Source: Rhizobium sp. 11515TR (GTDB taxonomy: Bacteria; Pseudomonadota; Alphaproteobacteria; Rhizobiales; Rhizobiaceae). Taken from it: a stretch of DNA of 64,000 nt. This document shows positions 1 to 64,000 of this stretch, piece after piece. The notes under the pieces are model-generated. The model was not told where the DNA came from and did no database searches. It saw only the letters and a list, made by a program, of their open reading frames with translations. Within the stretch, counting starts at the first letter, position 1, and each line of letters begins with the position of its first letter. The position numbers and the translations under genes were made by a program. The stretch spans positions 1,364,001 through 1,428,000 of the forward strand of contig NZ_CP022999.1 of assembly GCF_002277895.1 (NCBI RefSeq), read 5' to 3'.

Positions 1-1266
1 TCGAAAGCGGCTCCGGGTGAACGCAAGAAGGTACTACTGAAAATTGCTGAACTGATCGAGAAGAACGCGCTTGAACTCGCCGTTCTCGGCGTGCGCGACA
101 ACGGCACGGAAATTTCGATGGCGCTGAAGGCCGAACCTGGCAGCGCCGCCGGCACGTTTCGTTACTATGCCGAGGCAATCGACAAGGTTTATGGCGAGAT
201 CGCACCGACGGCTCACAATATTCTCGGTCTCGTGCATCGCGAGGCTGTCGGCGTCGTTGCCGCCATCGTGCCGTGGAATTTCCCGATGATGATCGGCGTC
301 TGGAAGATCGCGCCGGCGCTTGCCGCCGGCAATTCCGTCGTGCTGAAGCCCGCCGAGGGCGCGTCGCTGACGCTGCTGCGGCTTGCCGAAATTTGCGCCG
401 AAGCCGGATTGCCCGAAGGCGTGCTCAATGTCGTGACCGGGCGCGGCGCGGTCTGCGGCGAGACGCTGGGATTGCACATGGATATCGATGTGCTCGCTTT
501 CACCGGCTCCGGTCCTGTCGGACGGCGGCTTCTGGAATATTCGGCACGCTCGAACCTGAAGCGCGTCTACCTGGAGCTTGGCGGCAAGTCGCCGAACATC
601 GTCTTTGCCGATGCGCCCGATCTCGATCAGGCGGCCAAGGTTTCCGCCTATGGCATTTTTCGCAATTCCGGCCAGGTCTGTGTCGCCGGCTCTCGGCTGC
701 TTGTGGAGAAGTCGATTCATGAAGCCTTCTCCGAGAAGGTGGCTCGCATCGCCGAAAGCATGAAAGTCGGCGATCCGCTACAGTTGACGACGGAAGCGGG
801 AGCTATTTCCAGCGAGATCCAGCTGAAGAAAGATCTTGGCTATGTCTCGCAGGCGGTTTCGGAGGGCGCGTCTCTGCGCACCGGCGGCTCGCGTATCCTG
901 GAAGAGACGGGAGGTTATTACATGCGGCCCGCCGTATTCGACGTGACGCCATCCATGACCCTGGCGCGGGAAGAAGTTTTTGGGCCGATCCTGTCTATCA
1001 TTCCCTTCGAAACGGAAGCCGAAGCACTTGAGATCGCCAATGCCACCGAATATGGCCTCGCCGCAGCCGTCTGGACCTCCAACCTGTCGCGCGCCCATCG
1101 AATGGTGCGGGGCATCCGCGCTGGTGTGGTGCATGTCAATACCTATGGCGGCAGTGATAACAGCGTGCCGCTCGGCGGCGTCAAGCAATCGGGCAATGGT
1201 CATGACAAATCGCTGCATGCGCTCGACAAGTATGTCGACCTGAAGACGGCATGGATCCAGCTCTGA
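1..1266 (+). CDS. Aldehyde dehydrogenase family protein (5'-truncated by window edge)
   Basis: NAD(P)-dependent oxidation of an aldehyde to a carboxylate. The reading frame is open from base 1, so the N-terminus lies outside the window; 421 residues are present of a usual ~490. Visible family motifs are the VPWNFP segment of the cofactor domain, the FTGSG turn, LELGGKSPN with the general-base Glu, and the catalytic Cys in GQVCVAGSR. The overall pattern resembles the PuuC/gamma-aminobutyraldehyde group, but substrate cannot be told from sequence. It converges on hpaC/hpaB, so a role in the same aromatic or amine catabolic region is only inferred. A hairpin terminator follows directly. Confidence 0.93.
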   Translation, partial: SKAAPGERKKVLLKIAELIEKNALELAVLGVRDNGTEISMALKAEPGSAAGTFRYYAEAIDKVYGEIAPTAHNILGLVHREAVGVVAAIVPWNFPMMIGVWKIAPALAAGNSVVLKPAEGASLTLLRLAEICAEAGLPEGVLNVVTGRGAVCGETLGLHMDIDVLAFTGSGPVGRRLLEYSARSNLKRVYLELGGKSPNIVFADAPDLDQAAKVSAYGIFRNSGQVCVAGSRLLVEKSIHEAFSEKVARIAESMKVGDPLQLTTEAGAISSEIQLKKDLGYVSQAVSEGASLRTGGSRILEETGGYYMRPAVFDVTPSMTLAREEVFGPILSIIPFETEAEALEIANATEYGLAAAVWTSNLSRAHRMVRGIRAGVVHVNTYGGSDNSVPLGGVKQSGNGHDKSLHALDKYVDLKTAWIQL

Positions 1267-1288
1267 CGGGCTGCTTTCTCATGCAAGC

Positions 1289-1328
1289 AGGGTGCCGTGT
1301 TATCGCCGGCACCCTGTTTTCGTTTCTT
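1289..1328 (+). terminator. Rho-independent terminator after the aldehyde dehydrogenase gene
   Basis: Perfect 9-bp stem AGGGTGCCG / CGGCACCCT with a 9-nt loop, followed by a T-rich run (GTTTTCGTTTCTT). It sits 22 bases after the aldehyde dehydrogenase stop and ahead of the convergent hpaC stop. Confidence 0.8.
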
Positions 1329-1353
1329 GTGATCGCCAGCCATCTATGCGGCC

Positions 1354-1866
1354 CTAGCCGCCGAAGCTGCCCGTCTGTGTCGGCACATGCACATAGTTGC
1401 GGTCGAAATAGAGCAGCGCATGTCCGTCCTTGCGGCTGCGGATATCCATGACTTCACCGATGAAGATATGGTGCGTGCCGACCAGGCGCGCTTCCGTCAG
1501 GCGGCAATCGAAGGAGACGATGGCATCGGAAAGCGCCTGGCTGCCGGAGCGGAAGTTGATCCATTCCGCCGCGGCGTAGCGTTCCTCCATATCGGCGCGT
1601 TGGCCGGCGAAATAACCGGCCAGTTCCTTGTGCTCCTGCGTCAGGACATTGACGCAGAAGCGGCGATTATCGAGAAATAGGCTTGTTTGCGCCGAGCGGC
1701 TGTTCATGCAGACCAGCAGCGTCGGCGGCTCGTCGGTGACGCTGCACATGGCCGTCGCGGTAAAGCCGCCGCGGCCGGCGGGGCCATTGGTGGTGATGAC
1801 GTTGACCGGCGCGCAAACCCTGGCCATGGCGTTGCGAAATTCGGTTTTCGAGAGTTGCTCCTCCAT
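1354..1866 (-). CDS. hpaC: Flavin reductase, HpaC-like partner of the adjacent monooxygenase
   Basis: 170-residue flavin:NADH reductase of the FMN-binding split-barrel family, supplying reduced flavin to a two-component monooxygenase. Family features are the N-terminal FRNAMARVCAPVNVITT segment, the flavin-binding stretch around FTATAMCSVTDEPPTLL, and the FCVNVL strand. It begins only 10 bases after the hpaB stop with an AGGA ribosome-binding sequence, so the two are one transcript. The usual substrate of such pairs is 4-hydroxyphenylacetate or another phenol. Start supported by spacing; the identity as flavin reductase is firm, the precise partner substrate is inferred. Confidence 0.88.
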   Translation of the reverse strand: MEEQLSKTEFRNAMARVCAPVNVITTNGPAGRGGFTATAMCSVTDEPPTLLVCMNSRSAQTSLFLDNRRFCVNVLTQEHKELAGYFAGQRADMEERYAAAEWINFRSGSQALSDAIVSFDCRLTEARLVGTHHIFIGEVMDIRSRKDGHALLYFDRNYVHVPTQTGSFGG

Positions 1867-1876
1867 GGCAACGTCC

Positions 1877-3439
1877 TCACTCGGCGGCGCTGCGGACTGG
1901 GGAGGTATCGCCGAGCGGCGGCAGCCACGTATCTCCGGTCCAGCCGTTCTCGTCGTAATCGCTCATGCACTGATCGACGAGCGCTTCCATCTCCTTCAGC
2001 CGCCCGCCGCGCTCAGCACCCTTCAGCACCTGCAGGCGGACTTCCTCCGGCGCGCCTGCATAGTTGAGTTCGTAAAGGGCATGGCGGCCGCCAAATTCGG
2101 TGCCTGTGGCGTCCCACAGCAGCTTCATGATCTTGATGCGCTCGATATGGCCCATATCGTTGGAGCCGCGCACATATTGCGCGAGATAGCGGTCGATCTC
2201 CGGATTGCCGAAATCCTTGGCCGAAGAGGGCAGATAGATAAGCCCGGAAGCGATGACCCTGCGTACGGTTTCGATGACGCGCGGATAGGCCTCCGACATG
2301 AAGGTGCGATAGGAGAGGGCGGCTTCCATGTTCGGCAGTACCGCGCCATTGGCCCAGGGCTGCGGATTGTAGGCCATGGCGTTGGAAAACGACCAGAACA
2401 TATGGCGAAGCGCGATGATTTCGCCGAGTGCCGCCTGGTTGCCGCGGAAGGCATCGCCGCCGGTCGCGCGCAGCGCCTTGGCCAGCAATCCGGCGATGAA
2501 ATCGAGCTTCACGGCGAAACGCGTGCAGCCCTGGAAGCAATAGCCATGCATGAAGCCCGAGGCCGGATGGAAGGAGAGGATCTTTGCCGCGTCGCGCAGC
2601 ACAAGCACATCCTCCCAGGGCACGAAGACGTTGTCGAGCACCAGGATCGCGTCGTTCTCGTCGAAGCGCGACGACAACGGATAGTCGAAGGGATGCCCCA
2701 CGGTATTGGCGGTCTGCTCATAGGAGACGCGGCAGAACATCTTGATCCCAGGCGCATTCATCGGAACGATGAACATGACAGAGAGCGACGGATCTTCCGT
2801 GACCGTCGCCGAACTCTGGGCGAGGAAATTATAGTGAGTCAACGCCGAAGACGTCGCCACCACCTTGGCGCCGGAGATATAGATGCCGGCGTCGGTTTCC
2901 TTGGTGATATGGACGAAGACATCCTTGACGGCATCGGCCGGCTTGTGACGGTCGATCGGCGGATTGACGATCGCGTGGTTCATGAAGAGCACGGATTCTT
3001 GCGCGCGCTTGTGCCAGGAAAGCGCATTGTCCTTGAACGGACCGTACCAGTCGGCATTGGCGCCCAATGTATTCATAAGGGCCGCCTTGTAATCGGCGGT
3101 ACGGCCCATCCAACCATAGGACATGCGTGCCCAATCGGCGATGGCGCCCTGCTGGGCGACAAGCTCGGCGGAGGATTTCGCCACCCGGAAGTATTTGTGG
3201 GTATAGCCGCCTGATCCAGTATCTGTCGGCGAGGTCAAACGTTCCTTGGTCTTCTCGTCGTGCAGCGCGTCGTACATGCGGGCGAGCGATCGGACGGAGT
3301 TGCGCATGGCGGGATGCTCAGTCACGTCGGCGATGCGCTCGCCATTGATATAGACTTCTCGACCGTCGCGCAGGCTTTCCAGATATTCGGCGCCGGTAAA
3401 CGGACGGGTCTTGTCGCTACGGTGATCTTCAGCTCGCAT
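1877..3439 (-). CDS. hpaB: 4-hydroxyphenylacetate 3-monooxygenase-type oxygenase component (HpaB family)
   Basis: FADH2-dependent oxygenase that ortho-hydroxylates phenols using flavin reduced by HpaC. The protein is 520 residues, the usual family length, with typical segments such as RPFTGAEYLESLRDGREVYINGE near the N-terminus, HAIVNPPIDR, and the C-terminal TGTEFGGRHALYELNYAG. The ATG at 3439 is preferred over one 10 codons upstream because GGGAGGA lies seven bases before it. A divergent AraC-type regulator starts about 95 bases away. No ring-cleavage genes (hpaD, E, F, G, H) are visible, so the downstream pathway must be elsewhere or the substrate differs. Confidence 0.93.
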   Translation of the reverse strand: MRAEDHRSDKTRPFTGAEYLESLRDGREVYINGERIADVTEHPAMRNSVRSLARMYDALHDEKTKERLTSPTDTGSGGYTHKYFRVAKSSAELVAQQGAIADWARMSYGWMGRTADYKAALMNTLGANADWYGPFKDNALSWHKRAQESVLFMNHAIVNPPIDRHKPADAVKDVFVHITKETDAGIYISGAKVVATSSALTHYNFLAQSSATVTEDPSLSVMFIVPMNAPGIKMFCRVSYEQTANTVGHPFDYPLSSRFDENDAILVLDNVFVPWEDVLVLRDAAKILSFHPASGFMHGYCFQGCTRFAVKLDFIAGLLAKALRATGGDAFRGNQAALGEIIALRHMFWSFSNAMAYNPQPWANGAVLPNMEAALSYRTFMSEAYPRVIETVRRVIASGLIYLPSSAKDFGNPEIDRYLAQYVRGSNDMGHIERIKIMKLLWDATGTEFGGRHALYELNYAGAPEEVRLQVLKGAERGGRLKEMEALVDQCMSDYDENGWTGDTWLPPLGDTSPVRSAAE

Positions 3440-3534
3440 CTCGTATTCCTCCCTTGAGATCATGATCAATGCTACGTCCGGAGCCCCGTCGCGACCATGG
3501 ACAAAGGGGGCAATTCGCTGGTACTTTTTCCGGC

Positions 3535-4428
3535 ATGTCGCAGAAGAACGAGATCCCGAATTTCTTTGTCTATGGCGTGCCGAGCCGGGCGCTGGATGTC
3601 GGATTCCTGCATGTGGAAACGGTCATGGACCGTAAAACGATGCATTTCGGGCATGTCGCGTCTCATAAACACCCGCTGATGGGCCAAATCACCTATTGGT
3701 ACAAGGGCGGTGGTCGCTACCGGATCGAGGATCGGACTTGGAATTTTTCCGCTCCGACGATCAGCTTCGTGCCGAGTAACATCATTCATGGATTTGATGT
3801 CGACGATCAGTCCGATGCCATCGTCGTCTCGATATCGGATGATACTTTAAAGGCTTTGGTACCCCAAGTGGATCTAAGCCTTGACGTGCCGACCTTTCTG
3901 ACGGCGCGGCCGGACGATCCTTCCTGGCAAAAGATCGACACGCTGCTGCAGATGGTGAGTGCGGAATACCGCGAGCGCGGCGGCCAGAGCGAAAAGGTCA
4001 TGCTGGGGCTGATCGGCGTCGTGCTATCGCTGATGAACCGGCTTGGCGGCAGCGCGGCGCTGCCTTCAGCTTCGCCGACCGTGACGCTTGCCTTGGCGCT
4101 ACGCAGTGCCATAGACCGCCATTACAAGAGCGATTGGCCGGTCGGCAACTATGTCGACCTGCTCGCCACGACGCCGCATCTGCTCGACAAGGCGGCGCGC
4201 GAGGTGTTCGGACACAGCGTCAAGGAAATGCTTTTGGACCGGCGGTTGCTGGAAGCCAAGCGTCTGCTGATGTTCACCATCCGCTCCGTTGAGGACATCG
4301 GCCGAGAGGTGGGCTTCGAAGATCCCGCCTATTTCTCGCGCTTTTTCCGCAAACGGGTGGGGGAGGCGCCGGCGGCTTGGCGGCGCCGGAATTTGGAGCG
4401 AGCGCCATCGGGGAATGATGCGGCGTGA
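3535..4428 (+). CDS. AraC family transcriptional regulator, HpaA-like
   Basis: 297-residue regulator with an N-terminal cupin effector-binding domain (HKHPLMGQITYWYKGGG around residues 40-60) and a C-terminal AraC double helix-turn-helix (LLEAKRLLM, IGREVGFEDPAYFSRFFRK). It is divergent from hpaBC, and this layout plus the cupin resembles HpaA, the 4-hydroxyphenylacetate-responsive activator of hpaBC; that target is inferred. The ATG at 3535 is chosen because a longer frame from 3469 would run through the promoter and into the hpaB start. No strong ribosome-binding sequence is visible before it. Confidence 0.85.
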   Translation: MSQKNEIPNFFVYGVPSRALDVGFLHVETVMDRKTMHFGHVASHKHPLMGQITYWYKGGGRYRIEDRTWNFSAPTISFVPSNIIHGFDVDDQSDAIVVSISDDTLKALVPQVDLSLDVPTFLTARPDDPSWQKIDTLLQMVSAEYRERGGQSEKVMLGLIGVVLSLMNRLGGSAALPSASPTVTLALALRSAIDRHYKSDWPVGNYVDLLATTPHLLDKAAREVFGHSVKEMLLDRRLLEAKRLLMFTIRSVEDIGREVGFEDPAYFSRFFRKRVGEAPAAWRRRNLERAPSGNDAA

Positions 4429-4469
4429 CAAGGCCGCTCGTTGCTACGTGTTCGGCCTATCTCGATCGA

Positions 4470-5297
4470 TCAGCTTCTCCGGTAGCGGGCGCGAAATTCG
4501 CGTGGTGTGCAGTTTTCGCGCTCGTGGAATAGCCGGGAGAAGTAGAACGGATCATCGAATCCGACCTTTGAGGCGATGATCTCGATCTTGTCGTCCGTCA
4601 TCGTCAGCAATTCCTTGGCACGATCCATGCGCACGCGAAGCTGAAAACCCTTCGGCGGCAGCCCGACTTCCGCTGTGATTTTCCGGCGCAGCGTTGCGGG
4701 TGACATGCCGTATTCGGCGGCAAAAGCTGCCATGTCGAGGGTCTCCGTTGCTCTTTGGCGAAGCGCCTCGATGATTTCGCCGATATCCGAGCCTTGGTGA
4801 GGGGAGGGAACGGCCTGGCTCGCCTGCCGCGCGACCAGAATGACGATCTGATGGAGAGCGGCGGCGGCAGCGGCTCTGGACAGGTTGGTATCCTCGATGA
4901 GATCGTCTTGAATCGTGCCGAAGAGACGCTGCACATTATCGAGATTACGGAGGATGGTGAGCGGATTCTGCTCGCAGATGAGGCGCAGTCGCAGGAAGTC
5001 GCGCACGAGAGAGCCTTCGAAAAGCGCCCATCGCTCGCTCCAGCCTTGCCTATCGGGGCCATAAGAGTGCTGGCGGTTCGGGAAGAGCCAGAAGAGCGCC
5101 GGGCCTTTCACGCTTCTGCGGCCGCCGGCATCCGTTTCGAGAAAGCCCTGGCCGCTTTCGACGAGCACCACCGCATAGCTCGGCAGCTTCCGTGCTTTAA
5201 CGGCATGTATGGCATGCTGCCTGCCGCTGCCGGTGACGGCCAGTCCTCCGGTGGCGGCAAGTGGCGAGCGGTAGATGGCATGTGTTGTCGATATCAT
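4470..5297 (-). CDS. AraC family transcriptional regulator
   Basis: 275-residue regulator: N-terminal AraC-binding cupin (SYAVVLVESGQGFLETDAGG, then the LFWLFPNRQHSYGPD strand) and C-terminal double helix-turn-helix ending in VGFDDPFYFSRLFHERENCTPREFR. It is divergent from the dioxygenase gene at 5395 with a short shared intergenic region, so it probably controls that gene; this is inference. It converges on the HpaA-like gene. Effector unknown. Confidence 0.85.
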   Translation of the reverse strand: MISTTHAIYRSPLAATGGLAVTGSGRQHAIHAVKARKLPSYAVVLVESGQGFLETDAGGRRSVKGPALFWLFPNRQHSYGPDRQGWSERWALFEGSLVRDFLRLRLICEQNPLTILRNLDNVQRLFGTIQDDLIEDTNLSRAAAAAALHQIVILVARQASQAVPSPHQGSDIGEIIEALRQRATETLDMAAFAAEYGMSPATLRRKITAEVGLPPKGFQLRVRMDRAKELLTMTDDKIEIIASKVGFDDPFYFSRLFHERENCTPREFRARYRRS

Positions 5298-5394
5298 GGT
5301 GAGCGAAAAGTCCAGTATTACTTTCGTCCATGGAATGAACCATCGCTGACTGCTAGATTCAATGGGCCATCAAATCAAACCATAGGCGAGTGAA

Positions 5395-6324
5395 ATGTCG
5401 ATTCCCATGCAGAACGTCCTTCCCGGCAAGAGCGCACTTAACCTTGTTGCCAATGGAAAGGTTCTCTCCACTGCGCCCCATCGGCTCGGTTATCTCATCC
5501 CAACCGATCCAAGCATCGGTGTTGAGGCAATCCGCACGCTTTACGAGGAGAACGGCTATGTGTGGCTCAAGGGATTTCTGCCGCGCAGGGATGTGATCGA
5601 TTTTCGCGGCTGGGCCTTCGGTCATATGGCGAAGACAGGGCTGATCGAGGAGGGAACGGACCCGAGGGATGGCATATCGTATGCTTCGGCGCCAGAAGGT
5701 CGGGAGGTCGATCGTTGCCTGATGTCGCTCGTGCGCTCGGTCGCCTATGAGGGCTTTTGCGCGCAGCCGCGTCTTTCGCGCTTCATGGACGAATTCTTGT
5801 CGGGCATCTCCTACCTGCACAAGCGCAAGATCATGCGCCATGTGCGGCCGGGAACGGCGACGGCGACGCCGGCGCATTATGATCTGGTCTATCTTCGCGG
5901 CGGCACCAGCCGGATCGTCACGGCATGGATACCGATAGGCGACATCCCGATCGAAATGGGCGGGCTGACCTATCTGGAGGGATCGCACGCGATCGGCCTC
6001 GAGATGGAGCGGGAGTTTGGCGAAAACAACAGGGATCTCAGCCCTGAAGAGCGTGTCAGCGCGTTCAACCGCAATATGACGGAGGGTGGCTGGGTTTCGA
6101 AAGATCTGCCCGATATGGCGGAACGCTTCGATACGCGCTGGCTGATCGCCGATTATGAGGCAGGCGACGTCATGCTCCATTCACCATTCATGATCCACGC
6201 CTCCACCACCAATCAGGACAGGCAGCACAGACTGCGCCTTTCCACCGATATTCGCTATCAGAATGTCGAGGACGAGATCGATGCACGATGGAACAACCAC
6301 TGGACGCTCGGCGACATGCTGTGA
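5395..6324 (+). CDS. Phytanoyl-CoA dioxygenase (PhyH) family protein
   Basis: 309-residue Fe(II)/2-oxoglutarate-dependent dioxygenase of the PhyH fold. The metal triad is visible: His and Asp in PAHYDLVY (residues about 157-160) and the distal His in MIHASTTNQ, followed by the 2-oxoglutarate-binding Arg region HRLRLSTDIRYQ. ENGYVWLKGFLPR near residue 52 is the typical N-terminal strand. Substrate is unknown; family members hydroxylate small molecules, quaternary amines or lipids. It is divergently paired with an AraC regulator and is convergent with the glycosyltransferase-like gene, whose stop lies 2 bases away. Confidence 0.82.
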   Translation: MSIPMQNVLPGKSALNLVANGKVLSTAPHRLGYLIPTDPSIGVEAIRTLYEENGYVWLKGFLPRRDVIDFRGWAFGHMAKTGLIEEGTDPRDGISYASAPEGREVDRCLMSLVRSVAYEGFCAQPRLSRFMDEFLSGISYLHKRKIMRHVRPGTATATPAHYDLVYLRGGTSRIVTAWIPIGDIPIEMGGLTYLEGSHAIGLEMEREFGENNRDLSPEERVSAFNRNMTEGGWVSKDLPDMAERFDTRWLIADYEAGDVMLHSPFMIHASTTNQDRQHRLRLSTDIRYQNVEDEIDARWNNHWTLGDML

Positions 6325-6325
6325 T

Positions 6326-7129
6326 TCAGGTTTGATCCTGTTGCGGGCTCGTTCGAAGCGTGCCCCAATTGTCATCCTTTAGCACGCGTTCGATTTCCTC
6401 GACCCGATCGCGACGGCGCTTCAGCCGTTTGCCGATGCGGCCAAACCAGCGTTTGCGCTTCGTCGCCTCGCGGCTTGCCTGCAACTGCTCGATGAAGACG
6501 TCGCCGACAGCACCATTCTCGACCCGATCGAATATCCAGCAGAATGACGCAGGCAGCCTGGCTACACGGAATTGGGGCTTCGCGCTTGCTGCATCCTTGG
6601 CGATGATTTCCTCCAGAACCACCTGATCCCATACGTCAGGCTTGGCAAGGCATCCTTCTCGCCAGCGCTCGATGAGCTGTGCCGCGCCAAGCGTATCGTT
6701 GATGAGAATGGTGGCGCTGATAAGACGAGCATCGAACTCGTAATAGACTGCAATATCGCATTCGAGTTTACGAAGCTCCGGCCAGGGATTGCGATGGAGG
6801 ACGGCATCGACGTCGACATAAAGAATAGGCCCGCGTAGCCTCGCCCTTTCCTGCAGAAGGAAGCCGGGTTTCAGCCCGGCATTCAGTACCCAGCTGCCGG
6901 CGCTGGGCACTGCCGTTGCATATACCTTCAGCCCGATCCGCTCCGCCGAGTGGGTCATGCGCTCCTTTTCCTGCTCATAAAAACTGCCTTCGGTAAAAAA
7001 CGCCACAATCGGGCCGTCGGCGCTGGTTGCCGCGGATTTGCGTTCGGCCAGATCCTGTTTTGCCGGGAAGGGGACAATCAGCGCACGCTGCTGCGGGCTC
7101 CAGGGGCGAATTTTATTGAGGATATTCAA
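6326..7129 (-). CDS. Putative nucleotide-diphospho-sugar transferase-like protein
   Basis: 267 residues. A GT-A-type glycosyltransferase signature is seen: the strand PILYVDVDAVLHRNPWPEL carries a DxD motif (residues about 107-109), preceded by an N-terminal strand PIVAFFTEGSFYEQEKERM and followed by SATILINDT and the acidic WDQVVLEEII helix. A basic C-terminal tail (KRKRWFGRIGKRLKRRRDR) could contact membrane or nucleic acid. Donor and acceptor are unknown. It stands alone between convergent and divergent neighbours. Confidence 0.6.
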   Translation of the reverse strand: MNILNKIRPWSPQQRALIVPFPAKQDLAERKSAATSADGPIVAFFTEGSFYEQEKERMTHSAERIGLKVYATAVPSAGSWVLNAGLKPGFLLQERARLRGPILYVDVDAVLHRNPWPELRKLECDIAVYYEFDARLISATILINDTLGAAQLIERWREGCLAKPDVWDQVVLEEIIAKDAASAKPQFRVARLPASFCWIFDRVENGAVGDVFIEQLQASREATKRKRWFGRIGKRLKRRRDRVEEIERVLKDDNWGTLRTSPQQDQT

Positions 7130-7305
7130 GAAGGCACCTTCGGGGATTTATGAGCTTCAATCGAATATCCGGCACCACGAAGCGTTGCGGATAAGATTGA
7201 GAGTTTGGATGAATGGAGCATTTAGCCGGGCCAATTTCGGAGAGGTCGCACCGGCGACGTCCTTACTGGATTGGCAAACCGTTTGATCTTCGCTAATCGA
7301 TTGTC

Positions 7306-7473
7306 ATGTTCGATAATGTCATCAAGTTTGAACGCCGTCCGAAGCCGAAACCTCCGAGACAAACGCCTCCCTGGCTCAAGCGTTTGTTGGCAATTTTGGC
7401 CGTCATTGCATTTTTCATAGCAGCCTTTGCTTATTTCACGCTGAAGAACGGCGCAGTCGGCCCAACATTCTGA
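7306..7473 (+). CDS. Small hypothetical single-pass membrane protein
   Basis: 55 codons. The N-terminal half is basic and proline-rich (KFERRPKPKPPRQTPPW), followed by one hydrophobic helix (LAILAVIAFFIAAFAYF) and a short tail. This architecture matches a short protein common in rhizobia, recognised from memory only. No convincing ribosome-binding sequence lies just before the ATG, which lowers confidence. No function can be stated. Confidence 0.55.
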   Translation: MFDNVIKFERRPKPKPPRQTPPWLKRLLAILAVIAFFIAAFAYFTLKNGAVGPTF

Positions 7474-7774
7474 TCAGCTCGAGACCTATGCGATCTTGGG
7501 TCGATTGTCCGATCAGGTGTGGAACGGCGGTGCTTTGATTTCCGTGCTTTGCGGCTGCATTGTGGTCTTCGACGGCCCTTCCACTTTTAGGCCCTAAGCT
7601 TCCTTGTCACGTCATCGTCCCCATCGGGCGACTTTGCAACGCAGCTTTTTCGCAAAACAGCGGAAACTTGGGATAGGTTTGTTCGATAATCTATAGAATC
7701 TATAGAATGTAGTCATATGGTTGGAATCTTCATCCTTGTACTCGGCAGAGGACAATTTAAACCGGGAGATATCG
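7474..7774. other. Intergenic region upstream of sfnG
   Basis: About 300 bases with no supported gene. The only structure seen is the promoter-like sequence and tandem repeat close to sfnG (7679-7708). Confidence 0.6.
7679..7708 (+). promoter_or_regulatory. Putative sfnG promoter with tandem CTATAGAAT repeat
   Basis: TTGTTC and TATAGA are spaced by 16 bases, a plausible sigma70-type promoter. The -10 lies in the second copy of a perfect direct repeat CTATAGAAT (7691-7699 and 7700-7708), a possible regulator site for a sulfur-starvation gene. No sigma54 GG-N10-GC element was found, although sfnG in pseudomonads is sigma54-controlled as I recall. Confidence 0.4.
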
Positions 7775-8878
7775 ATGAGCGATGCGAACAGAGACGCTTT
7801 GAAATTCGCCTACTGGGTGCCGAACGTGTCGGGCGGGTTGGTCATCTCGAACATCGAGCAGCGCACAAGCTGGACGATCGACTACAACAGAAAGCTTGCG
7901 CAGATCGCCGAGGCGAGTGGTTTCGACTATGCGCTGAGCCAGATACGCTTCACCGCGGGCTACGGCGCGGAGTTTCAGCATGAATCCGTTTCCTTCAGCC
8001 ATGCTCTGCTGGAATCGACGACGAAATTGAAAGTCATTGCGGCAATCCTGCCCGGACCATGGACGCCGGCGCTGGCAGCGAAGCAGATCGCCACCATCAA
8101 CCACCTGACCAACGGCCGCGTCGCCGTCAATATCGTCAGCGGCTGGTTTCGCGGCGAGTTCGCGGCCATCGGCGAGCACTGGCTCGATCATGACGAGCGC
8201 TACCGCCGCTCGGAGGAATTCATCCGGGCGCTGCGCGGCATCTGGACCGAAGACAGCTTCACTTTCCGTGGCGATTTCTATCGGTTCACCGATTATTCGC
8301 TGAAGCCGAAGCCGATCGATCCGCAGCCGGAAATTTTCCAGGGTGGCTCGTCGCGTGCGGCCCGCGACATGGCGGCGCGCGTATCCGACTGGTATTTCAC
8401 CAATGGCAATACGCCCGAGGAGATTGCCAAGCAGGTGGACGATATCCAATCCAAGGCAAAAGCGAACGGCCATCATGTGCGCATCGGCGTCAACGCCTTC
8501 GCGATCGTGCGCGAGACGGAAGAGGAAGCCAAGGCGGTTCTTGCCGAGATTGTCGAGAAAGCCAATCCCGATGCCGTCAAAGCCTTCGGGCACGAGGTGA
8601 AGAATGCCGGCAAGGCTTCACCGGAAGGCGAGGGCAATTGGGCGAAATCCAGCTTCGAGGATCTGGTGCAGTATAATGACGGTTTCCGCTCTAACCTGAT
8701 CGGCACGCCGCAGCAGGTTGCCGAGCGCATTATCGCTCTGAAGCAGGTGGGTGCCGATCTGATCCTTCTCGGCTTCCTGCATTTCCAGGAAGAGGTCGAA
8801 TATTTCGGCAAGCACGTCATTCCGCTGGTGCGTGCGCTCGAGGAAACTCGGGATGCTGTTGCTGTGGCTGCGGAGTAA
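7775..8878 (+). CDS. sfnG: Dimethylsulfone monooxygenase SfnG, LLM-class flavin-dependent
   Basis: 367-residue FMNH2-dependent monooxygenase of the bacterial luciferase-like family. It converts dimethylsulfone to methanesulfinate for sulfur scavenging. Characteristic segments match SfnG closely: KFAYWVPNVSGGLV at the start, IRFTAGYGAEFQHESVSFSH, AAILPGPWTPALAAKQIATI, and RVAVNIVSGWFRGEF. The ATG at 7775 has GGGAGAT at good spacing; an upstream in-frame ATG would add 18 unlikely residues. A dedicated flavin reductase is not adjacent. The sulfate transporter at 48.6 kb is a separate sulfur-uptake unit. Confidence 0.88.
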   Translation: MSDANRDALKFAYWVPNVSGGLVISNIEQRTSWTIDYNRKLAQIAEASGFDYALSQIRFTAGYGAEFQHESVSFSHALLESTTKLKVIAAILPGPWTPALAAKQIATINHLTNGRVAVNIVSGWFRGEFAAIGEHWLDHDERYRRSEEFIRALRGIWTEDSFTFRGDFYRFTDYSLKPKPIDPQPEIFQGGSSRAARDMAARVSDWYFTNGNTPEEIAKQVDDIQSKAKANGHHVRIGVNAFAIVRETEEEAKAVLAEIVEKANPDAVKAFGHEVKNAGKASPEGEGNWAKSSFEDLVQYNDGFRSNLIGTPQQVAERIIALKQVGADLILLGFLHFQEEVEYFGKHVIPLVRALEETRDAVAVAAE

Positions 8879-8968
8879 GCGCTTCCCCACGCAACACGCT
8901 TTGATCTCCTGCGCTTTCAAAGCTGGCGCCCATATTTCGGCGAACCGCGGCACTGAGATGCAATCCAC

Positions 8969-9005
8969 CTCCCTCACCGGCAAGATTTCCTTTGCGGTGA
9001 GGGAG
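8969..9005. repeat. Inverted repeat downstream of sfnG
   Basis: Perfect 11-bp arms CTCCCTCACCG / CGGTGAGGGAG around a 15-nt loop, 90 bases after the sfnG stop. There is no T tract, so it may be an mRNA-stabilising hairpin, a Rho-linked end, or a dispersed repeat element rather than a simple terminator. Confidence 0.6.
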
Positions 9006-9139
9006 ATCTTCCCTGATATTTCAATCGATTGATGGAGATATTTCACACCGGCGCGGCTTGGTCCCGGGTGGAAGTTCATCCCCGAGTTTCTATATTCCAG
9101 GGATGCTCATGGTCTGACAAACAGGAAGAGGAGCAGGAC

Positions 9140-9364
9140 ATGACATTGACCTCACAAGACGTCACCTCCGTACTCGGCCCTGTAGACGAGGCCCTTATCG
9201 CTGATATTGTTGCGACAGGTGCAACGCCAACGGAACTGTCCGAGGCGTGGGCATGGGTCAACAGCGATGAGGCTTTGATCGGCGAAGGCCGCCATCTGCC
9301 CGCCGGGAAGGTGGCAGCGCTGGTGGATCTGCTTTCCGCCGACGACGAGGAATGGGAAGAATAG
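9140..9364 (+). CDS. Small acidic hypothetical protein
   Basis: 74 residues with an acidic C-terminus (SADDEEWEE). No transmembrane segment or known motif is apparent; AWVNSDEALIGEGRHLPAGKVAALVDLL looks amphipathic. The ATG at 9140 is chosen because AGGAGCAGGAC precedes it directly. It converges on the pyridoxamine-oxidase-like gene across a strong hairpin. Function unknown. Confidence 0.65.
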   Translation: MTLTSQDVTSVLGPVDEALIADIVATGATPTELSEAWAWVNSDEALIGEGRHLPAGKVAALVDLLSADDEEWEE

Positions 9365-9394
9365 CAATTCGTGCCCTTCTCAGGGCCTGACGCA

Positions 9395-9425
9395 AGCCAT
9401 GCCGCCACATATGCGCGGCATGGCT
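9395..9425. terminator. Convergent hairpin between two small genes
   Basis: Perfect 11-bp arms AGCCATGCCGC / GCGGCATGGCT around a 9-nt loop, located between the stop codons of two convergent genes. No long T run on either side; most likely a bidirectional transcript end. Confidence 0.6.
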
Positions 9426-9436
9426 CCAGCTAAAGG

Positions 9437-9916
9437 CTAAAGCTCGACCTTTACATTGTCGCCCATGTCGGGTCTTGTATTCGAGACTGCGGCGGCCGCC
9501 ATCTTGATGTAGCTGATGATGCTGCCGGGGCTATCCCAATACTCGGCGAAGACGGGCGTTACCTTCAAAACGCGGATCGAGGGATCGTCGGCGCTGTCCC
9601 ACCAGGCCCTGGCGCCCGTGGACCAGAGATCCCTGACGCGTTCGCGGTCGTTGCTGATTTCAGCCGTCCCGGATATCGAAACATATTTTTGACCCCGGGT
9701 GTCGGCAAAGGCGAGGCAGACATTCGGCCAGCGGGCGATCTCCTCATCCTTGTGGCCCGCAACATCCGTCAGGAAGTAGATTGCATTTTCAATTGGCTCC
9801 GGATGCGCCGCCATCGGCCGGGCGCGCAGGCTACCGGATATTTGCGTGGTCAACATGCAAAAGCCGATCTTGTCGACCAGCTCCCAAACGCGGGCGTTTT
9901 CGTCGGTGTCGGTCAT
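9437..9916 (-). CDS. Pyridoxamine 5'-phosphate oxidase-like (general stress protein 26-type) protein
   Basis: 159-residue FMN-binding split-barrel protein. Typical elements are ELVDKIGFCMLTT, the flavin-contact segment RARPMAAHPEP, the strand AIYFLTDVAGHKDEEI and VSISGTAEISNDRERV. Members of this subgroup bind flavin or haem and are often stress-induced; a true PNP oxidase role is unlikely because of the short length. Start at 9916 has AGGAGA six bases upstream; a longer frame adds 16 unlikely residues. Its promoter region faces the hypothetical gene at 9976. Confidence 0.8.
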   Translation of the reverse strand: MTDTDENARVWELVDKIGFCMLTTQISGSLRARPMAAHPEPIENAIYFLTDVAGHKDEEIARWPNVCLAFADTRGQKYVSISGTAEISNDRERVRDLWSTGARAWWDSADDPSIRVLKVTPVFAEYWDSPGSIISYIKMAAAAVSNTRPDMGDNVKVEL

Positions 9917-9975
9917 GGCTGTCTCCTGTTCTTGATTGCAAAAGGATGGAGCGGGTGAGATCATCCCGATGAAGC

Positions 9976-10242
9976 CTACGGCTGCTCGCGGGTTCCTGGT
10001 GCAGCCTCACGCTGATCCGCATCTTCGAGATCGCTCTTTACGACGAAGGCATCGTCGTGCTGACGCACGGCCTCCTTCTCCGCTTCGATATTGGGCAGAT
10101 CGTCGGGAGTGCGCTCCTTGACGTGCTCCGACGCCGCGTCGATCTCGCCTTTGGTCTGGTCGGCAGGAACGGATCCGATGCCATGATGCGTGGCGTCATG
10201 CTCGGTCCTTGCATTGCCTTTGTCTTGTCGCGTGTCCGTCAT
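9976..10242 (-). CDS. Hypothetical hydrophilic acidic protein
   Basis: 88 residues, strongly charged and low in hydrophobic residues (DMTDTRQDKGNARTEHD, then KGEIDAASEHVKERTPDD and KSDLEDADQREAAPGTREQP). Composition suggests a disordered, stress-type protein. The ATG at 10242 is preceded by AGGACA at suitable spacing; a longer frame from 10284 lacks this. It lies upstream of, and on the same strand as, the split-barrel protein. No function assigned. Confidence 0.6.
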   Translation of the reverse strand: MTDTRQDKGNARTEHDATHHGIGSVPADQTKGEIDAASEHVKERTPDDLPNIEAEKEAVRQHDDAFVVKSDLEDADQREAAPGTREQP

Positions 10243-10516
10243 GTCGATTGTCCTGTTCGCCTGATCCCCATGATCTCGCGTCACGTCGAATGCAGCACGG
10301 CCGGTAGCTTTTCCGCGTGAAAAGGCGGCCGGGCCATATCAATCAAACCGTACGGCAGCCGCATTGTTCCGTATCGGCTGCGACGTGATGACAAGGTTTC
10401 GCGGCCAGCGGGATGGGCAGAAGGGAACCTTGAACCCGAATTTGCGTCTTCCTACGTGAGTAGCGGTCGAGGCTTTATGAGCTCGGCTGCAATCACGTCT
10501 GTTAGGAGTGACCAAA

Positions 10517-10807
10517 ATGGAAGATAGAACCAGGACCATCGAAGACCTCAGCGTCGAAGAGCGCGAGGAAATCCTCATTGACGCCGCCCGGACGCTGGAG
10601 GGCAATGCACGCGAGGCTCTCGTCGAAGGCAATCAGCAATTTGCGGCGCTTTCGACCAATATGGCGCAAGCGATCCGCATCCATGCCGATGAACTGGCGC
10701 GCGACGATCCCGAACAAGCGGAACAATTGCTGCAGCAGGCTGTCGCAATGATCTCGCAGTTCAATGCTACTCATCCTTACCGGTTGATCAGCACGGCTGT
10801 TCACTAG
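10517..10807 (+). CDS. Hypothetical alpha-helical protein
   Basis: 96 residues, predicted almost wholly helical and acidic (TIEDLSVEEREEILIDAAR, ARDDPEQAEQLLQQAV). No signal peptide or membrane segment. ATG at 10517 has AGGAG eight bases upstream; a GTG three codons earlier is too close to that element. Followed 51 bases later by the DUF1269 gene on the same strand, so the two may share a transcript. Function unknown. Confidence 0.65.
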   Translation: MEDRTRTIEDLSVEEREEILIDAARTLEGNAREALVEGNQQFAALSTNMAQAIRIHADELARDDPEQAEQLLQQAVAMISQFNATHPYRLISTAVH

Positions 10808-10858
10808 TCGGCCCGATGCCCTACTTCTTGTCTCGACAAAACGACCTGGAGGACTTCG

Positions 10859-11401
10859 ATGTCAGAACTCATAGTGCTTGGTTTCGATGATGCCGATAAG
10901 GCGGATGCTATCCTTAATCGTCTCGTTCAGCTCGAGAAAGAATATCTGATCGATCTGGAAGATGCCGTTATCGCAATTCGTGACGAATCCGGTAAGGTCC
11001 GTCTTAAGCAGAGCGTCAATCTGACCGCTGCCGGTGCCGCAAGCGGCGGCCTTTCGGGTGCGTTGTGGGGTTCCCTCGTTGGCCTGATCTTCCTCAATCC
11101 TCTTGCGGGCCTGGTGGTCGGCGGTGCGATCGGTGCCGGCTCCGGTGCTCTTGCCGGATCGATGGCCGATTACGGCATCGACGACGGCCTCATCGAAAAG
11201 CTTGCCGAAACCATTCCGGTGCATAGTTCCGCGCTCTTCCTGCTGATCCGCAAGGTTCAGCCCGAGAAGGTCCTTGCCGAATTCAAGGGCGAGCATGCGC
11301 GGCTGTTGCGCACTTCGCTTTCGCCGGATCAGGAAGCACGGCTGCGACAGGTTCTCGTTGAGGAGACCTCACTGCCGTCTGCGGCGTCCGCCACCGTTTG
11401 A
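10859..11401 (+). CDS. DUF1269 domain-containing glycine-zipper membrane protein
   Basis: 180 residues. An N-terminal alpha/beta segment (ELIVLGFDDADKADAILNRLVQL) is followed at about residues 58-100 by a glycine-rich hydrophobic hairpin (GAASGGLSGALWGSLVGLIF and GGAIGAGSGALAGSMADYG), then a C-terminal domain with the IPVHSSALFLLIRKVQPEKVL strand. This is the DUF1269 layout, associated with inner membrane and stress. Biochemical role unknown. The start has GGAGGA just upstream. Confidence 0.85.
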   Translation: MSELIVLGFDDADKADAILNRLVQLEKEYLIDLEDAVIAIRDESGKVRLKQSVNLTAAGAASGGLSGALWGSLVGLIFLNPLAGLVVGGAIGAGSGALAGSMADYGIDDGLIEKLAETIPVHSSALFLLIRKVQPEKVLAEFKGEHARLLRTSLSPDQEARLRQVLVEETSLPSAASATV

Positions 11402-11618
11402 GCGTAAAATCCGATCCGTAACGGTCAGTCAAAGCCGTGCTTCCGCAGAGGGCACGGCGAGACACCGGGTGATTTGCTATTATTCGCTCTCCTTCCATAT
11501 CAGGCCGAACACTGCCATTGTAAGCTGCGGGTTCTTCCTGCGATTGGCGTTGCAGCAGGGGGAGGGGCAAGACCCTAAGGCCATTGTCAGCATACGTTTT
11601 CAGATCAAAAGTAGCGCG

Positions 11619-12716
11619 ATGACCGAATCCGTATCGCCTCAAAGCCAGCCCCCACCAAAGCCCAGGATATCGCTGATCCAGACCAAGCGCGCCGCGGTGC
11701 AGGCACTGCGGGTCATGATCGCCTGCACGATCACCTATGCCGTCTCCCAGCTCCTACACCTTCAGCAAGGCTATTGGGCCGTCTTCACCGTGCTGATCGT
11801 CATGCAGGCATCTGTCGGCGCCACCGCCGGCATGGCTGTCGACCGTCTGGTGGCGACCGTCGCCGGAGCTATGCTCGGAGGAGCAGCGGTGTTCGTCACA
11901 CCGCAAGAGCCACTCGCTATCGGGATCGCGCTTATCTGTGTCGTCGGCTTTTCGAGTTTTGTGTCGGCGCGCGTCCCTCGCCTGCGCAATGCCGGGCTGA
12001 CGGCGGCGATCGTCATGCTGACGCATTCGGCGGCCGTTCCTGTCGAGATTTTCGTCATCGACCGTATCGCCGAGATCACGTTAGGCGGTGTCGTCGGCGT
12101 GCTCGCCAGTCTCTTCATCCTGCCGACGCGTTCGCGAACCATGGTGCTCGATCGTTTCGGATCGGCCCTCGATGTCATGGCGCAGATATTACGCACTCTT
12201 GCAACCGCAGTCGAAAAAGGCGAGCCGGTCTCGGCTTCGGAGGCCAATATCGCGCTGCGTCAATCGCTGATGGCAACGGAAACGCTTTTGACCGACGCGC
12301 AGCGCGAGCGCGCCTTCTGGTTGACGAAGCATGGGATTTCTGAGGCTATCCCTCGCTCCCTCTGGCGCATTCGCAACGACATGACCTATGTCAGCCACAT
12401 CGTGGAAACGCCCTTTCCACCGGCAATCGTCGAAGCGATCGGGCTGCAGGCGGGGCGGGTGCTCGAGGCGCAGGCTCGCTTCGCGGAAGCATGTGGCCGG
12501 GCGCTTCGTTCAGGCGGCGAGATCGATCCCAAGGTGCTCTCCGCCGGTGATGAGGCCTTCGAAGCCGCTTTCAGCGCTCTGCAGAATTCGACAGAGGCCC
12601 AATCGATGGGCTTCAACGAAACCGGCCGTCTGTTTGGACTTGATTTCACTCTGCGCCGGATTAGGCAGAATTTTCTCGATCTTGCCGATCGGATCCGCGA
12701 AAGCGATGTCGACTGA
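11619..12716 (+). CDS. FUSC family inner-membrane protein
   Basis: 365 residues. Six hydrophobic helices in the first half (for example MIACTITYAVSQLLHL, AVFTVLIVMQASVGATAG, IGIALICVVGFSSFVSARV, GGVVGVLASLFILP) precede a helical cytosolic half (residues about 185-365). This is half the size of AaeB-type aromatic-acid efflux pumps but fits the short FUSC family. The ATG at 11619 is chosen because it begins where family similarity and hydrophobicity begin; upstream residues in the same frame look non-coding. Substrate unknown; efflux is inferred. Confidence 0.75.
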   Translation: MTESVSPQSQPPPKPRISLIQTKRAAVQALRVMIACTITYAVSQLLHLQQGYWAVFTVLIVMQASVGATAGMAVDRLVATVAGAMLGGAAVFVTPQEPLAIGIALICVVGFSSFVSARVPRLRNAGLTAAIVMLTHSAAVPVEIFVIDRIAEITLGGVVGVLASLFILPTRSRTMVLDRFGSALDVMAQILRTLATAVEKGEPVSASEANIALRQSLMATETLLTDAQRERAFWLTKHGISEAIPRSLWRIRNDMTYVSHIVETPFPPAIVEAIGLQAGRVLEAQARFAEACGRALRSGGEIDPKVLSAGDEAFEAAFSALQNSTEAQSMGFNETGRLFGLDFTLRRIRQNFLDLADRIRESDVD

Positions 12717-12721
12717 AAGGA

Positions 12722-12746
12722 CCAGCCGGCCCGGAAAGCCGGCTGG
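12722..12746. terminator. Convergent hairpin between FUSC and mannonate dehydratase genes
   Basis: Perfect 9-bp arms CCAGCCGGC / GCCGGCTGG with a 7-nt loop, lying between two convergent stop codons. Weak T content, so a bidirectional end is inferred from position. Confidence 0.6.
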
Positions 12747-12758
12747 CCTGCAATGTAA

Positions 12759-13961
12759 TCACCAGCTCCACATGGTTCCGTCGGAAAGCCGCGCGACATC
12801 GAGATAGGCTTGCCGATAGGGGTATTTCTCGGCTGCCTTCTCGTCGAAGTCGACGCCGTGCCCCGGCTTTTCGCCGCTGTAGAGATGACCGTCCTTCAGA
12901 TGCCATTCATACGGGAAGACGTTTTTGGCTTCGTTCGGATGGAAGGCATATTCCTGAATGCCGAAATTCGGCACCCAGCGATCGAAATGCAGAGCCGCAC
13001 CCATCGTGATCGGCGACATGTCGGCCGCGCCATGGCAGGCCGTGCGGATGTGATAGAGGCCGGCGAGATCGGCGATGCGCCGCACATGCGTGATGCCGCC
13101 GGCATGCAGCGGCGTCGTGCGGATATAGTCGATCAGCTGCTCCTGGATCAGCTGCCGGCAATCATGGATCGAGTTGAAGACCTCGCCGAGTGCGAGCGGC
13201 GTGGTCGAGTGCTGGCGGATGAGGCGGAAGGATTCCTGGTTTTCGGCCGGAACTGCGTCTTCGAGCCAGAAGAGCCTGTGGCGCTCCACCTCCTTCGCGA
13301 GCCCTGCCGCTTCCTGCGGCGTCAGGCGATGGTGGACGTCGTGCAGCAGGTGGAGATCATAACCGAAGCGATCGCGCAGATGGTCGAGGAGCTTCGGCAG
13401 GAACCGCAGATAGGTCGGCGTATCCCATAACGTTTCCCTTGGCTTGTCTTCCGCCTGGGCCAGCGAACCTACCTTTTCGACGCCATAGGTGATGGGCAGG
13501 CCGGGAACGGCGCTTTGCACGCGGATTGCCTTCCAGCCTTGTTCCTTGAAGGCGGCGACCTTGTCGCCCGTCTCTTCGATCGTCTCGCCGTTGGCGTGGG
13601 TATAGGCCAGCATATGCGTGCGGCTGGCTCCGCCGAGCAGTTGATAGAGCGGCATGTTGGCCGCCTTGGCCTTGATGTCCCACAGCGCTACGTCCACGGC
13701 GGCGATTGCCGCCATGGTGATCGGGCCGCGGCGCCAATAGGCACCCTTGTAGAAATATTGCCAGATATCCTCGATCTGCGATGCATCGCGACCGACGAGG
13801 CAGGGAACGAGGTGATCCTGCAAATAGGAGGCGACGGCCAGTTCGCGGCCGTTCACCGTGGCGTCGCCGATGCCGTAAATCCCTTCGTCTGTCTCGATCT
13901 TGAGCGTGACAAAGTTGCGTCCGGGCGAGCAGACGATGACCTTCGCATTGGTGATTTTCAT
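12759..13961 (-). CDS. manD: D-mannonate dehydratase, enolase superfamily (ManD/RspA type)
   Basis: 400-residue enolase-superfamily enzyme that dehydrates D-mannonate to 2-keto-3-deoxygluconate. Residues matching those known in ManD are present: Asp208 and His210 in HDVHH, Glu234 in WLEDA, Glu260 in LGEVF for Mg2+, and Arg147 and Tyr159 in [14 protein letters not shown]. Length is that of the family. Some RspA relatives are weak or inactive, so activity on mannonate or gluconate is not proven. It lies 30 bases downstream of the MFS transporter gene in the same direction, forming a hexuronate-type uptake and catabolic pair under a divergent GntR gene. Confidence 0.88.
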
Positions 13962-13991
13962 GGAAACCCTTTCATGATCTAAGAATGTAAA

Positions 13992-15305
13992 TCATGCCTT
14001 CGGATCGGCGATCGGTTCGATGCGGCCGAGGACGAAGACATAGGAGACGATGCCGATCGCCAGCATCGCCCCGGCCAGAAGGAAGGCGCGGCTGAAGGAC
14101 TGCGTGGCGCCTACGATGAAGCCGGTGATGATCGGCGCGGCGATGCCGGTGACGCTGTTCAGGAAGTTCATGATGCCGCCAACCGTGGCCGCGCCACCTT
14201 TGGGAGCGATCAGCGCAGGGATCGACCATCCGGCCGGTGCGGCAGCGGCAAGGCCGCTCAACGAAATCGTGATCCAGAGGATGGCCCAATAGGGATCGGC
14301 CGTGAGGCCGGCGCCGACGACGGCAAGCCCCATCAGCATGCCGAAAACGATGATCGACTTGCGAACCTTGGATTCGTCGTGGCCCTTGCGGATGAGATGG
14401 TCGATCAGCCAGCCGCCGATCAGGAGATCCGAAATCGTCGCGAAGATCCATGGGATCGTCGTGAAGCTTGCCGATTTCAGGATGTCCATGTGCATCTCCT
14501 TGACCAGATAATCCGGCAGCCAGAAGATGAAGAGGGCGAAAGCGTAACCATAGGCGGCAAAGCCGATCGAAAGGCCCCAGACCTTGCGATTGCGCAGGAG
14601 GTAGCCGAGCATGCCGACGGCATTGGCCAAGGCTTCGCCTTCCTGGGCAGCGCCGCCTGCCTTCAGGTAGGTCCGCTCCTCATCGGAAAGGTTCCTGTCG
14701 GCACTGGGATCGCGGTAGAACAGCCAGAACATGGCAAAGAAGACGAAGCTGATGACAGCCGTCGCCAGGAAGCCGCCGCGCCAGCCGAAATGCAGCATCA
14801 GGAAGGCGACCAGCGGAATGGCGATGACATTGGAGAATTTCGCGGCAGCATCGAAGAGCGCGGTTGCGAGACCGCGTTCATGGCGTGGGAACCAATAGCC
14901 GGTCGCCTTCGAATTGGCCGGGAAGCCCGGAGTTTCCGCTACGCCCAGGAGCATACGGGAAAGAAAGAGCGTCTGCATGCCCGTCGAAAAGGCCGTGATG
15001 ACGGAGGCGACACCCCAGGAGAATGTGCTCCAACGCATGACCCGCATTACGCCGAAACGGTCAAGTAGCATTCCGACAGGAATTTGCAGGAAACCGTAGG
15101 TCCAGCCGAAGGCGCTGAACAAGATGCCCATTTCTGCAGGGCCGATGTGAAAATCGTCCTGAATGAGCGGCGAAGCGACCGTCAGGTTCACCCGGTCAAA
15201 ATAATTGACGAGAACGCCGAGCGCGAGAAGCGCGCCGATCCACCAGCGTCGATTGGTGGATGGTCGCCGCATGGCGCCAACGGCTGATGCGTGTTCGATT
15301 GTCAT
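13992..15305 (-). CDS. MFS transporter, anion:cation symporter (hexuronate/glucarate-like)
   Basis: 437 residues with twelve hydrophobic helices. The first loop after helix 1 carries YFDRVNLTVASP, and GMLLDRFGVMRVMRW marks the MFS loop 2-3 motif; both are typical of the ACS family (ExuT, GudP, tartrate). The ATG at 15305 has GGGAGGAATTT immediately upstream and is preferred over a start five codons earlier. Its neighbour ManD and the divergent GntR regulator suggest uptake of a hexuronate or aldonate such as mannonate; this is inference. Confidence 0.87.
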   Translation of the reverse strand: MTIEHASAVGAMRRPSTNRRWWIGALLALGVLVNYFDRVNLTVASPLIQDDFHIGPAEMGILFSAFGWTYGFLQIPVGMLLDRFGVMRVMRWSTFSWGVASVITAFSTGMQTLFLSRMLLGVAETPGFPANSKATGYWFPRHERGLATALFDAAAKFSNVIAIPLVAFLMLHFGWRGGFLATAVISFVFFAMFWLFYRDPSADRNLSDEERTYLKAGGAAQEGEALANAVGMLGYLLRNRKVWGLSIGFAAYGYAFALFIFWLPDYLVKEMHMDILKSASFTTIPWIFATISDLLIGGWLIDHLIRKGHDESKVRKSIIVFGMLMGLAVVGAGLTADPYWAILWITISLSGLAAAAPAGWSIPALIAPKGGAATVGGIMNFLNSVTGIAAPIITGFIVGATQSFSRAFLLAGAMLAIGIVSYVFVLGRIEPIADPKA

Positions 15306-15382
15306 AAATTCCTCCCTCAAAGAAATATCAGGCTAGTAATCTGAAATTTCACATGAGGCAATGATTTTGATATAGACAGCCA

Positions 15383-15400
15383 AAAGTCAATACCGACTTT
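15383..15400. promoter_or_regulatory. Candidate operator between GntR and MFS/manD genes
   Basis: Perfect inverted repeat AAAGTC-N6-GACTTT in the middle of the 151-base divergent intergenic region. Position suits a GntR-family operator, but the spacing is longer than most FadR-type sites. Confidence 0.35.
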
Positions 15401-15456
15401 CGTGAATCGGGCGGGAGGACGGTGGTGAATTCGAGCCGGAAAAGATCGACAGAGCG

Positions 15457-16194
15457 ATGATCAAAAAGGAAAAGCAGTCTCGAAGCCTGTCGGAGGAAGC
15501 CTATGATCGCCTTGAAAGCATGATCGTTTCCACCGAGCTGCTGCCCGGCGCACGCTACACGATCCAGCAGCTGCAGCAGCAGTCGGGCCTCGGCCGCACG
15601 CCTGTCCACGACGCGGTCAAGCGCCTCTCCGCAAACCAGCTTATCCATGTCAGCCCGCGCTCAGGCCTCCGGATCGCGCCTGTCAATCTGGCGCAGGAGC
15701 GGACGTTGCTTCCCTTGCGTACGGAAATGGAGGCGATTGCCTGCGGGCTTGCGACCGAGCGGGCGACGCCTCAGGATCACAAGATCCTCAGGACCTTCAT
15801 TACGGACCTGGAGGCTTCCAAGGCGGATCTCAGTCTCGAGCGGTTCAACGTCACCGACCGCCTATTGAACAGGGCAATCCTGACGGCATCCGGAGAGCCG
15901 CTTCTGGCGAACACGCTCATTCCACTTCAAACACTCTATCGTCGCACCGGATGGATCTATCATACCTATCTCGGCGCTGGCGCTCCGATGGAGACAACTG
16001 TCGGGAGCCATATATCCCTGCTGCGCTTCATCGTTTCGGGAGACCGCATCCGCACCGAGAAGTTCGTGCGAGAGATGATGGAGGACCTCGGCAATATGTT
16101 GCTGAAGGTGCGCCAGTCGATCGATCCGGCAACACTCGATGTCAGTCTTGCCGATATGGCTGTCAGGACCGGTGTCGCCGGGCCGATCAACTGA
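15457..16194 (+). CDS. GntR family transcriptional regulator (FadR/FCD type)
   Basis: 245 residues: N-terminal winged helix (YDRLESMIVSTELLPGARY, GLGRTPVHDAVKRL) and a C-terminal all-helical FCD effector domain (LPLRTEMEAIACGLAT to the end). Metal-ligand-type residues of FCD are plausible at NVTDRLLNRAIL and VGSHISLLRFI. It is divergent from the MFS-manD pair and most likely represses them in response to a sugar acid. Its 3' end converges on the ABC ATPase gene. Confidence 0.85.
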   Translation: MIKKEKQSRSLSEEAYDRLESMIVSTELLPGARYTIQQLQQQSGLGRTPVHDAVKRLSANQLIHVSPRSGLRIAPVNLAQERTLLPLRTEMEAIACGLATERATPQDHKILRTFITDLEASKADLSLERFNVTDRLLNRAILTASGEPLLANTLIPLQTLYRRTGWIYHTYLGAGAPMETTVGSHISLLRFIVSGDRIRTEKFVREMMEDLGNMLLKVRQSIDPATLDVSLADMAVRTGVAGPIN

Positions 16195-16234
16195 TCGAAC
16201 AGGTATCCCGCAAATTCGACATGGCGCGGGTTGA

Positions 16235-16256
16235 AGTGCCGCCTTACGGCGGCGCT
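16235..16256. terminator. Hairpin between GntR and ABC ATPase genes
   Basis: Arms AGTGCCGCC / GGCGGCGCT with one G-T wobble and loop TTAC lie between two convergent stop codons. Likely a bidirectional end; no long T tract. Confidence 0.45.
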
Positions 16257-16262
16257 TTGGCG

Positions 16263-17369
16263 TCACGAATGTTGCAGGTCTCGCTCGACGGCCGTATCGG
16301 TCAGCCGGCGCCCGCCGGCATCGAACAGGCAGATCCGTTCCGTCCGCGGCTGCAGCCAGATCGTCTCTTCCGGTTCGATATCGAGCCGGTCATGGAAGAC
16401 GGTGACGATTGTCTGCCCGCCCACGATTGCCGTTATATGCGTTTCGGAACCGAGCGGCTCTACCACCACCACGCGCGCGGGAATGCCGATATTTGCGGGC
16501 GCGAGGGTGAGATATTCCGGCCGAATGCCGTAGACGCCTTTCACGCCGGAAACCCTGGGAGTGTTGTCGGGCAGGGGCAACAGGACGCCTTCATTGGTCT
16601 TGAAGACAGGCTTTCCGCCATCAGTGTCGAAGCGTCCATTCAGGAGGTTCATGGCCGGCGAGCCGATGAACGCGGCAACGAAGGTGCTTTGAGGGTTGTC
16701 GTAAAGCTCGAGCGGCTTGCCGATCTGCTCGATATGGCCGCCGTTCATGACGACGATGCGGTCGGCCATGGTCATGGCTTCGACTTGGTCGTGGGTGACG
16801 TAGATGGTCGTCGTTGCCAGGCGCCGGTGCAGGCTCTTGATCTCGGCGCGCATGGCGACGCGAAGCTTCGCGTCCAGATTGGACAGAGGTTCGTCGAACA
16901 GAAAGACTTGCGGATTGCGGACGATCGAACGGCCCATGGCGACGCGCTGGCGCTGGCCGCCGGAGAGCTGGCGGGGATAGCGCCCGAGGAGATCGGTGAG
17001 GCCAAGAATCTGCGCAGCATGTGCCACGCGCTTTTGCTTTTCTTCCTTCGCGGCTCCGGCAAGTGTCAGCGAGAAGGCCATGTTTTCGGCAACCGTCATA
17101 TGCGGGTAGAGCGCATAATTCTGGAAGACCATGGATATGTCGCGCTCCTTGGGCGGCAGGTTGTTGACGACGCGCCCTCCGATGCTGATCGTGCCGCCGG
17201 TAATATCTTCAAGGCCGGCGATCATTCTGAGGAGGGTTGACTTGCCGCAGCCCGAGGGGCCCACAAGCACGACGAATTCGCCGTCGGCAATGTCGGCGGA
17301 GACGCCGTGGAGAACTTCCACGGCGCCATAGGCCTTGCGTGCCTTATCGATGGTGACCGTTGCCATCAT
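16263..17369 (-). CDS. Sugar ABC transporter ATP-binding protein (UgpC/MsmX type)
   Basis: 368-residue ATPase of the carbohydrate-uptake-1 family. Walker A is GPSGCGKST, the signature is [14 protein letters not shown], Walker B is [12 protein letters not shown], and the switch His is in VTHDQVEAM; the C-terminal third is the regulatory OB-fold domain ([11 protein letters not shown]). Its start overlaps the stop of the ADP-ribosylglycohydrolase gene as ATGA, showing translational coupling. It energises the two permeases encoded upstream in the same operon. Confidence 0.93.
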
Positions 17370-19474
17370 ACCCCTCCGATCCGGATCTCGTTCGATGACA
17401 AGGCGCCTTCATGGATGAGAAGGCCGACGCCGCCGTCACGGAAGGCATCGGCGGCGGTATCTTCCGCCGTCACCGAAACACCGTCGGCTTCGAAGGTGAT
17501 GCGCGCACCCTGCGCCGAGACCTTCATGGCGATATGCTTGTCGAACTCGGTCTTGAAGGCGGTTTCGGCAAGAACCTTGGTTTCCTCGTCGCGCACTTTG
17601 ACGATCTGCATCTTGCCGTCGCGTGTCACGCGGGCGCCGTAGTATCGGCGTAGGCCCTGAGCGCGGATGGCAAGGCCACCGTAATTGCCGAGATGGATCA
17701 TAACCTGGCCCGAGGCCTGGTAGTCGGCCCATTGGCGCGTGCCGTGAATGATGATGCCTTCGCCTCGGTTCTGCGCGATGCGGAAGGCGGCTGGGAAGCG
17801 CTTGGAGAAGAAGCTTGCGCCGTTCACCCAAGCCATGCGCCAGAAATCGCCATCGCCTGCCGGGCGCTTCAATGTCAGTTTGGGCACGCCGTCCCAGCGG
17901 AGATAATCGACGAACAGGCGGCCATCGGCGCGCCTGCCGGTGCCGGTTACGACGATGCCGATCTCGGCGATCGGCTGGCCGTCGGTCTCAGGAAGGGTCC
18001 ATTCGAGAATGGCTTCCGAGCCCGGTTCTATGACGACCGGCGCCGAGTCGATGTCGCTCAACTGATCGCGTCCATCATAGACCCGGATGCGCAAACGCGC
18101 TTCGATTATGCCGCGGTTCTGGCCGTTGGCCTTGACGCGGGCCTTCACCGTCTGGCCCGGATAGACGAGTGGTGTCGCCATCAGGTCGTAGGTGCGCATG
18201 TCGAGCATTTCGCGTGGCGAGAAGGTCGGCGTCGTCACGACGGCGCTTTGCGCCGGTCCGAGGGCTTCGTAATCGATCGTCAGCGCGCGGCCGCTTTCGA
18301 ATTCGGCATTGCCGACACGCACGCCGCCTGTCGCGTCGAGACCTGTCAGTGGGCGGAAGCCCTGCTGGCTGCCGGGAAGCGAGAAGTGAAATTGCGCACC
18401 GTTTTTCGGGGCCTTGAGCGATTGTTGCCCGGCAAGCTGGAGACCGAGATTGGTCAAGAAATAGGCCTGACGCACGGCATCGTTGATGGAATTGCCGCCG
18501 TCGGCAGACGAGATCAGCATGCGATCGGCGATAGGGCCGCGGAAGTCCGGCCCTTCGGCAAGTCCATTGAGGCCGTTCATGATGCCGAGCAGGCAGCCGA
18601 CATTGCCGGCGTTGCAGTCAGTATCCCAGCCCGATGTGTTGACGATCATCTGCGCCTTTTGGAAATCGTGCGGCGCATAGAGCACCGTCATGATCATCAG
18701 CGCGTGATTGGGCATGATATGGCAGTTGCCGGGATATTTGTCGTAGCCGTAATTGTCCTGGATCTTCTGGCGCGTGTCGCGCCAATCGGGATGAGCCTTG
18801 TGCCAGGCCCTGATGTCGGCAATCAGCTTGGCGATCTGGCTGTCGCTCGGGATCTGCTTCAGCCCCGTGTCGATCAGATGGTCGATGTCTGAGGCGATGA
18901 AAGCTTCGGCCTCCATCGCCGCCCACAGCATGGCGGCATAAACGGATTCGCCATCATGGCTGACCTTGCCGGCCTGTTCCGCAAGCTTGGCCGCGAGTTC
19001 CGGCTGGCCAGGGGCGACCATCGCCCATCCATCGATGAAGATCTGGGCGCCGATCTGCTCGGCAACGCCCCGGCCATTGGTCGCGATCGAACCGGACTGC
19101 GGGGCCGGCACGCCCTTCTTGAGATTGAGCCAGGCGGTGTGTTCGGTGGAGTTGCCATTGCCGCCCCACCAGAGGATCGCGCGTTCCTCGACGATGTAGT
19201 TGAGCCAGGCCTTGCCGATTTCCTCGGCCGAGAGGTTCGATTTGATGCCGTAATCTTCCAGCGCGCGGATGAAGGTGAAGGTGCCAGCGACATCGTCGTC
19301 GGTGACGACGAGCGGCTGGTTCAGGCGTTCATGCACGTAATATTCGATAGGGCCGAGTTCTTCCATGATCTTCTGGTAGGTCCATCCCTCGAAAGGACGG
19401 CCGAGATAGACGCCGATGAGCTTGCCCAGCACGCCAGCATAGACACGTTCGAGATAGTCGTTCGGAAGCTGCAT
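17366..19474 (-). CDS. ADP-ribosylglycohydrolase-fold enzyme with C-terminal beta-rich domain
   Basis: 702 residues. The N-terminal ~340 residues match the DraG/ADP-ribosylglycohydrolase fold: [14 protein letters not shown] near residue 17, the acidic triad TDDD at 58-61, and [12 protein letters not shown] at 282-293, which supply the two metal sites. About residues 370-540 and 545-702 look like beta-sandwich domains, the last ending with the concanavalin-like pattern [21 protein letters not shown]. It sits inside a sugar ABC operon and is coupled to the ATPase gene. This context argues for hydrolysis of an imported glycoside or nucleoside-like compound, not protein de-ADP-ribosylation. No signal peptide, so cytoplasmic. 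Substrate unknown. Confidence 0.75.
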
Positions 19475-19502
19475 TGCTTACTCCATTTATCGATAAATTC
19501 GT

Positions 19503-20336
19503 TCAGCCCTTGACGGAGCCGCCAGCCATGCCCTCGATGAAGCGCTTCTGCATGAAGACAAAAAGCGCGACGACGGGCACGACGATAATGAGCGCTGCGG
19601 CCATGATCTCACCCCAATCGGAGCTGTACTGGCCGGACAGCAGGAAGAAGGCGATGACGGCGGTCATGTTCTCCTGCTTCTGCAGGAAGGTCGTGGCGAT
19701 CAGGAACTCGTTCCAGGAGTTCAATCCGATAATCAGCGCCACGGTGAGGATGCCCGGCGAGACGATCGGCAGCATCACCCGCCAGAAGACCTGCCAATGC
19801 GTAGCGCCGTCGACGATCGCTGCTTCCTCAAGCTCCTTTGGAACCGCCAGGAAATAGGTTCTGAGCAGCATCACGGCAAAGGGGCTGTAGAGCGCGGTGT
19901 AGATCAGCGCCACCCCGAAGATGTTGTTGATGAGCCCGAGCTTGGCGAAGCCGAAATAGAGCGGGAAGATATAGAGCTGGATCGGTGCGGTCGTAGTCGC
20001 CAGCAGATAGAAGGTGAAGATCTTCCAGCTTTTGATCTTGCGGCGCGCGATCACATAGGCCGTCAGCGACGATGTCGTGCAGACGAGCGCGATCGTCGTG
20101 CCGGAAACGATCAGCGAGTTGACGAAGGTTTGCGAAAATTTCGCGTGATTCCAGGCATTGGCAAAATTCTGCCAACGGATCAGTTGCGGCAGGCCGAGTG
20201 GATTCTGCACGATCTGAGCCGCCGACTTCAGCGAGTTCAGCACCAGAAGGGCGATCGGGAAGAGGGCAATGAAGGCGAATATGCCGAGAAGGATATAGCA
20301 GACCCAGAGGGTCAAGCGGCTTTCCACGAGCCTCAT
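19503..20336 (-). CDS. Sugar ABC transporter permease (MalG type)
   Basis: 277 residues, six hydrophobic helices. The ATPase-docking EAA loop is visible as KELEEAAIVDGATHWQVFWRVMLPIVSPG. The C-terminus ends with the MalG-like QKRFIEGMAGGSVKG. It overlaps the end of the partner permease gene by four bases, and the hydrolase gene follows after 28 bases. Part of the LacI-controlled operon at 16.3-23.6 kb. Confidence 0.93.
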   Translation of the reverse strand: MRLVESRLTLWVCYILLGIFAFIALFPIALLVLNSLKSAAQIVQNPLGLPQLIRWQNFANAWNHAKFSQTFVNSLIVSGTTIALVCTTSSLTAYVIARRKIKSWKIFTFYLLATTTAPIQLYIFPLYFGFAKLGLINNIFGVALIYTALYSPFAVMLLRTYFLAVPKELEEAAIVDGATHWQVFWRVMLPIVSPGILTVALIIGLNSWNEFLIATTFLQKQENMTAVIAFFLLSGQYSSDWGEIMAAALIIVVPVVALFVFMQKRFIEGMAGGSVKG

Positions 20337-21181
20337 TGTTCGCCCTCCCTGGTCTGGATGCGCACGTAGAAGAAGGTGCCGACCAGCCCGAACAGGCTGA
20401 TGACGAGGGCTGCCGCGGCCGCCTGTCCGACGTTCAGATCATAGAAAGCCTTGCGATAGGCGAGTGTCGACAACAGTTCGCTAGAGAAGGCGGGGCCGCC
20501 TTGGGTGAGGATGTAGACGAAATCGAAGGCGAGGAACGACCAGATGACGGTCATGATCATCATCAGCGTAATCGTAGGCCGGATGCCGGGAAGCAGCACA
20601 TAGCGCATCATCTGGAAATAGGTGGCGCCTTCGATGCGGGCCGCCTCGATCTGCTCCTGCGGCACCTGCCGCAATGCGGCGAAGAAGATGACGCAGAGGA
20701 AACCCCACCAGTGCCACAGGTCGACGGTTGCGACGCCGAACAGCGCGATCGGCGGCTGGGTCAGCGGATTGGGGATCGGCAACCCGTATTTCTTAAGGAG
20801 GCCGAAGACGCCGGTCACGGGGCTATAGATCATCCCCTGCCAGATGCGGGCCGTGATCGCAGTCGCGATGACGACAGGCAGGAAGTAGACGACCTGGAAG
20901 AAATTGCTGCCGCGTCGCACGATCAGCAGCATCGAGGCGGCCAGCAGCCCCATGAGGATTGGCACCGTCAGGAAGACGATGGTCCAGATGATGTTGTTGC
21001 CGAGCGCCAGCCAGAAGACGCGGTCGTCGGCAAGCGCGCGGAAATTGTCGAGGCCCGCAAAGGTGGGCGGGGAAATGCCGTCCCAATTGCAGAAGGCGAG
21101 TGCCACCGTCAGCAAAGCAGGGACGAGGACGATGATGATATTAATGATCATCGTCGGAACGAGATAGAGTCGGTGCATCAT
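20333..21181 (-). CDS. Sugar ABC transporter permease (MalF/UgpA type)
   Basis: 282 residues with six hydrophobic helices and the EAA loop QEQIEAARIEGATYFQMMRYVLLPGIRP. It pairs with the MalG-type permease to form the membrane channel. The start has GGAGGATATG spacing just upstream, 48 bases after the binding-protein stop. Confidence 0.92.
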   Translation of the reverse strand: MMHRLYLVPTMIINIIIVLVPALLTVALAFCNWDGISPPTFAGLDNFRALADDRVFWLALGNNIIWTIVFLTVPILMGLLAASMLLIVRRGSNFFQVVYFLPVVIATAITARIWQGMIYSPVTGVFGLLKKYGLPIPNPLTQPPIALFGVATVDLWHWWGFLCVIFFAALRQVPQEQIEAARIEGATYFQMMRYVLLPGIRPTITLMMIMTVIWSFLAFDFVYILTQGGPAFSSELLSTLAYRKAFYDLNVGQAAAAALVISLFGLVGTFFYVRIQTREGEQ

Positions 21182-21229
21182 ATCCTCCGGGCGAGGACGG
21201 CGCTTTCAACGCCGTCCTGCGGCGGCTTG

Positions 21230-22549
21230 TCAGGCGCGGGGCGGGACCGCCGGCGCCTTGCCGGCGTCACGTTCCTGCTCGAAGGTCTCGTCAAGCTTCT
21301 TCAGGAAGTCGGCCGATTTCGTTTTCTTGAGCCAGACTTCCTCCATGCCGCTGACCAGGTATGTGTCCGTGGCCGGCGGCAGGAAGGTCCAGGTCGTATA
21401 GCCGTATTTGCCGGCGGCGACTGCGCCTGCCAGCTGCTTCATGGCGTCCTCGTAAAGAGGCAGGACCTTATCGGAGAGTTTGACCTTGGAGAGATCGGCC
21501 AGCGGCAGGTTCCATTCGCCCTGCCAGACTGAGTTCATCTTGCTGTAGTAGTCGTCCGTGAACATGTAGTCGAGAACGGCAGCTGCGCCGTCGGCATTGC
21601 CCGACTTGGCGTTGATCGACAGCGTCGAGCCGATGCCGAGCGCGAAGATTGGATCGCCTTTCTCGCTCGGGAAGCCGACGAAACCGGGTTCCGCGTTGTT
21701 CTGCGGGAAATAAGTCTGGACGTTGGTGAAATTCCAGGTGCCGGTCGGCGCCATGCCGGCCTGGCCGCTGGCGATCTGCGCAAAGGCCTGCTCGAGCGTC
21801 AGCGAGAAGTAGTTGTCGCCGAAATATCCCTTGTCCCACCACTCCGCGAGCTTGTCGATCGAGTGGACGAAGGCGGGATCGGTCCATGGGATGGCGCCGG
21901 TCAGCGCCTTGTAGACATTCTCTGGTCCCGCAATCGAGTTGAAGGCGATCGAGACATAATGCTCGTTGGCCGGGCGCCAGTCGGCATTGCCGGCACCGAA
22001 TGGGGTCAGGCCCTTGGCCTTCATCTCGTCGGCAAGCGCCTCGAAATCTGATATCGTCGTTGGGACCTTCCATTTGTTCTGTTCGAACAAGGTCTTGTTG
22101 TAGAAGAGGCCGAGCGTTTCGTATGTCTTCGCGAGCGCGTAGAGCTTGCCATTGTACCGGCCGAGATCGAGGAAGAGCGGCAGCAGACGCTCGTCCCATC
22201 CGTATTTCTTGGCGTAGTCGTCAAGCGGCATAAGCTGACCGGCCTGTGCCATTGCCGCGACATAACTCGGGCCGGCCGTGAAGACGACATCGGGGCCGGT
22301 GCCGGCCAGCATCGCGACGCGCAGCTGCTTGTCGAGATCCGAGCCGCGGAAGTCGATGCTCAGGAGGTCTTCGGGATGTGCCGCATTGAACGGGTCGATC
22401 AGAATGTTCTTGAGGTTATCTTGGTTCTCCGGCGAAGCGGATTCGTACCAGAAGGATATGGGCTTTTGATCCGCCGCGAATGCGAAGCGGGACATAAGCG
22501 GCAGGGCAGCCAGGCCGAAGCCGGCTTTCAAAACTGTACGTCTGTGCAT
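21230..22549 (-). CDS. Sugar ABC transporter substrate-binding protein
   Basis: 439 residues of the family-1 extracellular solute-binding type. A signal peptide is visible (basic MHRRTVLKAGFG, hydrophobic core, cleavage near FAFAADQ). Family segments include SIDFRGSDLDKQLRVAMLAGTGPDVV and the Gly/Trp-rich GQAGMAPTGTWN. The gene follows lacI by 24 bases and precedes the permeases. Ligand unknown. Confidence 0.92.
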   Translation of the reverse strand: MHRRTVLKAGFGLAALPLMSRFAFAADQKPISFWYESASPENQDNLKNILIDPFNAAHPEDLLSIDFRGSDLDKQLRVAMLAGTGPDVVFTAGPSYVAAMAQAGQLMPLDDYAKKYGWDERLLPLFLDLGRYNGKLYALAKTYETLGLFYNKTLFEQNKWKVPTTISDFEALADEMKAKGLTPFGAGNADWRPANEHYVSIAFNSIAGPENVYKALTGAIPWTDPAFVHSIDKLAEWWDKGYFGDNYFSLTLEQAFAQIASGQAGMAPTGTWNFTNVQTYFPQNNAEPGFVGFPSEKGDPIFALGIGSTLSINAKSGNADGAAAVLDYMFTDDYYSKMNSVWQGEWNLPLADLSKVKLSDKVLPLYEDAMKQLAGAVAAGKYGYTTWTFLPPATDTYLVSGMEEVWLKKTKSADFLKKLDETFEQERDAGKAPAVPPRA

Positions 22550-22573
22550 CGGTTTTCTCCTCCCGATTTGATT

Positions 22574-23587
22574 TTATTCGTTGCGCGTCGAACCCCTGAC
22601 GATGAGATCGAAAGGCATTTCAACGGCCGTTCCAGCACCGGTCTTCTCTCCGCGCAGGCGGTCCATCAGCGTCTGCGCGGCACGTTCTCCCATTTTCCAT
22701 TGAAACTGCGCGACCGTCGTCAGCGTCGGGGTGACGAGCTTGGCGGCGGAAATATCGTCGAAACCGACGACGGCGATATCCTCGGGAATGCGGATGCCGC
22801 GTTCACGCAGCGACTGCATCACCCCGATCGCCATCAGGTCGTTTGCGGCAAAGATGGCGGTCGGTCTGAAATCACCGGCAAGAATGCTCTCGGCCGCGCG
22901 TATGCCGCCCATCTCGGAAAATTCGTCATCAATGACGACGTGATCGGGATGGCCGAGTTTTGAGAGCGCCGTACGATAACCCTCGATACGATGGGCCTGC
23001 GGACCGCCGCGACCGGCGACGAGCGCGATGCGCTTGTGACCGAGGCGCAGCAGATATTCCGTCACCGTCTGCGCCGCCGCCCTGCTGTCGACATAGATGT
23101 CGTCGATCGGAATTTCGCCACCGCGCTTCTTGGATGATTCAATTCTCACTATGGGAACGCCGGCCTCGACCAAGGGATTGAAATCCTTGGCCTTCAGCGT
23201 GAAGAAGACGCCGACCACGCCATCGACACGGCCCTGTCGGGCCCAATCGAGAAAATGACGCTCGCGCTCGGGCGTCCCGTCCGTGTTGACCGTGATCACA
23301 TCGTAGTTCTGGCCGTCGGCGATCGACTGAATGCCGCGAATCAAAGACGGATAGAACGGATTGGTGATGTCGGGCACGATGCAGGCGATGGTCATCGTGC
23401 GGCTCGTCTTGAGCGCTTGCGCAAAACGGTTTGGTACGTAGCCGAGGTCCTTTGCCGCCTTGGTGATGCGCTCCCATGTCTCCGCCGGGATGGATGCTCC
23501 GCCGCCGCTCAGCACCATGGAAACGGTGGCCTGCGAGACCCCCGCAGCCCTTGCGACATCCTTTTGCGTTGCTCGTCCGTTTGTCAT
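22574..23587 (-). CDS. LacI family transcriptional regulator of the ABC/hydrolase operon
   Basis: 337 residues. The LacI helix-turn-helix is QKDVARAAGVSQATVSMVLSG and the hinge is TWERITKAAKDLGYVPNRFAQALKTSR; the rest is a periplasmic-binding-protein-like effector domain. It is the first gene of the operon that continues with the binding protein, permeases, hydrolase and ATPase, so autoregulation is expected. The ATG at 23587 has no ribosome-binding sequence; a TATAAT ends only 10 bases before it, so the mRNA may be leaderless. Confidence 0.9.
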   Translation of the reverse strand: MTNGRATQKDVARAAGVSQATVSMVLSGGGASIPAETWERITKAAKDLGYVPNRFAQALKTSRTMTIACIVPDITNPFYPSLIRGIQSIADGQNYDVITVNTDGTPERERHFLDWARQGRVDGVVGVFFTLKAKDFNPLVEAGVPIVRIESSKKRGGEIPIDDIYVDSRAAAQTVTEYLLRLGHKRIALVAGRGGPQAHRIEGYRTALSKLGHPDHVVIDDEFSEMGGIRAAESILAGDFRPTAIFAANDLMAIGVMQSLRERGIRIPEDIAVVGFDDISAAKLVTPTLTTVAQFQWKMGERAAQTLMDRLRGEKTGAGTAVEMPFDLIVRGSTRNE

Positions 23588-23597
23588 CGCTCGCGTA

Positions 23598-23624
23598 ATT
23601 ATACGTATTAGTTATACGTATCAA
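23598..23624 (-). promoter_or_regulatory. Promoter and tandem operator for the lacI-ABC-hydrolase operon
   Basis: On the minus strand TTGATA and TATAAT are 15 bases apart. The same stretch holds two perfect copies of TTATACGTAT (23599-23608 and 23612-23621; period 13), each with the palindromic core ATACGTAT. This placement over the -10/-35 fits repression by the LacI protein it precedes. Confidence 0.6.
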
Positions 23625-23847
23625 TAAAAGTTCGCTGGCTGAGTGTCAAGCGTCCCGTCGGGCTCTGCCCATCCTTTTGGCGGAGAGACTGCCGTGCTTG
23701 GGAAAGGTGCCGTTTGTCGATATGGGCGTTCGCCTCAGGGTGCTCTGGCCTGCTCGGCCAAGCTTCAGGGAGGCTTGCGGCCCAACGGGAAATTTTGAGT
23801 AGTTCACTACATAATCAATTAATGGTTGAAATCTAAAATGCAAAAAT

Positions 23848-24993
23848 ATGGAGAGACCATCACGTCGGCATGATCTGGATTTTGTCAGGGTGGCAGCATT
23901 TTTGCTGCTGATCGTCTACCACGTTAGCCTGATTTATAATTCGAGAAATTTCATGCTGAAGGCACCGGACAGTTCTCCCGCCTTCGATATAATCCATTTG
24001 TTGACGCATCCGTGGCGAATGACGCTGCTGTTTTTCATCTCCGGCGCCGTGACTGGCATGCTGCTTGTGAAGCGTCCTCCAGGCGCATTGAGAAGTGCGC
24101 GGACAAGACAATTATTGCTGCCTTTTCTGGCGGGCATGGCGTTTCTGATTCCACCACAGATATATGTATTTTTGAACGCCGAGATGGGAGTGCATATCAG
24201 CCTTTTGGAGGTCTTCTGGAATTATCTGACCTTGACTCCGGTTTCCTTGCCGAGCGGTGAGCAGACGCTGCTCGCCGGCATGCAGCATCTTTGGTATCTC
24301 CTATATCTGTGGAGCTATACCGTGATCATCACGCTCGCGGTGGCGGTGTGGCCATCGTTGTTGTCCTATATTGGAGATCGGCTTGCCCCTTGGCTTACGG
24401 GCAAATGGGTACTGATAGCGCCCGCCTTGCTGTTCATTTTCCTTCGGCTCGTTTTGAGACCAATTTTCCCCCCGTCACTGGAGTTTTTGACTGATTGGTA
24501 TAGCCATGCCGTTTATATGGCTGCGTTCGTGATGGGAGCTGTGATGGCAACGCGTGACGATTGCTGGGATGCTATTGTCAACATGCGGAGACCGGCGTTG
24601 ATTCTGACGGTCGCTTGCGCGGTGGCTTTGGTATGCCTGTTTCCCAGCCTGCCATCCAGTGATCCAGAAATGTGGCGGCTGTCTGTCGGGAGAATACTTG
24701 GTGGTACGTTCCAATGGTGCGCGATCGTCGCCGTTCTCGGCTATGCCAGGATTTGGTGCCGATCGGAAAACGCCGTGATCCGCTATCTCAACAGGGCGGT
24801 TCTCACCTACTATGTTCTCCACCAGACTGTTATGTTGCTGATCGCCTACGGATTGGATCGTATGGGGCTCTTGTCCACCATGTCGTTTATCCCGATTGCG
24901 GTTGCCACTTTGGCAATCTGCGCTGTGGTTTACGAACTGAAGCTTCGTCTGGAGAGTGCCGCGAACGCAAAGTTACGTTCGCACGCTGCCTGA
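23848..24993 (+). CDS. Membrane-bound acyltransferase family 3 protein
   Basis: 381 residues with about ten hydrophobic helices. The family signature is at the N-terminus: RHDLDFVRVAAFLLLIVYHV, with the conserved acidic and His residues, followed by LLFFISGAVTGML and RQLLLPFLAGMAF. Related to OpgC and other O-acyltransferases that modify glycans or lipids at the inner membrane. Base composition is visibly richer in A+T than the neighbours and no Shine-Dalgarno sequence precedes the ATG, hinting at transfer. Substrate unknown; the gene stands alone. Confidence 0.8.
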   Translation: MERPSRRHDLDFVRVAAFLLLIVYHVSLIYNSRNFMLKAPDSSPAFDIIHLLTHPWRMTLLFFISGAVTGMLLVKRPPGALRSARTRQLLLPFLAGMAFLIPPQIYVFLNAEMGVHISLLEVFWNYLTLTPVSLPSGEQTLLAGMQHLWYLLYLWSYTVIITLAVAVWPSLLSYIGDRLAPWLTGKWVLIAPALLFIFLRLVLRPIFPPSLEFLTDWYSHAVYMAAFVMGAVMATRDDCWDAIVNMRRPALILTVACAVALVCLFPSLPSSDPEMWRLSVGRILGGTFQWCAIVAVLGYARIWCRSENAVIRYLNRAVLTYYVLHQTVMLLIAYGLDRMGLLSTMSFIPIAVATLAICAVVYELKLRLESAANAKLRSHAA

Positions 24994-25202
24994 TATCAAG
25001 GGCGGTTTGGCAAGCCGGGCTCTTATCGATCGCCAAGTGTCGAGAGCCGGCCCGGACAGCCGGCTTCCGTTGCGATGATCTGCAGTTGGTGATCGATGGC
25101 ATCGCGCTTAAACATAGCGCTCCAAAAAGGCGACGGCAGTCAGATACTGGCTACGAACGATCGATGATCTGAAGCGGATCACAACCTCTACACCTCAGGC
25201 TC

Positions 25203-26441
25203 TCAATGTACTGCGCCCGATCCTCCGGCCGCAACGATCGCAAAGGGTTGTCCCTCGACGGGAATGCTGCGGACTTCCTTCAGTGATTGGTTATCGACCA
25301 TACGCACGAGGCTGTGGCGCGGATCGGTAATGGCGATGAGATTGCCGGCGATCGCCAGACGAGGCCTCGGGTCGCGCCAGTGACCGTCCTTGCTGTAAGG
25401 TTCGGTAACGGTCTCGGATTTCACGATCGCGCCTTTCACGACATCAAGAAGATGCAGATTGCCGTCCTCCGTGAGAATGTAGCCGATCTGCGGCTTTGCC
25501 GGATCGAGTATGAAATCGACCCGTCGTGTCGGCAGTTCGATCAGCTTGTAGGGTTGGTCAGAATTGTCCGGATCGATCAATACGACGTTCTGCTCACCAT
25601 AATTGCCGAGGAAGAATTGCATGGACGTGCCGCCGAGCAATGTCGAGACCTTGCCCTTTGGCAGGGAGGAGCCATAGGCGAGCATCTCGACCTTTGGGCC
25701 GTCGATACCGCCGGGGCGAGCGATCAGGACACCTTCCTCGCAGCCGAAGGCAACCAACTGGGCGGAAGTCGCTTCCCCATGAAGCCCTGTGCAGCGCTTG
25801 ATATCGCCGACCTGCTCTCCCTTTCGGTCCAGCACGCGCAAGCCGAGGCGCGGCGGCAATTCGCCTTCCTTGACAGGCGCCTCAATGTTCGGCACCGACA
25901 CGAGAAGATGGTTGTCCATCGGAACGGCAACGCCGTGGTGGGCGGCGATGGTCCGGAATGAACGAATATCCGCTTTGCCTTCGGCAAGGCCACTTTCGGA
26001 CAGGAGGTCGAACTTGTCGTCGCGGTCATAGAAGATCGCGACATCGTTGCCGTGGGTCACCACGTGCCCAGGCTTTTCGCCCTTGATCGATGCTGGAAGC
26101 AATTTCGGATCGGAAAGCTCGATATCGCGATGTTCGCCGTGGTCGGAGAGGGATATGCCGGTTGCTATCGCGTGGACCATATTCTTTTCGCCTTGCACGG
26201 CAAATATGGTGCGGCCGGACTGACTGAGAGACAGGGAGGCATAGCCGTCAAGATCGAACCGGCCGATTTCCTTGCCGCTCGAGGCATCGATCGCACGGAC
26301 GATAGGCAGGCTGTGATCGGCGACGAATAGTCGCCAGCTTTCCATCCCCTTTTCGTCGTCGGCAAACGACGGCAAGGGAAGCAGCAAGGCGCAAGCCAAG
26401 GATGAGGCTGCAAGGAAGGTACCAGAGCTTGTGTTTGGCAT
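25203..26441 (-). CDS. aztD: Zinc metallochaperone AztD, periplasmic beta-propeller
   Basis: 412 residues with a signal peptide (hydrophobic core ending at LPSFADDE) and a repeated beta-propeller. Segments matching AztD from Paracoccus, as recalled, include DHGEHRDIELSDPKLLPA (the His-rich zinc loop), HHGVAVPMDNHLLVSVPN, LHGEATSAQLVAFGCEEG and LLGGTSMQFFLGNYG. AztD binds periplasmic zinc and passes it to the binding protein AztC. The ATG at 26441 has AAGGA upstream. No aztABC is in the window. A Zur-type palindrome lies just before the start. Confidence 0.88.
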   Translation of the reverse strand: MPNTSSGTFLAASSLACALLLPLPSFADDEKGMESWRLFVADHSLPIVRAIDASSGKEIGRFDLDGYASLSLSQSGRTIFAVQGEKNMVHAIATGISLSDHGEHRDIELSDPKLLPASIKGEKPGHVVTHGNDVAIFYDRDDKFDLLSESGLAEGKADIRSFRTIAAHHGVAVPMDNHLLVSVPNIEAPVKEGELPPRLGLRVLDRKGEQVGDIKRCTGLHGEATSAQLVAFGCEEGVLIARPGGIDGPKVEMLAYGSSLPKGKVSTLLGGTSMQFFLGNYGEQNVVLIDPDNSDQPYKLIELPTRRVDFILDPAKPQIGYILTEDGNLHLLDVVKGAIVKSETVTEPYSKDGHWRDPRPRLAIAGNLIAITDPRHSLVRMVDNQSLKEVRSIPVEGQPFAIVAAGGSGAVH

Positions 26442-26453
26442 GGAGAATCCTTT

Positions 26454-26470
26454 ATGTAATAACATTACAT
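26454..26470. promoter_or_regulatory. Putative Zur operator of aztD
   Basis: Perfect inverted repeat ATGTAAT-N3-ATTACAT, 13-29 bases before the aztD ATG. It resembles alphaproteobacterial Zur sites (ATGTTATAACAT-like cores). Presence next to a zinc chaperone supports zinc-dependent repression. Confidence 0.7.
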
Positions 26471-26578
26471 ATGCAACGTAAAGAAGTGACGATGCATCTG
26501 TCCAGCCCCCTGTGCACGCGTCAGGCGAGATTGTCGGAGTTCATCAACATCGAAATTGGCTTGACGCCATCGAAGCAG

Positions 26579-26615
26579 TTGACGCAATTTTAACCGAAGA
26601 TACTATATCTAGTGT
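26579..26615 (+). promoter_or_regulatory. nrd promoter with overlapping NrdR box
   Basis: TTGACG (26579-26584) and TACTAT (26601-26606) are 16 bases apart. The -10 is inside ATACTATATCTAGTGT (26600-26615), which matches the NrdR consensus ACACWATATATWGTGT at 14 of 16 positions by eye. NrdR represses ribonucleotide reductase genes. A usual second box was not found nearby. Confidence 0.65.
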
Positions 26616-26802
26616 TCGAGGTTCTTCTGATTCGCAAGGATTGGAGGCTAAGACGGGAATCCGGTCGGCGAACATGATGATCGCTAAGCCGGAGCTGCCC
26701 CCGCAACTGTGAGCGGTGAGCATTCGTTTGATGACGTCACTGAGACCTCGTGTCTTGGGAAGGCAGGACGAATGTTATGACCCGCGAGCCAGGAGACCTG
26801 CC
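26613..26802 (+). ncRNA. Cobalamin (B12) riboswitch upstream of nrdHIEF
   Basis: Conserved elements occur in the right order: GGTTCTTCTGATTCG-like P2 start, GGGAATCCGGT (26655 area), AAGCCGGAGCTGCCCCCGCA (26685-26704), ACTGTGAGCGG, the CACTG segment, GGGAAGGC and the terminal B12 box AGCCAGGAGACCTGCC at 26787-26802. It lies downstream of the nrd promoter and about 265 bases before nrdH. B12 switches in front of B12-independent isozymes are known, for example nrdAB of Streptomyces; here adenosylcobalamin should lower nrdHIEF expression. Confidence 0.93.
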
Positions 26803-27068
26803 TTGAGCATTGACGTCCACGGGCGGGGTGTTCGGCTGGCGAGCGATGATCCATGTGGCATGATGGCCGCCGTCGCTTCCTCGAAGATCCCGCATGAACA
26901 ACTTCGGGGTGAAGTGCATGTTCCTGAGTATCCATAGTCGCCCGCGCGAGTGACGGCCGCTTAAATGCGTCCAGCCGCCGGCTAGGTTTGCCTCCACTTT
27001 TCACCCGCCGAGCGGGCATCATCCGATGCCCGAGCGATTTTCCGTGCCCATCCATACGAGGATATCTC
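26803..27068 (+). promoter_or_regulatory. Long leader between B12 aptamer and nrdH, with putative expression-platform hairpin
   Basis: About 265 bases with no supported gene. An 8-bp hairpin CGGGCATC-ATCC-GATGCCCG at 27013-27032 is followed by GAGCGATTTTCC, a weak terminator form, 37 bases before the nrdH ATG. It could be the riboswitch expression platform. The rest shows no clear structure. Confidence 0.4.
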
Positions 27069-27290
27069 ATGAGCATCACCGTCTATAGCAAGCCCGCCTG
27101 CGTCCAGTGCACAGCCACGACTCGTGCGCTTGATCGCCAAGGCATCGACTACACTATCGTCGACGTATCGACCGATGCCGCCGCCTATGAGCTGGTGCAG
27201 GGTCTCGGCTATCGCCAGGTTCCGGTTGTCGTCGCCGGCGAACTGCATTGGGCTGGCTTCCGTCCCGACATGATCAGCGCTCTCGCTTAA
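27069..27290 (+). CDS. nrdH: Glutaredoxin-like protein NrdH
   Basis: 73-residue electron donor for class Ib ribonucleotide reductase. The redox motif CVQC is at residues 11-14 ([15 protein letters not shown]), and the thioredoxin-fold cis-Pro and C-terminal WAGFRPDMI match NrdH. First gene of nrdHIEF; nrdI begins 12 bases after its stop. Expression is probably controlled by NrdR and by the upstream B12 riboswitch. Confidence 0.95.
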
Positions 27291-27301
27291 GGAGCCGGGC
27301 G

Positions 27302-27697
27302 GTGGGCGAGATCGTCTATTTCTCCAGCCGGTCGGAAAATACCCATCGCTTCGTTGTCAAGCTCGCATTGCCGGCTGCTCGTATCCCGCTTGCCGTGGGA
27401 GATGAGTTTTGTGCGACCTCGCCCTATGTCCTGATCGTCCCGACCTATTGCGGCGACGGTGGCAAGGGGGCCGTGCCCAAGCAGGTGATCCGCTTCCTCA
27501 ACGATGCGGGCAACCGTTCGAACATCCGCGGGGTCATCGCCGCGGGCAACAGCAACTTCGGCGCGACCTACGGGATCGCCGGCGACATCATCTCTGCCAA
27601 ATGCCAGGTGCCGTATCTCTATCGGTTCGAACTTCTGGGCACGGATGAGGATGTCGCCAATGTCAGACAGGGATTGGAACGATTTTGGATACGCTAA
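27302..27697 (+). CDS. nrdI: Flavodoxin-like protein NrdI
   Basis: 131 residues; FMN protein that activates the dimanganese-tyrosyl cofactor of NrdF. Typical pattern: [16 protein letters not shown] phosphate loop, [12 protein letters not shown], and [19 protein letters not shown]. The start is a GTG at 27302 with AAGGAG seven bases upstream; an in-frame ATG lies inside nrdH and is rejected. The 3' end overlaps the proposed nrdE start. Confidence 0.92.
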
Positions 27698-29895
27698 GCT
27701 CTTCTTTGTCGCGGGACGCGGGCGAAAAACCGCAGAGCACTTTTTCTGCTACCACGAATGATCGGCCAGCCAAGGCCGCGGAACCAGCATTGGATTATCA
27801 CGCACTGAACGCCATGCTGAACCTCTATGACGAGCACGAAAAGATCCAGCTCGACAAGGACCGCCTGGCGGCCAAGCAGTACTTCCTGCAGCACGTCAAC
27901 CAGAACACGGTCTTCTTCCATAACCTGAGGGAAAAACTCGATTATCTAGTGACGGAAGGCTACTACGAGCAGGAGGTGCTGGATCAGTATTCCTTCAATT
28001 TCGTGCGCGATCTCTTCGACCACGCTTATGCGAAGAAGTTCCGTTTTCCGACCTTCCTCGGCGCCTTCAAATACTACACCAGCTACACGCTGAAGACCTT
28101 CGATGGAAAGCGCTATCTTGAGCGTTATGAAGACCGTATCTGCATGGTCGCACTGACGCTGGCGCAGGGCAGCGAGCAGATTGCGCGCGATCTGGTGGAC
28201 GAGATTATCTCCGGCCGCTTCCAGCCGGCAACACCGACCTTCCTCAATGCCGGCAAGAAGCAGCGCGGAGAGCTGGTCTCCTGCTTCCTGCTGCGTGTCG
28301 AAGACAATATGGAATCGATCGGCCGCGCCATTAACTCGGCTCTGCAGCTTTCGAAACGCGGCGGAGGCGTGGCGCTATCGCTCACCAACATCCGTGAGGC
28401 CGGCGCACCCATCAAGCATATCGAGAACCAGTCGTCCGGCATCATTCCCGTCATGAAGCTGCTGGAAGACTCCTTCTCCTACGCCAACCAGCTTGGCGCG
28501 CGGCAAGGGGCGGGCGCCGTCTACCTGAACGCTCACCATCCCGACATCATGCGCTTCCTCGATACCAAACGCGAAAATGCCGACGAGAAGATCCGCATCA
28601 AGACACTGTCGCTCGGCGTGGTCATTCCGGACATTACTTTCGAGCTCGCGAAGAACAACGAGGATATGTACCTATTCTCGCCCTATGACGTGGAGCGCGT
28701 CTATGGCGTGCCGCTCACCGAGATTTCGGTGACGGAGAAGTATCGCGAGATGGTGGCCGACAGCCGCATCCGCAAAAAGAAGATCAAGGCGCGCGAATTC
28801 TTCCAGGTGATCGCCGAAATCCAGTTCGAGAGCGGCTATCCCTACATCATGTTCGAGGATACGGTGAACCGCGCCAATCCGGTTGCCGGCCGCATCACCA
28901 TGAGCAATCTCTGCTCGGAAATCTTGCAGGTCAGCGAAGCCAGCGCATACAACGATGACCTGTCCTACAAGCATATGGGCAAGGACATCTCCTGCAATCT
29001 CGGTTCTCTGAATATTGCTGCAGCAATGGACAGCCCGGATTTCGGCAAGACGATCGAAATGTCGATCCGTGCGCTGACGGCTGTTTCCGACATGAGCCAT
29101 ATCTCCTCCGTACCCTCGATCGAAAAGGGTAATGACGAAAGCCATGCGATCGGCCTCGGTCAGATGAACCTGCACGGTTATCTCGCCCGCGAGCGCATTT
29201 TCTACGGCTCGGAAGAAGGTGTCGATTTCACCAATATCTATTTCTACACAGTGACCTACCACGCCATTCGCGCCTCGAACCTGCTTGCGGTCGAGCGCGG
29301 CCAGAGCTTCAAGGGCTTCGAGAATTCGAAATACGCTTCCGGCGAATATTTTGACAAATATACTGAGCAGGAATGGAGGCCAGTGACCGAGCGCGTCGCG
29401 GAAATCTTCGAAAAGGCGGGTATTGCCATCCCCACGCAGGAAGATTGGCAGAATCTGAGAAAAGCTGTCATGGAGGGCGGGCTCTATAACCAGAACCTGC
29501 AGGCCGTGCCGCCGACGGGCTCGATCTCCTACATCAACCACTCGACCTCCTCGATCCACCCGATCGTCTCCAAGATCGAGATTCGCAAGGAAGGCAAGAT
29601 CGGCCGCGTCTATTATCCGGCCGCCTTCATGACGAACGACAATCTCGATTACTATCAGGACGCCTACGAGATTGGGCCTGAAAAGATCATCGACACCTAC
29701 GCCGCGGCCACCCAGCATGTCGACCAGGGCCTGTCGCTGACGCTGTTCTTCCGCGACACTGCAACCACGCGCGATATCAACAAGGCGCAGATCTACGCCT
29801 GGAAGAAGGGCATCAAGACCATCTACTACATCCGGCTTCGCCAGATGGCGCTCGAAGGCACGCAGGTTCAGGGCTGCGTTTCCTGCACGCTCTGA
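27685..29895 (+). CDS. nrdE: Class Ib ribonucleoside-diphosphate reductase alpha subunit NrdE
   Basis: About 736 residues. Reduces NDPs to dNDPs. Active-site elements are visible: first redox Cys in ELVSCFLLR, the thiyl-radical segment MSNLCSEI, the second Cys in [22 protein letters not shown], the tyrosine pair in TIYYIRLRQ and the C-terminal cysteine pair in GCVSCTL. It lacks the ATP-cone of class Ia. The N-terminal ~35 residues are non-conserved; the frame opens with TTG at 27685, overlapping nrdI, and a later TTG (codon 36, just before DYHALNAML) is an alternative. Operon with nrdHI and nrdF. Confidence 0.95.
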
Positions 29896-29903
29896 ACCTT
29901 TGA

Positions 29904-30887
<984 letters not shown>

Positions 30888-30990
30888 GGATCGAGCTTGG
30901 CGCAGCTCAGGCGGTTCGAGCCGTCGCCTTGGAAACGGTGCCCTGACGGCAGCCGTCGCTGAGCGGCGCTCGCCTCCGCTTGGAAACGCA

Positions 30991-31023
30991 AACGGCCGGC
31001 TCTAACAAATAGAGCCGGCCGTT
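30991..31023. terminator. Bidirectional terminator between nrdF and the HU gene
   Basis: Perfect 14-bp arms AACGGCCGGCTCTA / TAGAGCCGGCCGTT with a 5-nt loop between two convergent genes. On the minus strand it is followed by GTTTGCGTTT; on the plus strand the T content is low. Confidence 0.75.
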
Positions 31024-31049
31024 GAACTGTCGGATCCTGACGATCCGGA

Positions 31050-31328
31050 TTACTTGTTCAGCGCATCCTTCAACGCCTTGGCCGGCGTGAAGGCGAGCTT
31101 CTTCGATGCGGCAACCTTGATGGTTGCGCCCGTTCCCGGATTGCGTGCTTCGCGCGCCGGCGTATCCTTGACTTTGAACTTGCCAAAGCCCGGGATCGAG
31201 GTTTCGGCGCCGGATGTTGCGGCTCCGGTAATGGCTGCAAAGACGGCTTCGACAATCGCCTTACTCTGGACTTTGGTAAGCTTGTGGTCTGCAGCGATCT
31301 TGTCTGCGATTTCATTGGTGGTGGTCAT
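31050..31328 (-). CDS. HU family DNA-binding protein
   Basis: 92-residue nucleoid protein. HU features: N-terminal helices (NEIADKIAADHKLTKVQSKAIV), IPGFGKFKVKDTPAREARNPGTGATIKV forming the DNA-binding arm with the NPxTG-type turn, and the C-terminal AFTPAKALKDALNK. Bends and compacts DNA as a dimer. Alone on its strand after the shared terminator. Confidence 0.93.
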   Translation of the reverse strand: MTTTNEIADKIAADHKLTKVQSKAIVEAVFAAITGAATSGAETSIPGFGKFKVKDTPAREARNPGTGATIKVAASKKLAFTPAKALKDALNK

Positions 31329-31670
31329 GAGGCTTCCCCCGCATTGATGACGCTGGAATCATTTCCATTGCCGATGTCCATTGTCACCTGGAGTCGGGGC
31401 CGGAAAGGCCGAGAATGCCTGTATTTCCACAGGTTCCGACGCATCGGGGCCATTTCGAACGCTTTCCGCAGGCGTTTTTCCAGTCAATGGCTCGGTTGGG
31501 CGGCCGATGGGAGAGCGCTCCATGATACCCGCAGACGCCTGCGAATCTGCGGGAAGGGCCGGAATCAGAGCTCCGGCACTCTCTTCGCCATCCGGATGCG
31601 AGCGGTGACGAATTCATTGAAACTGGCCTTTTGCCTGATAGGTCTATAGAGGCTCGGCTGTGATCAATGG
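31329..31670. other. Intergenic region without recognised content
   Basis: About 340 bases between divergently read genes. It must hold the HU promoter and the promoter of the small gene at 31683. I see no convincing gene, hairpin or operator. Confidence 0.5.
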
Positions 31671-31682
31671 ATGGAACGGACA

Positions 31683-31904
31683 ATGGAACACGAGATCAAG
31701 ATAGACAACCGCGGTGATTTCGGGCTTTGGGCTATCGAGGTCGCAAAGCAGATCATCAGCGATGAGGGCTTTGAATTGGCAAGAGCCGCACGGGACGGCA
31801 CAGAGGATGATGTCCGCGCGGCCGGTAACGCACTTGGCCAGGCCATTACCAACGCGATGATGGAGGTCTATGACGGTTTGATCGAAGGAGCGGATGAAGA
31901 TTAG
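31683..31904 (+). CDS. Small acidic hypothetical protein
   Basis: 73 residues (start at the second of two in-frame ATGs; 31671 is the alternative). Predicted helical and acidic, with DFGLWAIEVAKQIISDEGFELARAA and a C-terminal LIEGADED. No membrane segment or known motif. Both possible starts have only weak GGA-type ribosome-binding sequences. Function unknown. Confidence 0.6.
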   Translation: MEHEIKIDNRGDFGLWAIEVAKQIISDEGFELARAARDGTEDDVRAAGNALGQAITNAMMEVYDGLIEGADED

Positions 31905-32070
31905 GATCGTCTCGAAGGGTGTGGCCAGTCATCCGCGTGCGCGCGCGGCCGGCTTGCTCTGGATTGAAATCTGAAAGTTGCACCAACTTAAAATCGCAGC
32001 CTTACAATCACGAACAGGCATCCCCATATAGGGGGCGGATTAGTCTTTCTGCCCTATGACAGGAGAGCCA

Positions 32071-33069
32071 ATGTTCAGTGCAGTACCGCGTTTCGCCAAG
32101 ATTGCAGCCATCGTCGTCGTTGCCGCCGCTTCGTCCGTGGCGACCTTTGATGCCGCCGACGCGCGTCGGGCTGGATCCAGCGGCTTCGGAAGCCGCGGAA
32201 CGCGCACCTTTGATACACCGGCCATAACGCGGACGGCGCCTACGCAGGCTGCCCCGATCGACCGGTCGATGACGCAGCGGCCGCAGCAGCAGACAACGAC
32301 GCAGCCGCCGCTCGGCGCGCCACAGCGTCCAGGCCTTTTCGGCGGCTTTGGCGGATCGATGATCGGTGGCCTGATCGCCGGTGGGCTGCTTGGCATGATG
32401 CTGGGTCACGGTTTTGGCGGCGGTGTCGGCTTCCTCGGCATGCTGCTGCAGATCGGTCTGATCGTGTTGCTGATCGGTTTTGCCATGCGTTTCTTTGCAA
32501 ATCGCCAGCGGACGCAATATGCAGCACCGGGATCCGGCACGTCCTACAATATGAATCCGATGAACAACGCACGTGCTTCCCCGCGCCCTTCCTTCTCCAT
32601 TCCGTCTATCGGTGGTGGAGCGGCAGCCGCGCCGAAGGCGCGCCAAGCGAATGACGAGATCGGGTTGCAGCAGGCCGATCTCGATCGCTTCGAGCACCTT
32701 CTGACAGAAATCCAGTCGGCCTATGGCAAGGAAGACTATGCTACGCTGCGCCGGCTGACGACGCCGGAGGCGATGTCCTACCTCGCCGAAGAACTTGGGG
32801 AAAACGCGACCAGCGGCGTACGCAACAGCGTTTCCGACGTCCGCCTGCTGCAAGGCGATATCGCTGAGGCGTGGCGCGAGGGCAATGCCGAATATGCGAC
32901 GCTTGCCATGCGCTATTCGAGCATCGACGCGATGGTCGATCGTGCGACCGGGAAACTCGTCGACGGCGACGACCGCAATCCCTCGGAAACGACGGAACTC
33001 TGGACCTTCGTGCGCAAGCCCGGTTCGGACTGGACGCTTTCAGCAATCCAGGGAACGGAACTGCACTAA
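32071..33069 (+). CDS. Tim44-like domain membrane protein
   Basis: 332 residues. N-terminal signal or anchor (RFAKIAAIVVVAAASSVATF), a Ser/Thr/Gln/Pro-rich linker, a glycine-rich hydrophobic hairpin around residues 95-145 (GGLIAGGLLGMMLG, LLQIGLIVLLIGFAMRFF), then a Tim44-like C-terminal domain from about residue 195 (DLDRFEHLLTEIQSAYGKED to WTFVRKPGSDWTLSAIQG). Such proteins sit in the inner membrane; role unclear. ATG at 32071 has AGGAGAG upstream, unlike one five codons earlier. Confidence 0.85.
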   Translation: MFSAVPRFAKIAAIVVVAAASSVATFDAADARRAGSSGFGSRGTRTFDTPAITRTAPTQAAPIDRSMTQRPQQQTTTQPPLGAPQRPGLFGGFGGSMIGGLIAGGLLGMMLGHGFGGGVGFLGMLLQIGLIVLLIGFAMRFFANRQRTQYAAPGSGTSYNMNPMNNARASPRPSFSIPSIGGGAAAAPKARQANDEIGLQQADLDRFEHLLTEIQSAYGKEDYATLRRLTTPEAMSYLAEELGENATSGVRNSVSDVRLLQGDIAEAWREGNAEYATLAMRYSSIDAMVDRATGKLVDGDDRNPSETTELWTFVRKPGSDWTLSAIQGTELH

Positions 33070-33091
33070 TGCTGCGCAGCTTCCGCAAAGA

Positions 33092-33119
33092 ACCGCCTCG
33101 CGAGGGATCGCGGGCGGCT
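33092..33119 (+). terminator. Putative terminator after the Tim44-like gene
   Basis: GC-rich hairpin with arms CCGCCTCGCGA / TCGCGGGCGG (one bulge) and loop GGGA, 23 bases after the stop. Only a few T residues follow. Confidence 0.4.
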
Positions 33120-33200
33120 CGTCATATCCATAAATTGATTGTCCTCGTCCTTTAAACCTGAAGGCGTCTGGTGGGTGTCGAAGACGACGCGGCATTCGCC

Positions 33201-33251
33201 TTGACTCGCCAAATCTCTCCTTTAATGTGCTGATGTGGAAACGTTACCACA
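33201..33251 (+). promoter_or_regulatory. Promoter and LacI-type operator of the sugar catabolic operon
   Basis: TTGACT (33201-33206) and TAATGT (33223-33228) are 16 bases apart. Directly downstream is the 18-bp near-perfect palindrome TGTGGAAACGTTACCACA (33234-33251) with the central CG typical of LacI-family sites; only one symmetric pair mismatches. It would cover the transcription start. The repressor is probably the LacI protein encoded at the far end of the cluster. Confidence 0.75.
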
Positions 33252-33265
33252 CTGGGAGGAAATAG

Positions 33266-34090
33266 ATGAAATCCGCGCGGCTCAACCGCCTGTTCGGCGT
33301 GTCCGGAAATTGCTTCGACGTCGCCATCGATCATGGCATGTTCAATGAACGGACCTTTCTCGCCGGCATCGAGGATATGAGAACAGCGATCAGGGTCATT
33401 GCTGATGCTGCGCCCGATGCCATTCAGCTTCCGCCAGGTACCGCGCCTATTCTGCAGGCAATCCCCGGCAAGCATCGTCCGGCTCTAGTGCTGCGGACCG
33501 ATATCGCCAATATCTATGGCAATCCGCTGCCCTCGGCACTGTTTTCCGAGATGATCGACCGGGGCGTGGAACAGGCGGTGGCGCTCGATGCCGCCTGTGT
33601 CGTCGTCAACCTTCTGATGCTGCCGGATCAGCCGGAGGTCTATCGCGCCTGTGTGCGCAACGTGAACAGCCTGAAGCGCGAATGCGAGATTTACGGCATG
33701 CCGCTGATGGTCGAGCCGCTGGTCATGCAGGATAATTCCAAGGGTGCCTATATGGTCGATGGTGCGATCGACAAGATCCTGCCGCTGGTGCGTCAGGCCG
33801 CCGAACTCGGCGCCGACATTATCAAGGCCGACCCTTGTGACAATGTTCAGGAATACCACCGCGTCATCGAGATCGCCCAAGGCTTGCCGGTGCTCGTGCG
33901 CGGCGGCGGACGCGTCTCGGATCAGGAGATACTTTCACGCACGAAACAGCTGATGGAGCAGGGCGCCCGCGGCATCGTCTATGGCCGCAACGTCATCCAG
34001 CACAACAATCCCGCTGGCATGACGCGCGCCCTGATGGCGATCGTCCATGAGGAGGCTTCCGTCGAAGACGCCTCGCGGCATCTCGCCTGA
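33266..34090 (+). CDS. Class I aldolase, DeoC/LacD (DhnA) family
   Basis: 274-residue TIM-barrel Schiff-base aldolase. The catalytic Lys is in GADIIKADPCDN (about residue 191); other family strands are CFDVAIDHGMFNE, MPLMVEPLVM, PVLVRGGGRVSDQE and GIVYGRNVIQH. Relatives cleave fructose- or tagatose-bisphosphate-type ketose phosphates, or sulfo-sugars (YihT). First gene of a five-gene operon, with GGGAGGAAATAG before its ATG and a LacI operator upstream. Probably the last step of the pathway, splitting a ketose phosphate made by the PfkB kinase. Exact substrate unknown. Confidence 0.82.
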   Translation: MKSARLNRLFGVSGNCFDVAIDHGMFNERTFLAGIEDMRTAIRVIADAAPDAIQLPPGTAPILQAIPGKHRPALVLRTDIANIYGNPLPSALFSEMIDRGVEQAVALDAACVVVNLLMLPDQPEVYRACVRNVNSLKRECEIYGMPLMVEPLVMQDNSKGAYMVDGAIDKILPLVRQAAELGADIIKADPCDNVQEYHRVIEIAQGLPVLVRGGGRVSDQEILSRTKQLMEQGARGIVYGRNVIQHNNPAGMTRALMAIVHEEASVEDASRHLA

Positions 34091-34111
34091 CGCATCCTTG
34101 GAGGAGGAGAT

Positions 34112-35266
34112 ATGAAGAAGGTATTCCGCTTCGGCGTCATCGGCTGCGGCCTGATGGGGCGCGAATTCGCAAGCGCTGCGGCGCGCTGGCTGCATCTTGC
34201 CGACATGAGGGCGCGGCCGGAAATCCTTGCCGTCTGCGATACCAATCCCGCGCTTCTCGACTGGTTTAAGGACAATGTGCCATCAGTCCGGCAGTTCACC
34301 GGCGATTATAAGGAGCTGCTGGCCAATCCGGATGTCGATGCGGTTTATTGCGCAGTGCCGCATGTACTGCACCAGCAGTTCTATGTCGACATTCTGAAGG
34401 CCGGAAAGCATCTGCTTGGCGAAAAGCCGTTCGGCATGGATGCGGCACAGAACCGCGAGATCATGGCGGTGCTTGCCGAGAACCCGAAGCTTCTGATTCG
34501 CTGCTCGTCGGAAATGCCCTTCTTTCCTGGGGCGCAGAAGGTCATCGCGCTCGCCGAAAGCGGCGAGATGGGCGATATTCTCGAGGTCGAGGCCGGCTTC
34601 CTGCACTCCTCCGATATCGACAGGCAGAAGCCGATCAACTGGAAGCGCATGGCCGATATCAACGGCGAATACGGCTGCATGGGCGATCTCGGCATGCATG
34701 TCCTGCATGTGCCCCTGCGGCTCGGCTGGCGCCCGCAGACGCTGCATGCGCAACTGGTCAAGAAGATCACGGAGCGCCCGGATGGCAAGGGCGGCATGGT
34801 ACCGTGTACGACCTGGGACAATGCGACGATCAGCACGCGCGTCAACGCGGGTGGCCAGGATTTTCCGATGGTGCTGAAGACCTGGCGGATCGCACCGGGC
34901 GAGGCCAATACCTGGTACATCCGCATCCTCGGCATGAAGAAGAGTGCCTTCTTCACCACGAAAGCGCCGCGGCAGTGGCAGTGGATGGACTATAATGGCG
35001 GCGCGCAGGCCTGGAGCACTGAAGATTTGGGATATGGTTCGCTCTTCCCGGCGATAACAGGCAAGATTTTCGAGTTCGGCTTCGCCGATGCCATCCAGCA
35101 AATGTGGGCCGCCTTCGTCGATGAACTGGCCGGCGGAAACGCCAATGGCTTTGCCTGTGCGACGCCCGAAGAAGCGCAGGCGCATCACGCAGTACTGACG
35201 GCGGCACTGAAATCCGGCCGTGAAAATATCGTCGTACCGGTCGATTACGAAGGAGCGACCACCTGA
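34112..35266 (+). CDS. Gfo/Idh/MocA family oxidoreductase
   Basis: 384-residue NAD(P)-dependent sugar or polyol dehydrogenase. Rossmann motif GVIGCGLMGREFAS at the N-terminus; the conserved EKPFG with catalytic Lys (about residue 107); the C-terminal domain starts near 130. GGAGGAG precedes the ATG. The stop overlaps the isomerase start as ATGA, so they are translationally coupled. Probably oxidises a sugar or cyclitol in the same pathway; substrate unknown. Confidence 0.87.
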   Translation: MKKVFRFGVIGCGLMGREFASAAARWLHLADMRARPEILAVCDTNPALLDWFKDNVPSVRQFTGDYKELLANPDVDAVYCAVPHVLHQQFYVDILKAGKHLLGEKPFGMDAAQNREIMAVLAENPKLLIRCSSEMPFFPGAQKVIALAESGEMGDILEVEAGFLHSSDIDRQKPINWKRMADINGEYGCMGDLGMHVLHVPLRLGWRPQTLHAQLVKKITERPDGKGGMVPCTTWDNATISTRVNAGGQDFPMVLKTWRIAPGEANTWYIRILGMKKSAFFTTKAPRQWQWMDYNGGAQAWSTEDLGYGSLFPAITGKIFEFGFADAIQQMWAAFVDELAGGNANGFACATPEEAQAHHAVLTAALKSGRENIVVPVDYEGATT

Positions 35267-35937
35267 TGAAGCGCTCCGAAATCAACGAAGCGCTGCGGCG
35301 CGCAAGCAAAACTCTAGACCATTGGCGCTGGTCGCTGCCGGAATGGGGTTATTGGACTGCGGCGGATTTCGCCGCCAATCCGGAGGCGGCGCGCTATTTG
35401 CGTGCCCATCAGCTGGGGTGGGACGTCACGGATTTCGGCTCCGGCCGTTTTGCCGAATGCGGCCTCGTGCTCTTCTGCCTGCGCAACGGCATCGTCGGTG
35501 TCGAAGGCGAGCGCACCTATGCCGAGAAGCTGCTTTTCGTCGAGGAAGGGCAGGTCACGCCGACCCATCGCCATCAAGCGAAGATGGAGGATATCATCAA
35601 CAGGGCCGGCGGCGATCTCGTCATCGAATTCGCCGCGACCGACGCCGAAGGCAATGTACTGCGGGACGACGTGACCGTCCCGGTCGACGGCTTGCCGAAA
35701 AAACTTACGGCATGGGAGCCGTTGGTTCTTTCTCCTGGCCAGAGCGTGACAATTCCCACCGGGCTCTATCATCGCTTCTATGGCCGCAAAGGCGGCGGTC
35801 CGGTCTTCGTCGGCGAAGTCAGCCAGGTCAATGACGACAATAGCGACAATTACTTTCTGGAGCCGATCGGGCGCTTCGCGGCGATCGAGGAGGATGAACC
35901 GCCTCTCAGGCCTCTATGGAATGAGGCAGGTAACTGA
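35266..35937 (+). CDS. D-lyxose ketol-isomerase family sugar isomerase
   Basis: 223-residue cupin isomerase. The metal site is visible as THRHQAKMEDI (His, His, and Glu in the H-x-H-x4-E arrangement) with the second-strand His in GLYHRFYG. The family interconverts D-lyxose/D-xylulose and D-mannose/D-fructose, but other aldoses are possible. It overlaps both neighbours by ATGA junctions, so it is made in step with the dehydrogenase and the kinase. Confidence 0.87.
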   Translation: MKRSEINEALRRASKTLDHWRWSLPEWGYWTAADFAANPEAARYLRAHQLGWDVTDFGSGRFAECGLVLFCLRNGIVGVEGERTYAEKLLFVEEGQVTPTHRHQAKMEDIINRAGGDLVIEFAATDAEGNVLRDDVTVPVDGLPKKLTAWEPLVLSPGQSVTIPTGLYHRFYGRKGGGPVFVGEVSQVNDDNSDNYFLEPIGRFAAIEEDEPPLRPLWNEAGN

Positions 35938-36995
35938 TGCGAACCGGGGAGGAGGTTCGCGACGGCGAAAAGAAAGACAAGGGAGGCATAGTCTGCGCGG
36001 GAAACTTCATCGTCGACCGTGTCCATACGCTGTCCTACTGGCCCGAGCAGGGTAATCTCGCCCATATCCTGCATCAGGATGTGGGAGTCGGGGGAGGGGC
36101 AGCCAATGTCGTCACCGATCTCGCCTCCCTCGGCTTTCCCGGAAAGCTCGCCGCCGCCGGCTGTATCGGCGCGGACATCGATGGAGAGATCGTCAAGACC
36201 CGACTTCAGAGCGCCGGCATCGATGTAAGCGGTCTGCGGGAGCGTCCGGACCGCGCAACAGCCCATACGCATGTCATGAACGTGCCGGGGCAGAACCGCA
36301 CTTTCTTCTATCACGGCGGTGCCAATGATGCGGTGACAGACACGCTCATCTCGCCCGCGACCTTTGCCAATGCCGGCTATCGGCTGTTTTATCTCGGCTA
36401 TCTGATGCTTCTGCCTGGTCTCGACGGGATCGATGTGGATGGCCGATCCGGAGCATCGCGCCTTCTGGAGGCCGCGCGCAATGCCGGCCTGACCACCTGC
36501 GTCGATTTCGTCTCCAGCGAGGATCCGGAGTTTGCGGCGAAGGTTGGCGCGGCGCTGCCCTATTGCGATTACCTTATCATCAATGAAATCGAAGCAGGGC
36601 GAGCAACCGGCGTGACCGTACGGGGCACCGCAGGGGAGTTGAACCAGGCCGCACTTCTGGCAGCCGGCGAACGGTTGCTGGCGGCAGGCGTTGCAAAGGG
36701 TGCAATCATTCACGCCCCGGAAATCTGCTTCTGGTTTGCTTCGGGCGCAAAGCCGATTATCTCACGCTCCCGACCGGTCGAGCCGGCTGATATTGTCAGC
36801 ACTGTCGGCGCGGGCGATGCTTTCTGCGCCGCTGTGCTTTACGGTCTGCATGAAGATTGGCCCGTCGAGCGCATCTGCGCTGTTGCGCATGCCGCCGCCG
36901 CCCGTTGCCTCGGAGGAGCGACTGCGACCGACGGCATCCCCGACATGGCGGCACTTCTGGAGGATGTGAAGGAGATGCAGCCCGTCTGTGCCTAG
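35937..36995 (+). CDS. PfkB family carbohydrate kinase
   Basis: 352-residue ribokinase-fold kinase. N-terminal GGGAANVVTDLASLGFPGKLAAAGCIG is the substrate-lid glycine motif; the C-terminal VSTVGAGDAFCAAVLYG contains the catalytic Asp and anion hole. It phosphorylates a ketose, probably the isomerase product, before aldol cleavage. Coupled to the isomerase gene by an ATGA overlap. Confidence 0.9.
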   Translation: MRTGEEVRDGEKKDKGGIVCAGNFIVDRVHTLSYWPEQGNLAHILHQDVGVGGGAANVVTDLASLGFPGKLAAAGCIGADIDGEIVKTRLQSAGIDVSGLRERPDRATAHTHVMNVPGQNRTFFYHGGANDAVTDTLISPATFANAGYRLFYLGYLMLLPGLDGIDVDGRSGASRLLEAARNAGLTTCVDFVSSEDPEFAAKVGAALPYCDYLIINEIEAGRATGVTVRGTAGELNQAALLAAGERLLAAGVAKGAIIHAPEICFWFASGAKPIISRSRPVEPADIVSTVGAGDAFCAAVLYGLHEDWPVERICAVAHAAAARCLGGATATDGIPDMAALLEDVKEMQPVCA

Positions 36996-37093
36996 CCCTG
37001 ACTGCAGAGCGGTAACGCGCATCATTGAGTGCTATAGTGCCGATGGGAGCGCGCGATAGCGAAAGAATCAAACCTTATGCTTGGAGGAGGCGA

Positions 37094-38104
37094 ATGAGGG
37101 CAGTCCGTTTGGAAGCGATCGGCGATATGACCATACGCATGGTCGAGAAGCCGAGCGCCGGGCCGGGAGAGATCATCGTTCGGGCTCTCGCCGCCGGCAT
37201 CTGTGGCTCCGATCGGCACATGTACAAGGGCGAATATCCGACGGCGATCCCGGTGACCTTGGGCCACGAGTTTTGCGGCCTCGTCGAAGAGGTGGGTGAG
37301 GGTGTTTCGTCCTTTGTGGGCGGGGAACTCGTAACGGTCGATCCGAATATTGCCTGCGGCACATGCCCCGCCTGTCGGCGCGGGCGGCCGAATCTCTGCG
37401 CCAACCTCACGGCTATCGGCGTGACGCGCGATGGCGGCTTTGCCGAATATGTCGTAGTTCCCTGCGGACAGGCGTTCATACTGCCTGCGGATCTCGATCC
37501 CGTTCATGGCGCCTTCTGCGAGCCGCTAGCCTGCTGCATTCATGCCATCGACAAGGCACAAATCCGTCCGGGCGACAGCGTCGCCATATTGGGCGGTGGT
37601 GTCATTGGCCTGCTCATGGTCCAACTGGCGCGCCTCGCAGGCGCTGATCAGATCATCCTGATCACGAGGCAGCTGTCACGGCGGGAAGCAGCTTTGCGCC
37701 TGGGTGCAACACAGGCCCTCGATCCGACGGCGACCGATGCCGTTGCCGCCGTGCGGGATGCTACCGGCGGGGGCGTCGATGTCGTCATAGAATGCGCCGG
37801 TGTGCCCGAGACGCTGCAGACGGGCGTGCAGATGGTGCGACGCGGCGGCGCTTTCATTCTCTTTGGTGTGACGCCGGCAGGCTTCGAAGTGCCCGTTCTA
37901 CCGTTCGATCTGCTCGTCAACGAAGTCGAGATCAGGCCAGCCTATCTCAATCCCTTCACCCATGCTCGCGCCGCCGCCATGGTGGCAAGCGGGATTCTGG
38001 AGCTGGATTCGCTTGTTACGAAGACGATCGGCCTTGAAGATGTTGCAAGCGTGGTTGGCAGCGCGCCGTTGGCTGGTGAAATCAAGGTCATCGTCCGTCC
38101 CTGA
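37094..38104 (+). CDS. Zinc-dependent alcohol dehydrogenase (sugar/polyol type)
   Basis: 336-residue medium-chain dehydrogenase. Catalytic zinc ligands Cys37 and His58-Glu59 (AGICGSD, GHEF); structural zinc cysteines at 88, 91, 94 and 102; Rossmann motif AILGGGVIGLLMVQLA. Closest in pattern to sorbitol/threonine dehydrogenase-like enzymes. The ATG at 37094 has TTGGAGGAGG just upstream. About 100 bases separate it from the kinase stop, so it may be in the same operon. Converges on lacI. Confidence 0.9.
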   Translation: MRAVRLEAIGDMTIRMVEKPSAGPGEIIVRALAAGICGSDRHMYKGEYPTAIPVTLGHEFCGLVEEVGEGVSSFVGGELVTVDPNIACGTCPACRRGRPNLCANLTAIGVTRDGGFAEYVVVPCGQAFILPADLDPVHGAFCEPLACCIHAIDKAQIRPGDSVAILGGGVIGLLMVQLARLAGADQIILITRQLSRREAALRLGATQALDPTATDAVAAVRDATGGGVDVVIECAGVPETLQTGVQMVRRGGAFILFGVTPAGFEVPVLPFDLLVNEVEIRPAYLNPFTHARAAAMVASGILELDSLVTKTIGLEDVASVVGSAPLAGEIKVIVRP

Positions 38105-38117
38105 GTGCTGCTCGCAT

Positions 38118-39137
38118 TTAGGTGCGAACGGGGCCAGTGGAGTCGCGCCGGATCAGGGTGACAGGCACTTTGATGAAGGTGTTCATTCGCCGCTCGCCAT
38201 CGACCTGATCTTCATCGATCAGGGCCTCCAGTTGCCGGACCGCCTGCTCGCCGACGCCGCGGATCGGTTGGGCGATGGTCGTCAGCCGCGGAAAGACATA
38301 GGCTGCCTCCGGTAGATCGTCGAAACCGATCACCGAATAGTCGCGAGGCACGGAAAAGCCGTGATCCTGAACGGCATGGATCGTAGCAATCGCCGATATG
38401 TCGGTCGTCCCGATGATACCTGTCATCTCAGGCCGGGAGGCGACCAATTGCTTTGCGAGCGGATAGGTGGCGGCAAAACTATGTTCCTCTGCCATGAAGA
38501 TGGCAGGGGGTGCGATGCCGCGCTCGGCCATCTCCTCTTTGATGCCGCGAAGCCGAAGCTGGACCGGCTGGCTGTGGGCAGGGGCGCCGACAATGCCGAT
38601 TTTTCGATGTCCGAGCTCGATCAGGTGGCGGGCCATCATCCGCCCGCCTTCCTCATGGTCGGCCATAACGGCATCACCAGCTATTCCGGGAAGCTCGCGA
38701 TCGATGGCGACGATCGGGATATGGGCTTCGTGCAGGGCCTCGAAATGCTCCGTGCTGCCGAAGGCGCTCGCAACGATGACGCCATCGACGCGCTGCGACA
38801 GCAGCATGGAAATATAGCGCGCTTCGTGCTCCATGTTTTCGGCGGTGCTGCATATCAAGGTCTGATAACCGCGCTGGAACAATTCCTGCTCGATTGCGTG
38901 GGCAAGAATGCCGAAAAAGGGCACGTCGATCGACGGCAGCATCAACCCTATCATCCGGCTCGGCGCGCCGCGCAGCATGCGCGCACCTTTGCTCGGGGTG
39001 TAGTTGAGCGTGCGGATGGCAGATTCAACGCGCTCCCGCAGTTCCGGAGAGGCATAGCCGCTATTGTTCAGCACCCGCGAGACCGACGAGACCGACGTTC
39101 CTGCAAGCTTGGCGATATGTCTGATGCTGGTCGTCAC
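38118..39137 (-). CDS. LacI family transcriptional regulator of the sugar catabolic cluster
   Basis: About 339 residues. The helix-turn-helix is SIRHIAKLAGTSVSSVSRVLNN, followed by the hinge and a ligand-binding domain (RMIGLMLPSIDVPFFGIL to the C-terminus). A GTG at 39137 immediately before the HTH is preferred over a TTG 20 codons upstream. It converges on the dehydrogenase gene and probably binds the palindrome at 33234-33251. A likely promoter lies at 39253-39281. Effector unknown. Confidence 0.88.
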   Translation of the reverse strand: MTTSIRHIAKLAGTSVSSVSRVLNNSGYASPELRERVESAIRTLNYTPSKGARMLRGAPSRMIGLMLPSIDVPFFGILAHAIEQELFQRGYQTLICSTAENMEHEARYISMLLSQRVDGVIVASAFGSTEHFEALHEAHIPIVAIDRELPGIAGDAVMADHEEGGRMMARHLIELGHRKIGIVGAPAHSQPVQLRLRGIKEEMAERGIAPPAIFMAEEHSFAATYPLAKQLVASRPEMTGIIGTTDISAIATIHAVQDHGFSVPRDYSVIGFDDLPEAAYVFPRLTTIAQPIRGVGEQAVRQLEALIDEDQVDGERRMNTFIKVPVTLIRRDSTGPVRT

Positions 39138-39548
39138 TTGCTGGCGTTTCTCTGGAGGGCGAATGGTCGGGGTTGGACCGTCGGGAGTGCGGATCAACTT
39201 ATCGCCGGACTAAATCACCGCCGGAATGCTGCATCAAGCGTCATGCATTGAAATAACAGCCGCGTCTATAAGGCGCGTCAATTTTTCGGACGGGTTCGGC
39301 AGCACAGGCCGGCATCTGCTTCGCGTATGAGCAGATTTTCAGACCGTCGTCACCCGCATCGGCATTTATAAGATTTTTATATCTTCCGCTTTTGCGCCGT
39401 CTCGAACCTTAATGCGGTTTGGCCGCATATTACGTCTGGAAGATGCACCTCAAGTGATCTTCTAGGTCGGCAGGAAAAGAGGCGCTCTGAGTAAGGGCGC
39501 TCTCCATCATTTCTGCATTCAACAATAACAATCAAGGACTCGCGATCG
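39138..39548. other. Intergenic region between lacI and the kdp operon
   Basis: About 410 bases with divergent transcription. Holds the putative lacI promoter (39253-39281). A T-rich stretch TTTATAAGATTTTTATA at 39365-39381 resembles the KdpE-binding T-rich box of enteric kdp promoters, but the match is by eye and weak. No gene seen. Confidence 0.4.
39253..39281 (-). promoter_or_regulatory. Putative lacI promoter
   Basis: On the minus strand TTGACG and TGTTAT are 17 bases apart, about 110 bases upstream of the GTG start. No LacI-type palindrome overlaps it. Confidence 0.5.
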
Positions 39549-39632
39549 ATGATGGACATTCTTCTTGTCGGGATCGGCGTTTTATTCTTCCTCCTTTGCG
39601 TCGCTTATACCAAGGCCTGCGACAGCCTCTAG
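39549..39632 (+). CDS. 27-residue membrane peptide upstream of kdpF
   Basis: Frame: two Met, then DILLVGIGVLFFLLCVAY and a polar tail TKACDSL. One predicted transmembrane helix, the size and form of KdpF-like peptides. AAGGA lies 10 bases upstream. It precedes kdpF by 14 bases, so it is probably the first cistron of the kdp operon. Similar short peptides before kdpF occur in rhizobia, as I recall. Role not established; it may stabilise the Kdp complex. Confidence 0.55.
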   Translation: MMDILLVGIGVLFFLLCVAYTKACDSL

Positions 39633-39646
39633 TCGGAGAGACGGCA

Positions 39647-39736
39647 ATGCTTCTCGATTACATTCTCGGTGGCGGCGTGACGATCTTTCTCACCGTCTAC
39701 CTGGTCTATGCTCTCATTCGCCCCGAGCGCTTCTGA
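39647..39736 (+). CDS. kdpF: KdpF, small subunit of the potassium-transporting ATPase
   Basis: 29 residues with one hydrophobic helix (GGGVTIFLTVYLVYALI) and the typical basic end RPERF. GGAGAG lies at suitable spacing. It precedes kdpA by 27 bases. KdpF stabilises the KdpFABC complex in the inner membrane. Confidence 0.85.
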   Translation: MLLDYILGGGVTIFLTVYLVYALIRPERF

Positions 39737-39763
39737 CAGCGCTGGATAGGGAAAGTTACCTCC

Positions 39764-41467
39764 ATGACCTTCAACGGATGGCTTCAGATCCTCATTTACA
39801 TCGGGATCCTTCTCCTGCTCGTCAAACCGCTCGGCGGTTACATGACGCGAGTCTTTACCGGCGAGCGCACCTTCCTCTCCTTCGTCCTCCGTCCTGTGGA
39901 ACGGGGGCTTTATCGTTTGGCCGGCACGGATGAGCGCGAAGAGCAGCACTGGACGACCTACTCGGTTTCCATGCTGCTGTTCAGCCTCGCCGGCTTTCTC
40001 GTTCTTTACGCGCTCCAGCGCCTGCAAGGCAGCTTGCCGTATAATCCGGCCGGCATGACCGCAGTCGGCCCGGAATTGTCCTTTAACACGGCAACCAGCT
40101 TCGTCACCAATACCAATTGGCAGAACTACGGCGGCGAAAGCACGATGTCCTATCTTGTTCAGATGGCCGGCCTGACTGTGCAGAACTTCGTTTCCGCTGC
40201 AACCGGCATTGCGATTGCCATTGCTTTGATCCGTGCTTTCGCACGTGCTTCGGGCAAGGCGATCGGCAACTTCTGGGTCGATATGATCCGTGCGACGCTC
40301 TACGTCCTTCTGCCGATCTGCGTCGTGCTGACGATTGCTTTCGTCTATCTCGGCGTGCCGCAGACGCTTGGTCCCTATGTCAATGCGACGACGCTCGAAG
40401 GAGCGCAGCAGACGATCGCCGTCGGTCCCGTTGCCTCGCAGCTTGCCATCAAGATGCTCGGCACGAATGGCGGCGGTTTCTTCAATGCCAACTCGGCGCA
40501 TCCCTTCGAAAACCCGGACGCGATTTCCAACCTCCTGCAGATGCTGGCGATCTTCGCCGTCGGCGCAGCGCTCACCAACGTCTTCGGCCGCATGGTCGGC
40601 AGCCAGCGGCAGGGCTGGGCGATCCTGGCTGCGATGGGCACGCTGTTCATCGCCGGCGTGATCGTCACTTATTGGGCTGAAGCGGCAGGCAATCCGCTTG
40701 TTCATGCGCTCGGCGTCCAGGGCGGCAATATGGAAGGCAAGGAAGTCCGCTTCGGCATTGCCGCCTCCTCGCTCTTCGCCGTCATCACCACGGCGGCATC
40801 CTGCGGCGCCGTCAACGGCATGCTCGACAGCTTCACCGCGATCGGCGGCCTGATCCCGCTCATCAACCTGCAGCTCGGCGAAGTCATCGTCGGCGGCGTC
40901 GGCGCCGGTTTCTACGGCATCCTGATGTTCGTCGTCATCGCCATCTTCGTTGCGGGCCTGATGGTCGGGCGCACGCCGGAATATCTCGGCAAGAAGATCG
41001 AGGCCAAGGAAGTGAAGATGGCAATGCTTGCCGTGCTTTGCCTGCCCTTCGGCATGCTGATCTTCACGGCGATCTCCGTTGTATTGCCCTCCGCCGTTGC
41101 CTCGATCGCGAATGCCGGTCCGCACGGCTTCTCGGAAATCCTCTATGCCTATAGCTCGGCCGCGGCAAACAACGGCTCGGCCTTCGGCGGCCTGACCGGC
41201 AATACCTCCTGGTACAATATCACGCTCGGTATCGTCATGCTCATCGGCCGCTTCCTGGTCATCGTTCCGGCCCTTGCGATTGCCGGCTCCCTGATCAGCA
41301 AGAAGACGGTTCCTGCCTCGGCCGGTACCTTCCCGACGGATGGCCCGCTCTTCGTCGGCCTGCTGGTCGGCACGATCCTGATCGTCGGCGGTCTGACCTT
41401 CTTCCCGGCGCTGGCGCTCGGACCGATCGTCGAACATCTGGCGATGATCGCAGGCCAGACCTTCTAA
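39764..41467 (+). CDS. kdpA: Potassium-transporting ATPase subunit KdpA
   Basis: 567 residues, about ten membrane helices. Channel-like subunit that binds K+. Selectivity-filter-type loops are visible: [40 protein letters not shown] and [17 protein letters not shown]. Full family length. Part of kdpFABCDE. Confidence 0.97.
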
Positions 41468-41479
41468 GGAATGACGGCC

Positions 41480-41641
41480 ATGAGCCAACCGCTTCTAGGC
41501 AAGCTTAGAAAAGCCATCGATCCACGCCCCTTCGACAGGAGGCGTGGCCCGGCCGGAACAACCTGCGCGTCCGATGCCATTTTGCTGGTGATGGTTGCCC
41601 TGTTCCTCGGCCTTGTCGTCTTCGGATTTTTAATCGGCTGA
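41480..41641 (+). CDS. 53-residue membrane protein encoded between kdpA and kdpB
   Basis: ATG at 41480 or 41471. The frame runs MSQPLLGKLRKAIDPRPFDRRR, a short polar linker, then a hydrophobic helix (AILLVMVALFLGLVVFGFLIG) ending the protein. AAGGA at the end of kdpA lies nine bases before the 41480 ATG. It fills the gap between kdpA and kdpB, which are usually only a few bases apart. The basic N-terminus and single C-terminal helix suggest an inner membrane protein oriented N-in. Not a known Kdp subunit to me. Confidence 0.55.
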   Translation: MSQPLLGKLRKAIDPRPFDRRRGPAGTTCASDAILLVMVALFLGLVVFGFLIG

Positions 41642-41689
41642 TCGGCGGCGTTCCGATCTGACGTTTTCCTCTTCACGCTGGAGCCTCTT

Positions 41690-43777
41690 ATGAGCCAGTT
41701 AAAATCAGCGAGTATTCTGGATTCTCGCATCCTCGTTCCGGCGATCGGCGCTTCGTTCAAGAAGCTGAACCCGCGCACGCTTGCCAAGAACCCCGTCATG
41801 TTTGTGGTCGCCGTCGTTTCGATGCTGACGACCGTTCTCTTCCTGCGCGACCTCGTCACCGGCGGCGGCAATCTCGCCTTCTCGCTGCAGATCAATATCT
41901 GGCTGTGGTTCACGGTGTTGTTTGCCAACTTCGCGGAAGCCGTTGCCGAAGGCCGTGGCAAGGCGCAAGCGGATTCGCTGCGTAAGTCGCGCACCGAAAC
42001 GCAGGCAAAGCTGCTCGGCGGCACTAGCCGTACCGATTACAAGATGGTGCCCGGCACCAGCCTCAAGGTGGGGGATGTCGTTCTGGTCGAAGCCGGCGAT
42101 ATCATCCCCTCGGACGGTGAGGTCATTGAGGGCGTCGCTTCCGTCAATGAGGCTGCAATCACCGGCGAATCTGCGCCCGTCATCCGTGAATCGGGTGGCG
42201 ACCGCTCGGCTGTAACGGGCGGTACCCAGGTTCTGTCGGATGAGATCCGCGTGCGCATCACCGCCGCAGCCGGTTCGACCTTCATCGATCGTATGATCGC
42301 GCTAGTCGAAGGCGCCGAGCGGCAGAAGACGCCGAACGAAATCGCGCTCAACATCCTGCTGGCCGGCATGACGCTGATCTTCGTGCTCGCAACCGTCACC
42401 ATCCCGAGCTTTGCCGCCTATGCCGGTGGCTCGATCCAGACCGTCGTGCTCGTCGCGCTCTTCGTGACGCTGATCCCGACCACGATCGGCGCTCTGCTCT
42501 CGGCAATCGGCATTGCCGGCATGGACCGTCTGGTACGCTTCAACGTGCTCGCCATGTCCGGCCGCGCCGTCGAAGCCGCTGGCGACGTCGATACACTGCT
42601 GCTCGACAAGACTGGCACGATCACGCTTGGCAATCGCCAGGCAACCGCCTTCCGCCCGGTTCGGGGCGTCAGCGAGCAGGACCTCGCCGACGCGGCCCAG
42701 CTTGCCTCGCTTGCCGATGAAACACCGGAAGGACGCTCGATCGTGGTGCTTGCCAAGGAAAAATATGCGATCCGCGGGCGCGACATGACGAGCCTGAAGG
42801 CGACCTTCGTTCCCTTTACCGCCCAGACCCGTATGAGTGGCGTCGATCTCGATGGCTCCTCGATCCGCAAGGGTGCGGTCGATGCCGTCGTCGCCTATGT
42901 CGAAGGTGTTGCCAACGGCGCGACGGAAGGCACGGCCGTCATGTCGCGCACGACGAGCGAAACGCTACGTGAGCTGCAGGTGATCGCCGACGAGATCGCC
43001 AAGGCCGGCGGCACGCCGCTTGCCGTGGCGCGAGACGGTCGTCTTCTCGGCGTCATCCATCTTAAGGATATCGTCAAGGGCGGCATCCGTGAGCGCTTTG
43101 CGGAACTGCGCCGCATGGGTATCCGCACCGTGATGATCACGGGCGACAATCCGCTGACAGCTGCTGCTATCGCCGCCGAAGCCGGCGTCGACGACTTCCT
43201 CGCCCAGGCAACGCCCGAAATGAAGCTGGCGCTGATGCGTCAAGAGCAGGCACAGGGCAAGCTGGTCGCCATGTGCGGCGACGGCACGAACGATGCGCCC
43301 GCGCTCGCCCAGGCCGATGTCGGCGTTGCCATGAATACCGGTACGGTCGCTGCCCGCGAAGCCGGCAACATGGTCGATCTCGACAGCGACCCGACGAAGC
43401 TGATCGAGATCGTCGAAATCGGCAAGCAGCTGCTGATGACACGCGGCGCGCTGACGACCTTCTCCATCGCCAACGACATTGCGAAGTATTTCGCCATCAT
43501 CCCGGCGATGTTCATCGCCTTCTATCCGCAGCTGAAGATGCTGAACGTCATGGGACTGGCAACGCCGCAAAGCGCCATTCTCTCGGCCATCATCTTCAAC
43601 GCGCTCATCATCGTCGCACTGATCCCGCTGTCACTGAAGGGTGTCCGCTATCGTCCGATCGGCGCCGGTGCGCTGCTTAGCCGCAACCTGCTGATCTACG
43701 GCCTCGGCGGCATCATCGTCCCCTTCATCGGCATCAAGGCCATCGACATGGCGATTACCGCCATCGGCCTCGCCTAA
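41690..43777 (+). CDS. kdpB: Potassium-transporting ATPase ATP-binding subunit KdpB
   Basis: 695-residue P-type ATPase. Phosphorylation motif DKTGT with Asp306, actuator TGES at 158-161, [12 protein letters not shown] and [16 protein letters not shown] in the P domain, seven hydrophobic helices. Drives K+ uptake by KdpA. Start has GGAG eight bases upstream. KdpC begins 12 bases after its stop. Confidence 0.97.
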
Positions 43778-43789
43778 GGAGTTTCTCTC

Positions 43790-44395
43790 ATGTTGAAACA
43801 AATCAGACCTGCGATCGTCATGATCGTCGCCACGACCGTTCTGACCGGCCTTGCCTATCCGCTTGCCATGACCGGTGTCGCCCAAGCGCTCTTTCCCCAT
43901 CAGGCCAATGGCAGCCTGGTGGAGAAGGACGGCAAGGTGATCGGCTCCAGCCTTATCGGTCAGAATTTTACGGCGGATAAGTATTTTCACGGTCGTCCGT
44001 CGGCCACGACCGGCGCCGATCCGAATGACCCGACCAAATCGGTTTCCGCACCCTATAATGCCGCCAATTCCGGCGGCTCCAATCTCGGTCCGACCAATTC
44101 GAGCCTGATCACGCGTATAAAGGGTGATGCAGCGACATTGCAGGCGCAGAACCCGAATACGCCGGTTCCGATCGATCTGCTTACCACATCGGGCAGCGGA
44201 CTTGACCCGGACATCTCGCCTGAAGATGCCTATTTCCAGGTCCCGCGCGTCGCCAAGGTCCGCAACATGGATGAGGCCAAGGTCAAGTCGCTCGTCGAGG
44301 CAGCCATAGAGCCGCGAGAGCTCGGCGTTCTCGGGGAACCTGTGGTCAATGTGCTGGCATTGAACCAGGCGCTCGATGCTTCTATGACTCAATAA
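43790..44395 (+). CDS. kdpC: Potassium-transporting ATPase subunit KdpC
   Basis: 201 residues: one N-terminal membrane helix ([20 protein letters not shown]) and a periplasmic domain with [16 protein letters not shown] and [14 protein letters not shown], the family signatures. Assembly subunit of KdpFABC. Ends just before a hairpin that separates it from kdpD. Confidence 0.95.
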
Positions 44396-44405
44396 GTTGA
44401 AGAGG

Positions 44406-44429
44406 TTGAGACGGTTAGCGCCGTCTCAA
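44406..44429 (+). promoter_or_regulatory. Intra-operon hairpin between kdpC and kdpD
   Basis: Perfect 9-bp arms TTGAGACGG / CCGTCTCAA with loop TTAGCG, 25 bases before the kdpD ATG, followed by TCTTATC. It may attenuate transcription so that KdpFABC is made in excess over KdpDE, or define mRNA ends. Confidence 0.5.
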
Positions 44430-44454
44430 TCTTATCAGGAAAGACAACCAGCGA

Positions 44455-47166
44455 ATGGCAGACGACAGCCGCGATATGTTGGGCAGGCCTTCTCCCGATG
44501 CGCTTCTCGAAAAGGCGCGGGCCGAGACACGCGGTCGGTTGAAGATATTCCTCGGAGCGGCGCCGGGTGTCGGCAAGACCTACGAGATGCTGATGTCGGG
44601 CAGGGCGAAGATCGCCGACGGCGTCGATGTCGTCGTCGGTGTCGTCGAGACCCATGGCCGACGGGAGACTCAGGCCTTGCTCGAAGGGTTTGAGATCGTT
44701 CCGCGAGTCAATGTCGACTATAAGGGCAGGGCGCTCGAGGAGATGGATCTCGATGCCATCCTGAAACGTCGTCCCGAACTGGTGCTCGTCGATGAACTCG
44801 CGCATACCAATGCGCATGGCAGCCGGCATCCGAAGCGCCATCTCGATGTGAAGGAGCTTCTCGACCGCGGAATCGATGTCTACACGACGTTGAATATCCA
44901 GCACGTCGAAAGCCTGAATGACGTCGTTTCGCAGATTACCCGCATCCGGGTGCGCGAGACGGTACCGGATTCGATCATCGACATGGCCGATGATGTCGAG
45001 ATCATCGATCTGACGCCGGATGATCTCATCAAGCGGCTGCATGATGGCAAGGTCTATGTCTCGAAGACGGCAGAGCGGGCGCTGACCAATTATTTCACGC
45101 CGGGCAACCTGACGGCCTTGCGTGAGCTCGCGCTGCGACGCACCGCCCAGCGCGTCGATGATCAGCTTCTGACCCATATGCAGGCGCACGCGATCCAGGG
45201 CCCTTGGGCTGCCGGCGAGCGCGTGCTCGTTTCGATCGATCATCACCCGCGTTCGGCTGCACTTGTCCGCTATGCCGCCCGCATGGCTGCGCGTCTGCGG
45301 GCCCCCTGGGCAGCCGTCTATGTCGAGACCAACCGCTCGATCAGTTTGAGCGAGGCACAGCGCGACACGATTGCCGCAACGCTCAGGCTCGCCGAACAGC
45401 TCGGCGGTGAGGCGATTACTCTTCCGGGCCGCGAGGTGGCGGAGGAATTGCTTCGCCATTCGGCCAGCAACAACGTGACGCACATCGTCATCGGTTCACC
45501 GAAAATCGGCTCCTGGCGCGATTGGTCCCGCCGTTCGGTGTCCTACGATCTCATCCGCAGAGCCGGCGACATCAGCGTTCATGTCATTTCCGGTAGCGAA
45601 GCGGATGGCGAGGCTGCAAGGCGTGGTGTCAAAGTGGCGCCTTCGCCGCCGCCCTTCCAGCTTCGTGGTTATGTCCTGGCAACGCTCTATGTTGCCATCG
45701 CGCTCGGCTTCTGCGTCATCCTCGATCAGGTGCTGGATGTCCGCAATTTGGCGCTGGTCTTCCTGATGGCGGTGCTGGTAAGCGCCGTGACCCAAGGTCT
45801 GCGTCCGGCACTTTACTCCTGTTTTCTCGGCGCTCTTGCCTTCAACTTCTTTTTTCTGCCTCCGCGTTACACGCTGACGATCAGTGATCCCGAAAGCGTG
45901 CTTGCCTTCTTCTTCTTCCTCGGTGTCGCGGTCATTGCGAGTAACCTGACGGCGACTGTGCAGCGCCAGGCGGCAGCCGCGCGCCAACGCGCGCGAACCA
46001 CGGAAGACCTCTATCTTTTCTCGAAGAAGCTCGCGGGAACCGGCACGCTCGACGATGTTCTCTGGGCCACCGCCTTCCAGCTGGCGTCGATGCTGAAACT
46101 GCGGGTCGTGCTGCTTCTGCCGGAGCATGGCACGATCGCCGTCAAGGCCGGCTATCCGCCTGACGATACGCTCGACGACGCCGATATCGCGGCAGCACGC
46201 TGGGCCTGGGAGCACAATCATGCCGCCGGCCGTGGCGCCGATACGCTACCGGGAGCCAAGCGCCTTTACGTTCCGCTCCGCACGGGCCGAACCGCCGTCG
46301 GCGTCATCGGTCTCGATAGCGACCGCCGTGATGGCCCACTTCTGACGCCGGAACAGCAGCGGCTGCTCGATGCGCTCGCCGATCAGGCGGCGCTTGCCAT
46401 CGAGCGGGTGCAGCTGGTAGCCGATGTCGACCGCGCGAAGCTGGCCGTGGAGGCCGACCGGCTGCGGTCGGCTCTGTTGACCTCGATTTCGCATGATTTG
46501 AAGACGCCGCTCGCTGCCATCCTTGGGGCGGCAGGCACCTTGCGTGACTATCTGGAAACCTTGCCACACGAAGATCGCGTCGATCTCCTGTCGACCGTCA
46601 TCGACGAATCCGAACGCCTCAACCGTTTCATCGCCAATCTGCTTGACATGACCAAGATCGAGTCCGGCGCGATGGAGCCGAATTACGCTCTGCATTATGC
46701 CGGCGATATCGTCGGCAGCGCGCTGCGGCGGGCGGAAAAGATCCTGGCACATCATCGTGTCGACGTGCGGATGCCCGTCGATCTGCCGATGGTGAAGGTC
46801 GATCCGGTCCTGTTCGAGCAGGTGCTGTTCAATCTGCTCGACAATGCCGCCAAATATGCGCCGGAAGGCTCGGCCATCCGGCTGGAGGCCTGGGCTGATA
46901 TCGACAATATCGTCTTTCGTGTGATGGACGAGGGACCAGGCATTCCGCCCGCCGACCTCGAACGCGTCTTCGATACCTTCTATCGGGTACGCAAAGGTGA
47001 TCAGGTGCGCGCCGGGACCGGGCTTGGCCTTTCCATCTGCCGTGGTTTCATCGAGGCGATGGGCGGCACGATCGCCGCCGGTAACAGAACGGATCGGCAG
47101 GGGGCAGTTTTCACCATCCGCCTGCCGAAACCAACAGATGTCCCGAAGCTGGATGAATTGAAATGA
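44455..47166 (+). CDS. kdpD: Osmosensitive K+ channel sensor histidine kinase KdpD
   Basis: 903 residues. N-terminal KdpD domain with Walker A GAAPGVGKTYEML; universal-stress-like domain (about 250-370); four closely spaced membrane helices at about 400-505; GAF-like region; DHp with the phospho-accepting His in SISHDLKTPLAAI; HATPase with NLLDNAAKYAP, DEGPGIP and GTGLGLSIC. Senses low K+ and phosphorylates KdpE. The stop overlaps kdpE by four bases. Confidence 0.97.
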   Translation: MADDSRDMLGRPSPDALLEKARAETRGRLKIFLGAAPGVGKTYEMLMSGRAKIADGVDVVVGVVETHGRRETQALLEGFEIVPRVNVDYKGRALEEMDLDAILKRRPELVLVDELAHTNAHGSRHPKRHLDVKELLDRGIDVYTTLNIQHVESLNDVVSQITRIRVRETVPDSIIDMADDVEIIDLTPDDLIKRLHDGKVYVSKTAERALTNYFTPGNLTALRELALRRTAQRVDDQLLTHMQAHAIQGPWAAGERVLVSIDHHPRSAALVRYAARMAARLRAPWAAVYVETNRSISLSEAQRDTIAATLRLAEQLGGEAITLPGREVAEELLRHSASNNVTHIVIGSPKIGSWRDWSRRSVSYDLIRRAGDISVHVISGSEADGEAARRGVKVAPSPPPFQLRGYVLATLYVAIALGFCVILDQVLDVRNLALVFLMAVLVSAVTQGLRPALYSCFLGALAFNFFFLPPRYTLTISDPESVLAFFFFLGVAVIASNLTATVQRQAAAARQRARTTEDLYLFSKKLAGTGTLDDVLWATAFQLASMLKLRVVLLLPEHGTIAVKAGYPPDDTLDDADIAAARWAWEHNHAAGRGADTLPGAKRLYVPLRTGRTAVGVIGLDSDRRDGPLLTPEQQRLLDALADQAALAIERVQLVADVDRAKLAVEADRLRSALLTSISHDLKTPLAAILGAAGTLRDYLETLPHEDRVDLLSTVIDESERLNRFIANLLDMTKIESGAMEPNYALHYAGDIVGSALRRAEKILAHHRVDVRMPVDLPMVKVDPVLFEQVLFNLLDNAAKYAPEGSAIRLEAWADIDNIVFRVMDEGPGIPPADLERVFDTFYRVRKGDQVRAGTGLGLSICRGFIEAMGGTIAAGNRTDRQGAVFTIRLPKPTDVPKLDELK

Positions 47167-47855
47167 ACACCACTGCCGTCAAGATTCTCGTTGTCGATGA
47201 TGAGCCGCCGATCCGCAAATTGCTGCGCGTAGGCCTCGGTGCCCAGGGCTATGTCGTCAATGAGGCACAGAGCGCCGCGTCAGCCCAGGCGTCAATCGAT
47301 GAAGACCAGCCCGATTTAATCGTGCTCGATCTCGGTCTGCCGGATAAATCAGGCCAGGAGCTGTTGCTCGGTTGGCGCGAGGATGGGGTGCAGATCCCGG
47401 TGGTCATCCTGTCAAGCCGCACCGACGAAGCCGGCATCGTCAAGGCGCTCGAGAGCGGCGCCGACGATTATGTGACCAAGCCTTTCGGCGTCAACGAGCT
47501 TGCTGCCCGCATCCGGGTAGCGCTGCGCCATCGCCTGCAGCAGCAGGGCGAGAAGGCGATTTTCCAGACCGGCGGTCTTTCCATCGATCTCGTCAAGCGT
47601 ATCGTCAAGGTCGATGGCAAGGAGATCAAGCTGTCGCCGAAGGAATATGACATCCTGCGTGTGCTTGCCCAGCACGCCGGCAAGGTGCTGACGCACCAGT
47701 TCCTGCTGAAGCAGATCTGGGGGCCCGCGGCCGATGTGCAGTATCTGCGCGTCTATGTCCGCCAGCTTCGGCAGAAGATCGAGGAGATTCCCGATCAGCC
47801 GCACTATATCACCACCGAGACAGGCGTCGGCTATCGGCTGCGCGAGCCTGATTGA
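47163..47855 (+). CDS. kdpE: Response regulator KdpE
   Basis: 230 residues. Receiver domain with DDE pocket (VVDDEPP), phospho-Asp in LIVLDLGLPD (about 57) and Lys in YVTKPFG; OmpR-type winged helix from about 130, ending in TETGVGYRLREP. Activates kdpFABC at low K+. Overlaps kdpD by four bases. Confidence 0.96.
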   Translation: MNTTAVKILVVDDEPPIRKLLRVGLGAQGYVVNEAQSAASAQASIDEDQPDLIVLDLGLPDKSGQELLLGWREDGVQIPVVILSSRTDEAGIVKALESGADDYVTKPFGVNELAARIRVALRHRLQQQGEKAIFQTGGLSIDLVKRIVKVDGKEIKLSPKEYDILRVLAQHAGKVLTHQFLLKQIWGPAADVQYLRVYVRQLRQKIEEIPDQPHYITTETGVGYRLREPD

Positions 47856-47881
47856 GGCAGCGGAGATTTCGAGCCCATGAT

Positions 47882-47899
47882 CGAGGCGATCTCGCCTCG
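47882..47899 (+). repeat. Short palindromic hairpin after kdpE
   Basis: Perfect arms CGAGGCGA / TCGCCTCG separated by two bases, 26 bases after the kdpE stop and 55 before the ptsN-like ATG. Could be an mRNA structure separating the two cistrons. Confidence 0.4.
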
Positions 47900-47954
47900 G
47901 ACTTGTGGCGATGAATGCCATTTCAGAATTTATTGCCGGACCTTGAGTGCGACC

Positions 47955-48410
47955 ATGGACCTTTCCACGATCATTCTTCCCGAACACGTCTTTGTCGGCG
48001 TCTCTACTCCGACGAAATGGCGGGCGTTGCAGATGCTGTCGTCGAAGGCAGCCCATTGCTTTGGCCTGGACGAGGCAATGGTCATGCGGGCGCTGGAGAC
48101 GCGCGAAAAATTGGGCACGACAGGTATCGGCAATGGCGTTGCGGTGCCGCACGCCGCCATCGCTGGCATGACGAGGCCTCGGGGACTGATGGTGCATTTT
48201 GCACATCCTGTCGATTTCGAAGCCATCGACGACGTACCGACGGAATGGGCCTTCGTGCTGTTGTTCGGAGAGGGCGGCCGGGGCGACTATCTGAATGTGC
48301 TTGCCGCGATCGCGAGGCGTTTGCGCACGGAAGGCGTTCTGACGGCGATGCGGCAGACGAAGAGCGCCGACGAACTCTATTCCGTCTTTATGTCCGACAC
48401 CATCTGCTGA
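47955..48410 (+). CDS. ptsN: PtsN-like PTS IIA-Ntr protein linked to kdp
   Basis: 151 residues. The PTS EIIA type-2 fold is clear: RALQMLSSKAA, TREKLGTTGIGNGVAVPHAAI with the phosphorylatable His (about residue 66), and the C-terminal KSADELYSVF. In E. coli the unphosphorylated PtsN interacts with KdpD, and in Rhizobium leguminosarum a second ptsN near kdp has been described, as I recall. The location 99 bases after kdpE fits that role. The ATG at 47955 begins at the family start; an upstream in-frame ATG at 47877 would add 26 poorly conserved residues. Confidence 0.85.
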   Translation: MDLSTIILPEHVFVGVSTPTKWRALQMLSSKAAHCFGLDEAMVMRALETREKLGTTGIGNGVAVPHAAIAGMTRPRGLMVHFAHPVDFEAIDDVPTEWAFVLLFGEGGRGDYLNVLAAIARRLRTEGVLTAMRQTKSADELYSVFMSDTIC

Positions 48411-48571
48411 CGACGCACTCGTTGCACGTCTGGCGTCATTCGGGAATGTGATTTCACTTTTTCGGATTCTATGGGATGCTGTTCTCCGCAGTTACCGAAA
48501 ACGGAAACTGCCTTCGTTACTTTATACGACCAAGTTGATAGGGTTTAAGGACAAACGAAGGGGGTGCATCC

Positions 48572-49600
48572 ATGCAGACGATTAAGCTTTCTCGGCTTCT
48601 CGCCACCGCAATTCTGATCGGCAGTTTCTCGATCGCGGCCGTCGCGCCGACCTGGGCGGCGGACAAGACGCTTCTCAATGTTTCCTACGATCCGACTCGT
48701 GAACTCTATAAGGACTTCAACACGGCCTTTGCTGCCAAGTGGAAGAAGGACACGGGCGAAACCATCAATATCAAGGCTTCGCATGGCGGCTCCGGCGCGC
48801 AGGCCCGCTCGGTTATCGATGGTCTCGATGCCGATGTGGTGACGCTCGCCCTTGAGGGCGATATCGACGCGATCGCCAAGGCGACGCACAAGATTCCCGC
48901 CGACTGGAAGACCAAGTTCCCGAACAATTCGGTTCCCTATACCTCGACCATCGTGTTCCTCGTGCGCAAGGGCAACCCCAAGGGCATCAAGGACTGGCCG
49001 GATCTGGTCAAGGACGGCGTAGAAGTCATTACGCCGAACCCGAAGACATCAGGCGGTGCACGCTGGAACATTCTGGCGGCATGGGCCTGGGCCAAGCAGG
49101 CCAATGGCGGCGATGATGCCAAGGCGCAGGACTATGTCGCTCAGCTGCTGAAGCATGTGCCGGTCCTCGACACCGGTGCGCGCGGGGCGACGACGACCTT
49201 CGTGCAGCGTGGTCTTGGTGACGTCCTGCTTGCCTGGGAAAACGAGGCCTATCTCTCGCTCGACGAACTCGGTCCCGACAAATTCGAGATCGTGACACCG
49301 TCCGTTTCGATCCGCGCCGATCCGCCGGTTGCCGTCGTCGATGGCAATGTCGACACGAAGGGCACGCGCAAGGTCGCGGAAGCATACCTGAACTACCTGT
49401 ACTCGGATGAAGGTCAGAAGATCGCTGCGAAGCACTATTACCGGCCGATCAAGCCGGAAGCGGCCGATCCGAAGGATGTCGCTCGTTTCCCGTCCCTGAA
49501 GCTCGCAACTATTGACGACTTCGGCGGATGGTCTCAAGCTCAGCCGAAATTCTTCGCTGACGGGGGCGTCTTCGATCAGATCTACAAGCCGGGACAATAA
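48572..49600 (+). CDS. sbp: Sulfate ABC transporter substrate-binding protein
   Basis: 342 residues with a signal peptide (hydrophobic core, cleavage near PTWAADKT). Sulfate-binding signatures: [43 protein letters not shown], and [13 protein letters not shown]. Delivers sulfate or thiosulfate to CysTWA. First gene of sbp-cysT-cysW-cysA; GGGGGT precedes the ATG. Confidence 0.95.
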
Positions 49601-49606
49601 GACTGA

Positions 49607-50464
49607 ATGCATTCTATAACCCGCAAACGGTGGCGGTTACGGCAGCCGAGCGTCATTCCGGGATTCGGATTGGCGCTCGGCGTTACCTTGGCTTGGCTCC
49701 TATTCATAGTTCTCATCCCGCTATCGGGGCTCCTCTGGAAAAGCAGCGCCCTCGGCTGGCAGAATTTCTGGGCCCTCGCGCTTGACGTGCGCACGCTCTA
49801 TGCTCTGCGCATGAGCTTCGGCGGCGCCTTCATCGCCGCGCTCGTCAATGCCGTGCTCGGACTTATCCTGGCTTGGGTGCTGGTGCGTTATCGCTTTCCC
49901 GGCAAGCGCGTTCTCGATGCGATGGTCGACCTGCCGTTCGCCTTGCCGACGGCGGTTGCCGGCATTGCACTGACGACGCTCTACGCACCGAATGGCTGGA
50001 TCGGACAGTTCCTGACGCCGCTCGGCATCAAGATCGCCTTCACGCCCGTCGGCATCGTCATCGCGTTGATCTTCGTCGGCTTACCGTTCGTGGTGCGTAC
50101 GGCGCAGCCCGTCATGGAGGAGATCGACCGCGAAGTCGAGGAGGCGGCGGCGACCCTTGGTGCCTCGCGTTTCCAGACGATAACCCGCGTGCTGCTTCCA
50201 GGCCTCGCACCTGCGGCTCTGACGGGCTTTGCGCTGGCATTCGCGCGTGCAGCCGGCGAATACGGATCGGTCATCTTCATCGCCGGCAACAAGCCGTACG
50301 TTTCGGAAATCGCACCGCTGCTCATCGTCATTCGTCTGGAGGAATATAATTATTCCGCAGCGACGGCGATCGCGACGGTGATGCTGTTCATTTCCTTCAC
50401 CATGCTTTTGATCATCAATCTCATCCAGTCGTGGAGCAGAAGGAGATATGGCTATGGCGCATGA
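49607..50464 (+). CDS. cysT: Sulfate ABC transporter permease CysT
   Basis: 285 residues, six hydrophobic helices. EAA loop: [28 protein letters not shown]. The family start pattern with [13 protein letters not shown] fits CysT/CysU. Six bases after the sbp stop; overlaps the cysW start. Confidence 0.95.
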
Positions 50465-51326
50465 TCTTTCTGCATCAGTCGAAACCGGTCATTCGGTCAT
50501 CACCGAAAGTCGGCTTGCGCGCATCGTCTTCATATTGATCTCGCTCGCGTTCCTGACGCTGATGGTGCTTCTGCCCCTCGCCGCCGTTTTCGTCGAGGCA
50601 TTCCGCAAGGGGATCGAGACCTTCTTCGAAGCCTTGGTTGACGAGGAAACCTTTGCGGCGATCCGGCTGACATTGATCGTTGCCGGCATCAGCGTGCCGC
50701 TGAACCTCGTCTGCGGCGTTGCGGCCGCCTGGGCGATCGCCAAATTCGAATTCAAGGGCAAGGCCTTACTGACGACGCTGATCGATCTGCCCTTCTCGGT
50801 GTCGCCGGTCATATCGGGCCTTGTCTTCGTGCTGTTGTTCAATTCGAACAGCACACTCGGCCCTTGGCTGCAAAGCCACGGCATTCAGATCCTGTTTGCG
50901 GTTCCTGGGCTGGTGCTGGCGACGATGTTCGTCACCTTTCCCTTCGTCGCGCGCGAACTGATCCCGCTGATGCAGGAGCAGGGCAGCGCGGACGAGGAGG
51001 CAGCACTTTCGCTCGGGGCGAATGGCTGGCAGACCTTCTGGCATGTCACGCTGCCGAACATCAAATGGGGCCTGCTTTACGGCGTGCTGCTCTGCAACGC
51101 CCGCGCCATGGGTGAGTTCGGCGCCGTTTCGGTCGTCTCCGGCCATATTCGCGGCGAAACAAACACCATGCCGCTGCAGGTCGAGATTCTCTATAACGAA
51201 TATAATTTCTCTGGGGCCTTTGCCGTTGCTACGCTTCTGGCTCTGCTTGCCCTTGTCACACTGATACTGAAGACGTTGCTGGAAATGCGCTATAGCGAAG
51301 AGATCGCAGCCAGCCGGCGTCACTGA
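50454..51326 (+). CDS. cysW: Sulfate ABC transporter permease CysW
   Basis: 290 residues, six hydrophobic helices. EAA loop: [29 protein letters not shown]. Of two close ATGs, 50454 is preferred because AAGGAG is eight bases upstream; the one at 50448 is too close to it. Forms the channel with CysT. Confidence 0.95.
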
Positions 51327-51336
51327 AGGAATTCTT

Positions 51337-52383
51337 ATGGAAGTTCGCGTTCAAAACCTGCGTAAGGAATTCGGTCGCTTTCCCGCATTGCATGACGTGT
51401 CGCTGGATATCCGCTCGAGCGAATTGATTGCGCTTCTCGGTCCATCCGGCTCCGGCAAAACGACGCTACTGCGCCTGATTGCCGGGTTGGAAACTCCAAC
51501 GGAGGGGCAGATCTTCTTCGGCGAAGAGGATGCGTCGCGAAAGACCGTGCAGCAGCGCAATATCGGCTTCGTGTTTCAGCATTATGCGCTATTCCGCCAT
51601 ATGACAGTGCTCGACAACATCTCCTTCGGCCTTAAGGTTCGCTCGGCATCGCGTCGTCCGCCACGCGATGAAATACGCCGGCGTGCCATCGAGCTGTTGG
51701 AACTCGTGCAACTGAACGGCCTGGAGAAGCGCTATCCGGCCCAGCTTTCCGGCGGCCAGCGCCAGCGCGTGGCTCTGGCGCGCGCGATGGCGGTGGAGCC
51801 GAATGTCCTGCTTCTTGACGAGCCCTTCGGTGCTCTCGATGCTCAGGTCCGCAAGGACCTGCGTAAATGGCTGCGCGAAATCCACGATCGCACCGGCCAC
51901 ACCACGGTCTTCGTGACCCATGACCAGGAAGAAGCGCTGGAGCTCGCCGACCGGGTGGTCGTGCTCAACAAGGGCGCGATCGAACAGGTCGGAACACCAG
52001 ACGAGATCTACGACGCGCCGAACTCTCCCTTCGTCTATGGCTTTATCGGCGAATCCAATCGTCTGAAGGTGCGCGTCACCAGCGGTGAGATCTGGTTCGA
52101 TGACAAGCCTCTGGGGCTCAGCACGCCGCATGAGCCTGATGGCGAAGCCTATCTGTATTTCCGACCCCACGATATCGAGATCCGCGATGGCGATGGCAGC
52201 GCGATCGCGGGTCTGCTCGTTGCCAGCAGGCGCGTAGCAGGCACTCGCCATCTTGAGATCAACATCGGTGCCCAGCACGATCCTATCGAGATCGAACTGC
52301 CGCCGAACAAGGCTGATGCATTGGACCGCAACCGCATTGCTTTCAGGCCGACACGCTGGAAGCTCTTTCGCAACGGCGTCTGA
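51337..52383 (+). CDS. cysA: Sulfate/thiosulfate ABC transporter ATP-binding protein CysA
   Basis: 348 residues. Walker [10 protein letters not shown], signature [14 protein letters not shown], Walker [12 protein letters not shown], switch [11 protein letters not shown], and a C-terminal TOBE-type domain. Ends three bases before the convergent udh stop, with no terminator hairpin seen between. Confidence 0.96.
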
Positions 52384-52386
52384 CGA

Positions 52387-53184
52387 TCAGTCGTCGGGGT
52401 GAGCGGCAGAAACAAAACCGCCGCCTTGATAGACGATTGCAGGATCGTTTGGATCCTCAGCGGGTGTCCTCGACAGAATTTCGGCGCGCCAGGGAGCCGC
52501 ACTATCGCGCGGCTTCCAGCCGAGAAAGGCGGCGTTGCTATTGTCCCACCACTGTTCGTCATTGTCCGAGACGCCATAGACGATCGTATGGCCGAGGCGC
52601 GGGGCGTTGAAGGCGCAATCGCACAGCGAGACGAAATCCCCGATGCTGAACCATGTGGCGAGCATGCGCGTGTTGCGCGGCTCGGGGAAGCAGGAGCCGA
52701 TACGTACCGAAAGTGTTTCCTGACCGAACTTGTCAAAGTAGAGGCTTGCGACCGCCTCACCGAAGACTTTCGAGACGCCATAAAGCGAATCCGGCCGGGT
52801 CGGCACCTTATTGTCGATCCGCTCATCCCGCCTGTAGAAGCCGATCGTGTGATTGGAGCTTGCGAAGACGATACGCGGCTTGCCGGCGGCGCGCGCGCCC
52901 TCATAGAGATTGTAGAGGCCGAGGATATTGCCCTGCAGGATCAGATCGAAGGGCTTTTCCACCGATATCCCCCCAAGATGGATGATACCATCAACACCTT
53001 TCACCATCGCATCGACGCCGCTGCGGTCGGCGAGGTCGCAGGCGACGAAACGCTCGTTCGGGCGCAGGTCGCTTATCGACGCGAGGTCGGACAATACGAC
53101 ATTCTCGGCGATCTGCGACAGAAGCGGCCGGATTGCCTGGCCAACACCGCCGGCGGCGCCGGTCAGCAACAGAGTTTTCAGCAT
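52387..53184 (-). CDS. udh: Uronate dehydrogenase
   Basis: 265-residue short-chain dehydrogenase/epimerase fold enzyme. NAD motif LTGAAGGVGQAIRP, CDLADRSGVDAMVKGVDGIIHLGGISVEKPF, and the catalytic Tyr-x3-Lys in LYGVSKVFGE, with SSNHTIGFY. The pattern closely matches Agrobacterium Udh, which oxidises glucuronate or galacturonate to the aldarolactone. No aldarate genes are adjacent; the MFS/manD unit at 13 kb is the nearest related metabolism. Confidence 0.88.
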   Translation of the reverse strand: MLKTLLLTGAAGGVGQAIRPLLSQIAENVVLSDLASISDLRPNERFVACDLADRSGVDAMVKGVDGIIHLGGISVEKPFDLILQGNILGLYNLYEGARAAGKPRIVFASSNHTIGFYRRDERIDNKVPTRPDSLYGVSKVFGEAVASLYFDKFGQETLSVRIGSCFPEPRNTRMLATWFSIGDFVSLCDCAFNAPRLGHTIVYGVSDNDEQWWDNSNAAFLGWKPRDSAAPWRAEILSRTPAEDPNDPAIVYQGGGFVSAAHPDD

Positions 53185-53287
53185 GATTGTCTCCCGGATC
53201 GGTCATTTCGGCGGGCAGCCTATAAGATGGTCCTCCGCCCGTCATCACATATATCAGTGGGATCGACATGAAGCATCTCGACAACGT

Positions 53288-54130
53288 TTAGGCAGTTTGT
53301 GAATGCGCTCGGGCGTTGATGTCGAGCGCTTCCAGACTGACCACGGCCTTGATGGGCAGGTGATCGGAAGCCACGCGTGCCAGCGGCGAGTCATGTACTT
53401 CGACTGCGGAGATCATGCCGCGGCGGTTTGCCATGATGCGATCGAGCGCGAGAAGCGGGAGTGTCGAGGGAAAGCTCGGTACGGCAGGCGGTAGCGGTCC
53501 GAACGCGTTCTGGATGGTATTGAGGGATGAGCGGTCGCCGAGGCGCCATTCATTGAGATCGCCCAGCAGGATGGTCGGCGTCTCGCTGCCGTCGTTCATG
53601 AGGTCGACGATCAGACGCGTCTGCTGCGCGCGCGAGCGATGCAGCAGGCCGAGATGCGCCGCGATAATCCTGAGGCTCCCGCCACGCGCCAATTCCAGTT
53701 CGGCGATCAAGGCGCCGCGCGGCTCAAGCCCTGGCAGATTGATCTGGTGGACGTCGCGAACCGTGCCCTGTTTGAAAAGAACCACATTGCCGTGCCAGCC
53801 ATGCGCCTTGGTGACGCCAGCGATCGGCACCGGGATGAGGCCTGTCTCGCGTTCGAGCCGGCGCAGATCGAGAATGCCCGTGCGCTCTCCAAAACGCGTA
53901 TCGGCTTCCTGCAGGCCGATGATATCGGCATCGATTTCATGAATGACGCGGCTCGTTCTTTCCGGATCGAAGCGGCGGTCGGCGCCGACGCATTTGTGGA
54001 CATTGTAGGAAGCGATCAACGTGCCTTCCGGGCGGTCCGGCTTGCTGCCGGCCGGTTTGGGGCGCGATTTCTTTCGGTTCTTCAGGCTTTCCAGAATGCT
54101 CGCACGGAGACTGTCGTTCTTTTTTCGCAT
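53288..54130 (-). CDS. Endonuclease/exonuclease/phosphatase family protein
   Basis: 280 residues. The metal-dependent phosphodiesterase motifs are present: ASYNVHKCVG, IIGLQEAD, AAHLGLLHRSR, LLGDLNEWR and the C-terminal SDHLPIKA. A basic N-terminal tail (KNRKKSRPKPAG). The substrate may be DNA or phospholipid. The gene follows the PLD-family gene on the same strand after about 120 bases; this pair is common in rhizobia and suggests related lipid or nucleic acid work. Confidence 0.85.
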   Translation of the reverse strand: MRKKNDSLRASILESLKNRKKSRPKPAGSKPDRPEGTLIASYNVHKCVGADRRFDPERTSRVIHEIDADIIGLQEADTRFGERTGILDLRRLERETGLIPVPIAGVTKAHGWHGNVVLFKQGTVRDVHQINLPGLEPRGALIAELELARGGSLRIIAAHLGLLHRSRAQQTRLIVDLMNDGSETPTILLGDLNEWRLGDRSSLNTIQNAFGPLPPAVPSFPSTLPLLALDRIMANRRGMISAVEVHDSPLARVASDHLPIKAVVSLEALDINARAHSQTA

Positions 54131-54253
54131 CTATCCGTCGACCGTTCCTTGATCAGATCATGTCGGGCACGTGGGAAAGAGTATAAGAAGCGATTGTTGG
54201 CCTTGTCATGTAAAAAGGCTGCGACAAAGGCAGATAGTCCTTCGTTGCAGTCG

Positions 54254-55717
54254 TCAGAGATAGGGTGAGCCAAGCCAGAGCACCTTTTCAATAAGCCGTA
54301 CGACAAACGGCCGCGCCCTGAGCTTTTCGAGGTCTACCCGATGTGCCGTTTCCAGGATCGTGCCAATATGGTCGTCGATCGTGCTGGCAAAGCCGCGATC
54401 GAGTACCTCGAGATCCACCTCGAAATTGAGCCGCAGGGAGCGTGGATCGAGATTGGATGAGCCGACATAGGCCCAGATACCGTCGATGGACAAAAGCTTG
54501 GAATGGTTGAAGGCGCCTTCGGCGCGCCAGATGCGGCAATAGTTCTTCAGCATCTGGTCGAATTGCGCCGTCATGGCCCGGTCGACGAGCACCAGATTGT
54601 TGGCTGTCGGCACGACGATATCGACCTCGACTCCCCGCCGCGCCGCCGTCACCAGCGCGCTGATCAACTCCCGGTCGGGCAGGAAATAGGGCGACATGAT
54701 GCGGATGGATTTGTGCGCCACCGACAGCGCGCCGATGAGCATCTTGTGATTGGTCTCGACACTGCGATCCGGGCCGGAGGCGACAACCCGCATGAAAACG
54801 GGCGCTCCCGGCTCGTTGGAGGGCGCGGCAATCCGCCATTCCTCGCCATTCAGGACTTCGCCTGTGGTGAAGCGCCAATCCTCGGCTGCCGTATTGAAAA
54901 GATCGGCGACTGCAGGCCCCGTCACGCAGAAATGCATATCGCGAGCGCTGTACTCGTGCGCGAATTCGCGCGTAAAGCCCTGGCGGATATTCATGCCGCC
55001 GGTAAAGGCAATTCGCCCGTCGATGCTGAGGATCTTTCGGTGGGTACGCAGGTTGGCGTAGGGCAACCGGAGACCGATGATGACATTGCCATTGAAGACG
55101 TCGACCTGCACGCCGCCTTCGCGCAGATAGCCCATGATGCTCGGCACAGAATAGCGGGCCCCGACGGCATCGATGAGTACGCGGACGCTGACACCGCGTT
55201 TGGTTGCAGCAATCAGTGAATCGGCGATGCGGAGGCCGATCGGGTCGCGATCGAATATGTAGGTTTCCATCAGGATGCTGCGTTCGGCGCCGTCGATTGC
55301 AGCCTTCATCGCGGCATAGGCAATGTCGCCGCTCGTCAGCATCTCGATGGTATTGCCGGTGCTCATCATATAGCGAACGACGCGGTCGCCGAGCGTCTTC
55401 ATCGAACCGAACCGATCACCGAACCGCCGCCGCACTTCGCCGTCATCGGCGTCGAAGCTGGAGAGCTCGCCATTCGCATCCTTGCGAAAGAGCGCGTCGC
55501 GCTGCGAGCTGAGCGAGGCCCGGCGGATGCGATTGATGCCGGCGACAGCATAGAGGACGGCACCAATGATGGGCGACAGGATGATGACGCCGACCCAGCC
55601 GATCGCAGCTCGGACATCCTCTTTGGTCATGGCCGCATGGATTGCAGCGGCTGCCCCCATCACGATGGACAGGACGGCGAGAATTTGGCCCCAATGGGCA
55701 GCCACGAGGTCGATCAT
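54254..55717 (-). CDS. Phospholipase D/cardiolipin synthase family protein
   Basis: 487 residues. Two N-terminal membrane helices (QILAVLSIVMGAAAAIHAAM, GWVGVIILSPIIGAVLYAV) and two HxKx4D motifs: HRKILSIDGRIAFTGG near residue 230 and HSKLLSIDGIWAYVGS near 415. Most likely cardiolipin synthase-type phosphatidyltransferase; PLD activity is also possible. The start ATG overlaps a 29-residue ORF upstream as ATGA. Confidence 0.88.
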   Translation of the reverse strand: MIDLVAAHWGQILAVLSIVMGAAAAIHAAMTKEDVRAAIGWVGVIILSPIIGAVLYAVAGINRIRRASLSSQRDALFRKDANGELSSFDADDGEVRRRFGDRFGSMKTLGDRVVRYMMSTGNTIEMLTSGDIAYAAMKAAIDGAERSILMETYIFDRDPIGLRIADSLIAATKRGVSVRVLIDAVGARYSVPSIMGYLREGGVQVDVFNGNVIIGLRLPYANLRTHRKILSIDGRIAFTGGMNIRQGFTREFAHEYSARDMHFCVTGPAVADLFNTAAEDWRFTTGEVLNGEEWRIAAPSNEPGAPVFMRVVASGPDRSVETNHKMLIGALSVAHKSIRIMSPYFLPDRELISALVTAARRGVEVDIVVPTANNLVLVDRAMTAQFDQMLKNYCRIWRAEGAFNHSKLLSIDGIWAYVGSSNLDPRSLRLNFEVDLEVLDRGFASTIDDHIGTILETAHRVDLEKLRARPFVVRLIEKVLWLGSPYL

Positions 55718-55803
55718 GATGCAAGTATATCCTTGCCCGCAAAAGCTGCAATGAGCGGGCCGGCGATCGCCAGGATGTCATCAATAGCGGTGCGAAATCT
55801 CAT
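55714..55803 (-). CDS. 29-residue hydrophobic ORF coupled to the PLD/cardiolipin synthase gene
   Basis: The sequence runs MRFRTAIDDILAIAGPLIAAF, then AGKDILAS. A short hydrophobic segment with a basic start. Its TGA overlaps the PLD ATG (ATGA), the arrangement of coupled cistrons. The ribosome-binding sequence is weak (TAAG). It may be a real membrane peptide or a leader. Confidence 0.4.
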   Translation of the reverse strand: MRFRTAIDDILAIAGPLIAAFAGKDILAS

Positions 55804-56049
55804 CTTATTAGATAATTTTAATTGAACCTCGTTCTGACCAGCATCATACTTAGGGTGCTTCGGCTGCTTCGCTACCGTCCCCACGGTAACTACTGTTTCT
55901 TGTTTGAAGCGCCACTGCGGTTCGACAGTCAAGATCGAAGAACGCTAGCCATAGCGTCTTGGCTGTTCGGGGGAGGCGTCAAAGCCCGCGTTTCAAGAAC
56001 GGGCTCGTTCATCAAAACCTTGTTCAATGATGCGAACGGAGAACAGCAG
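55804..56049. other. Divergent intergenic region between PLD and DUF2934 genes
   Basis: Open in one frame but without coding character. No clear promoter or operator recognised. Confidence 0.4.
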
Positions 56050-56319
56050 ATGTTGGAATCTCGGGACGAATGGATCAAGAAGCGCGCATACGCCATATGG
56101 GAAGAGGAAGGCTACCCTTCCGGTCGCGACGTCGAGCACTGGGCGCAGGCGAGCAGTGAGCGCATCGCGCTTGAGAAAACGGCAGCAGACGGCGGCACGA
56201 TCGATATCAAGCCCAAGGCGAAGCGCAAGACGGCGGTCGCCGCGGCGGCTGTTGCCGAGGAAAAGCTGGCCAAGCCAGTAAAGAAGATATCGAAAAAGGC
56301 TGCAGCCGCGAAGATATAG
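56050..56319 (+). CDS. DUF2934 domain-containing protein
   Basis: 89 residues. The DUF2934 motif ESRDEWIKKRAYAIWEEEGYPSGRDVEHWAQA is at the N-terminus, followed by a Lys/Ala-rich disordered tail with repeated KPKAKRKTAVAAAAVAEEK and KKISKKAAAAKI, which could bind nucleic acid. ATG at 56050 has GGAGAA upstream; a longer frame from 55822 has no family similarity. Function unknown. Confidence 0.75.
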   Translation: MLESRDEWIKKRAYAIWEEEGYPSGRDVEHWAQASSERIALEKTAADGGTIDIKPKAKRKTAVAAAAVAEEKLAKPVKKISKKAAAAKI

Positions 56320-56496
56320 GACGCGTCAGCTTTTAGGAGTGTGGCGGAGATGAGGGCGGCTCGATGGCAACATCGAGCCGTCTCTCTTTTCGAGATGGTA
56401 GCTGGCGGAATATTCGCAATAATTTCGGTGATTTGGCTCTCATCCGCGAAATAGTTGTCACACATCGATGCTACAGATTGCGAAGGGAGCTCAGCA

Positions 56497-56598
56497 ATGT
56501 GTGGCAGCTATATCGATGATCTGGACATGACGGCTGTGGCGATTGGCGCAGCGCGCCGGCCTTTGTGTCTTGCCGCTGGATCGGAGCTGGTGCGATGA
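56497..56598 (+). CDS. 33-residue ORF coupled to a small membrane protein gene
   Basis: Begins MCGSYIDDLDMTAVAIGAA and ends GSELVR. GGGAG lies seven to eight bases before the ATG, and its TGA overlaps the next ATG (ATGA). The peptide has no known motif. It may be a leader peptide that controls translation of the following gene. Confidence 0.35.
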   Translation: MCGSYIDDLDMTAVAIGAARRPLCLAAGSELVR

Positions 56599-56804
56599 CA
56601 TCACTCCTCGTGCTTGCTGTGCTCTATCTTCTGGCGGCCTTGGTCCTCATTCTGATCATCGATCGCTCGGTCGGCGTGTTTTTCCCTGCTTCCGCCAAGC
56701 AACGTGCGGCTGTACGGCATGATCGGCGCTTGCGGGTGCTCCCGAGCAATCTGCTATCCGGCAATCGCAGTTCTTCCGGCCAGATCTCGGAACCTTTTCC
56801 CTGA
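56595..56804 (+). CDS. Small membrane protein with basic tail
   Basis: 69 residues. N-terminal helix (SLLVLAVLYLLAALVLILII), then a basic, Ser/Arg-rich tail (AKQRAAVRHDRRLRVLPSN). No Shine-Dalgarno of its own is needed if coupled to the 33-codon ORF. Followed 38 bases later by the gene at 56843. Function unknown. Confidence 0.45.
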   Translation: MTSLLVLAVLYLLAALVLILIIDRSVGVFFPASAKQRAAVRHDRRLRVLPSNLLSGNRSSSGQISEPFP

Positions 56805-56842
56805 CGACGGGTTGGTCTTTCTTCCCAGGAAGGAGAAAGATC

Positions 56843-57157
56843 ATGCCCCGAGGAGACAAATCCGCCTATACCGACAGGCAGAAGCGCAAGGCCGAACATA
56901 TCGAGGAAGGCTATGAAGACCGCGGCGTTTCGCACAAAGAGGCGGAGCGGCGTGCCTGGGCGACCGTAAACAAGGAAAGCGGCGGCGGCAAGAAGTCAGG
57001 CTCCGGTCGCGGCCATTCCGAAAACCACGAATCGTCCGAAAAGGGTGGCAGGATCGGCGGGCGCGCCGCTGCGAGCCGACCCGCTGCGGAGCGCTCCGCC
57101 TCTGCAAAGAAGGCGGCTGCGACGCGTAAACGCCACGAGCACAACACACATTCCTAG
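56843..57157 (+). CDS. Small basic protein of the rhizobial 'plasmid stabilization' type
   Basis: 104 residues, highly charged. Begins PRGDKSAYTDRQKRKAEHIEEGYEDRG, then VSHKEAERRAWATVNKESGGGKKSG, with a C-terminal SASAKKAAATRKRHEH. This pattern is commonly annotated as plasmid stabilization protein, but no function is shown. GGAGAAAG precedes the ATG. Possibly DNA-binding and stress-linked, from its charge and neighbours only. Confidence 0.75.
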   Translation: MPRGDKSAYTDRQKRKAEHIEEGYEDRGVSHKEAERRAWATVNKESGGGKKSGSGRGHSENHESSEKGGRIGGRAAASRPAAERSASAKKAAATRKRHEHNTHS

Positions 57158-57350
57158 GCCATTGGTGAGAACTGGATGCGATCGTCGAGATCCATTCGGC
57201 CGTCGCTATGAAGTTCATAAGGTTTCCTGTGTATATGCCTCCGCCTGTAATCGTCGATTGCCTCTTATCTTTCGGGATGTCGGCGCTAAATTGCAGTCTT
57301 GCGGCGATCATTGCAGCGGATTGCTCTCAATATCGGGGAGATGAAACCGA

Positions 57351-58088
57351 ATGGCCTATGAACTCTATTATTGGGATAGCATTCAGGGGCGCGGCGAATT
57401 CGTCCGGCTGGCGCTGGAGGAAGCCGGCGCAGACTATGTCGATGTTTGTCGTGCTCCTGCGGGCAGGGGGCAGGGTATGCCCGCCATGTTCGCCATCATG
57501 GAGGGTAAATCTGAACTCGGTCTCCCATTTGCCCCACCGTTTTTGAAGGACGGTGATCTCATTATTCCGCATGTGGCGAATATCCTGATGTATCTCGGGC
57601 CGAAGCTGGGTCTGGCGCCAAGAGACGAAGGAAAGCGCCACGTGTTGAACGGCCTGCAGTTGACGATCACCGATCTCGTCGCCGAGGTACACGACACGCA
57701 CCACCCGATCGCGACGTCGAAATATTACGAGGATCAGAAGCAAGAGGCCAAGGCGCGGGCTGCAGAATTCATCGAAAACCGCATTCCCAAGTTTCTCGGC
57801 TATTTCGAGAAAGTGCTTCAGCAGAACCCCGAAGGGCCGAGCCATATCTTCGGCGGAGAATTGACCTATGTCGATCTTTCGCTGTTTCAGGTCTATGAGG
57901 GACTTCGCTATGCCTTCCCCCGCGCGACGGCACATCTGGATCGGCGATATCCGCATCTGACCGCGCTGCACAGAGCTGTCATGAAACGGCCCAACATTGC
58001 TCGCTATCTTCAGTCCGATCGCCGCATTCCCTTCAATGAGAACGGCATTTTCCGGCACTATCCGGAACTGGACAAAGATGTGGCCTAA
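57351..58088 (+). CDS. Glutathione S-transferase family protein
   Basis: 245 residues. N-terminal thioredoxin-like domain (ELYYWDSIQGRGEFVRLALEE, with the Tyr in place for GSH activation, then FAPPFLKDGDLIIPHVANILMYL), then an all-helical C-terminal domain from about residue 90 (LTITDLVAEVHDTHHPI, SHIFGGELTYVDLSLFQ). Substrate unknown. The next gene begins 4 bases after its stop. Confidence 0.87.
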   Translation: MAYELYYWDSIQGRGEFVRLALEEAGADYVDVCRAPAGRGQGMPAMFAIMEGKSELGLPFAPPFLKDGDLIIPHVANILMYLGPKLGLAPRDEGKRHVLNGLQLTITDLVAEVHDTHHPIATSKYYEDQKQEAKARAAEFIENRIPKFLGYFEKVLQQNPEGPSHIFGGELTYVDLSLFQVYEGLRYAFPRATAHLDRRYPHLTALHRAVMKRPNIARYLQSDRRIPFNENGIFRHYPELDKDVA

Positions 58089-58091
58089 GCG

Positions 58092-58658
58092 ATGCTGCTT
58101 TATCAGTTCATTCCCGCATGCTGGATCGTCTGGCTGTTGATCTGGCTTTTCGCTTCGTTCGGCGTCAAGAGGAGCGTGCGACAGGAGGACCCCCTGTCGC
58201 GGCTCGGCAATACCGTGCCGATCTGGATCGGCGCTTTCCTTCTTGTCGTCAATCCGTCCTGGCTGGGTCCCTTGCGGTTCCGCCTCATCCCACAGGATCT
58301 TACATCCTATGCGATCGGCGCGGTTCTGACCTTCATCGGTCTCGTTTTCGCTGTCTGGGCTCGCTATCATATCGGGCGCAACTGGAGCGGGGTAATCACT
58401 CTCAAGGAGGATCATGCGCTCATTCGCTCCGGTCCTTATGCGCTTGTGCGGCACCCGATCTATTCCGGTCTGATGCTGGCCATTATCGGCTCGGCAATTG
58501 CGCGCGGTGATATCGCGGCCGTCCTTGCGATCATCGCAGTGCTCTATGCCGTGTTGCGCCGCGTGCAAATCGAGGAAAGCTGGATGAATGAGACGTTCGG
58601 CTTGGCCTATGCCGATTATAAGGCCAGCACACCGGCGCTGGTCCCGTTTCTGGTATAA
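58092..58658 (+). CDS. Isoprenylcysteine carboxyl methyltransferase (ICMT/PEMT-like) family protein
   Basis: 188 residues with about five hydrophobic helices. The family SAM-binding region is RNWSGVITLKEDHALIRSGP followed by YALVRHPIYSGLML, and the C-terminal EESWMNETFGLAYADYKAST. It methylates an unknown small lipid or amine; prokaryotic members rarely have a known substrate. Four bases after the GST gene, so co-transcribed. Its end faces the convergent LigD-type gene. Confidence 0.85.
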   Translation: MLLYQFIPACWIVWLLIWLFASFGVKRSVRQEDPLSRLGNTVPIWIGAFLLVVNPSWLGPLRFRLIPQDLTSYAIGAVLTFIGLVFAVWARYHIGRNWSGVITLKEDHALIRSGPYALVRHPIYSGLMLAIIGSAIARGDIAAVLAIIAVLYAVLRRVQIEESWMNETFGLAYADYKASTPALVPFLV

Positions 58659-58660
58659 CG

Positions 58661-59548
58661 TCAGACCTTGAGCGGTGATGCCGCCTTGAAAAAATCGGCC
58701 CAGGGATCCGTACTCGATTGGCCGATGCGCGATGCCGCATTCTTTACGGTAAAGGAAGCCGGCCCGATCCTGCCGTCCAACTCGTCCCAACTAACCGGCA
58801 TCGAAATGGGAGCGCCCTTTCTTGCGCGTGTCGAATAGGGCGCCACGGCAGTATTGCCGCGACCGTTGCGCAGATAATCGATGAAAATATGGCCCGCCCG
58901 TTTCGCCTTGCTGGCAACCGACAAATATGTCTCCGGGCTATCGGCGCTCATGGCATGGGCGATCGCCTCGGCAGCATCCTTGACCTGCGGCCAGGTCGCC
59001 TGCGGCTTGACGGATGCGACCACATGCAATCCCTTGCCGCCGGAAGTCTTGACGAAAGAGTTTAGCTCCAGCGTGGAAAAGCGTTCCCTGATCTCTTTTG
59101 CCGCGGTCACGACCTTGTTCCAGACGACATCCTCTCCGGGGTCGAGATCCATGATGATCATGTCGGGCTTTTCCCAATGATCCGTCGTCGTGCCCCAGGG
59201 GTGAATTTCCAGCGCCGCGGATTGGACAAGGGCTGCCAGGCCATCGAAATCCCTAATCTTCAGAAGCTTCGCAGCGTCCCCATCTTCTGGATCGGCAATT
59301 TCCTCGATATGCGGATTGATGCCCTTCCAGGCATGTTTCTGGAAGAAGCGTGGTCCATCGATGCCATCCGGACACCGCAGGAGAGCGAGGGGACGGTTGA
59401 CGACGAAAGGCGCCATTCTACGCCAAGCCAAAGCGTAGTAATCAAGAAGGTCTTGCTTGCTGACCTCGTCGCCGGGCCAATAGATCCGTTCCGGATGGGT
59501 CAATTCGACTAACGTCTTTATGCCGTCGGGAATGGGCGTCTTTGCCAT
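58661..59548 (-). CDS. Stand-alone LigD-type polymerase/primase domain protein
   Basis: 295 residues, one archaeo-eukaryotic primase domain. Motifs include LTHPERIYWPGDEVSKQDLL, the metal-binding MDLDP, SGGKGLHVVAS and ASKAKRAGHIFIDYLRNGRG. No ligase or phosphoesterase domain is attached, and no ku gene is in the window. Non-homologous end joining or lesion synthesis is the inferred role. The ATG at 59548 is favoured (GGAG nine bases upstream); ATGs at 59554 and 59563 are possible. Confidence 0.88.
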   Translation of the reverse strand: MAKTPIPDGIKTLVELTHPERIYWPGDEVSKQDLLDYYALAWRRMAPFVVNRPLALLRCPDGIDGPRFFQKHAWKGINPHIEEIADPEDGDAAKLLKIRDFDGLAALVQSAALEIHPWGTTTDHWEKPDMIIMDLDPGEDVVWNKVVTAAKEIRERFSTLELNSFVKTSGGKGLHVVASVKPQATWPQVKDAAEAIAHAMSADSPETYLSVASKAKRAGHIFIDYLRNGRGNTAVAPYSTRARKGAPISMPVSWDELDGRIGPASFTVKNAASRIGQSSTDPWADFFKAASPLKV

Positions 59549-59637
59549 CCGCATGCGCTCCATCTTCTGCGACGCGAAGGCGCCGCGCCGGGCAAGACTA
59601 GCATTGCCCGGCACACAAAGCGACCGATGGCGGCATC

Positions 59638-60432
59638 TCACGGCATGAGTTGGCCGCCATTGACCTCGATGATCTGGCCGGTAATGTAGCCGGACAGCGT
59701 CGGAGAGGCGAGGAAGAGGTAGGCGCCAACACAATCTTCCGACGTGCCGACAAATCCCATGGGGATCGTCTTGCGCTGCAGCTCCATCTGCTCGTCGTTG
59801 GTATAGCGCTCGTGAAATGGCGTTGCGATGACGCCGGGCGCTACCGCATTGACGCGGATCTTGTCGTTGACGAATTCCTTGGCGTGGCCATGGGTAATGG
59901 TCGAGACGAACCCTTTGGAAGCCGCATAGAGGATCGCGCCGTTGCCGCCGCCATTGCGAGCGGCGATCGAGGTCGTGTTGATGATGAAGCCGCCCTGCTT
60001 CTTGAGATGAGGATGAGCGGCACGGGTCGCCGCAAGCACGGAACGGGCGTTGAGGTTCATCACCCGCTCGTAATGCGCATCCGTCATATCGGTGGTCGGA
60101 AGCCGCCCGAGCATACCGCCGGCATTGTTGATCAGGCCATCGAGGCCACCCAACGCGTCTACGGCGTCCTTGACGACGCGCTCGGTCTCTCCGTCTTGTG
60201 AGACATCACCTTGAATGAGATGGACCGTACCGCCGTCAGCCTTGATTTCATCGGCCAGTTTTTCCGCTGGTTCGCGGCTTGCATTGAAGTGCAGGCCGAT
60301 CTTCATGCCCTGTGCAGCAAAGGCGCGCGCGACGGCAGCGCCAATGCCGGTTGAAGCACCCGTGATCAATACTCTTTTGCCGGCAAGATCGGGAATGCGA
60401 ATGGACGCAAGCGATTGCGCGAGTTCTGCCAT
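59638..60432 (-). CDS. Short-chain dehydrogenase/reductase
   Basis: 264 residues. Cofactor motif LITGASTGIGAAVARAFA, NNAGG, the catalytic Ser/Tyr/Lys as INTTSIAAR and LYAASKGF, and the C-terminal SGYITGQIIEVNGGQLMP. AGGAGGAG lies just before the ATG at 60432, so the longer frame to 60462 is rejected. Substrate unknown. Probably co-transcribed with the LigD-type gene 90 bases downstream. Confidence 0.9.
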   Translation of the reverse strand: MAELAQSLASIRIPDLAGKRVLITGASTGIGAAVARAFAAQGMKIGLHFNASREPAEKLADEIKADGGTVHLIQGDVSQDGETERVVKDAVDALGGLDGLINNAGGMLGRLPTTDMTDAHYERVMNLNARSVLAATRAAHPHLKKQGGFIINTTSIAARNGGGNGAILYAASKGFVSTITHGHAKEFVNDKIRVNAVAPGVIATPFHERYTNDEQMELQRKTIPMGFVGTSEDCVGAYLFLASPTLSGYITGQIIEVNGGQLMP

Positions 60433-60786
60433 GACGACTCCTCCTGAACGTCGACCAATCATACGACGAAATATGCGTTTGTCTTATCAGGCTCCGGGGC
60501 GGAAAGGCAATCACGCCAAGCGCGACAAAAGGGCGAGATGAGATTTCGTGGAGAAAGCGTCCGTAATCTGCGAAAAATAAAAGAGTTTTTCTCGCATTTG
60601 AAGTTAAAGCTTCGATCGAAGTCGCAGAAGCATTGCTCCACACCCATCTTGCAAATGGACAAAACGATCTGGCGTGGCGCCGCTGCGACGGATAAGGAAG
60701 CTACCAGGAGAGTCGAACGCGTGCGCCTGTTACGATGAAACGATGGCTACCGCGGCTTTCAGCAACAGGGAAAAACTAAGGACATC
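60433..60786. other. Divergent intergenic region between SDR and RidA genes
   Basis: About 350 bases. It contains the 12-bp palindrome CTTCGATCGAAG at 60610-60621, a possible operator. No gene with coding character was found. Confidence 0.4.
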
Positions 60787-61182
60787 ATGAGCAAGAACAA
60801 GCTGATCCGCTTCGACGTCGCCGACAATCAGGCTGGCGGCCAGCGACGTCCCTTCGCCAAGGCCGTCAGGGCAGGCGATTTCGTTTATGTCTCGGGCCAG
60901 GTTCCGACCATCAACGGTGAAATCGTCACCGGCAATATCGTTACGCAGACCGAGCAGGTCATCGCCAATATCAAGGATGTCCTTGCCCTTGCCGATTGCA
61001 CGCTCGAGCACGTGGTGAAAGTGAATGTGTGGCTGGATGATGCTCGCGATTTCTCGAGCTTCAACGCCGTCTTCGAAAAGTATTTCATCGATCATCCGCC
61101 AGCCCGCTCGACCGTTCAGTCGCCAATGATGGTGGATGTGAAAGTCGAAATGGATGTTGTCGCCTACAAGCCACTCGACTGA
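60787..61182 (+). CDS. RidA family protein (reactive intermediate/imine deaminase)
   Basis: 131 residues. YjgF/RidA fold: PFAKAVRAGDFVYVSGQVPT near the N-terminus, TEQVIANIKDVLALADCTLEHVVKVNVWL, and the terminal PPARSTVQSPM with the conserved Arg (RST) that contacts the substrate carboxylate. Hydrolyses enamine/imine intermediates. It may be functionally linked to the peptide-type transporter downstream, since such pairs occur in amino-compound catabolic operons, but a strong hairpin separates them. Confidence 0.9.
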   Translation: MSKNKLIRFDVADNQAGGQRRPFAKAVRAGDFVYVSGQVPTINGEIVTGNIVTQTEQVIANIKDVLALADCTLEHVVKVNVWLDDARDFSSFNAVFEKYFIDHPPARSTVQSPMMVDVKVEMDVVAYKPLD

Positions 61183-61202
61183 GCAAACGCTGATTTCGCC
61201 TC

Positions 61203-61234
61203 GATTGCGATGCAGCAAGGGCTGCATCGCAATC
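61203..61234 (+). terminator. Terminator-like hairpin after the RidA gene
   Basis: Perfect 14-bp arms GATTGCGATGCAGC / GCTGCATCGCAATC with loop AAGG, 20 bases after the RidA stop, followed by AATCTCGCGTCTGTTT. Confidence 0.7.
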
Positions 61235-61506
61235 AATCTCGCGTCTGTTTGCGATGGTGCGTCCAGATGATCAATCTCCCGAATATTTGCTCTTAAATCC
61301 ACAAGCCGGCAGGGCGCCTGTTCGGGTATCGTGGATGAGCCACGCTTTTTCGCGATTGCGCTCCGTGTGACCGCTACTGCAAACGCGCCACTGCGCGGTG
61401 GCTCCCGATATCTCCACACAATTTCCGGTAGCGACGGTGTGGGCGCCGACATCGGCGGCAATCCTCCAGACCTCAAAATCAATGCCTGTTGATTTCCAAT
61501 CAGCGA
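61235..61506. other. Non-coding stretch upstream of the oligopeptide-type operon
   Basis: About 270 bases; no gene or structure recognised apart from the promoter that follows at 61507. Confidence 0.4.
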
Positions 61507-61547
61507 TTGACGAGTTTCAAAACTAACGATTAAATCAATTTGATTGA
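61507..61547 (+). promoter_or_regulatory. Putative promoter of the peptide-type ABC operon, with inverted repeat
   Basis: TTGACG (61507-61512) and TTAAAT (61530-61535) are 17 bases apart. The perfect repeat TCAAT-TTG-ATTGA (61535-61547) covers the expected start site and could be an operator. Confidence 0.5.
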
Positions 61548-61576
61548 CTACTCCAAAACAGCAAGAGGGGCTGGAA

Positions 61577-63268
61577 ATGAGAATAAGGAAAAAGTCATTA
61601 CGCAATCTATTTCAGCGGACATCATTGGCAGCGGCGGCGCTCAGCGCTTCGCTGGCATTCAGTGCAGGTATCGCCTCCGCGGCTGAATCCGTACTGACGA
61701 TGCATATCGAGGAGCAGACCAGCTGGGTCAGCAACTTCAATCCTTTCGATCTTGCCGGGCGTCGCCAGAGCACGATGGATTTCATCTACGAGCCATTGGT
61801 CATCTTCAATGCTAATGATGGCGGCAAGCCGGTCTGGCGGCTTGCGACCAGCTACAAGTTTTCGGACGATCTGATGTCGATCACCTATGAGCTGCGTTCG
61901 GGCGTGAAATGGTCGGACGGTCAGCCGCTGACCTCGGCCGACGTGAAATACACGATCGACCTGATGCTGAAGAACCCGGCCGTCGATACCGTCGGTGTCG
62001 GCCAGACGGTCGCCTCCGTCGAAGCGCCGTCGCCGACGCAGGTGACGATCAAACTCAAGGCTGTGAATTCCGAATTCCCGGAATCGCTCGCCGATCTCGC
62101 CGTCGTACCCGAGCATATCTGGAAAGACATTCCCGATCCGGTCGCCTTCAAGAACGAAAAGCCCGTCGGTTCCGGCCCGATGACCGAGGTTCGCCGCTTT
62201 ACGCCGCAGGTCTATGAGCAGTGCCGCAATCCGAACTATTGGGATGCCGCATCGCTACATGTCGATTGCCTGCGCCTGCCGCAGATTTCGGGCAACGACC
62301 AGATGCTGGCGCTGCTGCCGGAAGGCACCGTTGATTGGATCGGCTCGTTCCTCCCGCAGATCGACAAGACCTTCGTCGCGCTCGACCCGCAGCACAATGG
62401 TTACTGGCAGCCGCCAGCCGAAACCGTTGCCTTCGAAATGAACTTCAAATCTTCGAATGCCGGTAATTTCGAGGCGTTCAAGGATCTCAACTTCCGTCAT
62501 GCGTTCAGCCTGGCGATGGACCGCAAGTCGATGGTCGATATTGCCGGCTTCGGCTATCCGGTCGTCAACCTGCACGCCAGCGGCCTGCCGCCGCGCTTCG
62601 AAAGCTGGCGCAATAAGGCAGCCGAAGGCGATAAGGACGCCTTCATGGGCTTCGACACCGAAAAGGCAAACAAGATCCTCGACGATGCCGGCTACAAGAA
62701 GGGCGCCGATGGCTTCCGCACCACGCCGAGCGGTAAGCCGATCACCTTCGCGGTCATCGTGCCGAACGGCTGGACGGACTGGATCGATGCCGTGCAGATC
62801 GCCGTCGAAGGGCTTCGCGCCGCAGGTATCAATGCCTCGGTTGCTACGCCCGAATACGAGCAGTGGCGCAAGCAGCTTCTCGATGGGAGCTTCGATGTCG
62901 TCATGAACTCGCGCGCCGACAGCGCAACCCCATTCCAGGGCTATTATCAGAGCCTGTCGACGGCCTATTCCGGCAAGCTCACCGTCGCCGCGGCGCGCTA
63001 TTCTAACCCGAAGCTTGATGCGCTCTTCGATCAATATCTGAAGTCGTCTTCCGATGAGGATCATAAGAAGATCTTCAACGACATTCAGGTTCTGATCGCC
63101 GACGATTTCCCGGTCGTTCCGGTCTTCAACGGTCCGACCTGGTACCAGTATTCGAGCAAGCGTTTTACCGGTTGGGTCACGGACAAGGATCCCGTGATGA
63201 ACCCGGAAAACCACGACAACAACCGCATGCGTCTCATGCATCTTCTGCGTCTGAAGCCGGTCCAATAA
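61577..63268 (+). CDS. ABC transporter substrate-binding protein, peptide/opine family 5
   Basis: 563 residues. Signal peptide (RIRKKSLRNLF, hydrophobic core, cleavage near ASAAESV). Family 5 features: TMDFIYEPLVIFN, SYKFSDDLMSITYELRSGVKWSDGQPLTSADV, and FKDLNFRHAFSLAMDRKS. The ATG at 61577 has GAGGGG upstream. Likely binds an oligopeptide, opine or beta-glucoside; ligand unknown. The permease gene follows after 22 bases. Confidence 0.93.
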   Translation: MRIRKKSLRNLFQRTSLAAAALSASLAFSAGIASAAESVLTMHIEEQTSWVSNFNPFDLAGRRQSTMDFIYEPLVIFNANDGGKPVWRLATSYKFSDDLMSITYELRSGVKWSDGQPLTSADVKYTIDLMLKNPAVDTVGVGQTVASVEAPSPTQVTIKLKAVNSEFPESLADLAVVPEHIWKDIPDPVAFKNEKPVGSGPMTEVRRFTPQVYEQCRNPNYWDAASLHVDCLRLPQISGNDQMLALLPEGTVDWIGSFLPQIDKTFVALDPQHNGYWQPPAETVAFEMNFKSSNAGNFEAFKDLNFRHAFSLAMDRKSMVDIAGFGYPVVNLHASGLPPRFESWRNKAAEGDKDAFMGFDTEKANKILDDAGYKKGADGFRTTPSGKPITFAVIVPNGWTDWIDAVQIAVEGLRAAGINASVATPEYEQWRKQLLDGSFDVVMNSRADSATPFQGYYQSLSTAYSGKLTVAAARYSNPKLDALFDQYLKSSSDEDHKKIFNDIQVLIADDFPVVPVFNGPTWYQYSSKRFTGWVTDKDPVMNPENHDNNRMRLMHLLRLKPVQ

Positions 63269-63290
63269 GACCACAGCGAAGGAAGCAGAC

Positions 63291-64000
63291 ATGCGTGTTT
63301 CAAGCCGGCGCCTCGGCGTCTATGCGGTGGCCCTGGCCTTTGCGATCGTCGTGAACTTCATTCTTCCCCGGCTTATGCCGGGGAGTCCCGTCGACGCCAT
63401 GGTGGCCCAGCTCGGGCCGCGGGCTACACCCGCGGCTGTGGAGGCGATCAAGGCCCGTTTCGGCGAGATCGATCAGCCGATTATGATGCAGTTCCTTGAC
63501 TACCTTAAAGGCCTTGCCACCTTCGATCTTGGCGTTTCGGTCAAATATTACCCGCAGACAGTGGTCCAGGTGCTGAGCCGAGCCACGCTTTGGACCATCT
63601 TCCTTGTGGTCACCGCGATCATATTTTCGCTGTGTGTCGGCGTCGTGCTCGGCGCCATCGCGGCCTGGAGGCGTGGCGGGCGGTTCGATACGATCGTATC
63701 GCCCTTTGCTGTCATCCTGTTCTCGATACCGCCCGTCATTGTGGCGCTCACGACCCTGTTCGTCTTCGCCGTATCGTTGCGCTGGTTTCCTGTGGGATAT
63801 GCCTATGATCCCAATCTCGATCCAGGCTTCAATTTCACCTTCTTCGGCAGCGTGTTCATGCACGCGATCCTGCCGATGTTGACGCTGTCGCCTTTCCTGA
63901 TCGGCGAGTTCCAGACCACCATGCGCTCATCCATGATCGTCGTGCTCGGCGAGGATTACGTGACGATGGGGCGAGCCAAGGGGCTGAGCAATCTCGCCGT
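63291..64000 (+). CDS. ABC transporter permease, DppB type (3'-truncated by window edge)
   Basis: 236 codons of a usual ~330. Opens with a basic N-terminus and helix (RLGVYAVALAFAIVVNFILP), then RLMPGSPVDAMVAQLGPRAT typical of DppB, and continues into the EAA loop (VLGEDYVTMGRAKGLS) at the window end. AAGGAAG precedes the ATG. Operon with the binding protein; a DppC-type gene and ATPases are expected beyond. Confidence 0.93.
   Translation, partial: MRVSSRRLGVYAVALAFAIVVNFILPRLMPGSPVDAMVAQLGPRATPAAVEAIKARFGEIDQPIMMQFLDYLKGLATFDLGVSVKYYPQTVVQVLSRATLWTIFLVVTAIIFSLCVGVVLGAIAAWRRGGRFDTIVSPFAVILFSIPPVIVALTTLFVFAVSLRWFPVGYAYDPNLDPGFNFTFFGSVFMHAILPMLTLSPFLIGEFQTTMRSSMIVVLGEDYVTMGRAKGLSNLA

Follow-up and report, generated by a model that had tools for sequence, protein, structure and literature searches.

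The ADP-ribose-hydrolase-like (ARH-like) enzyme encoded in a six-gene sugar-import operon of Rhizobium sp. 11515TR, a plant-associated soil bacterium, probably cleaves a ribose-containing compound that the cell imports as food. The operon, which was found within the 64,000-nucleotide stretch of DNA that was analysed (the window), is best read, with the balance of probability tilted modestly in favour of this reading, as a catabolic unit for one imported glycoside, a ribofuranoside being the best-guess substrate. According to the proposed scheme, the solute-binding protein and the ABC importer would take up a small pentofuranose glycoside, most probably a ribofuranoside, and the ARH-fold enzyme, predicted to be cytosolic, would hydrolyse the glycosidic bond at a two-metal site, the lectin-like domains helping to hold the furanose-containing substrate. 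The free pentose would then be phosphorylated by a ribokinase, the gene of which adjoins that of the enzyme in several relatives and would be located elsewhere in this genome, and LacI would hold the operon off via a tandem operator (the TNATACGTATNA pair) until substrate or product arrives. Import and intracellular cleavage of one compound had already been proposed in the preliminary description of this DNA, and this proposal now has good support: the operon is conserved and has an operator pair of its own, ribokinase-like genes recur as neighbours in relatives, and the enzyme bears CBM-like domains.

Gene layout, conservation and putative operators

The genes are transcribed from the minus strand in the order lacI, solute-binding protein, permease A, permease B, enzyme and ATPase (table 1), and all six open reading frames lie where they had been placed previously, with Pfam in agreement. 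The joint presence of SBP_bac_1, two BPD_transp_1 and ABC_tran/TOBE proteins identifies the transporter as a CUT1 sugar ABC importer. The packing is less tight than initially described, when all junctions were said to overlap: from the open reading frame coordinates, two of the five do so, by 4 bp each (permease/permease and enzyme/ATPase), with 24, 48 and 28 bp between the genes at the other three. The enzyme is the sole PF03747 match in its genome (7.07 Mb in three contigs), and the operon of the window contains no PfkB kinase gene of the kind found in E. coli yegTUV.

Table 1. Location of the genes, enzyme domains and motifs, and operator-like sites (positions in the window; residues are those of the enzyme).
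Feature	Position	Strand	Remarks
LacI-family repressor, 337 aa	22574..23587	-	Pfam LacI and Peripla_BP_3
CUT1 solute-binding protein, 439 aa	21230..22549	-	PF01547 (SBP_bac_1)
Permease A, 282 aa	20333..21181	-	PF00528 (BPD_transp_1)
Permease B, 277 aa	19503..20336	-	PF00528 (BPD_transp_1)
ARH/DraG-fold enzyme, 702 aa, two C-terminal beta domains	17366..19474	-	PF03747 (ADP_ribosyl_GH)
MalK/UgpC-type ATPase, 368 aa	16263..17369	-	PF00005 (ABC_tran), TOBE_2, OB_MalK; NF008653 UgpC subfamily above cut-off
ARH catalytic domain, residues 2-351	18422..19471	-	residues 97-146 modelled with low confidence
TDDD motif, residues 58-61	19292..19303	-	three Asp invariant in 44-sequence alignment
GWDTDCNAG motif, residues 282-290	18605..18631	-	DTDC in 44 of 44 sequences
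Jelly-roll CBM-like domain, residues 356-529	17888..18409	-	
CBM66-like lectin domain, residues 533-702	17369..17878	-	
Operator-like tandem TGATACGTATAA-C-TAATACGTATAA (13-bp repeat), immediately upstream of lacI	23599..23623	-	conserved in relatives

With the enzyme as query, 50 loci were obtained from GTDB genome contigs, a gene being counted as present at an identity of at least 50%. All six genes were found in the same order and on the same strand in 31 of them, with enzyme identities of 60-96%, an association that is far beyond chance; the ATPase alone was missing (none at 50% identity) in five, and the other 14 are arranged differently or incomplete. The six-gene unit spans Rhizobium, Shinella, Mesorhizobium, Devosia, Pleomorphomonas and other genera, the unit without ATPase occurs in Kaistia and a Bosea, and two Enterobacteriaceae loci contain the enzyme with LacI and the binding protein only. 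The nearest named relatives that were fetched are Rhizobium tropici, R. dioscoreae and R. multihospitium, the enzymes of which are 95-96% identical. Among 398 genomes sampled broadly across the phylum, the enzyme is rare (2 at E 1e-60, its own included), and at E 1e-3 at least 7,807 relatives were obtained among 7,999 scored candidates, a figure that pools the branches; among the matches listed, the named ones are mostly labelled just 'ADP-ribosylglycohydrolase'.

Directly upstream of lacI there are two palindromes centred on ATACGTAT and spaced 13 bp. When the sequences upstream of 51 LacI proteins of at least 50% identity were compared (the window included, and some being near-copies), at least one ATACGTAT core was present in all 51, and 48 had the 13-bp pair at no more than 2 mismatches, the exceptions (L035, L036 and L052) having a single core each. 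In shuffled upstream sequences the core was found in 4 of 1020 and the pair in 1 of 1020. With up to 3 mismatches allowed, the pair occurs once in the 7.07 Mb genome, upstream of lacI, so that the repressor, by its predicted binding to these sites, most likely serves this operon alone; the search for a kinase belonging to the regulon gave no further tandem site in the genome. A stricter single-site pattern gave no genomic matches, but it misses the sites of the window too. The best NCBIfam models for LacI, both below cut-off, are RbsR (NF047341, 252 bits, cut-off 382) and CytR (213 bits, cut-off 436).

Domain structure and metal site of the enzyme

The ADP_ribosyl_GH profile covers residues 14-306 of the enzyme (189.1 bits versus a cut-off of 26.2), and comparison of its structure model (pLDDT 82, pTM 0.87) with known structures assigned an ARH3-like ARH fold to the catalytic domain. 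Structure prediction also bore out the earlier proposal of C-terminal beta domains resembling carbohydrate-binding ones, by returning a jelly-roll CBM-like and a CBM66-like domain. In the model, the latter matches CBM66 of the Bacillus subtilis levanase SacC with 1.9 Å over 152 residues at 18% identity, and its placement in the family follows from this common fold and from a sequence relation at profile level (E about 1e-4); in contrast to SacC, the domain sits on an ARH-fold enzyme without, by eye, an obvious signal peptide. A phmmer search of the enzyme against the PDB gave no match at 1e-3, and a search with its profile matched CBM66 chains, with MJ1187 reaching just E 0.11. Residues 97-146 are among the most conserved of the enzyme, yet they are modelled with low confidence, which is counted against the proposed scheme.

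The alignment of 44 sequences (the enzyme of the window and 43 picked from the matches, 30-84% identical, with numbers running +1) showed that the Glu residue, the three Asp and DTDC are invariant. In a profile comparison, the Glu, TDD and DTD align with their counterparts in YegU, the ADPRGH protein of E. coli yegTUV, and in six short ADPRGH proteins; YegU carries TDDT and DTDT, and the second motif reads DTDS in the short paralogues from Agrobacterium and Deinococcus. The motif common to ARH1 and ARH3 has been given as E...[S/T]DDT...D[S/T]D[S/T], and mutating just one metal-coordinating residue has been reported to abolish their activity (PMC6309922). The enzyme departs from it with TDDD...DTDC. 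Cys287 occupies the position of ARH3 Thr317, described as the ligand of one Mg (PMC8141533). Thus, the acidic metal residues are kept and one Thr ligand is replaced by Cys, which sets the branch of long enzymes apart from plain ARH proteins. Of the two metal motifs initially described as intact, both are present at their positions, but the second, with its DTDC, is not intact by ARH standards.

Gene neighbours in relatives and the nature of the substrate

A ribokinase-like PfkB gene adjoins that of the enzyme in L013 (Shinella), in the Bosea-like L029, L084, L085 and L086, in L093 and L094, in L047 (a gammaproteobacterial MAG) and in L053 (Deinococcus), and that of a sister enzyme in L058 and L083. 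The kinase of L013 is 56% identical to that of L058. In the Bosea-like loci (L029 and L086 among them) the gene is divergent from lacI and, therefore, shares the intergenic region that holds the operator-like sites; in L093 and L094 it is downstream of the ATPase gene, and in L053 it lies between two ADPRGH genes. The best family for these adjoining genes is TIGR02152, with 204-291 bits against an equivalog cut-off of 299.65. This model was the best match for nine of the ten kinases tested, YegV (weakly) included, all ten being below cut-off at 80-291 bits; the kinase of L043, to which that of L044 is 85% identical, is more similar to IolC/fructokinase. No gene other than the linked kinase matches TIGR02152 at 200 bits or more in genomes G439, G504 and G530, which are 91-98% complete, and in G655, for which completeness is not given and the coordinates agree with the L047 kinase. 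In 17 genomes, treated as independent although several are of the same genus, 0.15 linked kinases would be expected by chance versus 6 seen; by genus, 2 of 8 are linked (P 0.0018), with representatives picked after the kinases were known. A kinase was scored in 13 of the 75 rows (71 distinct, some cut short) of a tree, short kinase-like matches in L057 and L081 being left out, and the label changes 9 times, so that the association arose or was lost repeatedly; the number of changes is approximate, because this is a quick tree with long-branch warnings (L053, L059 and L095 among them). The lack of a kinase gene near that of the enzyme in the operon of the window and in most Rhizobium loci counts against a riboside; ribokinase-like candidates are found elsewhere in the genome, at C1:1137961 and C3:1422977. 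Ribokinase needs a free 5-OH, and arsenosugars were for this reason set aside as the substrate.

The sister enzyme, 30-36% identical, is encoded in nine loci (L054, L056-L059 and L080-L083) together with another ADPRGH, which is short, a LacI and ABC genes of the sugar type. In six of these nine operons, genes for a CoA-transferase and an HpcH-type lyase follow downstream (with Pfam run for L056 only), which a simple riboside does not explain and which also speaks against it. Around a second Deinococcus copy (L100), the annotations name GH2, a glycosidase of the trehalase family, a protein with a RICIN domain, a solute-binding protein and an ABC permease, and in an Albidovulum (L037) the gene of the enzyme precedes those of a Peripla_BP_4 binding protein and of a GH1 protein, the latter read by eye. 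These settings, like that of the sister enzyme, look like glycoside use rather than protein modification.

The same import-and-cleave scheme would apply if the enzyme cleaved another glycoside, namely a fructofuranoside, an arabinofuranoside or a pyranoside, and if the kinases were PfkB proteins of other specificity, which we regard as the less probable case, with perhaps half the weight of the riboside. The founder of CBM66 is reported to bind terminal fructofuranose, which speaks for a furanoside in either case, and another member to bind xanthan, not fructans, so that specificity varies within the family (PMC11002231), a point against the riboside. A different sugar would also agree with the IolC/fructokinase-like kinase of L043 and with a GH32-like open reading frame about 6 kb off in L044 (read by eye), as well as with the solute-binding protein, the N-terminus of which looks exported by eye: its nearest solved chains include binders of xylobiose/xylo-oligosaccharides, chitin oligosaccharides and glucose, with at most 23% identity to any among the 50 solved entries listed. 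Against it stand the predominance of TIGR02152 as the best model and the four genomes in which no gene other than the linked kinase matches it strongly.

There is a slim chance that a phosphorylated conjugate, be it ADP-ribose, a nucleotide sugar or some other, is imported and hydrolysed inside the cell. ADP-ribose is a known ligand of the fold, E. coli YegW (GgaR) is reported to sense ADP-glucose and to repress yegTUV (PMC10819704), and the structural matches of the solute-binding protein model also include a dinucleotide binder and a glycerophosphocholine binder. However, the best sequence and structure matches of this protein bind neutral mono- and oligosaccharides, so that, among the substrates offered earlier, a riboside fits best and ADP-ribose itself less well. 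Equally improbable is an ordinary ADP-ribosyl-protein hydrolase, i.e. a DraG/ARH-like regulator found by chance in a sugar operon, since PF03747 membership, the ARH3-like fold and the retained catalytic Glu and acidic metal residues are opposed by the altered metal motif, the two sugar-binding-like domains, the conservation of the operon as a unit, the sugar kinase and glycosidase genes that recur next to its relatives, and the lack of a DraT match in the genome (PF07357 at 1e-3; 99.99% complete). The classic role of DraG in DraT/DraG nitrogenase regulation was rejected for this genome because DraT was not found; PF07357 matches were obtained in 5 of the 23 genomes searched, all of one genus.

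Related systems and implications

With respect to ARH3, ARH1 and DraG, the enzyme differs in its length of 702 residues, in the two extra beta domains and in being encoded in a sugar-import operon. The closest parallels to the operon are found in systems built around short ADPRGH proteins. E. coli yegTUV encodes a putative nucleoside:H+ symporter, an ADPRGH protein and a PfkB sugar kinase (PMC10819704), and shares with the operon of the window the combination of a transporter, an ADPRGH-family enzyme and a dedicated repressor, its sugar kinase being paralleled in some relatives. It differs in that YegU is a single-domain protein of 334 residues, the transporter is of the MFS rather than the ABC type, the repressor belongs to the GntR rather than the LacI family, and the kinase gene is inside the operon. 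In staphylococcal cassettes described in 2010 and 2013, the genes for an ADPRGH, a cytosine/purine permease and a ribokinase are adjacent (PMC3637587, PMC3321955). There, SERP2216-2218 follow the same logic of transporter, ADPRGH and ribokinase, but with a single permease of another family, a short ADPRGH gene (987 bp) and location in a mobile cassette. With yegTUV and these cassettes already on record, the operon cannot be said to define a new catabolic route, as had been suggested. Among the matches listed in a search of open-licence PMC articles (titles and abstract starts), neither an ADPRGH in a sugar ABC operon nor a CBM-bearing form was found.

As to the natural substrate of a ribofuranoside-specific enzyme, one can only speculate on nucleosides and on the plant disaccharide nucleoside 3'-O-beta-D-ribofuranosyladenosine. 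The latter is reported to be among the main metabolites of infected Arabidopsis leaves, and its addition to have left the multiplication of Pseudomonas syringae unchanged (PMC6290457). It is a long shot, but the long GWDTDCNAG enzymes might form an unrecognized family of furanoside-specific glycoside hydrolases re-using the ADP-ribosyl-hydrolase fold, and the operon might allow plant-associated rhizobia to feed on plant disaccharide nucleosides such as this one, to yield ribose and adenosine inside the cell.

If the branch consists of carbohydrate-catabolic glycosidases, the label 'ADP-ribosylglycohydrolase' misleads for a large group of proteins. A fold known for signalling would then have a feeding role, and E. 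coli yegTUV, genes of no assigned function, would gain a testable explanation.

Genes around the operon

The D-mannonate dehydratase gene beside the operon scored 690 bits with the ManD model, above the cut-off, and the model closest to the neighbouring MFS transporter was that of a D-galactonate transporter, with a score below the cut-off. Clustering of ORFs shows the operon flanked by homologues of the MFS and GntR genes in 8 of the 50 loci that carry the enzyme, all of them close relatives. A second LacI-family gene in the window encodes a protein 29% identical (tblastn) to the operon's own repressor.

Features described in this section and the next
Feature	Location	Remark
D-mannonate dehydratase, MFS transporter, GntR/FCD regulator	12759-16194	three genes adjoining the operon
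Additional LacI-family gene	38136-39122	about 14.5 kb away
CaiB-type CoA transferase, HpcH-type lyase	L054, L056, L080-L083 (sister operons)	downstream of the long enzyme
Second, shorter PF03747 protein	L046:6040-7653	strand opposite to the nearby long one

Related loci and the Cys variant

Of the nine sister operons, each of which has two ADPRGH genes, six also contain CaiB-type CoA transferase and HpcH-type lyase genes. By its annotation, the Deinococcus plasmid cluster L100 combines a long ADPRGH with GH2, a trehalase-family glycosidase, ABC transport genes and a RICIN-domain protein. DTDC is also present in the shorter PF03747 protein of locus L046; the Cys variant thus occurs outside the group of long enzymes as well.
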